Assembly (NCBI GenBank): GCA_019695345.1
Contig: JAIBAE010000047.1
Span: forward strand, 1 to 34,396
DNA: 34,396 bases
Direction: 5' to 3'
From: Bacteroidota bacterium
GTDB taxonomy: Bacteria; Bacteroidota; Ignavibacteria; Kapaibacteriales; NICIL-2
The position numbers and the translations under genes were made by a program. Below the pieces are notes generated by a model that had not been told where the DNA came from, ran no database searches, and saw nothing but the letters and a program-made list of their open reading frames with translations. Of this stretch, positions 1-34,396 are shown in pieces. How positions within the stretch are numbered: position 1 is the first letter of the stretch; each line of letters starts with the position of its first letter.

Positions 1-909
1 CACTTATTGCACGAGGCACTCCGTAGAGTATTGGGAACTCACGTTAAACAAAGCGGGTCGTTGGTTGCACCAAACCATCTACGATTCGATTTCTCTCACT
101 TTGAAAAAGTTAGCAAAGAAGAGATTGCCGATATCGAAGCAATGGTGAACGAGAAAATTATGGAACGCATTGGCGTTTATACGTTAGAATTACCCATTGA
201 AGAAGCTCAAAAGTTCCCTAACGTTAAGATGTTCTTTGGCGATAAGTACGGCGATTTTGTTCGCGTTGTTGTTATGGATGAAAAGTTCTCGGCTGAGTTT
301 TGTGGCGGAACACACGTAGCAAACACGAGTGATATCGGACTGTTTAAGATAACAGGGGAAACAGCAATTGCAGCCGGAATGCGTAGGATTGAAGCCGTTA
401 CCGGAATTTCGGTGTACGAGTATATTCAGCAACTCAATACGCAAATACTTACAAACCAGCAAGCATCCGATGAACTGCACGATAAGGTTCGTCTGTTAGA
501 ACGTGAACTTGCTTCGTTCAAAACTCAGGACATTATTAAGCAAGTTCCCGAAATGGTAACACGTTCAATACATGTTCACGGTGTGAATGTAGTTGCAGAG
601 CGCGTTGCAGCAGCATCGGCAGACCAGCTTAAAGAAATTGGAGATGCACTTCGCAACGAGTTAAAACATAAAGGTATTGGTTTGCTTGCCGCAGAGATTG
701 ATGGCAAAGCGCAACTTGTTTGTGTTGTTACCGACGACGAAGTCGCAACAATGTCGGCAGGAAAACTTGTTGGGCAGGTAGCTAAAATATTAGGCGGCGG
801 CGGCGGCGGTAAGGCGCATCTTGCAACTGCGGGAGGCAAAGATGTTCACAAGATTGATGAAGCACTCCAAGAGTTCCCATTGATTGTACAAGGGTGGAGA
901 GTAGGGTAA
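1..909 (+). CDS. alaS: Alanine--tRNA ligase, C-terminal part (5' end outside window)
   Basis: This is the 3' end of the gene for alanyl-tRNA synthetase, which charges tRNA-Ala and hydrolyses mischarged Ser/Gly-tRNA-Ala. The reading frame is open from the first base; the visible start-like codon at position 7 is internal. The window opens inside the zinc-binding HxxxH region of the editing domain (HLLHEALRRVLGTHV). The second half of the zinc site, FCGGTHVANTSDIG, follows at about residues 98-111. A coiled-coil linker comes next, and the C-terminal DHHA1/C-Ala domain carries the glycine run LGGGGGGKAHLATAGG that is typical of this family. The N-terminal catalytic domain lies upstream of the window. 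I am sure of the identity; only the extent is partial. No clear terminator follows. Confidence 0.97.
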   Translation, partial: HLLHEALRRVLGTHVKQSGSLVAPNHLRFDFSHFEKVSKEEIADIEAMVNEKIMERIGVYTLELPIEEAQKFPNVKMFFGDKYGDFVRVVVMDEKFSAEFCGGTHVANTSDIGLFKITGETAIAAGMRRIEAVTGISVYEYIQQLNTQILTNQQASDELHDKVRLLERELASFKTQDIIKQVPEMVTRSIHVHGVNVVAERVAAASADQLKEIGDALRNELKHKGIGLLAAEIDGKAQLVCVVTDDEVATMSAGKLVGQVAKILGGGGGGKAHLATAGGKDVHKIDEALQEFPLIVQGWRVG

Positions 910-1015
910 TTGTTGCTAACGCATCAGCCCGGGTGTTGTGTAAAATTAGTACCTTGTTGTGCATCGCATATATCGTGTGCAAGTAAGAACGTTTATCGTT
1001 GAAAGCTGCATAGTA

Positions 1016-1143
1016 ACTCCGCCACTTTAGTGCGGAGTACAAACTGATTATATTCTTAGGCTTTAGCTATGGAATATTTCAGGACTAAAGTCCAAACTAC
1101 ATTAGTACCATTTCAATACTCCACGCTAAAGCATGGAGTTATT
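1016..1143. repeat. Cluster of REP-like imperfect palindromes
   Basis: Four palindromic cores of the form RCTTTAGY or its complement RCTAAAGY lie within 130 bp: ACTTTAGT (1024-1031), GCTTTAGC (1060-1067), ACTAAAGT (1084-1091) and GCTAAAGC (1125-1132). The outer two have long arms. At 1016-1038, ACTCCG pairs with CGGAGT around the first core, with one bulged C. At 1115-1143, AATACTCCA pairs with TGGAGTTATT with one bulge. The third is a perfect GGACTAAAGTCC. Inverted pairs of such hairpins resemble REP elements mobilised by RAYT transposases; no transposase is present in this window. Confidence 0.6.
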
Positions 1144-1256
1144 ATGAATACAGTTTATGTACATTTGTTTTTTGGCGACAGCAAACGGTAGGAGCGGACA
1201 GGGTTGCCGCGTAGGCGCGCTCGCTTCGGCAATGGCGGGGAAAACATATTGAAAGT

Positions 1257-1287
1257 TTTGGATTTACTTCGGTAATGGTAATTTTTG
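1257..1287 (+). promoter_or_regulatory. Weak Bacteroidota-like promoter candidate for the DUF3127 gene
   Basis: TTTG at 1257-1260 is followed after 18 bases by TAATTTTTG (1279-1287), close to but not identical with the TAnnTTTG -7 element. It would leave a leader of roughly 75 bases before the ATG at 1369. The match is imperfect and rests on pattern only. Confidence 0.3.
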
Positions 1288-1368
1288 ATACTACAATTCA
1301 GGGAGTTGCCGTAAATTGTTACCGGACGTAGGTCTGAATTTACATTTTATTTTATAGTCGGAGTAATT

Positions 1369-1719
1369 ATGGCATTTGACGTAACCGGTAGAATTCATGA
1401 GATTTACCCGGAACAACAAGTAACTGAAAAGTTTAAGAAAAGAGAGTTCGTTTTAGAAATACAAGATGGTATGTATCAGCAGTACATTAAGTTTCAGATG
1501 ACACAAGACCGTTGCAGTGCCTTAGATAATTTTTCTAAAGGCGATGAAGTAAAAGTGTCGTTTAACTTAACCGGACGTCCTGCGCAATCCAAATCTGGGG
1601 AAACAGTATATTTTACAAATCTGGTTGCATGGCGTTTAGAAGCAGGCGAGCAACGCGCTAAAACGGTTCCCGATATGAGACAGGAACCAACCAGTGAAAT
1701 TGATGAAGTACCATTCTAA
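1369..1719 (+). CDS. DUF3127 family protein with SSB-like acidic C-terminal tail
   Basis: This 116-residue protein matches the DUF3127 family, small OB-fold-like proteins common in Bacteroidota that are often labelled putative single-stranded DNA-binding proteins. The core (residues 1-95) includes the hallmark stretch KFKKREFVLEI and the strand-rich segment FTNLVAWRLE near its end. The last residues are EIDEVPF, which resembles the acidic DDDIPF tip by which bacterial SSB recruits repair partners. The ATG follows GGAGTAATT, with GGAG as a plausible ribosome site. purD starts only 6 bases after the stop, so the two may be co-transcribed. DNA binding has not been shown by anything visible here; the family assignment is firm, the role is inferred. 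Confidence 0.85.
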   Translation: MAFDVTGRIHEIYPEQQVTEKFKKREFVLEIQDGMYQQYIKFQMTQDRCSALDNFSKGDEVKVSFNLTGRPAQSKSGETVYFTNLVAWRLEAGEQRAKTVPDMRQEPTSEIDEVPF

Positions 1720-1725
1720 ATTACA

Positions 1726-3000
1726 ATGAAGATTTTATTAATAGGGTCGGGCGGTCGCGAACACGCGATTGCCCGTTCGTGTGTATCAAGTACCTCTGTT
1801 GAACGTTTGTATTGCGCTCCGGGAAATCCGGGTATTAATACCATTGCCGAAAAAACAGATATTGATATTAACAACCACAAAGAAGTAATTGAGTTCTGCC
1901 AAGAACATGAAATTGATTTGGTGATTGTAGGTCCGGAGCAACCATTGGCCGATGGTATTAGTGATGCACTACGCATTGCAGGCATAAAAGTGTTTGGTCC
2001 ATCGAAAGCAGCGGCAAGGTTGGAGTCATCTAAGGGGTATGCAAAAGATATTATGCAACGGTATAATATTCCAACGGCAGCATACCGCAAGTTTACCCAC
2101 ACCAACAAAGATGAAGCAATTGAGTATTTACGAAACCACTCAACACCTGTTGTTGTTAAAGCCGATGGCTTAGCTGCAGGCAAAGGAGTTGTAGTTGCTG
2201 AAACAACCGATGAAGCAATTTCTGCTGTATTGGAAATGTTTGATGGAATGTTTGGAGCGGCAGGTGCAAGTGCGGTGATAGAAGAGTTCTTAACCGGCGA
2301 GGAAGCCTCGGTGTTCGCATTATGCGATGGAACTTCGTTTGTTACGTTGGCTCCGGCGCAAGACCACAAGCGGGCTTTGGACGGTGATCTAGGAAAGAAC
2401 ACAGGCGGTATGGGAAGTTTTGCTCCTGCACGTGTAGTAAATGAAGTTGTTTTGAATAAAATTCATACACAAGTAATAGCACCGTTGTTACAAGGAATGC
2501 AAACAGAAAACGCTCCTTTTGTAGGGTGTTTATTTGTTGGGTTGATGATTGATAACAACGAACCAAGAGTTGTGGAGTTTAATGCTCGCTTTGGTGACCC
2601 GGAAACGCAATCTGTCCTTTCCGTTTTTGAAGGCGATTTACCGAAGTTGTTACATAGTTGTGCCGTTGGTGCAATTGACCCAACCTGTGTTACGTCAACC
2701 GCAAACGGCGTTGCATGTACAGTTGTATTGGCAAGTAAGGGGTATCCCGATTCATTTGAAAAAGGTTTTCCTATTACAGGTATTCTTGATGCTGAGAAAA
2801 AAGCAATTGTGTATCATGCTGGAACAACAATTAAGAACAACATGCTTGTAACCAATGGCGGCAGAGTTCTTGGAGTTACAGCTGTAAGAGAAACTTTAAG
2901 CAATGCAATTGAAACAGCGTACAGCGCAATGGAAAGTATTACGTTTGAAAATAAATACTTCCGCACGGATATTGGTAAAAAGGGATTACAACACGAATAA
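1726..3000 (+). CDS. purD: Phosphoribosylamine--glycine ligase (GARS)
   Basis: PurD catalyses the second step of de novo purine synthesis: ATP-dependent joining of glycine to 5-phosphoribosylamine in the cytosol. The 424-residue length is normal. The N-terminal domain begins MKILLIGSGGREHA, the family signature. The ATP-grasp region shows VVVKADGLAAGKGVVV (around residues 143-158), an acidic EEFLTGEEASVF segment, and the family signature RFGDPETQ in the metal/ATP site (around residues 288-295). The C-terminal domain ends with the conserved FRTDIG motif. It begins 6 bases after the DUF3127 gene and is followed 15 bases later by the epimerase gene, so an operon is likely. No other purine genes are adjacent. 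Confidence 0.97.
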   Translation: MKILLIGSGGREHAIARSCVSSTSVERLYCAPGNPGINTIAEKTDIDINNHKEVIEFCQEHEIDLVIVGPEQPLADGISDALRIAGIKVFGPSKAAARLESSKGYAKDIMQRYNIPTAAYRKFTHTNKDEAIEYLRNHSTPVVVKADGLAAGKGVVVAETTDEAISAVLEMFDGMFGAAGASAVIEEFLTGEEASVFALCDGTSFVTLAPAQDHKRALDGDLGKNTGGMGSFAPARVVNEVVLNKIHTQVIAPLLQGMQTENAPFVGCLFVGLMIDNNEPRVVEFNARFGDPETQSVLSVFEGDLPKLLHSCAVGAIDPTCVTSTANGVACTVVLASKGYPDSFEKGFPITGILDAEKKAIVYHAGTTIKNNMLVTNGGRVLGVTAVRETLSNAIETAYSAMESITFENKYFRTDIGKKGLQHE

Positions 3001-3015
3001 GATTAACAGCTAAGT

Positions 3016-3939
3016 ATGAAGATAGCATTAACGGGAGGTGCAGGATTTATAGGTTCACACATTGTGGATGCGTATATCGCGTTGGGGCACGAGGTTGTAA
3101 TACTTGATAACTTCTCAACCGGTAAACAACAAAATTGTCATCCAGATGCCAAGGTGATTTCCATAGACATCCAATCCCCCGAGATTGCCGATGTTTTTGC
3201 ACAAGAGAAGTTTGATGTACTGAATCATCATGCCGCGCAGATTGATGTACGTGTTTCGGTTGCAAACCCCGTAATGGATGCGCAAACTAATATTGTGGGT
3301 AGTTTGAATTTGTATCAAGCTGCTGTTAGTAACGGTGTGAAAAAGATTGTTCTTGCTTCCAGCGGTGGTACAGTGTATGGCGAGCAAACGGTGTTCCCTT
3401 GCGATGAAACACACTCAACATGGCCTTTATCGCCCTACGGTGTTGCCAAGCTTTCCAACGAAATGTATTTGAATGCACTTAAGTTTACGCATGGTGTAGA
3501 ATATGTAGCACTTCGATACAGCAATGTATTTGGTCCGCGGCAAAACCCACATGGCGAGGCAGGGGTAATAGCAATCTTCTTGCATAAGCTATTACGTGGC
3601 GAACAACCTGTAATAAACGGTGATGGCTTACAAACACGCGACTACGTTTTTATTGAAGATGCAGTTCGTGCAAATGTTTTGGCGTTGAATGATGATGTGA
3701 CCGGTGCCTATAATATCTCAACTGCAGTAGAAACAAATGTTGTTGAGATATTCGATGCCTTGGTCTCTGCTACCGGAAACAATATGCAGAGAATACATGG
3801 AGAAGCTAAGACTGGCGAGCCACGCAGAGGAAGTTATTCGTATGCATTGGCAGAGAAAACTATCGGATGGAAACCAACAGTAAATTTTACTGACGGTATC
3901 AAGCGAACCGCAGAATGGTTTATGCAACAACAACAGTAA
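3016..3939 (+). CDS. NAD-dependent epimerase/dehydratase, UDP-glucose 4-epimerase-like
   Basis: This is a 307-residue extended short-chain dehydrogenase/reductase. The N-terminal Rossmann motif is TGGAGFIGS (residues 6-14), followed by the DNFSTGK segment usual in nucleotide-sugar epimerases. The catalytic serine region is SSGGTVYG and the catalytic pair is YGVAK (YxxxK). The RYSNVFGPRQ and DYVFIEDAVRA stretches are typical of GalE-type UDP-hexose 4-epimerases. It probably interconverts UDP-glucose/UDP-galactose or N-acetyl versions for cell-surface polysaccharide; the exact sugar cannot be read from sequence. It lies between purD and a CDP-alcohol phosphatidyltransferase gene, with 15-base and 9-base gaps, which suggests one transcript. 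The family is sure, the substrate is not. Confidence 0.9.
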   Translation: MKIALTGGAGFIGSHIVDAYIALGHEVVILDNFSTGKQQNCHPDAKVISIDIQSPEIADVFAQEKFDVLNHHAAQIDVRVSVANPVMDAQTNIVGSLNLYQAAVSNGVKKIVLASSGGTVYGEQTVFPCDETHSTWPLSPYGVAKLSNEMYLNALKFTHGVEYVALRYSNVFGPRQNPHGEAGVIAIFLHKLLRGEQPVINGDGLQTRDYVFIEDAVRANVLALNDDVTGAYNISTAVETNVVEIFDALVSATGNNMQRIHGEAKTGEPRRGSYSYALAEKTIGWKPTVNFTDGIKRTAEWFMQQQQ

Positions 3940-3948
3940 GGAGCAATC

Positions 3949-4467
3949 ATGTGGAATGTATCCAACATGCTCAGTATGCTCCGAATGGTTATGTCGTTAC
4001 CGTTAAGCATAGCATTGTACCACGGAAATGTTTTTTGGATTGTAACATTAGCGTTATCCGCCGGTGCAACCGATTGGCTTGATGGATTCTTAGCGCGCAA
4101 GTTGAATCAGGTAACGGATTATGGTAAAATCATTGACCCATTAGCAGACAAAGTAATGGTTATAGCAGGTGGTTTAGCGTTGGTACTTGCCGGTATAATT
4201 CCCCTGTGGTTTTGTGCCGTTATCATACTTCGCGATGTACTGATTCTACTTGGCGGAATGTTTGTGCAACGTAAGTACGGGTTGCTGCTAATGTCTAACA
4301 TGTTTGGCAAATACGCCGTTGGGATAGTATCGTTAGTGTTGATGCTATTGGCAATTCGCGTTGATGAATACAAAGCAATCATGCTGTTTATTGCTACATC
4401 AATGTTGGTTATATCGTTCTTGTTATATGCAAAGCGGTTTCTAGAAATTGTAAAAGGTAGTAAGTAG
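3949..4467 (+). CDS. pgsA: CDP-alcohol phosphatidyltransferase, probable phosphatidylglycerophosphate synthase
   Basis: The protein is a 172-residue membrane enzyme of the CDP-alcohol phosphatidyltransferase family. It carries the full active-site motif DG-AR-G-D-D: DWLDGFLARKLNQ followed by GKIIDPLADK (residues 43-71), which binds CDP-diacylglycerol and two metal ions. Hydrophobic segments cover much of the rest, consistent with about six short membrane helices. Size and motif best fit PgsA, which makes phosphatidylglycerol phosphate from CDP-diacylglycerol and glycerol 3-phosphate. Other members of the family, such as PssA or cardiolipin-forming enzymes, cannot be strictly excluded. AGGAG lies 6 bases before the ATG and is a good ribosome site. 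Confidence 0.87.
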   Translation: MWNVSNMLSMLRMVMSLPLSIALYHGNVFWIVTLALSAGATDWLDGFLARKLNQVTDYGKIIDPLADKVMVIAGGLALVLAGIIPLWFCAVIILRDVLILLGGMFVQRKYGLLLMSNMFGKYAVGIVSLVLMLLAIRVDEYKAIMLFIATSMLVISFLLYAKRFLEIVKGSK

Positions 4468-4570
4468 TTTTTGCTGTCGCATGACGGCACCAAACGTTAC
4501 TTTCATTTACAATCTCACTTTGCCGATGAGAACGCTTGTTTACACATAAGCGGTAATCGTTCTGAAAAAG

Positions 4571-4640
4571 TTGAGGTTCTTTCCCGCAGTGTGTGGGAAT
4601 TGTTATGATGCACCTTGTGGTGCGGTTTGCGTTAGCAACT
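4571..4640 (+). repeat. Dispersed intergenic repeat family B, copy 1
   Basis: This copy shares its two ends, in the same order, with the reverse strand at 9116-9180. One end is GAGGTTCTTTCC (4573-4584); the other is GGTGCGGTTTGCGTTAGCA (4619-4637), compared with GGTGCCGTTTGCGTTAGCA in the second copy. The middle differs but keeps similar length. This copy also contains the small hairpin GCACC-TTGT-GGTGC (4610-4623). No protein is encoded. Confidence 0.6.
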
Positions 4641-4654
4641 AATTATTATTTGTC

Positions 4655-5662
4655 ATGGGATTATTTGATAAACTTAAAGCAAAAGTATCTGCTGCGGTAA
4701 ACACCGTTGCAGAAACATTTAGTGTTGATAGGTTAAAAGAAGGATTAGAGAAAACACGAACATCGTTTGTATCTAAACTTACATCGCTACTAAGCGGACG
4801 TAAGATAGATGCGGCGTTGCTGGAGGAGTTAGAAGCAATTTTAATTTCGGCTGATATTGGTGTAGATACTACCGAGCGCATCTTGAATGGTATAAAGGAG
4901 AAGGTTAAAAAAGAAGGGTTTGAAAATGCCGAAGATGTGTACGATATACTGAAAGCTGAAATAGGAGAGATATTGATTGCATCGCCATCATCCACAATGG
5001 ATGCGGCGTACTCGGTTAACGAAGGTAACAAGCCACATGTGATTTTGGTTGTTGGCGTAAATGGTGTTGGTAAAACTACAACCATTGGAAAACTTTCCAA
5101 CAACTACAAGAAAGCAGGCAAGGAAGTAATTATTGGTGCAGCTGATACCTTCCGTGCTGCGGCAAATGAACAACTTGAGGTGTGGGCTGAACGTGCTGGT
5201 GTTGATATTGTTCAGCAAAAGCAAGGTGCTGACCCGGCTGCAGTTGCGTACGATACATTACAGGCAGCTATTGCACGTGGTAAAGATGTTGTGATTATTG
5301 ATACAGCCGGTAGGTTGCACAACAAAACCGGATTGATGGCAGAGTTAGAAAAGATAGGCAGAGTAATGAAAAAACTGAAACAGGATACACCTGATGATGT
5401 CTTTTTAGTGCTTGATGCTACAACAGGGCAGAATGCAATTCTACAGGCAAAAGAATTTAGCAAAGTTGTACCAGTTACAGGATTGGTGTTAACAAAATTG
5501 GATGGTACTGCTAAAGGCGGTGTTGTAATTGCTATTGCCAACGAATTAAAACTACCAGTACGGTATATTGGCGTAGGTGAAAAGATTGATGACTTACAAC
5601 CTTTTGATACAGTTCGTTTTGTTGAGGCACTGTTTGAAAGTCCTGTTAAGGAAGACGCTTAA
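4655..5662 (+). CDS. ftsY: Signal recognition particle receptor FtsY
   Basis: FtsY is the SRP receptor GTPase that delivers ribosome-nascent chain complexes to the SecYEG translocon. The 335-residue protein has a short basic N-terminal region and an N domain, then the NG GTPase domain. Visible motifs are the P-loop GVNGVGKTTT (residues 134-143), AADTFRAAANEQL, the G3 DTAGRLHNK, and the G4 motif TKLDGTAKGG, followed by the closing GVGEKIDDLQPF signature. The long acidic A domain of proteobacterial FtsY is missing, as is usual outside that group. The start is the ATG at 4655, which begins MGLFDKLK. The 187-base gap upstream holds a repeat, so the gene probably has its own promoter. Confidence 0.97.
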   Translation: MGLFDKLKAKVSAAVNTVAETFSVDRLKEGLEKTRTSFVSKLTSLLSGRKIDAALLEELEAILISADIGVDTTERILNGIKEKVKKEGFENAEDVYDILKAEIGEILIASPSSTMDAAYSVNEGNKPHVILVVGVNGVGKTTTIGKLSNNYKKAGKEVIIGAADTFRAAANEQLEVWAERAGVDIVQQKQGADPAAVAYDTLQAAIARGKDVVIIDTAGRLHNKTGLMAELEKIGRVMKKLKQDTPDDVFLVLDATTGQNAILQAKEFSKVVPVTGLVLTKLDGTAKGGVVIAIANELKLPVRYIGVGEKIDDLQPFDTVRFVEALFESPVKEDA

Positions 5663-5710
5663 CATTATTGAGATACCGCGATGATGAAGGTTCTATCCCG
5701 ACCGGGTTGC

Positions 5711-5734
5711 GGCGCAGTAGGGTAGCTACGGCAG
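5711..5734 (+). repeat. Fragment of dispersed repeat family A
   Basis: This 24-base stretch contains GCAGTAGGGTAGCTACGGCAG and matches 21724-21747 at 22 of 24 bases (by eye). It lies in the 100-base gap between ftsY and the next gene. Only this end of the longer element is recognisable here. Confidence 0.55.
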
Positions 5735-5762
5735 ATGAGGGTTCCATTAATTCACTTTAAAC

Positions 5763-6455
5763 ATGCGTTGGGGAGTAGGGAAAGGAAAATTTAGAAATCT
5801 TACTGCCATATTTTTATGTTTTTTATTGGCAGGAATGTTCTACGCGGTATGGAGTTTTTTTCAGAGTATAAAGCCGCTTACCATAGACACCTCACCACTT
5901 GCCTCAACTGCTTCAGTTGCAGAACGATTGATTAACACGAATAACGCAGATACCACAGCTGAGTTGAATGCTTCTGATATTGAGTTATTTGCTACTATTG
6001 CAGATTCGATTAATAGTATTGTAAGCGCGGAACTGATAACCGAGCAACGCGCCAAGAAGAAATTTGAAGATGAAGATGTGTTACGGATATTGATTTCGTT
6101 ACAAGAACAGGTGAGGAAAAGGATTGGATTTATGTTGAACGAAACGTACACATCTGCAGCACATTTCAGAAATACAGAGAAAAAGGTGTTAGCCCGAATA
6201 TTGGCGAACCCGCACGAAAAAAATGAGTATCCGCTTATTAAAAGAATGAGAACACACCCAGCGGTAAAACTTGCACATACTTCTGTTGAAGAACACGTCC
6301 ATACTACTCAGTTAACAAAAAAAGAGATTGAACTGATTGATGAATTTTCGCCGGAAATCAAGAATAGTGTTTTTCCGTTTGAGATTGGATTGAGTAGTGA
6401 TTCGGTGAAATATATTGAATACAAACAGGGGATTCAAACAGGAGTAAAACCATGA
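5763..6455 (+). CDS. Uncharacterised single-pass membrane protein
   Basis: I do not recognise this 230-residue protein. It has a basic N-terminus (MRWGVGKGKFRN) and one strongly hydrophobic segment at about residues 13-33, compatible with a membrane anchor or an uncleaved signal. The remainder is charged and probably helical, with an acidic/basic segment around 90-120. No cysteine pairs or catalytic motifs stand out. Its stop overlaps the start of the following outer-membrane receptor gene (ATGA at 6452-6455), so the two are almost certainly translated together. An accessory role for that outer-membrane protein, in the periplasm or inner membrane, is a reasonable inference only. Confidence 0.8.
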   Translation: MRWGVGKGKFRNLTAIFLCFLLAGMFYAVWSFFQSIKPLTIDTSPLASTASVAERLINTNNADTTAELNASDIELFATIADSINSIVSAELITEQRAKKKFEDEDVLRILISLQEQVRKRIGFMLNETYTSAAHFRNTEKKVLARILANPHEKNEYPLIKRMRTHPAVKLAHTSVEEHVHTTQLTKKEIELIDEFSPEIKNSVFPFEIGLSSDSVKYIEYKQGIQTGVKP

Positions 6456-8428
6456 GGACAATACTATTGTTACTTATGGTTAGTTTGATTTGCTCACAGA
6501 GTGTGTATTCATTTACCATTACTGCCGATTCATCTAAAACATCAGCCGACTCCTTGCTTTCCATTGATAACCAGCCAAAGAAAGATACAACAGTTAAGCT
6601 TCCATTGTTCGAACCGTTGCGTAACCACGGAGCATTGTTTTTATTACCCGATACTTCTGTTGATAGAGTAGAAAAACAGGATTTTCAGTTTTTGAATTAT
6701 ACGGGAATGCTTGATGTAATTGATGCTAAAATTCCGCTGTTCCAATTAACACAGGGGTATTACGGAATGATGTCGAATGTATCGGTGTATGGCGGTTCGG
6801 CAAACGATAATACGTTGATGTTTAACGGTCATTCGGTAAATGATGTACCAACCGGACTGATGTATCTGGAACAATTCCCTGTTGAATTTACCGATGGTGC
6901 AGAAGTAGCAACTGGTATGAATGCAGTTATTCTTGCAGGCTCTGCTTCGGGTGTTGCTACAAATTTGCGTGAAGTGCGATTTAATACTAAAACTCCATTC
7001 ACACGCATCTGGTACACACAAGGTGGGTATGGCTTTGGTGGTTCGAATGGAATTTTATCGCAAAATATTTCTTCCAACATGAATGCAACTGTTGGTTACC
7101 GACGGCTGGGTGCCGATGGAAGATACAGCAACCAATGGCTTGATGCATGGAACGTATACGGATTACTTCGGTGGAATCTAAATGAAAAAACCAATGTATC
7201 GTACACACACATCTTTACGAATTATGCTACCGGACTTAATGGGGGTGTTGACCCAAGAACCACCACAGATATTGGTGACGAAGTTACAGCAAATGTACGT
7301 TATACGGATTTATCGGAACGAATATACAAACACCAAGGTACGTTACTGTTAACTCAAGCGTTAGCCGCCGATTCAACCTCAATCTTTTCTGCTTCGGTGT
7401 ATGGAGAAAATACAATTCACAAAAAGGAAAGAGATACACTGTTGTATTTAAACAACACAGATACTCTGCGTACTGCAACAATTACTAATTATAGGTTTGG
7501 CGGTTCAATACGCTATGACCAAGTTCTGTTGGGTGGGTTGACCTTGAGGGCAGGTGGTAATGCAGAGTTCCGTTCCATCAATACTTCGCAGTACAATGAG
7601 TCCTTTGATGGTTTGGCTCTTACAGGTCATATTTTACTGAACTACGAACTTGATTCACACCTAAAAAGCCGTGTGGGATTACGGTATAACTCAATTGGTC
7701 AGACGGTTGCAATACCAAGTATTGGCGGGGCTTTGGAATTTACGAGTAGTATATTTACCTTGATAGTTGATGCATCGCAGTCAGACCGACTTCCTACAGT
7801 TACAGAAGGATTAGGATTGTTACCCGAACACCATACACTTGCATTTGCCAAGCTACAAGTACATTTACCGGAACAAACTACCACATCTCTCACTGCATTT
7901 GTTCGCTATGTAGATAATCCAATTATTCCAATACCTGAATATGTGGATACTACGTTGTTAGTTAAAAACACAACTTTTAGTAATCAAACTAACAAACAGG
8001 TGTTTGGTGGTATTCTTGAAGCAAATACACTTTGGAACAGTTTTGTGATAAAAGGGAATCTTCTATCAAGCATACAATACATCAATAATCAAAAAGAGCA
8101 ATTGTATCCTGCGTTGTTAGCAAATGTTCAGGCACGATACGAATACAAAACCGGAACAAGTTTACTATATGCAGGAATTTCCCTTCAGGCCAGAACAGGA
8201 TTTCAAGGTGAATGGTTTATTCCTGTTAACTGGAGTTATGCAAAAGCAGATGTAACCAATTCTGCCGCATATAATGGAATTGACTTGCTTACCGGAGCAA
8301 AACTGGGTAATGCCTTTATTAAAGTCACTTTTCAGAATATTTTAGGTACCAGATATACCACTCTCTCAACTTTTCCCCAGAACGACCGAAACTTACGCCT
8401 GAGTGTTGCGTGGTCGTTTTTCGATTAA
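6452..8428 (+). CDS. TonB-dependent receptor-like outer-membrane beta-barrel protein
   Basis: This 658-residue protein starts with a signal peptide (MRTILLLLMVSLICSQSVYS, cleavage near residues 20-24). A plug-like segment follows at about residues 75-180, with VYGGSANDNTLMFNGHSVND resembling the VRG-NDVLLNGIPVND pattern of TonB-dependent receptor plugs, then a GAEVATGMNAVILAGSASGV stretch. The rest is a series of amphipathic strands typical of an outer-membrane barrel. The C-terminus is RLSVAWSFFD, nearly the aromatic terminal strand expected for assembly by BamA. I see no clear TonB box or N-terminal carboxypeptidase-like domain, and the length is short for a SusC protein. The substrate is unknown. 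It is coupled to the membrane protein gene upstream. Confidence 0.8.
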   Translation: MRTILLLLMVSLICSQSVYSFTITADSSKTSADSLLSIDNQPKKDTTVKLPLFEPLRNHGALFLLPDTSVDRVEKQDFQFLNYTGMLDVIDAKIPLFQLTQGYYGMMSNVSVYGGSANDNTLMFNGHSVNDVPTGLMYLEQFPVEFTDGAEVATGMNAVILAGSASGVATNLREVRFNTKTPFTRIWYTQGGYGFGGSNGILSQNISSNMNATVGYRRLGADGRYSNQWLDAWNVYGLLRWNLNEKTNVSYTHIFTNYATGLNGGVDPRTTTDIGDEVTANVRYTDLSERIYKHQGTLLLTQALAADSTSIFSASVYGENTIHKKERDTLLYLNNTDTLRTATITNYRFGGSIRYDQVLLGGLTLRAGGNAEFRSINTSQYNESFDGLALTGHILLNYELDSHLKSRVGLRYNSIGQTVAIPSIGGALEFTSSIFTLIVDASQSDRLPTVTEGLGLLPEHHTLAFAKLQVHLPEQTTTSLTAFVRYVDNPIIPIPEYVDTTLLVKNTTFSNQTNKQVFGGILEANTLWNSFVIKGNLLSSIQYINNQKEQLYPALLANVQARYEYKTGTSLLYAGISLQARTGFQGEWFIPVNWSYAKADVTNSAAYNGIDLLTGAKLGNAFIKVTFQNILGTRYTTLSTFPQNDRNLRLSVAWSFFD

Positions 8429-8559
8429 ACCCACATTTCGCAATATCTCAAGTACTCACCGGACGAGCTTCCACCAAATGCAGAGGTGCAAATGGACTTG
8501 TAACTGCACACTTACTGGTAGCAGTAAGAGAGTTGTGTACATTTTCGGAGAGTCCATAC

Positions 8560-9057
8560 ATGCAACTTCACCACGAAGCAGAAGCGCTACAAAAGCAAGC
8601 GCGGGAGTACTACGAACAAGCGTATCGTTTACAAATGGACGGTCGCGTAGCCGAAGCAATTAAACTTTATAGGTTATCATTGGAAACGTTCGAGACACCC
8701 GAAGCACATACTTTTCTTGGCTGGGCATATTCTTACCTTGGCGATTACGATCGTGCTATTGAAGAATGTACGCTTGCCATTGAAATCGACCCCGAGTATG
8801 GAAATCCATATAACGACATCGCTGCATATCTGATGCAACAAAACAAACATGCCGAATCAGAATATTGGTTACGTAAGGCTATTCTTGCACCACGCTACAA
8901 CTCCCGCCACTATGCGTTTTACAACCTTGGCAGAGTATACGAGCGTCAGGGTAAGTGGTTCGAGGCAGTTCGCCAATATCAACAGGCAATCAGTTTAGAG
9001 CCTAAATATCATTTGGCTGCGCTTTCGTTGTTAAATTTGCAAGCAAAATTGAATTAA
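8560..9057 (+). CDS. Tetratricopeptide repeat (TPR) protein
   Basis: The protein is 165 residues and consists almost entirely of TPR helical pairs. Recognisable units include GRVAEAIKLYRLSLE, AHTFLGWAYSYLGDYDRAIEECTLAIEIDP, a third unit with HAESEYWLRKAILAP, and YNLGRVYERQGKWFEAVRQYQQAISLEP. The frame is open from 8410, but the ATG at 8560 is preceded by GGAGAG at 8547-8552 with a 7-base spacer, so I start the gene there. No signal peptide is visible with this start, so it is likely cytosolic. It probably acts as a protein-interaction scaffold; the partner is unknown. It is the last gene before a terminator. Confidence 0.85.
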   Translation: MQLHHEAEALQKQAREYYEQAYRLQMDGRVAEAIKLYRLSLETFETPEAHTFLGWAYSYLGDYDRAIEECTLAIEIDPEYGNPYNDIAAYLMQQNKHAESEYWLRKAILAPRYNSRHYAFYNLGRVYERQGKWFEAVRQYQQAISLEPKYHLAALSLLNLQAKLN

Positions 9058-9083
9058 ACTAACGTGTCCCCTGCAAGTAAAAG

Positions 9084-9110
9084 AGCAATCCGTTTTGGGT
9101 TGCTTTTTTT
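9084..9110 (+). terminator. Rho-independent terminator after the TPR gene
   Basis: The 8-base stem AGCAATCC/GGGTTGCT (one U-G pair) closes a 5-base loop and is followed by a run of seven T. It ends the transcript of the TPR gene 27 bases after its stop codon. Confidence 0.85.
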
Positions 9111-9115
9111 GTTTC

Positions 9116-9180
9116 TGCTAACGCAAACGGCACCAAAAAACACCAATAAAAACCCTCCACATGCCGGAAAGAACCTCATG
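9116..9180 (-). repeat. Dispersed intergenic repeat family B, copy 2
   Basis: Read on the minus strand this matches 4571-4640 at both ends. TGCTAACGCAAACGGCACC (9116-9134) is the complement of GGTGCCGTTTGCGTTAGCA, and GGAAAGAACCTCA (9166-9178) is the complement of TGAGGTTCTTTCC. It fills most of the gap between the terminator at 9110 and cinA. Confidence 0.6.
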
Positions 9181-9239
9181 TGTAAAAGTAACGCTATCGT
9201 GATTACCCGAAATACGCGAATTTTGCACCCAAAAATTTC

Positions 9240-10490
9240 ATGAACTACAGAATTTCAATACTCACCATTGGCGATGAAATATGTATTGGGCAAATAACCA
9301 ATACAAACGCCTCGTGGATAGCAAACGAATGTGCCAAGCTCGGCGCAGATGTTGTTATTCATAGCACCATTGGTGATGATAAAGAAGTAATTCTTAACGA
9401 ACTTTCCAGATTACAAAAGCAATCGCATTGTGTTTTGATAACCGGAGGATTAGGACCAACACACGATGATGTTACCAAAGAATGTTTGTGTACCTACTTC
9501 AACGATACATTAGTAGAAAATCAGGATGTGTTGAATCACTTACAAGATTTATTTGCTAAACGTGGCAGAGAACTCTCTCCAAGAAACGCAATGCAAGCAA
9601 TGTTACCAACGCAATGTACTCCCTTGCAGAATAATCTTGGTACCGCACCGGGAATGAAGTTTGTGCAAAACGGCGTACTCATCATATCTATGCCCGGCGT
9701 TCCAACCGAAATGAAGGGGTTGATGAACCATCATGTGTTACCTCTTATTAAACAAGAAATGCACGATGGAAAGTTTGATGTAGTGCAACACAAAACACTC
9801 ATGACAACAGGCATACCGGAATCGTATCTTGCAGATGCTATTGGCAACACGGAAGTATTCTTACACAATAGTACGTTGGCATTTTTACCATCGTATTCCG
9901 GAGTGCGATTACGGATAACTTCTTCCGGTTCATCGTTTGTAGAAACAGAAAACGAAATTGCAAGAATATCATCGTATATCTACAATAAAGCAGGTGAATA
10001 CATTTATGCCGAAGACGATAAATCACTTGCCGAAGTTGTTCAAGAAAAGATGTTGTTACAAGGTAAAACACTTTCCATTGCAGAGTCTTGTACAGGTGGG
10101 TTGTTAGGCTCAATAATTACAGATGTTCCCGGTTCCTCGGGATACTTTATGGGTGGTGTGGAGTGTTACAGTAACGAAAGTAAAATCAGAGATGTCGGCG
10201 TACGTGAAGTAACCATAACCCAGCATGGTGCAGTAAGTAAAAATGTAGTTGAAGAACTTGCAACTAACATCCGGGTAAAGTTTAACACCGATTACGGTAT
10301 AAGCATTTCCGGTATTGCCGGTCCCGATGGCGGAACGGATGATAAACCTGTTGGAACAGTCTGGATTGCAGTTGCAAACACTTCTCGTGTTGTTGCACTA
10401 AAACACCAGTTTGGCAACGACCGGAAAGCAAATAAAGAGAGAGCTTGTTCAACAGCATTGTTGATGTTATTGAAAATGCTTTCTGAGTAA
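9240..10490 (+). CDS. cinA: CinA family protein (nicotinamide-nucleotide amidohydrolase type)
   Basis: This 416-residue protein has both CinA domains. The N-terminal MoaB/MogA-like domain spans about residues 4-170 (ILTIGDEICIGQITNTN, LITGGLGPTHDD, IISMPGVPTEMKG). The C-terminal CinA domain covers about 260-416, with the signature TLSIAESCTGGLLGS, SGYFMGGVECYSNESK and GISGIAGPDGGTDDKPVGTVW. In characterised members the C-terminal domain deamidates nicotinamide mononucleotide (NMN) to nicotinate mononucleotide for pyridine-nucleotide recycling, while the N-terminal domain has ADP-ribose pyrophosphatase activity in some. A pnuC-type transporter gene lies two genes downstream, which suits that role. 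The ATG at 9240 opens directly into the first strand of the domain. Confidence 0.95.
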   Translation: MNYRISILTIGDEICIGQITNTNASWIANECAKLGADVVIHSTIGDDKEVILNELSRLQKQSHCVLITGGLGPTHDDVTKECLCTYFNDTLVENQDVLNHLQDLFAKRGRELSPRNAMQAMLPTQCTPLQNNLGTAPGMKFVQNGVLIISMPGVPTEMKGLMNHHVLPLIKQEMHDGKFDVVQHKTLMTTGIPESYLADAIGNTEVFLHNSTLAFLPSYSGVRLRITSSGSSFVETENEIARISSYIYNKAGEYIYAEDDKSLAEVVQEKMLLQGKTLSIAESCTGGLLGSIITDVPGSSGYFMGGVECYSNESKIRDVGVREVTITQHGAVSKNVVEELATNIRVKFNTDYGISISGIAGPDGGTDDKPVGTVWIAVANTSRVVALKHQFGNDRKANKERACSTALLMLLKMLSE

Positions 10491-10590
10491 TTACTCTATC
10501 ACGATAAATGTTGTTTTGAACAAGAGATTCTGACACCGCAGCGGTCGCTAAAAAGTACGCTGACATTTGGAACGGACGAACAAAAAAAAT

Positions 10591-11805
10591 ATGACTTCTA
10601 CTATTGTATGTACATGCCCTAAATTTATTTCTCCCATTCTTAAACGAGAAATGGAATCGCTTGGGTATACTGTTCAGGCAGCGTACCAAACCGGTGTTGA
10701 AATTGAAGGTACGTTTGAAGATGTGTTACGATTAAATTTATTACTACGCACTGCACACCGGGTACTTTGGTTAGTACAACGTTTTAAAGCACAAACACCT
10801 GATGATTTATTTTACAATGCGCGTAGTATAGAATGGGAACAATTCATTGATGAAAATGGCTATGTGTGTATTGTAAGTTCGGTTGATACGCCAAGCATTA
10901 CCAATACACAGTTTGCAAATCAGAAATTAAAAGATGCAATTGTAGATAGGCTTCGCTCAGTCACTGGTAAACGCCCTAACTCTGGTCCTGGCACCGATAA
11001 AACCGTTGTGTTTTTGTACTGGAAGGGAAGTGAGTGCGTTGTGTATTTGGATACTTCGGGTACGCCAATAAGTAAACGTGGCTATAGGCAACAACCACAC
11101 AAGGCACCGTTAAATGAACTTCTTGCAGCGGCTATTGTTCTATCAACAAAGTGGGATAAAGATACTGCGTTTGTTAACCCGATGTGTGGTAGCGGAACAC
11201 TTGCTATTGAAGCGGCAATGATTGCACGCAACATACCATCGCAATACCGAAGAACTAATTTTGGTTTTATGCACATCAAATTGTTTGATGCAGCTGTTTG
11301 GGAAGAATTACGACGCAAAGAAAAACGTAACGAAAAGCAGGAGTTATCGTTTCCCATTATTGCAAGCGACAGGGATTCGCAGGCAGTTGCTGCAACACGC
11401 ACTAATGCACGGTCGGCCGGTGTTTTACACGACCTTGATGTACGCATCTGTGACTTTGCAAAAACGCCAATACCCGAAGGTGAAGGGGTTGTTGTACTAA
11501 ACCCTGAATATGGAAAACGATTAGGCGTTGATAGTGAACTTGAAATGACGTATTCCAGAATGGGCGATTGGTTTAAGCAACAATGCACAGGTAAGAAAGG
11601 ATATATTTTTACCGGTAACATTGAATTGGCTAAAAAGATTGGGTTAAAGCCGTCGCGTAAAACTGAGTTCTTTAACGGCGATATTGAATGCAGGTTGTTT
11701 GAATATGAGTTGTATTCAGGTTCTAAGCGTACACCCGAACAAGAGCAATCACCAATTGCAAAAAAGGTTGCCCATGCGTATAAAATTCATAAGTTAAAAG
11801 AATGA
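10591..11805 (+). CDS. THUMP-domain class I SAM-dependent RNA methyltransferase (RlmL/Trm14-like)
   Basis: The 404-residue protein combines an N-terminal ferredoxin-like plus THUMP RNA-binding region (about residues 1-160) with a C-terminal Rossmann methyltransferase. Motif I is FVNPMCGSGTLAIEAAMIA (Asn196 onward), preceded by the linker RGYRQQPHKAPLNELLAAA typical of the RlmL/TrmN group. The catalytic motif is LNPEYGKRLG (Asn304), where E replaces the second P of the common NPPYG. It most likely makes an N2-methylguanine in rRNA or tRNA; which one is not determinable. An upstream TTG at 10567 is in frame, but the ATG at 10591 gives the expected N-terminus. The stop overlaps the pnuC start (ATGA at 11802-11805). 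Confidence 0.87.
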   Translation: MTSTIVCTCPKFISPILKREMESLGYTVQAAYQTGVEIEGTFEDVLRLNLLLRTAHRVLWLVQRFKAQTPDDLFYNARSIEWEQFIDENGYVCIVSSVDTPSITNTQFANQKLKDAIVDRLRSVTGKRPNSGPGTDKTVVFLYWKGSECVVYLDTSGTPISKRGYRQQPHKAPLNELLAAAIVLSTKWDKDTAFVNPMCGSGTLAIEAAMIARNIPSQYRRTNFGFMHIKLFDAAVWEELRRKEKRNEKQELSFPIIASDRDSQAVAATRTNARSAGVLHDLDVRICDFAKTPIPEGEGVVVLNPEYGKRLGVDSELEMTYSRMGDWFKQQCTGKKGYIFTGNIELAKKIGLKPSRKTEFFNGDIECRLFEYELYSGSKRTPEQEQSPIAKKVAHAYKIHKLKE

Positions 11806-12380
11806 CCTACGTTGAGATAACCGCGACCTTGTTTGGAGTTATGTTCATTATCCTACTTACAAAACGAAATGTTTGGAGTTGGGTTGCAGGTAACGTTAGC
11901 GTAGCATTACAGGCATGGAGTTTTTACGACTCTCATTTGTATGCTGATATGATTCTTCAAGGAATTTACTTTGTAATGGGTGCTTACGGATTTTACCTGT
12001 GGAGAAAACATGGTGATGAAGAGAGTTTTACTATTCTCTTTTTAACACCTAAACAAAAAACTCTATTGGCATTAACTGGAATTGTTTGTGCATTGATAAT
12101 TGCTTCCACTTTGCATCAATTTACCGATGCTGCAAAACCATTTGCAGATTCAACCTTAGCAGTTGCAAGTATTATTGCAACGTATTTGCAGGTAAAAAAG
12201 TACATGGAAAATTGGCCACTGTGGATTGTACTTAATACATCGTACACACTGCTGTATGCCACACGCGGGTTGTGGTTGTATTCGGCACTCTCTGTAATCT
12301 TTGGCATATTTGCAATTACAGGTTGGATTGAATGGAAACGCTATAATGCTAATTCAAATTTAACTGAAAATTACACTTAG
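11802..12380 (+). CDS. pnuC: PnuC-family nicotinamide riboside / vitamin transporter
   Basis: This is a 192-residue integral membrane protein of the PnuC family, facilitators that take up nicotinamide riboside; relatives import riboflavin or thiamine. Family features are the tryptophan-rich N-terminal part VWSWVAGNVSVALQAWSFY, the YADMILQGIYFVMGAYGFYLWRK segment, and a C-terminal WPLWIVLNTSYTLLYATRGLWLYSALSVIFGIFAITGW region. About six to seven hydrophobic segments are seen. No TPP or FMN riboswitch precedes it; it overlaps the methyltransferase gene by four bases and so depends on that transcript. Linkage to cinA favours a pyridine-nucleotide substrate, but this is inference. Confidence 0.88.
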   Translation: MTYVEITATLFGVMFIILLTKRNVWSWVAGNVSVALQAWSFYDSHLYADMILQGIYFVMGAYGFYLWRKHGDEESFTILFLTPKQKTLLALTGIVCALIIASTLHQFTDAAKPFADSTLAVASIIATYLQVKKYMENWPLWIVLNTSYTLLYATRGLWLYSALSVIFGIFAITGWIEWKRYNANSNLTENYT

Positions 12381-12389
12381 TAACTACAA

Positions 12390-13061
12390 ATGAAAAAGAT
12401 AATAATAGCATTAGATGGTCCGGCAGGTTCAGGTAAATCAACTACAGCACGATTAGTTGCTGAGAAACTTGGTTATACCTATGTGGATACCGGTGCAATG
12501 TACAGAGCTATAACCTTAGCTGCGTTAGAACAAAATATTCAGTTAGAAGAAACTCCGCTTACTGAACTGGTTAAAACGATAGAAGTAGAGCTGCGCCAAT
12601 CACCCAAAGGACAACGAACATTTCTGAATGGGGTAGATGTTAGTGAGCGAATCCGGGAAACAGATGTTACGGCAAATGTTAGTGTTGTAAGTGCCATTAG
12701 TTCTGTACGGCAAAAAATGGTATTGCTCCAAAAACGTCTTGGCGAAAGCGGTGGCATTGTAATGGATGGAAGAGACATAGGTACCGTGGTATTCCCGCAA
12801 GCGGAGTTAAAGGTCTTTATGGTTGCAGATATCCGTAAACGTGCTGCCAGACGCTATGCAGAAATGGGTAACACTAATAATAGTATTGAAGACATCGCCG
12901 CTTTGATTGCACAGCGTGATATCCTCGATTCGACCCGTGAGATAAGCCCGCTAACCAAGGCAGATGACGCAGTTGAAATAGATACTTCGGATTTAACAAT
13001 ACAACAACAAGTGGAAATGATTTTGCAATTAGCGGAACAAAAGATTTCTTCTTCTTGTTGA
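12390..13061 (+). CDS. cmk: Cytidylate kinase
   Basis: Cmk phosphorylates CMP and dCMP to the diphosphates using ATP. The 223-residue protein begins with the P-loop IIIALDGPAGSGKSTTAR (residues 4-21), then the CMP-binding YVDTGAMYRAITL and the signature GIVMDGRDIGTVVFPQAELKVF. The lid carries KRAARRYAEM. The length equals that of typical bacterial Cmk. It lies 9 bases after pnuC and 100 bases before ispH; cmk-ispH linkage is widespread in bacteria, which supports both calls. Confidence 0.96.
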   Translation: MKKIIIALDGPAGSGKSTTARLVAEKLGYTYVDTGAMYRAITLAALEQNIQLEETPLTELVKTIEVELRQSPKGQRTFLNGVDVSERIRETDVTANVSVVSAISSVRQKMVLLQKRLGESGGIVMDGRDIGTVVFPQAELKVFMVADIRKRAARRYAEMGNTNNSIEDIAALIAQRDILDSTREISPLTKADDAVEIDTSDLTIQQQVEMILQLAEQKISSSC

Positions 13062-13161
13062 CAGCAAATGCCACAGGCATCTACTACCAATGCGTTGCAT
13101 AGACAGATTGCCAAGCAACAAATTGGCGTCAATCGTGAAGAGATTTAAAAGAGATGTTATA

Positions 13162-14061
13162 ATGAAAAAAACAGTTACTATAGATAAGCATTCCGGATTT
13201 TGTTGGGGCGTTGTACGCACAGTACAAATTGCAGAACAAACATTAAAGAATTTTGCCGATGAAAACATTTATGTGTTAGGGCATATCATTCACAATCCAA
13301 AAGAAATAGAACGTTTGGAAAGAGAAGGGTTGCGAACAATAACAGTAAAAGACTTTGAATCGTTAGCCAATACCAACGCTAAAGTAATTGTTCGCGCACA
13401 TGGTGAACCCCCGGAAACATACCGCCAGGCATTGAAGTACGGCATTGAGATTATTGATGCAACATGTCCGGTTGTTACTAAACTGCAAGAACGCGTTCGT
13501 AAGTTTTACGACTTAGGTTATCAGATAGTTGTGTTTGGTAAAAAAGACCATGCTGAAGTATTGGGAGTTCGAGGAGTTTGTAATGATGAGTGTATAGTTA
13601 TATCCAAACTACATCAGGCAGAAACTGAAGTTGATATAACAAAGAAAACTGTATTGTTTTCGCAGACAACAATGGATAGACCTACCTTTCTTGAAATTAA
13701 AAAATTATTACAAGAAAAGGTACAAGAGTTGATAGTTGATGAAATGCAAACGATTGCAACTGAGTTCCATGCAAAAGATACTATTTGCGGTCAGGTATCG
13801 GGAAGGGAACAGGACTTGGCTGAGTTTGCAAAGCAACAAGATATAATGGTGTTTGTTGCAGGTAGAGCTTCATCGAATGGTAAAGTGTTGTTTGATGTTG
13901 CTAAACAAGCTAATCCTCGGACTTATTTTATAGAAGATATTAATGAACTCCACAGCGAATGGTTTAATAATGTAACAACGGTTGGAATTAGTGGGGCAAC
14001 AAGTACTCCACAATGGCATATGGAATACGTGAAATCTGTGATTGAAGACCTTTCTGAGTAA
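13162..14061 (+). CDS. ispH: 4-hydroxy-3-methylbut-2-enyl diphosphate reductase
   Basis: IspH is the iron-sulphur enzyme of the last step of the MEP isoprenoid pathway, forming IPP and DMAPP from HMBPP. In this 299-residue protein the three cluster cysteines are visible: Cys14 (SGFCWGV), Cys102 (IDATCPVV) and Cys209 (DTICGQVSGRE). Substrate-binding HIIHNPKEI and the KDHAEVLGVRG histidine/glutamate segment are also in place. The open frame extends upstream to 13090 with no family similarity, so the ATG at 13162 (MKKTVTID) is chosen. A terminator follows within 60 bases, so this is the last gene of the cinA-to-ispH group. Confidence 0.96.
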   Translation: MKKTVTIDKHSGFCWGVVRTVQIAEQTLKNFADENIYVLGHIIHNPKEIERLEREGLRTITVKDFESLANTNAKVIVRAHGEPPETYRQALKYGIEIIDATCPVVTKLQERVRKFYDLGYQIVVFGKKDHAEVLGVRGVCNDECIVISKLHQAETEVDITKKTVLFSQTTMDRPTFLEIKKLLQEKVQELIVDEMQTIATEFHAKDTICGQVSGREQDLAEFAKQQDIMVFVAGRASSNGKVLFDVAKQANPRTYFIEDINELHSEWFNNVTTVGISGATSTPQWHMEYVKSVIEDLSE

Positions 14062-14371
14062 CATTTCTAAACGATAACGTTAATTTTTTTTACGCCGTTC
14101 TGTCCCGCAGTACGGCGTTTTTGTAGGAGTAAACGGCTTATTAGCGGTTTGCGATAGCATAGTTCCTACATACTTGTAAGATATACCGGAAACCCTAATA
14201 AAATCGAAATATTGAGATTTAAGTATGGTTTGGAAAGAACCGATAATATCCTCAAAGTGAAATCTTGAAATGGTTTTGCGTTAGATGATATGCGTGAAAA
14301 CAACAAGGTTTAGTATTTATTAATTCAATGTTTTCCACAAGGAAGTGGTATTCATGATTTATGGAGGTATT
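14062..14371. other. 310-bp gap: terminator, repeat motif and long leader of the giant gene
   Basis: After the terminator at 14092-14122 this gap holds an inverted pair GTAGGA (14123-14128) and TCCTAC (14162-14167), enclosing AGCGGTTTGCGATAGCA (14143-14159). That motif resembles the end of repeat family B. The rest is A/T-rich. I could not find a convincing TAnnTTTG promoter, although the gene downstream must have one here because of the terminator. Confidence 0.5.
14092..14122 (+). terminator. Rho-independent terminator after ispH
   Basis: ACGCCGT (14092-14098) pairs perfectly with ACGGCGT (14112-14118) around a 13-base loop, followed by a short T run. It lies 31 bases after the ispH stop. 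The T run upstream of the left arm suggests it may also work on the other strand. Confidence 0.8.
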
Positions 14372-17300
14372 ATGAACTCTTTAAGGATAAGCAAGCGACG
14401 GATCTTCTGCAGTTTGCTTCTTACTGGTTTAGTTACGCTGCTCTGTATTACTGATGCTTTTGCTCAGTCTTACCGTGCAACGTTAAATCAGAGGCGCAGA
14501 GGAGACCAGATTTATGTTGAAGTCTGGATTAAAGCTCTTACTGCAAATGCACCAAAGCTTGGTGAGTCATCTTTGGTCATTCAATATAACGCAGCTCAGT
14601 TGACTCCGGCAGCAACACAAGCTCCAAGTACTACAGATACAGTTCAATATGATGTAGATGTAGCAAATCCGGTACAAACTATAACTTCCCAATTTGATGC
14701 CGCTAACGGTTATCAGAGTTTGGCAAACCAAAGTTATGGCGCAGGGTTGTATTCGCTTGAGGTACGTAAAGTGTTTGGTTCCACAGCGGGTATAGTTCCA
14801 TCAACATCAGGATTAGGTTCTTTTGTTGGTAGAATGATTTTTGATATCAACACAACAGGTTTGACAGATGCTACATTATCGCAAGTTAAATGGAGCACAA
14901 GTACTTTACCCGGCGACATCGTAATTTTTGACTTTAATGAGAATAACATTGAATCGCAAGTTTCATTTGTTGACCCCTCAGACTTTACAATTATTGGTAT
15001 TACAATATTAAATCCAAATGGTCCTTCCGAAGTTGTGGATAGAGACAAAGTGTATGCTTCGGTTGCAAGTGGTTATCCAATTTATTTTGAGCGTAGTGGT
15101 ATTGTAGCTGCAAACGGTTATGGTGTTGCAGGTGCTGCATACGTTTTTGATTATTCTTTAAATGGTGGTTCTTCTTGGACAGAGTTTGGTCGTGCTGCAG
15201 AAGACGGTTCAACAGTAAATGGCGATATACACGCTTCTGCTGTTACTGCTTTTGATGGTACAGCAGCGGCAGCAGATGGTAGACAAATAGTTCGAGTTCG
15301 TTGGGCAGCAAATGCAAACTTTGCAGCTCGTTCGGAAGAAGCTCGTTTACGTATTACGCAGTTAGCAACAGCAGGTGCTATTGCAGGTCGTGCTCGCCAA
15401 ACTCGTTTAGACATGAGTGATGCAAATTTTGCATTAGGACGTTTATTCTTTTCGCAGTTAAATGGAACAAATACATATTTGAAATCTACAGGTGCTTTTA
15501 GTAACTCTACACAGTTAACAGTTAGCGCTTGGGTAAACTTAAATGAATACAAACCAACCGGCTCAACCGTTGGTGTAGTTGCAAGCAGTGGCGGGCCAAC
15601 TGCCGGTAGTGAAGGTGCCTGGATGTTATACTTGAAAGATGGTAAATATCCTGCATTTAGAGCACGTGAAATTTTAGGTCGTGGAACAAATGGTTATATA
15701 GCTGATATCGTTTCACCAATAACATTAAATACTGCATCCGATGCAATTCCATTAGGTCAGTCACACGCAGATAACTGGGTGCATTTAGCAGCTACTGTTG
15801 CTAACAACGTAGTTACATTATATGTTAACGGCGAAATTGTAGATCAAGTTACAAACGACTTGGCAACAAACATTCGTATGCAAACAACCAACCACCCAAT
15901 TTGGGTTGGTGTTAATCCTAACATTAGTATTGATGCAAACAATTATTTACACGCGGGTGTTAAAGGTGTTCAAATATGGAGAACAGCTCTAACACAAACA
16001 CAGATTAGAACAAGAATACCCGGTGTAGTTACACCAAGTACAGTTGGTGCTGTACCAGCAGACCCAACATTTATTAATCGTAGTTTAGAAATTTATTATA
16101 CGTTAGAAGGCACACGCACAGATGCTGCGTCTGATGCTACATATCAATTAGGCGACCAAGCAGGTCAATATTATGTTGATAACGCTATCGCTAATTCATC
16201 AATTCGATTCCGTCCTGATAGACCACACATTAAGTTAACTTCACCAATTGGTTGTGAAGGTGTATCCAATTTGACAGGTATAGACTATAAAGTACGTTGG
16301 GTTGGCTATGGTATAGGCGATATTACTGCAACTGGTGCAGATTTGGATATTCAGTTTAGTACAGATGGTGGTAGCGCATGGACATATGCACGTAATGCAG
16401 GTGGTAATGCAGCTACAAACGACTTAGGTCCGGGTGCAACAGCTGCAGTTGACATTGAAGCTGGTGAAGCAACCTGGAGACCATATAACAACGATAACAC
16501 ATTCACTAATGGTGGTACAGTAGATTTACGAAGCATAGCAAGTGCATATGCAAAGAATACCATATTAAGAATTCGTGGACATGTTGCTGCTGAAAATGAG
16601 ATTTCCTCAACTTCAGAATCATTTATTGTAGCTCCATATTTCAGTTTACACAATCAAACCGGAAACAAATTGGAGATTGCAGGCGGAACATCGTTAAATG
16701 CTGTTGGTCAAACATTTATGGTTGAAGCATGGATTCGCCCATATCGTTTCCCAACACCAAGCGAGTATTCATTCCCAATTATTGCTAAAGTTGATACATC
16801 CACGTTTAAACCTCATTATGCTTTAAACTTGTTATCCACAGGACAACTTCAACTCCAAATAACAGATAATATTGGCAACATACGTACAGCAGTGAGTGAC
16901 GCAGCTAATGCAAACTTAGTAGTTAAACCAAATAGTGTTTCCTTAGATAGCGCATGGACCCATGTTGCAGCTTGGGTAAATATTGGTAATGGTACAGGTG
17001 CATCCGAAGTTCGTTTCTACATTGACGGAACTCCTCAACGTGCGGATAGTATAACTACACAATTAGGTAGTGGTATAACATTAAATTCAACAAACACATA
17101 TCCAGCATACATTGGTTACCAACCAATTAGTACATCAGGTTCACGTTCATTTGAAGGTGAATTGCGTGATATACGTTTTTGGAATGGAACACCTGCAGGT
17201 GCTGCTACCACAGGTAATGAGCCAACTGCATTAACCACACACATACAAGGTGCATTAACAGCTACAGGTTCAACATTAACTGGTGGTTCGGCTACAAACT

Positions 17301-20300
17301 TACAGGTTGCATTTGACTTAAATGGCGGTGCAATCAATACTGCTGGTTATCAAAACTCAATCGTTTCCCAAGTTGGTAATGTTCGTGCTAATATCGCGGG
17401 TACCCCAATTTGTTACTACTCTATCAGACCTTACCTTAAAATGGTAGAACCTGTATTTAACCAGAGAGTACGTAATACTACAACAAATATGAGTGTTCGT
17501 TGGGTTGGATACAACTATAATGGCGGTGCTACAGGTTTTTCCGGTGGTGTTAACGCAGGTGCTACACCTTCGTTAGAATATTCAATACGTGGTGGTGGCG
17601 GTGTTGTAGTGCAACCATATCAATATGTTGGTAGCGACTATTGGGACGTAGCATACACTGATGCTACAGCTTTCCCAGCTGGTTCTAATTTTACTGGTTC
17701 AACAGCAGGTAACATGCGTTTTGGATGTACACTAGATTTATCGTTAACCGATCCTGACTTAAATGATAACGGAACTTACACTGACCAAGGTGCTTTAAGT
17801 GCAACACTTTCGAATGCACGCTTGAGATTGTGGAATTCCGTTACTATAAACACTACAGCCCTAACAATTTCAACAGAGGGACCTATCTTTACTATTACAC
17901 CTCCAAGTAACTTTACATTACGTTTGTTATTAGAAGGTTTGAATGAAGGTTTAGATGGAGTAGGTGCTGTATGGCATAATTTAAGCACAACCTATGCAGG
18001 TGGTGGTATCAGAATTAAGTTGTATCGTAACAATTCTGGTAGCCCTGGACCATTAGTTGCTCAGGCAGAATCGGAGTTCCAGTATGATGCAAACGCGTTC
18101 TCTGCGAGTGCAATTACCAATAAAGGAACTAATACTGGTGACGGACCGCTATTTGCAAATGTTCCATTTGTATTTACAGATTTACCTGATGGCTCTTACT
18201 GGGTAGTGGTAGAAAGTCCAAATCACTTACCAATAATGTCTAAATCTCCCGCAACTTTCTTGTATTCTGGTGACTTGTTAACAACAAGTACTCTTGAATC
18301 CGGTTGGGACTTCTCAACATGGACAGGGGCAGATGATCATGCATCATATTCAGCGTATGGATCTGCAAAATCAACAACATCAAATACGGCTTATTCAACA
18401 ACTGGTTTAATATTCAACGAAGGTCGTGATGGTATTACAGGAACAGCTGCAAACTATATTGCTGGCATGGTAGCCGGAGACTGTGAAAAAGACGGTCAGA
18501 TAAATGCTGCGGATAGAGTAAGAGTACGTGCTGATGCAGGTACAGCTTTAGTTCGCTCTGATGTTGATGGTGATGGTAGTGTTGGTGCTGTTGATCGTAC
18601 ATTAGTAGATCGTAACTTTGGTAAAGTATCATCTATTTATAATGTAACGTTCCCGGGTTCAAGCTTGAACGATGATGGCATGTCAGGAAAAGTTGCTCAA
18701 AATGATGGCAATCCATTTGAAGCTATAAGCAATGAAGACCCAGCGATGTCTAAATTCTTTAATGATGAAGGATTGAAATTTATTGAAAACGGTGCTTCTG
18801 CTGTAACAAGTAAAAAAGGAACCTCACTACAAGGTAGTAAGAACTACAAGTTCACAATAATTGCCGAACCAGTGAAAGTACAGAACTTTGTTGATGTACC
18901 AGTGTATATTAACAATACAGGTGATGTATTCAACATGGGGAATGCAACGTATTCAGTACAGTTTAACCCAAAACGCTTGAAGTTTGTTTCTTTAACTGGT
19001 ACAGATAAAGTTGCATATTCAAATAAACTAGACAAAGGTTATAATGCAATGTATAGTGCACCTAAAAACAATGCTGATTTAGCAATTGAAGGTGTACGAA
19101 CAATCGAAATTGATTACGATGCATTCTCACGTAAAGGTGGAGAGCCAGTTTCAGCAGGTAAATCATATGTAGGTACTTTACGTTTTGAATTACTTGATAA
19201 TGCAGGTTCTGTTAGCTTCAAGTGGTATAAGAATACAGGTGTGATAAGTGCACAAAATGAATTTTTAAGCAGCTTTGCAACATTGGAAGACATCAAACCA
19301 ATTATGATGTATTCTGCTTCAATCGTAAAACCTGCTGTTGGCGAAAAACTTGTTATGAACAAATCTTATCCAATAACATGGACAAGTACCGGTTCATCGA
19401 CAGTATTTGCTGAGTACAGTGTTGATGGCGGCAATACATGGGTAAGAATCAATACTACTGCTATGCCAACAACAGCACTACAGGTTTCGTTTACAACTCC
19501 AAGTAATGCAGCAACCGATTGTTATGTTCGCTTGGTTGATGAAGAAACTGGTGCTGAAGTTTCGCGTAGCAAAAAGTTTGAAATCGTTAATATCAGCGCA
19601 TCAATTACACGTCCAGCAGCAACCGATCCAGTTTATGTTGGTGGTGTTAATGATATTATTCGTTGGGGTTCTGTAGGGTTGGCTAAAGTTCATTTTGAGT
19701 TCTCACCTAACGGTTTGGATACATGGTCACCAGTTGCAACCGTAGTTAACGCTACAAATGGCTCTGTGTCGTGGAAAGTTCCAACTGGTGTTAACTCTAA
19801 ACGTGCTGTTGTTCGCTTAATAGACGAAGAAACACAAACCGAAATCAATCGTACAGCTCCATTCAAAATCTTATCCGGTTCAGTTTCATTATTGAACCCA
19901 AGTAAAGGTGAAGTTGTAAAACCAGCGCAATCACAAAAACTACGTTGGCGCACAGTTAACGATGTGAAAACAATTGAGCTTCAACTCTCAGTTGATGGTG
20001 GTAGCACATGGTCGACATTAGGAATCAATGTTAACGGAACTAAATTAGCATATGACTGGACAGTTCCAAGCATTGCAACCAAACAAGCTGTAATTCGTGC
20101 AATCTATCCAGAAGAAGCAGAACTAGAGTATGCAAGAACACCAATGTTCAGCATTGACGGTCCTGTAGAAGTAGTTGACATTACAGATGGCGACAATACA
20201 TTTAGTAACGTAGCTCCAAACCCAACGTCTGGATATACAGCAGCTACATTTACATTGTCAAATGCTCAGCCTGTGTCGGTAGTTGTGTATAATAACGTTG

Positions 20301-20455
20301 GTGAAATTGTATCAAGATACATGGATAACGTAATCTATGAAGCTGGTACACACACAATGGAAGTATCATTAAATGGTTTACCATCTGGTACATATTATAT
20401 TCAATTCAACGCAGGTCTCCATAAAGAAACGAAAAAGGTAGTTGTATTTAAGTAA
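14372..20455 (+). CDS. Giant secreted modular protein with T9SS type A sorting domain (LamG, Ig-like, dockerin-like, cohesin-like modules)
   Basis: The protein has 2027 residues. A signal peptide (cleavage after AFA, residue 31) is followed by a cohesin-like segment (about 32-205), an Ig-like module (205-350), a LamG/concanavalin-type domain (360-550), a second Ig-like module (618-757), a second LamG (754-943) and a third Ig-like segment (1018-1163). Then come a beta module (PPSNFTLRLLLEGLNEG, 1172-1290), two dockerin-like EF-hand loops (GDCEKDGQINAADR near 1369; SDVDGDGSVGAVDR near 1396), a second cohesin-like domain (1490-1643) and three Ig-like repeats with SVDGGxTW (1648-1930). The C-terminal sorting domain (1945-2027, APNPTSGYTAA to KKVVVFK) directs export by the type IX system and anchoring or release at the surface. 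The ATG at 14372 has GGAGG 4 bases upstream; an in-frame GTG at 14345 is not preferred. It is probably an adhesin or surface-layer protein. Confidence 0.9.
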   Translation: MNSLRISKRRIFCSLLLTGLVTLLCITDAFAQSYRATLNQRRRGDQIYVEVWIKALTANAPKLGESSLVIQYNAAQLTPAATQAPSTTDTVQYDVDVANPVQTITSQFDAANGYQSLANQSYGAGLYSLEVRKVFGSTAGIVPSTSGLGSFVGRMIFDINTTGLTDATLSQVKWSTSTLPGDIVIFDFNENNIESQVSFVDPSDFTIIGITILNPNGPSEVVDRDKVYASVASGYPIYFERSGIVAANGYGVAGAAYVFDYSLNGGSSWTEFGRAAEDGSTVNGDIHASAVTAFDGTAAAADGRQIVRVRWAANANFAARSEEARLRITQLATAGAIAGRARQTRLDMSDANFALGRLFFSQLNGTNTYLKSTGAFSNSTQLTVSAWVNLNEYKPTGSTVGVVASSGGPTAGSEGAWMLYLKDGKYPAFRAREILGRGTNGYIADIVSPITLNTASDAIPLGQSHADNWVHLAATVANNVVTLYVNGEIVDQVTNDLATNIRMQTTNHPIWVGVNPNISIDANNYLHAGVKGVQIWRTALTQTQIRTRIPGVVTPSTVGAVPADPTFINRSLEIYYTLEGTRTDAASDATYQLGDQAGQYYVDNAIANSSIRFRPDRPHIKLTSPIGCEGVSNLTGIDYKVRWVGYGIGDITATGADLDIQFSTDGGSAWTYARNAGGNAATNDLGPGATAAVDIEAGEATWRPYNNDNTFTNGGTVDLRSIASAYAKNTILRIRGHVAAENEISSTSESFIVAPYFSLHNQTGNKLEIAGGTSLNAVGQTFMVEAWIRPYRFPTPSEYSFPIIAKVDTSTFKPHYALNLLSTGQLQLQITDNIGNIRTAVSDAANANLVVKPNSVSLDSAWTHVAAWVNIGNGTGASEVRFYIDGTPQRADSITTQLGSGITLNSTNTYPAYIGYQPISTSGSRSFEGELRDIRFWNGTPAGAATTGNEPTALTTHIQGALTATGSTLTGGSATNLQVAFDLNGGAINTAGYQNSIVSQVGNVRANIAGTPICYYSIRPYLKMVEPVFNQRVRNTTTNMSVRWVGYNYNGGATGFSGGVNAGATPSLEYSIRGGGGVVVQPYQYVGSDYWDVAYTDATAFPAGSNFTGSTAGNMRFGCTLDLSLTDPDLNDNGTYTDQGALSATLSNARLRLWNSVTINTTALTISTEGPIFTITPPSNFTLRLLLEGLNEGLDGVGAVWHNLSTTYAGGGIRIKLYRNNSGSPGPLVAQAESEFQYDANAFSASAITNKGTNTGDGPLFANVPFVFTDLPDGSYWVVVESPNHLPIMSKSPATFLYSGDLLTTSTLESGWDFSTWTGADDHASYSAYGSAKSTTSNTAYSTTGLIFNEGRDGITGTAANYIAGMVAGDCEKDGQINAADRVRVRADAGTALVRSDVDGDGSVGAVDRTLVDRNFGKVSSIYNVTFPGSSLNDDGMSGKVAQNDGNPFEAISNEDPAMSKFFNDEGLKFIENGASAVTSKKGTSLQGSKNYKFTIIAEPVKVQNFVDVPVYINNTGDVFNMGNATYSVQFNPKRLKFVSLTGTDKVAYSNKLDKGYNAMYSAPKNNADLAIEGVRTIEIDYDAFSRKGGEPVSAGKSYVGTLRFELLDNAGSVSFKWYKNTGVISAQNEFLSSFATLEDIKPIMMYSASIVKPAVGEKLVMNKSYPITWTSTGSSTVFAEYSVDGGNTWVRINTTAMPTTALQVSFTTPSNAATDCYVRLVDEETGAEVSRSKKFEIVNISASITRPAATDPVYVGGVNDIIRWGSVGLAKVHFEFSPNGLDTWSPVATVVNATNGSVSWKVPTGVNSKRAVVRLIDEETQTEINRTAPFKILSGSVSLLNPSKGEVVKPAQSQKLRWRTVNDVKTIELQLSVDGGSTWSTLGINVNGTKLAYDWTVPSIATKQAVIRAIYPEEAELEYARTPMFSIDGPVEVVDITDGDNTFSNVAPNPTSGYTAATFTLSNAQPVSVVVYNNVGEIVSRYMDNVIYEAGTHTMEVSLNGLPSGTYYIQFNAGLHKETKKVVVFK

Positions 20456-20504
20456 TATTCTTCCGTAATACCTTACATACAAATACCACTTTTTACATAT
20501 CATC

Positions 20505-20540
20505 AATCGCCGATACCTGCAAATGGTATCGGCGATTTTT
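20505..20540 (+). terminator. Strong hairpin terminator between convergent genes
   Basis: A perfect 13-base stem, AATCGCCGATACC with GGTATCGGCGATT, closes a 7-base loop and runs into TTT on the plus strand. It lies 50 bases after the giant gene's stop and 5 bases beyond the stop of the minus-strand gene, so it may stop transcription from both sides; the minus side lacks a T run. Confidence 0.88.
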
Positions 20541-20544
20541 CATT

Positions 20545-21498
20545 TTAAATTTGCCGTAAATTCAAGAATTTTAAAAATAGAGTTTTCATCACTGAAAACA
20601 ATTCGGGAGTAATTAGTAGGTTCTGTAGGGCAAATTCAGCAGTGGCTAATCCTAAATAACAATATTGACGTTGTAGATCCGGATACTCATTTAAGTTTTC
20701 GAGATGTGTTTGTATTACCGCAACATCGCCACGAGAAATAGGACCCGTTAAAGGTGGTGTGCCATTGTTCACAAGGCTTAATATTGAATTCTCAACAGTA
20801 GTTCTGATAATAGGTGGTAAGAATAACGATGGTTCAATATTGCTTATTTCTGCTGCATGTTTTGCAATAGATAAAACAGAAGAAACGTAGTTAGAAGCAA
20901 TTACAGCAGATATGTGATAAAGTGACTTCTGTGCTAACGTACTATTACTAAGCATCACAGGAGTTCCTCCAAACATCCTAACTATATTAGAAATCATAGG
21001 CTCAGAAGTCTGGTCACATTCAATGCCCCATGCAATACCAGTTAATGCTCTAATATTACTGGTTGCAAATGTTTCAAAAGGGTGGGCAGCAACAATTTCT
21101 GCGCCCCAACGCCGGCATGCTTCCAATGTATCAGCGTGAAGTGTACCAGAGCAATGAATAACCATTGTTCCGTCTAACTTCTCACATAACTGTCTGGCGA
21201 TGTCTATACTACATTGCTCAATTTCTTTATCGCCAACAGCTAAGAATATTACATTTGTTTTACGACGTACATGTTGAATTGAGTCATAAACGGGAACCCC
21301 CTCAAATGCCTGACGCAATGCTCTTCGTTTAATCGGGTTGCGTACAACTACCCAAGATAGTAGTCCTTTTTGATGAAGAGCTAACGCTAATGTTGTTCCT
21401 AATTTCCCCGCACCAATAATTCCAAATGATGTGTGTAATAATTTACTAGAGTCCTGTACAAAACTGATAGGTGGTATGTGGTGCAGATCTGATGACAT
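20545..21498 (-). CDS. Rossmann-like and DUF2520 domain protein (putative NADP-dependent oxidoreductase)
   Basis: This 317-residue protein has the two-domain architecture known from DUF2520 proteins. The N-terminal dinucleotide-binding fold begins FGIIGAGKLGTTLALAL with GxGxxG, and the central part holds VIFLAVGDKEIEQ and VIHCSGTLHADTLEACRRWG followed by AAHPFETF. The C-terminal helical DUF2520 domain includes HISAVIASNYVSSVLSIAKHAAE and NGTPPLTGPISRGDVAVIQTHL. The family resembles ketopantoate reductase/ProC-like dehydrogenases, but its substrate is unknown. The frame extends upstream to a TTG at 21525; the ATG at 21498 is preferred. Its nearest minus-strand neighbour starts 275 bases further and a repeat separates them. 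Confidence 0.88.
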   Translation of the reverse strand: MSSDLHHIPPISFVQDSSKLLHTSFGIIGAGKLGTTLALALHQKGLLSWVVVRNPIKRRALRQAFEGVPVYDSIQHVRRKTNVIFLAVGDKEIEQCSIDIARQLCEKLDGTMVIHCSGTLHADTLEACRRWGAEIVAAHPFETFATSNIRALTGIAWGIECDQTSEPMISNIVRMFGGTPVMLSNSTLAQKSLYHISAVIASNYVSSVLSIAKHAAEISNIEPSLFLPPIIRTTVENSILSLVNNGTPPLTGPISRGDVAVIQTHLENLNEYPDLQRQYCYLGLATAEFALQNLLITPELFSVMKTLFLKFLNLRQI

Positions 21499-21590
21499 AA
21501 GATATTTGATATAGAATGTCCGCAAATATCGTGAGAAGCTTAGTTTGCTACAAGTTGTTGGGAATTTATTCTGTTATTCAGGCTTGTTCT

Positions 21591-21747
21591 CCACATCTGC
21601 CGAATCAATCGTTCAGCGCGCAAACCCGGTGCGAACCGCTCCTTAAGCTGCGCATGAAAACAGGAAGGTGTTATTGTCTTCCAAAAAATGCGAAGCAGAA
21701 TGGTGCGTAACCGCCCGTGTGACGGAGCAGTAGGGTGGCTACGGCAG
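21591..21747 (+). repeat. Dispersed repeat family A, copy 1
   Basis: This GC-richer element lies in the 275-base gap between two minus-strand genes. Three blocks occur in the same order on the reverse strand at 30861-31007. CCACATCTGCCGAA (21591-21604) and GCAAACCCGGTGCGA (21620-21634) are identical in both. CCGCCCGTGTGACGG (21711-21725) matches at 14 of 15 bases. It ends with GCAGTAGGGTGGCTACGGCAG, which recurs at 5714-5734 with one change. Short open frames across it are not conserved as protein. Confidence 0.72.
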
Positions 21748-21773
21748 TTGTTGGGTGTCAAAAAATTCTTTTA

Positions 21774-22235
21774 TTATGTAAGAGGTATGTTCATTTCTAA
21801 CAACATTCCAACATCCATGCGCGTGTATCTTGAGTTTGGTATGAGAGACATGATAAGAAAAACCCCTCTTCCACCTTCGCGCAATAGATTTTCCTCATTT
21901 CTAGGGTCGGGAACTGCATCCGGGTTAAAACCAATACCATAATCTCTCACCAGAAGTTTTAGCGTAGTGGATGAAATTATCGCTGTAACTTCAGCATTTT
22001 TAGTTTCATCGAGTTTATTACCATGAATTATAGCGTTGTTTACTGCTTCTGTTAAAGCAATCAAGACGTTGTAATACATAGCTTCCGATAATGTGTTGAA
22101 CTGGGGGATTGATTTCAGAAAAGATTCTACCTGTGAGATATTTCTCCGATTACTGGGAATCGATATATAAAAACTTGTTGACTTTTCGTCTTGAATACTA
22201 CTTTCAGGTTTTAGAGATGAGCTCATTAAATTCAT
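21774..22235 (-). CDS. RsbW-like anti-sigma/HATPase_c domain ATP-binding regulator
   Basis: The protein of about 153 residues is a stand-alone GHKL ATPase of the anti-sigma regulatory factor (RsbW/SpoIIAB) type. The N box is LTEAVNNAIIHGNK, the G1 box is VRDYGIGFNPD (DxGxG), and the G2-like box is GGRGVFLIMSL. Such proteins bind and phosphorylate anti-anti-sigma partners (STAS domain) or hold a sigma factor. No STAS protein, SpoIIE-type phosphatase or sigma factor gene is adjacent, so the partner must be encoded elsewhere. Starts at 22235 and 22226 are both possible ATGs; an in-frame TTG lies at 22250. It is divergent from the merR-type gene at 22527. Confidence 0.87.
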   Translation of the reverse strand: MNLMSSSLKPESSIQDEKSTSFYISIPSNRRNISQVESFLKSIPQFNTLSEAMYYNVLIALTEAVNNAIIHGNKLDETKNAEVTAIISSTTLKLLVRDYGIGFNPDAVPDPRNEENLLREGGRGVFLIMSLIPNSRYTRMDVGMLLEMNIPLT

Positions 22236-22526
22236 CCAAGAATGTTGCAATTATTGCAAAATGATAAACGTATCACATTGTAACTTATGATAAAAATAAT
22301 AACGAATTGACTAAAAATTGAATTTGAAGTTACTGAACGATAATAATTCATACAAAATTGTGGTTTGTATGTTACTTTTGAAACATAAATAACATAGATA
22401 AGTGTATTAGTAAAGTTCTGATAATACTGACAAGTGACTTTATCTAACACCTTGTTAAAATTTCGTATTGCTATTTCTATAAAGAATGTATATTTGTGCG
22501 GGGAAATCATATAGAGGGACCTTGCC
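22236..22526. other. Divergent intergenic region (291 bp), A/T-rich
   Basis: This region separates the HATPase gene (minus strand) from the MerR gene (plus strand) and should hold promoters for both. A good plus-strand candidate is listed at 22467-22496. I saw no CAAAnnTA (minus-strand -7) match, no clear MerR operator dyad, and no coding frame. Confidence 0.55.
22467..22496 (+). promoter_or_regulatory. Bacteroidota-type promoter candidate for the MerR gene
   Basis: TATATTTG (22489-22496) matches the TAnnTTTG -7 element exactly, and ATTG (22467-22470) lies 18 bases upstream, close to the usual -33 TTTG. It would give a start near 22503 and a leader of about 25 bases before the ATG at 22527. 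The same TATATTTG octamer is used by the tRNA-Gln promoter at 27095. Confidence 0.6.
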
Positions 22527-22949
22527 ATGAAAACAGTTCCTACTCCCAAACTGTATTATTCAATAAAACAAGTAGGGGAAATGTTCGATGAGGAACAGCA
22601 TATCTTACGTTATTGGGAACGTGAGTTTGATATGTTGAAACCTCAGAAAAACAGGGCCGGAAACCGTGTGTACACCGAGAAAGACTTACGTGTTCTTAGA
22701 GTAATTAAAAAATTACTTCGGCAAGATAGGTTGAGTGTTACACAGGCTAAAGCCAAGTTAGAGCATGGCATACCAACTGATTTAGAGAATGTAGCATCAG
22801 ATGAAGTAACCTATTCTTTGCCTGGTGTAGCTATATCTGTCCAAAAGAACGATTCAATTTCTAAGGATATGGTATCAATTCCTAAATCTGATATAAAAGA
22901 TTTGTTAGCATTATTGCAGGAGTTATCAACATTGATAACTAAGATTTAA
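22527..22949 (+). CDS. MerR-family transcriptional regulator
   Basis: This 140-residue protein has an N-terminal MerR winged helix-turn-helix: YYSIKQVGEMFDEEQHILRYWEREF followed by RAGNRVYTEKDLRVLRVIKKLLR and SVTQAKAKLEHG (residues 10-80). The usual MerR opening (IGEVA..GVSxxTLRYYE) is altered to one with ILRYWE, as in the HspR-like/CarA-type and Bacteroidota members. The C-terminal 60 residues are short, with a predicted helix at the end (DIKDLLALLQELSTLI) that could form a dimer coiled coil; no metal-binding cysteines are present. The regulated gene is unknown. The WD40 gene begins 65 bases downstream and could be on the same transcript. Confidence 0.9.
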   Translation: MKTVPTPKLYYSIKQVGEMFDEEQHILRYWEREFDMLKPQKNRAGNRVYTEKDLRVLRVIKKLLRQDRLSVTQAKAKLEHGIPTDLENVASDEVTYSLPGVAISVQKNDSISKDMVSIPKSDIKDLLALLQELSTLITKI

Positions 22950-23014
22950 TTAGGGGAAGTAGTTAAACTTGATTACTAAATACAATTTGAATTAATTCAC
23001 GTTACGGAGAGTAT

Positions 23015-24055
23015 ATGCGGCAATTATTTTTTATGCGGAGCATAACAACAGTTGCGGTAGTGTTTTTATGGTGTGTAAATATGTTTGCACAGTATAATTA
23101 TACTATGACAACAATTGGTAAACACAACGATGAGGTTTTAGGTGTGTTTGTTAACGAGGCAAATTCACGTTTTGCTACCTGTAGTGTTGACGAAACTATC
23201 AAAATCTGGAGTTTACCCGAATGTAAGGAAATTAAAACTTTAACCGGACACTTGGGACAGGTAAATAATGTTTCATTTTCTGGTGATGATAAATCTTTAG
23301 CTAGTGCCAGTAGTGATGGTACTGTTAGAGTTTGGAATGTAGAATCTGGTGCTTGTACTGCAATATTGAAAGGTCATACTGCAGAGGTGAGTGGTGTTTA
23401 TTATTCACAAAAGGATAATAGCTCGTTCATTGCCTCTAGCTCCTTTGATAAGACTGTGAAACTGTGGGATGTTAACCTACTTTCAGAGATTAAAACACTT
23501 CGCGGTCATACTGCCGCTGTTAATGGTATTGCATATAGTTATGATGGGAAATATTTGGCATCATGTGGTGATGATCATCAAATACGTGTTTGGTCAACAG
23601 ATTTAGACAAAAAAGAACCCATTATAATACCTACTGGATCACAACATCAAGCACCTGTATTAAGTTGTTTATTTTCATTTGATAATAAATATCTTGTATC
23701 ATGTGATAAAGATGGAGTTATAAAAATTTGGCAAATGTTTGATGGCCAGTTAATCAGAACTATAAATGCACACGAAGATTTAATTCAGGATTTTACTTTT
23801 ATGGGTGATAATAAAACACTTGTAAGTGTTAGTCTTGATAAAACTGTTAAAATTTGGGATATACTCACCGGCGAAAAGTTATGGGAGATGAAAGTAGATT
23901 CCGAAATTTGGGGCGTTGATGTTACATCAGATGGTGGAATGATTATCTTAGGTTGTGCGGATGGTACCGTAAGAATGTTACGTAATTCAAATCTTAAAGG
24001 TGGCGCAAATACACCATCTAATAATGGCGGTAAGAAGGGTGGAAAGGGCAAATGA
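23015..24055 (+). CDS. Exported WD40 beta-propeller protein (PorE-like propeller part)
   Basis: The 346-residue protein has a signal peptide (MRQLFFMRSITTVAVVFLWCVNMFAQ) and about seven WD40 repeats, each closing with a WD-like dipeptide: IKIWSL, VRVWNV, VKLWDV, IRVWST, IKIWQM, VKIWDI and VRMLRN. So nearly the whole mature chain is one propeller. The C-terminus is a glycine/lysine tail, NNGGKKGGKGK. The ATG at 23015 has GGAGAG just upstream. Its stop overlaps the start of the next gene (ATGA at 24052). Exported WD40 domains are unusual; in the T9SS component PorE such a propeller is joined to CRD and OmpA-C domains, which here are encoded by the next two genes. Role in T9SS is therefore inferred from domain content and linkage only. 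Confidence 0.88.
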   Translation: MRQLFFMRSITTVAVVFLWCVNMFAQYNYTMTTIGKHNDEVLGVFVNEANSRFATCSVDETIKIWSLPECKEIKTLTGHLGQVNNVSFSGDDKSLASASSDGTVRVWNVESGACTAILKGHTAEVSGVYYSQKDNSSFIASSSFDKTVKLWDVNLLSEIKTLRGHTAAVNGIAYSYDGKYLASCGDDHQIRVWSTDLDKKEPIIIPTGSQHQAPVLSCLFSFDNKYLVSCDKDGVIKIWQMFDGQLIRTINAHEDLIQDFTFMGDNKTLVSVSLDKTVKIWDILTGEKLWEMKVDSEIWGVDVTSDGGMIILGCADGTVRMLRNSNLKGGANTPSNNGGKKGGKGK

Positions 24056-24468
24056 GAATAATTCCTTTGTTCTTACTGTTGATGCTTTCATTACCCTTGG
24101 CTAATTTACAAGCAAACATCAAAATTGATCCGTTGGTATTACTTCGCGGTAATGTGAAGGATAATAACAAGGGTGTTGCTGTTGATATGCAGTTTAAAGA
24201 CGAGTCCGGAGCTATTGTAAAAAGTAAAAGTGCTTCTGATGGTACATATCAGGCTATACTAAAGCCAGGGCATAAGTATCAGTTAACTATTACAGATGAA
24301 AATCTTACAAGGTATACTTTTACATATGAAGTTCCGAACTATGATAAATACACACAACTAGATCAAGATTTCCCGTTAAATGCTACAAAAGTTGATACTC
24401 CCGTAGCAACTGAAAGCCCAAAAAAATCAAAGAAGAATAAATCAAAAAAAACCAAGAAAGGTAAATAG
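24052..24468 (+). CDS. Small exported carboxypeptidase-regulatory-like (CRD) protein with lysine tail
   Basis: The 138-residue protein has a signal peptide (MRIIPLFLLLMLSLPLANLQA). A single beta-sandwich follows at about residues 28-105, with the CarboxypepD_reg-like pattern LLRGNVKDNNKGVAVDMQF, then DGTYQAILKPGHKYQLTI. This is the fold often found attached to OmpA-like and TonB-dependent proteins in Bacteroidota. The last 20 residues are almost all Lys, Ser and Asn (SPKKSKKNKSKKTKKGK), a strongly basic tail. It overlaps the WD40 gene by four bases and is followed by the next gene one base after its stop, so the three are translationally coupled. No function can be read directly; the arrangement suggests a subunit with its neighbours. 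Confidence 0.8.
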   Translation: MRIIPLFLLLMLSLPLANLQANIKIDPLVLLRGNVKDNNKGVAVDMQFKDESGAIVKSKSASDGTYQAILKPGHKYQLTITDENLTRYTFTYEVPNYDKYTQLDQDFPLNATKVDTPVATESPKKSKKNKSKKTKKGK

Positions 24469-24469
24469 T

Positions 24470-25180
24470 ATGAAAAACATAACAAGCATAGTATTTTTTG
24501 CTTTCTGTTTAATGCTATCATTAACACATGGCAACGCCCAGATAGGAACCAAGATAGCAGTAACCGGAACAGTTCTTGATGAAGTTTCAAGAGCACCTGT
24601 TACACTACCTATTGTTGCTTATGATGAGTCCGGTAAAAAAATCAATAGTACCAGAAGTAATGAAAAAGAGGGCGGGTATTATTATTTATTGTTAGATCCG
24701 GGTATGAAATATCGCGTTGAATTTGATCATCCTAATTACTTCCGTGAAGAACGTTGGGTAGAAACACCAAAAAGTGGTAAGTATGCTGAGATATCACGCG
24801 ATTGGTTGGTTCGTCCAATGCGTGAGGGCGCTAGAATTCCATTGGCAGTTTCACCATTTGAATATAAAAAGTCCAAGTTACGTCTGGGCGCTGAAGAGTA
24901 TTTAGCTGCAGTGCGGACGGCATTAGTTAAAAACCCAAGTGTTAAAGTAGAAATTCAGTCGTATCCAGACTTGGCAGATAATAAAGATGCTAATTTGAAG
25001 TTAACGACCGACAGAGTTGCTGCAATGAAAGACTATTTGGTTCAAGGTGGAGTAACTGCTGATAGAATTACTGTTAAGTCATCTGCCGATATTGACCCGT
25101 TAAACCCACTACCGATCAGAAAAAGTGCTAAAGGTAAAAGATATGTTGGTAATACTTATATTGTTGTTACCAAAATCTAA
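24470..25180 (+). CDS. Exported CRD plus OmpA-C-like protein (PorE-like C-terminal part)
   Basis: The 236-residue protein has a signal peptide (cleavage near GNA-Q, residue 23). A CRD-like beta-sandwich covers about 28-115 (VTGTVLDEVSRAPV, then GGYYYLLLDPGMKYRVEF). An OmpA-C-like domain covers about 125-236, with VKVEIQSYPDLADN and then NLKLTTDRVAAMKDYLVQGGV, matching the family pattern NxxLSxxRAxxVxxYL..GV. The Arg used for diaminopimelate binding is kept; the GHTD aspartate appears as YPDLAD. It probably binds peptidoglycan noncovalently. In PorE of the T9SS the order is TPR, WD40, CRD, OmpA-C in one chain; this gene gives the last two. A terminator follows. Confidence 0.82.
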   Translation: MKNITSIVFFAFCLMLSLTHGNAQIGTKIAVTGTVLDEVSRAPVTLPIVAYDESGKKINSTRSNEKEGGYYYLLLDPGMKYRVEFDHPNYFREERWVETPKSGKYAEISRDWLVRPMREGARIPLAVSPFEYKKSKLRLGAEEYLAAVRTALVKNPSVKVEIQSYPDLADNKDANLKLTTDRVAAMKDYLVQGGVTADRITVKSSADIDPLNPLPIRKSAKGKRYVGNTYIVVTKI

Positions 25181-25193
25181 TTGTTTGAAACTG

Positions 25194-25224
25194 AACCCCT
25201 GACAACATAGTTTTCAGGGGTTTG
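25194..25224 (+). terminator. Terminator after the WD40/CRD/OmpA-C gene group
   Basis: AACCCCTGA (25194-25202) pairs perfectly with TCAGGGGTT (25214-25222) across an 11-base loop; TTGTTGT follows. The T run is interrupted, but position 14 bases after the stop supports a terminator. Confidence 0.75.
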
Positions 25225-25271
25225 TTGTATCTTGTATTATAGAAACTTCGTTGTATAAATAAAGTATAACT

Positions 25272-26840
25272 ATGTCATCGCGCAGAGATTTTCTTAAAAC
25301 AGTAATATTGAGTTCCGGTGCCGTGTTCTCGGGATTGCCTTTAGGTTGCGGTGACAGTAAAGTGAAACCAAATCAAGATTTTCAGAAGTTAGTTGCTACC
25401 ATACCCGAACTATCTCAACGTTCATTGTTATTCGAACGTGCTCACAAATTCCTCCGTGAAAGTAAAAATGTAAGTATAACACCCGGTAATACAATTGAGT
25501 GTGATGTTGTAATTGTTGGCGGTGGTCCTTCCGGATTAACTGCAGCTATGTACTTGATAAAATGCGGATATAAAGTAATTGTGGTAGAAAACGAAGAACG
25601 GGCCGGAGGTGCTGCTATTAGTGGTAAATACAAAGATATTGCTTTTCCTCTTGCCTCAATTTACTTTGTAGATTTTAATCAAACTATTAAAGAACTTTGT
25701 GAATATGCTCAGGTTACTCCTGTTCAGGCACCTGTTGATGGATTGTTGTACAGGGGTAATAAATATATAGATCACTGGAAAGATTCTGTGTTAACTACTC
25801 TTCCCTTACAACAAAAAGAAAAAGATAGCTTAAAGCAGTTTAGAGATGATATCTTAAAAATAAAAGAATTACCATTATACCCACTTCCGGATAGGCTTAC
25901 TAAAGATAATATAGCATTAGATGCAATGTCAGTGAGAGAATACTGTCTAAAGTATAAGTCTGAGTTTCTTAATCAATTCGTGAATCTTTATACCCGTTCT
26001 TCAATGGGAGGAAGTATAGATGAAACAAATGCCTATTGCTTTCTTAACTTCTATGCCAGCGAAATAGGAATGGATGTAAAAACACCCCGTTATACTTTCT
26101 ATGGCGGATTGAATGGCATTACTGGCGCATTGGCCCGTAAGATAGGTAATCAACACTTCTTGTATGGTAATTTGTGTCTTCATCTGGAGAATACATCTTC
26201 AGGAGTTTCCGCATTAACAGTAGATGTAAATGAACATGTTGCAAAGATTAATGCAAAGTTTGCAGTTGTAGCAAGTCAAAAGTTTATGATACCTTCTCTT
26301 ATTCCTTCTCTGCCAGATGAGCAAAAACAAGCTATGCGTCAGATACGTTATTCGCCGTATCTTACTGTTCATCTTTGTGCCGATAATGATATTCTAGGTG
26401 ATAGTGTTTTTGATACATGGTTATTTGACTCACCACTTTTAGGTACAGATATTATTGACCCTCAATCGGTTGGGCAAAAGTCTACGCAAGGTGCTTTTGT
26501 TGCTAGTGTGTATAGCCCCAGGCCTCATAATGAACGTGGTGCATTGCAAAGTAGCGAAGTTGTTGCCAGTTTAAGCAGAAAAATTGCGGATAATGTAACA
26601 AGTCAATTAGGTAAAGGTGCTAAAGAAGCTGTTAAAGAAATTCAATCGTTTGCATGGGGACATAGTTTAGTTACAGCTGCACCAAAGTCGCATAATGGTA
26701 TAGCACAGACAGCCAGAAAAACATTCAAGAATATTCATTTTGCTAATACCGATAATGACTGTTCACCTGCATTTGAGAATGCTGTGCAACACGGACAACT
26801 TGCTGCTGAAGCCATCATTTCTAAGTTGAAAAATAGATAG
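25272..26840 (+). CDS. Tat-exported putative lipoprotein FAD/NAD(P)-binding oxidoreductase
   Basis: The 522-residue protein starts MSSRRDFLKT, a twin-arginine signal (SRRDFLK), and then has LPLGC with Cys26 as lipobox cysteine. It should therefore be folded with its flavin, exported by Tat, and probably lipid-anchored. The mature part opens with the FAD-binding motif VVIVGGGPSGLTAAMYLIKCG (about residues 79-99) and VVENEERAGGAA, characteristic of the amine oxidase/phytoene-desaturase-like group. The C-terminus has the second FAD motif NIHFANTDND...AFENAVQHGQLAAEAII, as in amine oxidases. The substrate is unknown. It is not in the same transcript as the upstream genes (terminator at 25194). 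Confidence 0.86.
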   Translation: MSSRRDFLKTVILSSGAVFSGLPLGCGDSKVKPNQDFQKLVATIPELSQRSLLFERAHKFLRESKNVSITPGNTIECDVVIVGGGPSGLTAAMYLIKCGYKVIVVENEERAGGAAISGKYKDIAFPLASIYFVDFNQTIKELCEYAQVTPVQAPVDGLLYRGNKYIDHWKDSVLTTLPLQQKEKDSLKQFRDDILKIKELPLYPLPDRLTKDNIALDAMSVREYCLKYKSEFLNQFVNLYTRSSMGGSIDETNAYCFLNFYASEIGMDVKTPRYTFYGGLNGITGALARKIGNQHFLYGNLCLHLENTSSGVSALTVDVNEHVAKINAKFAVVASQKFMIPSLIPSLPDEQKQAMRQIRYSPYLTVHLCADNDILGDSVFDTWLFDSPLLGTDIIDPQSVGQKSTQGAFVASVYSPRPHNERGALQSSEVVASLSRKIADNVTSQLGKGAKEAVKEIQSFAWGHSLVTAAPKSHNGIAQTARKTFKNIHFANTDNDCSPAFENAVQHGQLAAEAIISKLKNR

Positions 26841-27128
26841 TATTATTTTGCTTTCGCAGACCGCTTCAAACAGTGTTGTACTGCATAAACTCCATGTGCG
26901 GGAATATTTCCTCATCACCAGATTTACGATTACCGTGATATATTAATTATGACAGGCTGACTGGCAAGGGAAGGTATTTTGGAAGGAAACTCAAGGTGCC
27001 ACCTGCGGTAGCAAAAGAATAAAAGTGTTAAAGTATTTTTTCGCTGATAATATCCTTTTTGGTAAAAATCCTTTGACAAACGTGGTCTCTGCCTTATATT
27101 TGCAAGCTATTTTTATATAAAATATGAT
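26841..27128. other. Intergenic region upstream of tRNA-Gln (288 bp)
   Basis: I see no coding frame or RNA gene here other than the promoter at 27072-27102. The first 150 bases have no repeat I could match to the other gaps. Confidence 0.5.
27072..27102 (+). promoter_or_regulatory. Promoter of tRNA-Gln, fits the Bacteroidota consensus exactly
   Basis: TTTG (27072-27075), 19 bases, then TATATTTG (27095-27102): an exact TTTG-N19-TAnnTTTG. The same stretch also reads TTGACA (27073-27078), 16 bases, TATATT (27095-27100), a close match to the general sigma-70 consensus. The expected start is near 27109, about 20 bases before the mature tRNA. Confidence 0.8.
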
Positions 27129-27200
27129 TGGGGCGTCGCCAAGTGGCAAGGCAGCTGGTTTTGGTCCAGCCATCCGTGGGTTCGAATCCTTCCGCCCCAG
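27129..27200 (+). tRNA. tRNA-Gln (anticodon TTG)
   Basis: The acceptor stem is TGGGGCG with CGCCCCA, and the discriminator is G. The D arm is GCC/GGC, the anticodon stem GCTGG/CCAGC, and the loop TTTTGGT places TTG (27161-27163) as anticodon, reading CAA/CAG. The T loop is TTCGAAT. The T stem GTGGG/CCTTC has one G-U pair and one T-T opposition. CCA is not encoded in full (GCAA follows the stem). The overlapping open frame from 27128 is read through the tRNA and is not coding. Confidence 0.95.
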
Positions 27201-27213
27201 CAACGTTAGAAAT

Positions 27214-27255
27214 AGAGATGTTAGTACATGGAAACTGTTCTTACATCTCTTTTTT
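27214..27255 (+). terminator. Terminator or attenuator between tRNA-Gln and prs
   Basis: AGAGATGT (27214-27221) pairs with ACATCTCT (27243-27250) around a 21-base loop, then TTTTT. It lies 14 bases after the tRNA and 26 bases before the prs start, so it ends the tRNA transcript or attenuates prs. Confidence 0.75.
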
Positions 27256-27280
27256 GTTAAAAAAGTTACCTGAAACCACA

Positions 27281-28273
27281 ATGACCGATGTTTTGGAAAT
27301 GACAGAGAGGTCGCAGTCGTCTAGATTTGACGGGACAACAGAGATAAAAATTGTTGCGGGTCGGTCGAATATGGATTTAGCTACAAAAGTGGCTAAAGCT
27401 GCCGGGATGGAATTGGCATCGGTGAAGATAACCAATTTTTCCGATGGGGAAATTTGGGCTAAGTATGAGGAAAATATCAGAGGGGTAGATTTATTTATTA
27501 TACAATCTACACACGCACCATCTGATAATATTATGGAGTTATTGATTTTGATTGATGCCGCTAAACGCGCATCGGCAAACAGAGTAACAGCTGTAATTCC
27601 ATACTATGGTTATGCAAGGCAAGATAGAAAAGACCAGCCACGCGTTTCGATAACTGCTAAACTTGTAGCAAATTTGTTGACACAGGCAGGTGCTGACAGG
27701 GTAATAACTGTTGATTTGCATACCCCTCAGTTACAGGGATTTTTTGATATACCACTTGATCACTTGTATGCTTCAAGAGTATTGATTAAAGTTTTACGTG
27801 ATGAAAATCTTGAAAATTTAGTTATAGCCGCACCTGATGTTGGTGGTGCGAAAACAGCAAGAGCATATGCCAAGCGCCTAAATGCTGATTTAGCATTGGT
27901 GGATAAACGTAGAAGTGCACACAACGTTGCCGAAGTAATGAATATTATTGGTGATGTGCGTGATAAAAACGTGATTATTATTGACGATTTGATTGATACC
28001 GGTGGCACATTTGTTCAATGTGCAGAGGCGTTGAAAAATAATGGGGCAAAAAAGATAATTGGTGCATGTTCTCATCCGGTATTTTCCGGCTCTGCGTTAG
28101 AGAAAATTGAAAACAGTTCAGCTGTAGAAAAAGTTTATGTTACAGATACGATACCGCTTACTCGCGAGTGCTCAAAAATAAAGGTGGTATCGGTAGCTGA
28201 AATGTTAAGCGAGGCAATTGTACGTACTCATGATAATGCCTCTATATCGTCGCTGTTTGATAGTGTTAGATAA
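27281..28273 (+). CDS. prs: Ribose-phosphate pyrophosphokinase (PRPP synthetase)
   Basis: Prs makes PRPP from ribose 5-phosphate and ATP for purine, pyrimidine, NAD, histidine and tryptophan synthesis. The protein is 330 residues with a 20-residue N-terminal extension before the family start. Motifs seen are KITNFSDGEIWAKYEENIRG, the ATP-binding IPYYGYARQDRKDQPR, the metal-binding VDLHTPQLQGFFDIP, and the PRPP loop IIIDDLIDTGGT, followed by a HPVFSGSA stretch. The open frame runs back through the tRNA; the ATG at 27281 is the first start after the terminator hairpin. rplY follows after 49 bases; the two genes are often neighbours in bacteria. Confidence 0.96.
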   Translation: MTDVLEMTERSQSSRFDGTTEIKIVAGRSNMDLATKVAKAAGMELASVKITNFSDGEIWAKYEENIRGVDLFIIQSTHAPSDNIMELLILIDAAKRASANRVTAVIPYYGYARQDRKDQPRVSITAKLVANLLTQAGADRVITVDLHTPQLQGFFDIPLDHLYASRVLIKVLRDENLENLVIAAPDVGGAKTARAYAKRLNADLALVDKRRSAHNVAEVMNIIGDVRDKNVIIIDDLIDTGGTFVQCAEALKNNGAKKIIGACSHPVFSGSALEKIENSSAVEKVYVTDTIPLTRECSKIKVVSVAEMLSEAIVRTHDNASISSLFDSVR

Positions 28274-28322
28274 ATACAGAATTATAATTATTATATAAAT
28301 CTTCATCTGTGAGGATAAAACT

Positions 28323-28946
28323 ATGAGCGAAATAGTATTAAATGTGGCCAAAAGAGCTACCGGTAAAAAAGCTGCTAAACAAGTTCGTAACAGCGGTAAT
28401 GTACCCGGTGTGTTTTACTTAAAAGGAGTAGATTCAATTTCTATTTCGGCTAATGCAAAGTCATTACGTCCGATTGTGTACACAAAAGATGCACGAATCG
28501 TAAAATTGAATATTGAAGGTGAGAAAGAATCACATGATTGCATCTTGAAAGATGTAACATTTGACCCGATTACAGACGTAATTACTCACTTTGATTTACA
28601 TGGATTTGGTGCTGATGAATTAGTTGATTTTGAAGTTCCTATCCGTGTTGTTGGTTCAGCTATTGGTGTACGCGATGGAGGTATCTTAGAGCAAGTGTTA
28701 TTAAAAGCACACATTATGTGTTTACCATCACAATTACCAGAGCATATTGATGTTGATGTAACAAACTTGAGAATTAATCAATCAATTCACATTTCTGAAT
28801 TGTCTGTACCAAATGTACGCTTTACTTCTAAAGCAGACCAAGCGGTAGTAGCAGTTCATCACGCTCGCAATGAAAACGCAGCGGCAGCGGCAGCAGCTGC
28901 TGAACCTGAATTAGTTGGCCAAAAAGGTAAGAAAGAAGAAAAATAG
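28323..28946 (+). CDS. rplY: 50S ribosomal protein L25 / general stress protein Ctc
   Basis: The 207-residue protein is the longer Ctc/TL5-type L25, which binds 5S rRNA. The N-terminal L25 domain (about 1-90) begins VLNVAKRATGKKAAKQVRNSG and includes the GNVPGVFY signature. The C-terminal TL5 beta domain covers about 95-185 (DLHGFGADELVDFEVPIRVVG, then HIMCLPSQLPEHIDVDV). The tail has a run of alanines and ends in KGKKEEK. The ATG is preceded by GAGGATAAAACT, so GAGG is the likely ribosome site. It follows prs and ends in a strong terminator. Confidence 0.95.
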   Translation: MSEIVLNVAKRATGKKAAKQVRNSGNVPGVFYLKGVDSISISANAKSLRPIVYTKDARIVKLNIEGEKESHDCILKDVTFDPITDVITHFDLHGFGADELVDFEVPIRVVGSAIGVRDGGILEQVLLKAHIMCLPSQLPEHIDVDVTNLRINQSIHISELSVPNVRFTSKADQAVVAVHHARNENAAAAAAAAEPELVGQKGKKEEK

Positions 28947-28970
28947 TATTTTTCATATACTAAGTTATAA

Positions 28971-29002
28971 AAAGGCAGATGAATCATTCATCTGCCTTTT
29001 TT
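28971..29002 (+). terminator. Strong terminator after rplY
   Basis: A perfect 13-base stem, AAAGGCAGATGAA (28971-28983) with TTCATCTGCCTTT (28987-28999), has a 3-base loop and runs into TTT. It isolates prs-rplY from the sigma factor gene. Confidence 0.92.
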
Positions 29003-29053
29003 ATTTAATAGGACTGAAACAACAAGTATATCCAATGGTTGTTACGTTTGTAT

Positions 29054-29623
29054 ATGCAGAACAATAATGTTATATCCGATGAAGAACTTTATCAACTTAT
29101 GTGTACCTCACATAAGAAGGATTTAGCATTTAAAGCCCTCTACAACAGATATAAAACCCGAGTGTATGGGTATTGCCGTAAAGTTGTTGGCGATGTATAT
29201 GCCGAAGATGCATTTCAAGAAACGTTTGTTAGGTTTTATACTAGTGCTCATTCCGATAGAAATGTAACGAATGTTATTGGTTTCTTAATGACTATAGCAA
29301 GAAATCTTTGCCTTAATATTAAGGAACGGAATGAAAAACATGTTGTTGAGTTCAAGGACCTATCCGAATTAGACATCCCTTTTATCGAAGATGATTCCAT
29401 TGCAGATGACCAGTTAAAAAAGGCAATACACCAAGCTCTGGATGTTTTGGCTGATGAATACCGTGAGGCAGTGTATCTCCAAATTTATTCTGGCTTAAGC
29501 TACGAAGAAATTGCTAAAGTTATAGGAAAGCCAGTTAGTACTGTTAGAAATAGAATTGTAAGGGCCAAGACCAAAATGCGTGACCTCTTATCAGCATATT
29601 TTAACGAACATCATAAAGATTGA
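29054..29623 (+). CDS. RNA polymerase sigma-70 family factor, ECF type
   Basis: The 189-residue protein has the two domains of ECF sigma factors. Region 2 is FKALYNRYKTRVYGYCRKVVGDVYAEDAFQETFVRFY (about residues 22-60). Region 4 is LADEYREAVYLQIYSGLSYEEIAKVIGKPVSTVRNRIVRAKTKMRDLL (about 135-182), with a helix-turn-helix recognising the -35. Region 3 is missing, as in the group. An in-frame TTG lies at 29039, but the ATG at 29054 gives the usual N-terminus. The next gene begins 4 bases after the stop and encodes a membrane protein, the classic sigma/anti-sigma arrangement. Confidence 0.93.
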   Translation: MQNNNVISDEELYQLMCTSHKKDLAFKALYNRYKTRVYGYCRKVVGDVYAEDAFQETFVRFYTSAHSDRNVTNVIGFLMTIARNLCLNIKERNEKHVVEFKDLSELDIPFIEDDSIADDQLKKAIHQALDVLADEYREAVYLQIYSGLSYEEIAKVIGKPVSTVRNRIVRAKTKMRDLLSAYFNEHHKD

Positions 29624-29627
29624 TACA

Positions 29628-30821
29628 ATGAAAAGTGAATTTACAACATCGGAACTTGTCACTTTATACGTGGATGGAGAGTCAACGCCACAAGAAGAAC
29701 AGCAACTGTTTAGCGAGTTGTCGGTTCAACGTGATGTTCAACAAGAATTGAAGAGCGCTATTCATTTGAAATCACTTCTTGTTCCTGAGTTAGAGGAGGT
29801 TCCTTTTAATATTGAAAAGAATCTCTTTAACAGAATAGAAAGTTTAAATGAAGTTAAGAAACGATTGGTTTGGTTTGAGTGGATAAGAGAAGTAAACCTT
29901 GTTGGTTTCGCCTTAACATGCTTAGCGGTAGGTGTAGTTTTTCTTTATAAAACCAGTGATTATAACAGAATAAAGAATAAAGTATCTGATGTAAGCGCGA
30001 ATCATGAATTTACAAAAAAATCAATTAGCAACTTAAAACAAGAAGTGGTTACAAAGAAACAAAGTATAAGAAATACAATTTTACCAAGTGTAGTTAATAA
30101 CCATTATGAAACTGCTATTGTAAATTCAGAAAACAATTCTGATGCTGAGTTATATAAAACTGAAAATGGTGTGTTCGCAGGAATTGTTCCACTTACCGCA
30201 GATAAAGTAGAAACTGAAAATATGCACTTAAATAGCCTTCCATTGGTTCAATCAGCACAAATTAATATGCCATTGAATCCAGTATATAATACAACAGAAT
30301 TGACAAAACAGCTATCTATTGCTTACGTAATTGAAGCAAGTAATACGGTTATGTTCCGGTCCAATAGCAATGCAATATCAAATAGTATGGGTGTTGTTGG
30401 AATGTTAGGGCTAACAGAGGAGGACTATATTGGTATCAACTACAATGTAAATAATAGCAATTCACAAAGTAATGCACTTGTAGAAAAAGTTAGTAGTCAA
30501 AGTTATGTTGATAATAAATCTATACCAGATTCAACAAAAGAAACCACTATACAATACAATATAAAGCAATGGTTCGGTATTGTGTATGAACGACGTTTAT
30601 GGAATATAGGATATAATCTGCAGCCAACCATCAGAGCGACAGTTGGTTATGCTGGTAGCTATCCAGGTGGAAAAATTAGCGCTGCTATTGTGCATAAATC
30701 AACCAAGAATATTGATGTAAGATTGGGAATTGAAGATTATCTTTTGTTTATTAAACAGTCAAATAGTACGTACAATCTCAATAGTATAGGTGCAGTGTTG
30801 GGGGTTTCCTATTCGTTTTAA
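29628..30821 (+). CDS. Putative single-pass anti-sigma protein with beta-rich C-terminal region
   Basis: The 397-residue protein has a cytoplasmic N-terminal part (1-87; SELVTLYVDGESTPQEEQQLFSEL, similar to the N-terminus of anti-sigma proteins in Bacteroidota) without the zinc-binding HxxxCxxC. One transmembrane helix covers about 88-107 (VNLVGFALTCLAVGVVFLYK). The 290-residue outer part begins with a polar Lys/Asn-rich coiled segment and ends with alternating strands (about 305-397), finishing in GAVLGVSYSF, like the last strand of outer-membrane proteins. The open frame extends upstream to 29580 inside the sigma gene, but the ATG at 29628 is chosen. Pairing with the sigma factor is inferred from position; the C-terminus could be a sensor domain. 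Confidence 0.75.
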   Translation: MKSEFTTSELVTLYVDGESTPQEEQQLFSELSVQRDVQQELKSAIHLKSLLVPELEEVPFNIEKNLFNRIESLNEVKKRLVWFEWIREVNLVGFALTCLAVGVVFLYKTSDYNRIKNKVSDVSANHEFTKKSISNLKQEVVTKKQSIRNTILPSVVNNHYETAIVNSENNSDAELYKTENGVFAGIVPLTADKVETENMHLNSLPLVQSAQINMPLNPVYNTTELTKQLSIAYVIEASNTVMFRSNSNAISNSMGVVGMLGLTEEDYIGINYNVNNSNSQSNALVEKVSSQSYVDNKSIPDSTKETTIQYNIKQWFGIVYERRLWNIGYNLQPTIRATVGYAGSYPGGKISAAIVHKSTKNIDVRLGIEDYLLFIKQSNSTYNLNSIGAVLGVSYSF

Positions 30822-30860
30822 ATTGCTAATAAACTCAACTATTAAATTTTTGGGTACCCG

Positions 30861-31007
30861 CCTCCACTGTAGCAACCCTCCAGCGCCGTCACACAGGCGG
30901 AACCTGCCCTCCAGCAGCACGTTATTAGCTTTTAAAATTCTTCAGCGACGCTGAACGTGCGTCTCGCACCGGGTTTGCGAGCTTAACTTATGCTTCGGCA
31001 GATGTGG
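30861..31007 (-). repeat. Dispersed repeat family A, copy 2
   Basis: This lies in the 268-base gap after the anti-sigma gene. Read on the minus strand it holds the three blocks of the copy at 21591-21747 in the same order: CCACATCTGCCGAA (complement of 30994-31007), GCAAACCCGGTGCGA (complement of 30964-30978) and CCGCCTGTGTGACGG (complement of 30886-30900). The span between outer blocks is 122 bases here and 135 in copy 1. CAGCGACGCTG (30943-30953) forms a small palindrome within it. Confidence 0.72.
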
Positions 31008-31089
31008 GGGAGCATACTGCAATAAAATATGTTTTTCTCCTTCTCTTAAGAAAACACTAACTTCGCATAAATTATTTAAAGGTATTCAC

Positions 31090-31929
31090 GTGAGATATTT
31101 TCCTTTTCTTTTATCTACACTATTGGCTTTGTTGAGTGCGTGTGGAAGTACCAATAAACCTGCATTACAAGGCAAACAGTTACCTGAGAAACCGGAATTT
31201 ACTTTACAACGCAGCAGAGGCGGTGCATTAGATGTGTATTTTAAATATGGAGAAAAACGAGATACACTGTTACCAAAGTTTAGATTTCTAAATTCATTAC
31301 TATCTGCAAAAGCTATTCTGATACATCCTGAATTAGGGGTGTTAGATACTTTACCTTTAGGGATGAGTAATAGAATAACTGGTTTTGAATATGGTAAAGA
31401 CTCACTTATTATTGAAGCAGGTGCTTTTTGGGATAATCCAAATGCAGTGGTATATGACAAAATGCAATGTAGTATAATTTTTACAACTCTAGACACAGTG
31501 TATTCTTGTAGTGATAATTTTAATGTACCTGTTGATAGTTCCAACGACGACAAAGTATTTATAGAGGTTTCACCATTCATAGACTTAGAAACAGATTCTA
31601 TGATGACTTTTGCTTTGTTAGCTAAAAGAAATAGAGGTGCTACACAAGATTATCACCCAACAAGCGAGCGGTTACGTGTTGAGGTGTTTACACAAAAAGG
31701 AGTGTTAGTTTTTAGTACTAATTACAAAGCTAATTATTTGCAGGAGTTAGCTCCGGTTGAACCTCGAAAAAGAGGAGAGTATAAAAGATTTACTTTTGAT
31801 TGGAACATGAAAGATAATACGGGGCATGATGTGCCTAAGGGAAAGTATAAAGCTGTTTTAAGTTTAGTAACTAAACCTGCACCGTATTCAAGTTCATTAG
31901 AGTTCGAGCTATCTGGCAATAATAAATAG
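31090..31929 (+). CDS. Uncharacterised lipoprotein with possible BsuPI-like C-terminal domain
   Basis: The start is a GTG at 31090 preceded by AAGG; no ATG is available. The 279-residue protein begins with a lipoprotein signal, MRYFPFLLSTLLALLSACGS, in which LSAC is the lipobox (Cys18). The rest is beta-rich. The segment DSMMTFALLAKRN, then ERLRVEVFTQKGVLVFSTN, and finally FDWNMKDNTGHDVPKGKYKAVLSL resembles the intracellular proteinase inhibitor (BsuPI) fold, where a Wxx(D/N)...GxYxV hairpin closes the domain. This is a weak resemblance by eye. It is 24 bases before ribD, but there is no known link to riboflavin synthesis. Confidence 0.7.
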   Translation: MRYFPFLLSTLLALLSACGSTNKPALQGKQLPEKPEFTLQRSRGGALDVYFKYGEKRDTLLPKFRFLNSLLSAKAILIHPELGVLDTLPLGMSNRITGFEYGKDSLIIEAGAFWDNPNAVVYDKMQCSIIFTTLDTVYSCSDNFNVPVDSSNDDKVFIEVSPFIDLETDSMMTFALLAKRNRGATQDYHPTSERLRVEVFTQKGVLVFSTNYKANYLQELAPVEPRKRGEYKRFTFDWNMKDNTGHDVPKGKYKAVLSLVTKPAPYSSSLEFELSGNNK

Positions 31930-31953
31930 TATTACACAACATTGGAATCTAGG

Positions 31954-33048
31954 ATGGACAAAATACAAGCAATGAGTAGAGCACTACAGTTGGCAATGCG
32001 TGGAACTGGGTATGTAGCGCCAAATCCTCGTGTTGGTTGTGTGATTCTTAAAAATGACTTAGTTATTGGTGAAGGTTGGCATAAGAAATATGGCGATTTA
32101 CATGCCGAACAAATGGCAATTGAATCAAGTATTGAGTCGGTTGAAGGAAGTACAGTTGTAGTAAATCTTGAGCCTTGTTCACACTTTGGTAAACAACCTC
32201 CTTGTGCACAATTATTGATTGATAACAAGGTAGCTAAGGTAATCATAGGTATAAGCGACCCAAATCCGTTAGTTCAAGGTAATGGAATAGCAATGTTAAA
32301 GTCTGCAGGGATTGAAGTGGAACTTGGTGTTCTTGAGAACGAGTGTGCATGGTTAAACAGGTTCTTCTTAAAAAATGTTAAGAATACATCTCCGTATGTT
32401 ATTGCGAAGATAGGGCAATCGTTAGATGGGTGTATCTCTACAATTCGGGGCGAATCTAAATGGATTACCAGTGAACATTCAAGAACAATTGTACATCAGA
32501 TGCGTGCTGAAGTTGATGCTGTTTTAATTGGAAGAGTTACAGCACTCAAAGATGACCCCGAGTTAACCGTACGTTTTGCAGTTGGGAGAAACCCAAAACG
32601 AGTAATATTAGATACCAATCTCTCATTACCATTAAGTTTAAAGGCTTTCAGCGATTCACATAGAAAAGAAACCATTGTATGCTGTAGTAAGAAAGTAGCT
32701 AATTCCCGTAAGGCAGAAAATCTGAAAATTGCCGGTGTTCAGGTATTAGGTGTTAGTGAAACTTCAGAGAATAGCTTACTGCTACATGAAGTGTTGGTTG
32801 AACTTTACAAAAGTCACCAAGTAACGTCAATTATGGTGGAAGGTGGAGCATTAGTATTATCCTCTTTTTTACAATTTGATTTAGTAGATGAATTACACAT
32901 GTTTACTGCACCTCTTGTTATTGGTAATGGTAAGCATAGTTTCAATACCTTATATACACCTACACTTGCCGATGCGCGAAAATTTGTATATAAAGGGGTA
33001 TCTTCGTGCGGAGACGACATTCACATTATTACAACACGTTCCTTATAA
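31954..33048 (+). CDS. ribD: Bifunctional diaminohydroxyphosphoribosylaminopyrimidine deaminase / 5-amino-6-(5-phosphoribosylamino)uracil reductase
   Basis: RibD carries out the second and third steps of riboflavin synthesis. The 364-residue protein has an N-terminal cytidine-deaminase-like domain with His50-Ala-Glu52 and the cysteine pair EPCSHFGKQPPC (Cys75, Cys84) that bind the catalytic zinc. The C-terminal reductase domain has KIGQSLDGCIST, SKWITSEHSR, and the VEGGALVLSSFL end. The ATG at 31954 follows an in-frame TTG at 31942; the ATG gives the usual N-terminus MDKIQAMSRAL. No FMN riboswitch is seen upstream, and no other rib genes are adjacent. Confidence 0.95.
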   Translation: MDKIQAMSRALQLAMRGTGYVAPNPRVGCVILKNDLVIGEGWHKKYGDLHAEQMAIESSIESVEGSTVVVNLEPCSHFGKQPPCAQLLIDNKVAKVIIGISDPNPLVQGNGIAMLKSAGIEVELGVLENECAWLNRFFLKNVKNTSPYVIAKIGQSLDGCISTIRGESKWITSEHSRTIVHQMRAEVDAVLIGRVTALKDDPELTVRFAVGRNPKRVILDTNLSLPLSLKAFSDSHRKETIVCCSKKVANSRKAENLKIAGVQVLGVSETSENSLLLHEVLVELYKSHQVTSIMVEGGALVLSSFLQFDLVDELHMFTAPLVIGNGKHSFNTLYTPTLADARKFVYKGVSSCGDDIHIITTRSL

Positions 33049-33051
33049 GTT

Positions 33052-34396
33052 ATGAGTAGTCAAAATCTGATGTTAATGTTGGTTGTGTTTACAATAAATA
33101 CTATCTCAATGTATTCGCAGCAATCTTTTCCTGCTCATGTTGATAATTTGTTAGATGATGCGTTGTCTAAAATGGGTATGAATCGGAGAGATTGTTTCAT
33201 GAGATCTGATGCAGTTAAAAAAGATACATATAGGTTACCAGTTGTGGATAATGTGTTTACCAAGCCGCTTTCAATTTTTAATGTTACACAGAACTACAGT
33301 CAGATACTTTCTGCATACAAAATTGACGATGCTGCTATATTGTTTGACCGTGTGTTTAGGGATTTAAATATCAATAAATTTCGTCAGATTGAATACCCAG
33401 ATACTAATCAAGTTGAGTACATTGTTAAATCTGTAAAAACAAAAGATGGTAAAAACATTTCCTGGCAAGATATTCCTGAGAAGATTAGTATACCATTATT
33501 TAAGTTAATAATCAATCCTGTTATTGAGTCATATAAAAATACTGCTTCTATACAAAAGAAGTTATTAAAGTACACTAATGTAGTTGAACATTGCGACTCA
33601 CTTTTAATGATGAGTGAGGAAGATAGTAAATCCAACCCGTTTGAAATTTATTTCAATGAGGTACGGGCAGATTCAGTATCGAAACAGTTTTTTGATGATT
33701 GTAGCTTTATAGATTTAAAACAACTTTACGAAAATGCATTAAGCTTATACATAGCTTTAGAGAACTCATCTCTTGGTCTAAATAATAATAAAGAGACATT
33801 TGCCGATTGCAAGCAAATATATATACTTGAGACGTTTTATGGTAAAATAGCTATAGGCGGAGTTGACAATGACACATATACCGATGACTACTTACTAATT
33901 TTAGATTTAGGTGGTAATGATGTTTACCATTCATCAATGCTGAAAAGTGAAGTAATACAAAAGCCTGTTCGTTGTATTATAGACTTGTCCGGAAATGATA
34001 CCTATCTGGGAGGTGATTATAGTTTTGCTTCTGGGGTGTTTGGTTACGGAATACTTATTGATTTTAATGGTGATGATTTATACAAAGCCGGATCATTTTC
34101 TTTGGGGGCCGGATTGTTTGGTGTTGGAATTTTACACGATTCCCAAGGCGCTGATATATATAGCGGTAAAGTTTTTTCGGAAGGTGCTGGCGCATTTGGT
34201 ATTGGTGTGCTGATTGATAACTCTGGTAATGATTCCTATAATTTTCAAGCAAATGGACAAGCGTTCGGTTATGTGAAGGGTATTGGATTGCTGGCAGATG
34301 ATAACGGAAATGATGTATATACTACTTCAAGCCCGTTTGTTGATATTCTGAGGTACGATTCTCACTTTGTGTCATTTACCCAAGGTGCATCGTTAG
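33052..34396 (+). CDS. Exported protein with 26-residue D-x-x-G-x-D-x-Y tandem repeats (3' end outside window)
   Basis: I found this open frame by translating the plus strand after ribD; it begins ATG 33052 three bases after the ribD stop and stays open to the window end (448 codons). A signal peptide (MSSQNLMLMLVVFTINTISMYSQQ) is followed by an unrecognised mostly helical region (about 25-280). From residue 285 six units of 26 or 27 residues repeat, starting DLGGNDVY, DLSGNDTY, DFNGDDLY, DSQGADIY, DNSGNDSY and DDNGNDVY. In the central units the second half reads GAGLFGVGIL-like. The period is 78 bp. I remember similar repeats in uncharacterised proteins of other phyla. The shape suggests a beta-solenoid, with aspartates that may bind calcium. 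Confidence 0.82.
   Translation, partial: MSSQNLMLMLVVFTINTISMYSQQSFPAHVDNLLDDALSKMGMNRRDCFMRSDAVKKDTYRLPVVDNVFTKPLSIFNVTQNYSQILSAYKIDDAAILFDRVFRDLNINKFRQIEYPDTNQVEYIVKSVKTKDGKNISWQDIPEKISIPLFKLIINPVIESYKNTASIQKKLLKYTNVVEHCDSLLMMSEEDSKSNPFEIYFNEVRADSVSKQFFDDCSFIDLKQLYENALSLYIALENSSLGLNNNKETFADCKQIYILETFYGKIAIGGVDNDTYTDDYLLILDLGGNDVYHSSMLKSEVIQKPVRCIIDLSGNDTYLGGDYSFASGVFGYGILIDFNGDDLYKAGSFSLGAGLFGVGILHDSQGADIYSGKVFSEGAGAFGIGVLIDNSGNDSYNFQANGQAFGYVKGIGLLADDNGNDVYTTSSPFVDILRYDSHFVSFTQGASL

What the first reader, a model, noticed from the sequence alone, without database searches (positions are those of the whole stretch)
22950..25180. Split PorE-like module: separate WD40, CRD and CRD-OmpA-C genes, translationally coupled
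The three genes (ATGA overlap, then 1-base gap) encode an exported propeller, a CRD and a CRD plus OmpA-C-like domain. These are three of the four domain types found in one chain in the T9SS protein PorE of Porphyromonas (TPR-WD40-CRD-OmpA-C). A T9SS cargo gene (14372-20455) is 2.6 kb away. A peptidoglycan-bound complex built from separate polypeptides would be a new form of this component. No TPR domain is in the group, and I know of no experimental description of this layout.
Basis: partly seen in the sequence, partly recalled or inferred. Interest (0 to 1): 0.72.

Follow-up and report, generated by a model that had tools for sequence, protein, structure and literature searches.

The report
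Periplasmic WD40 and peptidoglycan-binding gene pair
Two neighbouring genes for an exported WD40 propeller and a small protein that should grip the cell wall are inherited together across an uncultured bacterial order (Kapabacteriales); here an extra copied domain sits between them, and the set looks like a separate cell-wall-tethered complex, not a replacement for the secretion-system protein PorE.

Summary
Three co-directional genes encode an exported 7-repeat WD40 protein (23015-24055), a lone CRD (24052-24468, ATGA overlap) and a CRD+OmpA-C protein (24470-25180, 1-base gap). AlphaFold2 plus structure searches confirm the CRD and OmpA-C folds, and the PorE peptidoglycan ligands Asp/Asn/Arg are kept at identical spacing. 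The reading "split PorE" is only partly supported. The same genome encodes several fused propeller-CRD-OmpA proteins. The propeller is WD40 (PF00400), not the PD40 type of PorE. There is no TPR and no lipobox. All 61 genomes examined in the order have SprA, but 19 lack this module. What is conserved is a two-gene unit, WD40 + CRD-OmpA: 41 of 61 genomes have both genes adjacent, and 19 have neither (one more has an assembly gap at the site). It was not found outside the order in samples of 197 class and 395 phylum genomes. The separate middle CRD occurs only in the window's own family, as a paralogue of the CRD of the OmpA protein. Best explanation: a lineage-specific periplasmic WD40 scaffold tethered to peptidoglycan by its CRD-OmpA partner, like TolB-Pal or PorE in layout but a member of neither. 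Complex formation and function are inferred.

The parts
23015..24055 (+). Exported 7-repeat WD40 beta-propeller protein, Lys/Gly-rich basic C-terminal tail (KKGGKGK)
   Evidence: ORF, N-terminal signal-like segment read from sequence; PF00400, 7 stretches, E 9.8e-60; 42-62% identity to 24 orthologues; basic C-termini in orthologues
24052..24468 (+). Lone CRD (transthyretin-like) protein with N-terminal signal-like segment and Lys-rich tail; family-specific paralogue of the CRD of the next gene
   Evidence: ATGA overlap; alignment with the CRD of gene 3; model, Z 10.4 to 5aq0; present only in the window's family
24470..25180 (+). CRD + OmpA-C peptidoglycan-binding protein, exported, no lipobox seen
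   Evidence: PF00691 E 2.8e-8; model pLDDT 90.5; OmpA-C Z 12.8 to PorE 6TOP; CRD Z 12.1 to 5aq0; D167/N175/R182 at the spacing of PorE D576/N584/R591
22527..22949 (+). MerR-type regulator gene, frequent upstream neighbour (25 of 29 larger WD40/CRD-OmpA loci), also present in genomes without the module
   Evidence: PF13411 E 1.6e-17; synteny; present in 17 of the 19 genomes without the module, plus the one with the assembly gap
25272..26840 (+). Twin-arginine-signal FAD amine-oxidoreductase-like protein, neighbour in several families but not strictly co-inherited
   Evidence: PF01593; adjacent in part of the loci; 25 of 61 genomes, with and without the module

Best explanation
The conserved unit is a two-gene periplasmic module: an exported WD40 propeller and a CRD-OmpA-C protein that binds the diaminopimelate stem of peptidoglycan. 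Shown: domain make-up, folds (predicted), retained ligand-binding residues, tight gene order, joint presence and absence. Inferred: the CRD-OmpA protein is the wall anchor, the WD40 protein docks on its CRD half and offers its surface as a scaffold for a further envelope partner, so the two form a complex between outer membrane and wall. In the window's family the CRD has been duplicated as a separate gene between the two, probably a third subunit of the same complex. It is specific to the order Kapabacteriales and dispensable; it is not the core PorE of the type IX secretion system.
For: All 41 genomes with the CRD-OmpA protein (E <= 5e-33; next best match 4e-19) have the WD40 gene directly upstream. 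In 49 of 58 non-redundant loci the two are overlapping or within 20 nt; in the window's family the extra CRD gene lies between them. The 20 genomes without it have no WD40 orthologue; the single hit is 35% identical inside a 979-aa frame. The joint absences fall in at least four lineages (families f5, f7, genome G032, and G041/G046, whose genus mates keep it). WD40 and CRD-OmpA distances correlate (r 0.75). Gene 3 model and PDB matches. Asp/Asn/Arg ligands in 33, 34 and 35 of 35 rows, PorE ligands from PMC7192894. SprA in 61/61, fused PorE-like proteins in 61/61.
Against: No interaction was tested; no complex could be predicted with the tools. Some genomes carry an additional CRD-OmpA copy without WD40 (L132, L136, L137), so the wall-binding protein can stand alone. 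No regulator or enzyme neighbour is strictly linked. Distance correlation partly reflects shared ancestry. The Asn ligand is lost in the window's family mates and in family f2.
Confidence: 0.62

Rival explanations
1. Split PorE: the genes encode the T9SS component PorE as separate subunits, anchoring the secretion machine to the wall.
For: CRD and OmpA-C folds as in PorE, peptidoglycan ligands at PorE spacing, T9SS present (SprA), T9SS cargo gene 2.6 kb away.
Against: Fused propeller-CRD-OmpA proteins in the same genome and in all 61 genomes; WD40 not PD40, no match of the WD40 protein to the PorE model; no TPR, no lipobox; 19 genomes with SprA lack it; no T9SS machinery gene recognised beside it.
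Confidence: 0.12
2. TolB-Pal-like tether: the WD40 protein plays the part of TolB and the CRD-OmpA protein that of Pal, stabilising the outer membrane.
For: Same plan (separate propeller and OmpA-C wall binder in adjacent genes); Pal is among the best structural matches; TolB_N was found in none of 61 genomes of the order.
Against: No TolB N-terminal domain, WD40 rather than PD40 repeats, no Pal lipid anchor seen, no TolAQR recognised beside it in the window; 19 genomes have neither TolB_N nor this pair.
Confidence: 0.2
3. The genes are neighbours without a shared function; the order is kept by chance or by regional constraint.
For: MerR and housekeeping neighbours are also kept in the window's own family.
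Against: Pair kept together while flanks change across families, and lost together in at least four lineages.
Confidence: 0.06

Closest known systems
PorE (PG1058) of the Porphyromonas gingivalis T9SS
   Same: Propeller, CRD and OmpA-C peptidoglycan-binding parts; Asp/Asn/Arg ligand set and spacing (PMC7192894)
   Different: Separate polypeptides; WD40 PF00400 with 7 repeats instead of PD40 PF07676 with five blades (PMC5053529); no TPR; no lipobox; present in only part of the SprA-bearing genomes
CHU_0125 family and other fused PD40-CRD-OmpA proteins of Bacteroidota
   Same: OmpA-C half (NF053607 E 3e-7 on gene 3)
   Different: Single chain; such proteins coexist with this module in the same genome
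TolB-Pal
   Same: Periplasmic propeller and OmpA-C wall binder from separate neighbouring genes
   Different: No TolB_N domain, no Pal lipid anchor seen, extra CRD, no TolAQR recognised nearby

Membership tests
PorE (T9SS) | Single chain TPR-propeller-CRD-OmpA_C | tested here: not met
   Three separate ORFs; no TPR among the Pfam hits shown for the three proteins at E up to 1
PorE (T9SS) | PD40-type (PF07676) beta-propeller | tested here: not met
   PF00400 WD40 with 7 stretches; the NCBIfam PorE model does not match the WD40 protein at E <= 0.01
PorE (T9SS) | CRD fold | tested here: met
   Z 12.1 (gene 3) and 10.4 (gene 2) to 5aq0
PorE (T9SS) | OmpA_C domain with mDAP-binding Asp, Asn, Arg | tested here: met
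   6TOP Z 12.8, rmsd 2.9, 119 residues; D167/N175/R182
PorE (T9SS) | Lipoprotein of the outer membrane | tested here: not met
   No lipobox in the N-termini of window genes 1 and 3 by a simple pattern scan; localisation itself untested
PorE (T9SS) | Occurs wherever the T9SS occurs | tested here: not met
   SprA in 61/61, module in 41/61
PorE (T9SS) | Needed for T9SS secretion | not testable with these tools
   Needs a mutant
TolB-Pal | TolB N-terminal domain (PF04052) on the propeller protein | tested here: not met
   No TolB_N in any genome of the order searched, own genome included
TolB-Pal | OmpA-C peptidoglycan binder | tested here: met
   Pal structures Z about 13
TolB-Pal | Propeller binds the OmpA-C protein | not testable with these tools
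   No complex prediction available

The most novel reading that the evidence does not exclude
The WD40/CRD-OmpA pair is an undescribed wall-tethered envelope complex of Kapabacteriales that takes a TolB-Pal-like role in an order without TolB_N proteins, with the CRD duplicated into a third subunit in one family.
Probability: 0.2. Interest if true: 0.62.

Novelty: new variant of a known kind. Interest (0 to 1): 0.42.

Why it matters
From my own knowledge, exported WD40 proteins in bacteria mostly have no assigned partner. Here one is tied by gene order and joint inheritance to a specific peptidoglycan-binding protein across a whole order, which makes a testable two- or three-subunit envelope complex. 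It also warns against reading any propeller/CRD/OmpA set as PorE: these genomes carry several such proteins, fused and unfused.

Tried and rejected
GldM model search (TIGR03517) rang nowhere, controls included, so it says nothing. The FAD oxidoreductase was tested as a further member and rejected for patchy co-occurrence. MerR was tested as a member: conserved neighbour but kept in genomes without the pair. G002, apparently negative, is an assembly gap: MerR ends contig C455 and the FAD gene begins contig C280. Paper searches found no description of this gene pair in the open-access library held. A TPR in the fused proteins was looked for with Pfam and not found; weak TPRs are not excluded.

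Full report
OBSERVATION. The three ORFs are present at the stated coordinates: WD40 23015-24055, CRD 24052-24468 (start inside the ATGA of the previous stop) and CRD-OmpA 24470-25180 after one base. Pfam gives seven WD40 repeats for the first and OmpA for the third, while the CRD is below cut-off by sequence in both. A 35-sequence alignment gave a model of the third protein with pLDDT 90.5. Its C-terminal half matches OmpA-C domains (PorE 6TOP_B Z 12.8, 119 residues, rmsd 2.9; Pal 1oap Z 13.1) and residues 29-118 match the transthyretin-like domain of carboxypeptidase D (5aq0, Z 12.1, rmsd 1.6). The lone CRD gave pLDDT above 90 over most of its core and Z 10.4 to 5aq0.

PEPTIDOGLYCAN SITE. In PorE the side chains Asp576, Asn584 and Arg591 hold the stem peptide (PMC7192894). 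The window protein has D167, N175 and R182, at the same spacing of 8 and 15. Across 35 sequences these are D in 33, N in 34 and R in 35. In a second set of 24, D and R are invariant but N is lost in the window's family mates and in family f2. Binding is therefore likely but untested.

WHAT IS CONSERVED. Among 61 genomes of the order, 41 (own included) have a full-length CRD-OmpA orthologue, with a sharp score gap (5e-33 against 4e-19). All 41 have the WD40 gene directly upstream. In 58 non-redundant loci, 49 have the two genes overlapping or within 20 nt. The separate middle CRD occurs only in the window's own family (G000, G001, G003-G007); everywhere else the CRD query matches only the CRD half of the OmpA protein. 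Alignment shows both CRDs share their pattern, so I read the middle gene as a tandem duplicate.

CO-INHERITANCE. The 20 genomes without the CRD-OmpA gene have no WD40 orthologue either. One of them, G002, is an assembly gap: MerR sits at the end of one contig and the downstream FAD gene at the start of another. The other 19 fall in at least four lineages, including two genomes of a genus whose other members keep the pair; in those two, MerR is followed by a gene that reads as EF-P in one of them (my reading). WD40 sequences are more conserved (mean identity 0.61) than the CRD-OmpA proteins (0.40), and their distances correlate (r 0.75), which shared ancestry alone could give.

DISTRIBUTION. 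The profile found orthologues only in the order, in samples of 197 genomes of the class and 395 of the phylum; outside it only the CRD-OmpA part of longer, apparently fused proteins matched. Named hits are mostly Candidatus Kapaibacterium, Kapabacteria and Ignavibacteria MAGs, so the order is most likely Kapabacteriales; this naming is inferred from the record titles.

IS IT PorE? The genome holds at least four fused propeller-CRD-OmpA proteins (the CRD of two of them is read from sequence or from the family models). Two match the NCBIfam PorE model with 243 and 193 bits, below its strict cut-off of 600. P. gingivalis PorE has a PD40 propeller and TPRs, and multiple homologues per species are known (PMC5053529). 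All 61 genomes have SprA and fused PorE-like proteins whether or not they have this module. The module is therefore neither a substitute for a missing fused protein nor found wherever the T9SS occurs. A T9SS-related accessory role is not excluded.

IS IT TolB-Pal? The layout is alike, and TolB_N is absent from all 61 genomes (the same search rang in E. coli and two other control genomes). But the domains and anchors differ, and 19 genomes have neither. I keep this as a rival for function, not membership.

MECHANISM. Both main proteins start with signal-peptide-like segments and lack a lipobox by a simple scan, so I place them in the periplasm. The CRD-OmpA protein is the wall anchor; the WD40 propeller most likely docks on it and recruits a further envelope protein; the lone CRD may be a third subunit. 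Gene order and joint loss are shown; docking, partner and function are inferred.

LIMITS. About 72 kb of one contig of the own genome is withheld and unread. No complex modelling was available. The GldM search was uninformative. Only one T9SS marker (SprA) was usable. Counts of genomes and lineages come from one genome per species and are not independent of phylogeny.

Noticed in passing
G000 contig C58, about 8000-80000 (L214-L217): A reported 24,401-aa open frame is an artefact: 72,000 bases read N (withheld), so this part of the genome could not be searched.
   Followed up: yes
G000 contigs C55, C148, C141, C10, C36, C33, C128, C132, C69, C5, C126, C116, C156, C11, C27: Many 640-800 aa open frames with two OmpA-family matches about 600 bases apart; an expanded double-OmpA family in this genome.
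   Followed up: no
L132, L136, L137 (also L179, with a second CRD-like protein at 6693-7391): Extra CRD-OmpA paralogues without a WD40 neighbour in some genomes of family f3 and in one other Kapaibacterium.
   Followed up: partly
window 25272-26840: Twin-arginine-type signal followed by a Cys in a lipobox-like context (LPLGCG) in an FAD amine-oxidoreductase-like protein; adjacent to the module in several families but with patchy co-occurrence.
   Followed up: partly
window 14372-20455: 2027-aa T9SS cargo with laminin-G-like domains and a weak dockerin-like match (PF00404, E 9e-4, below cut-off).
   Followed up: no
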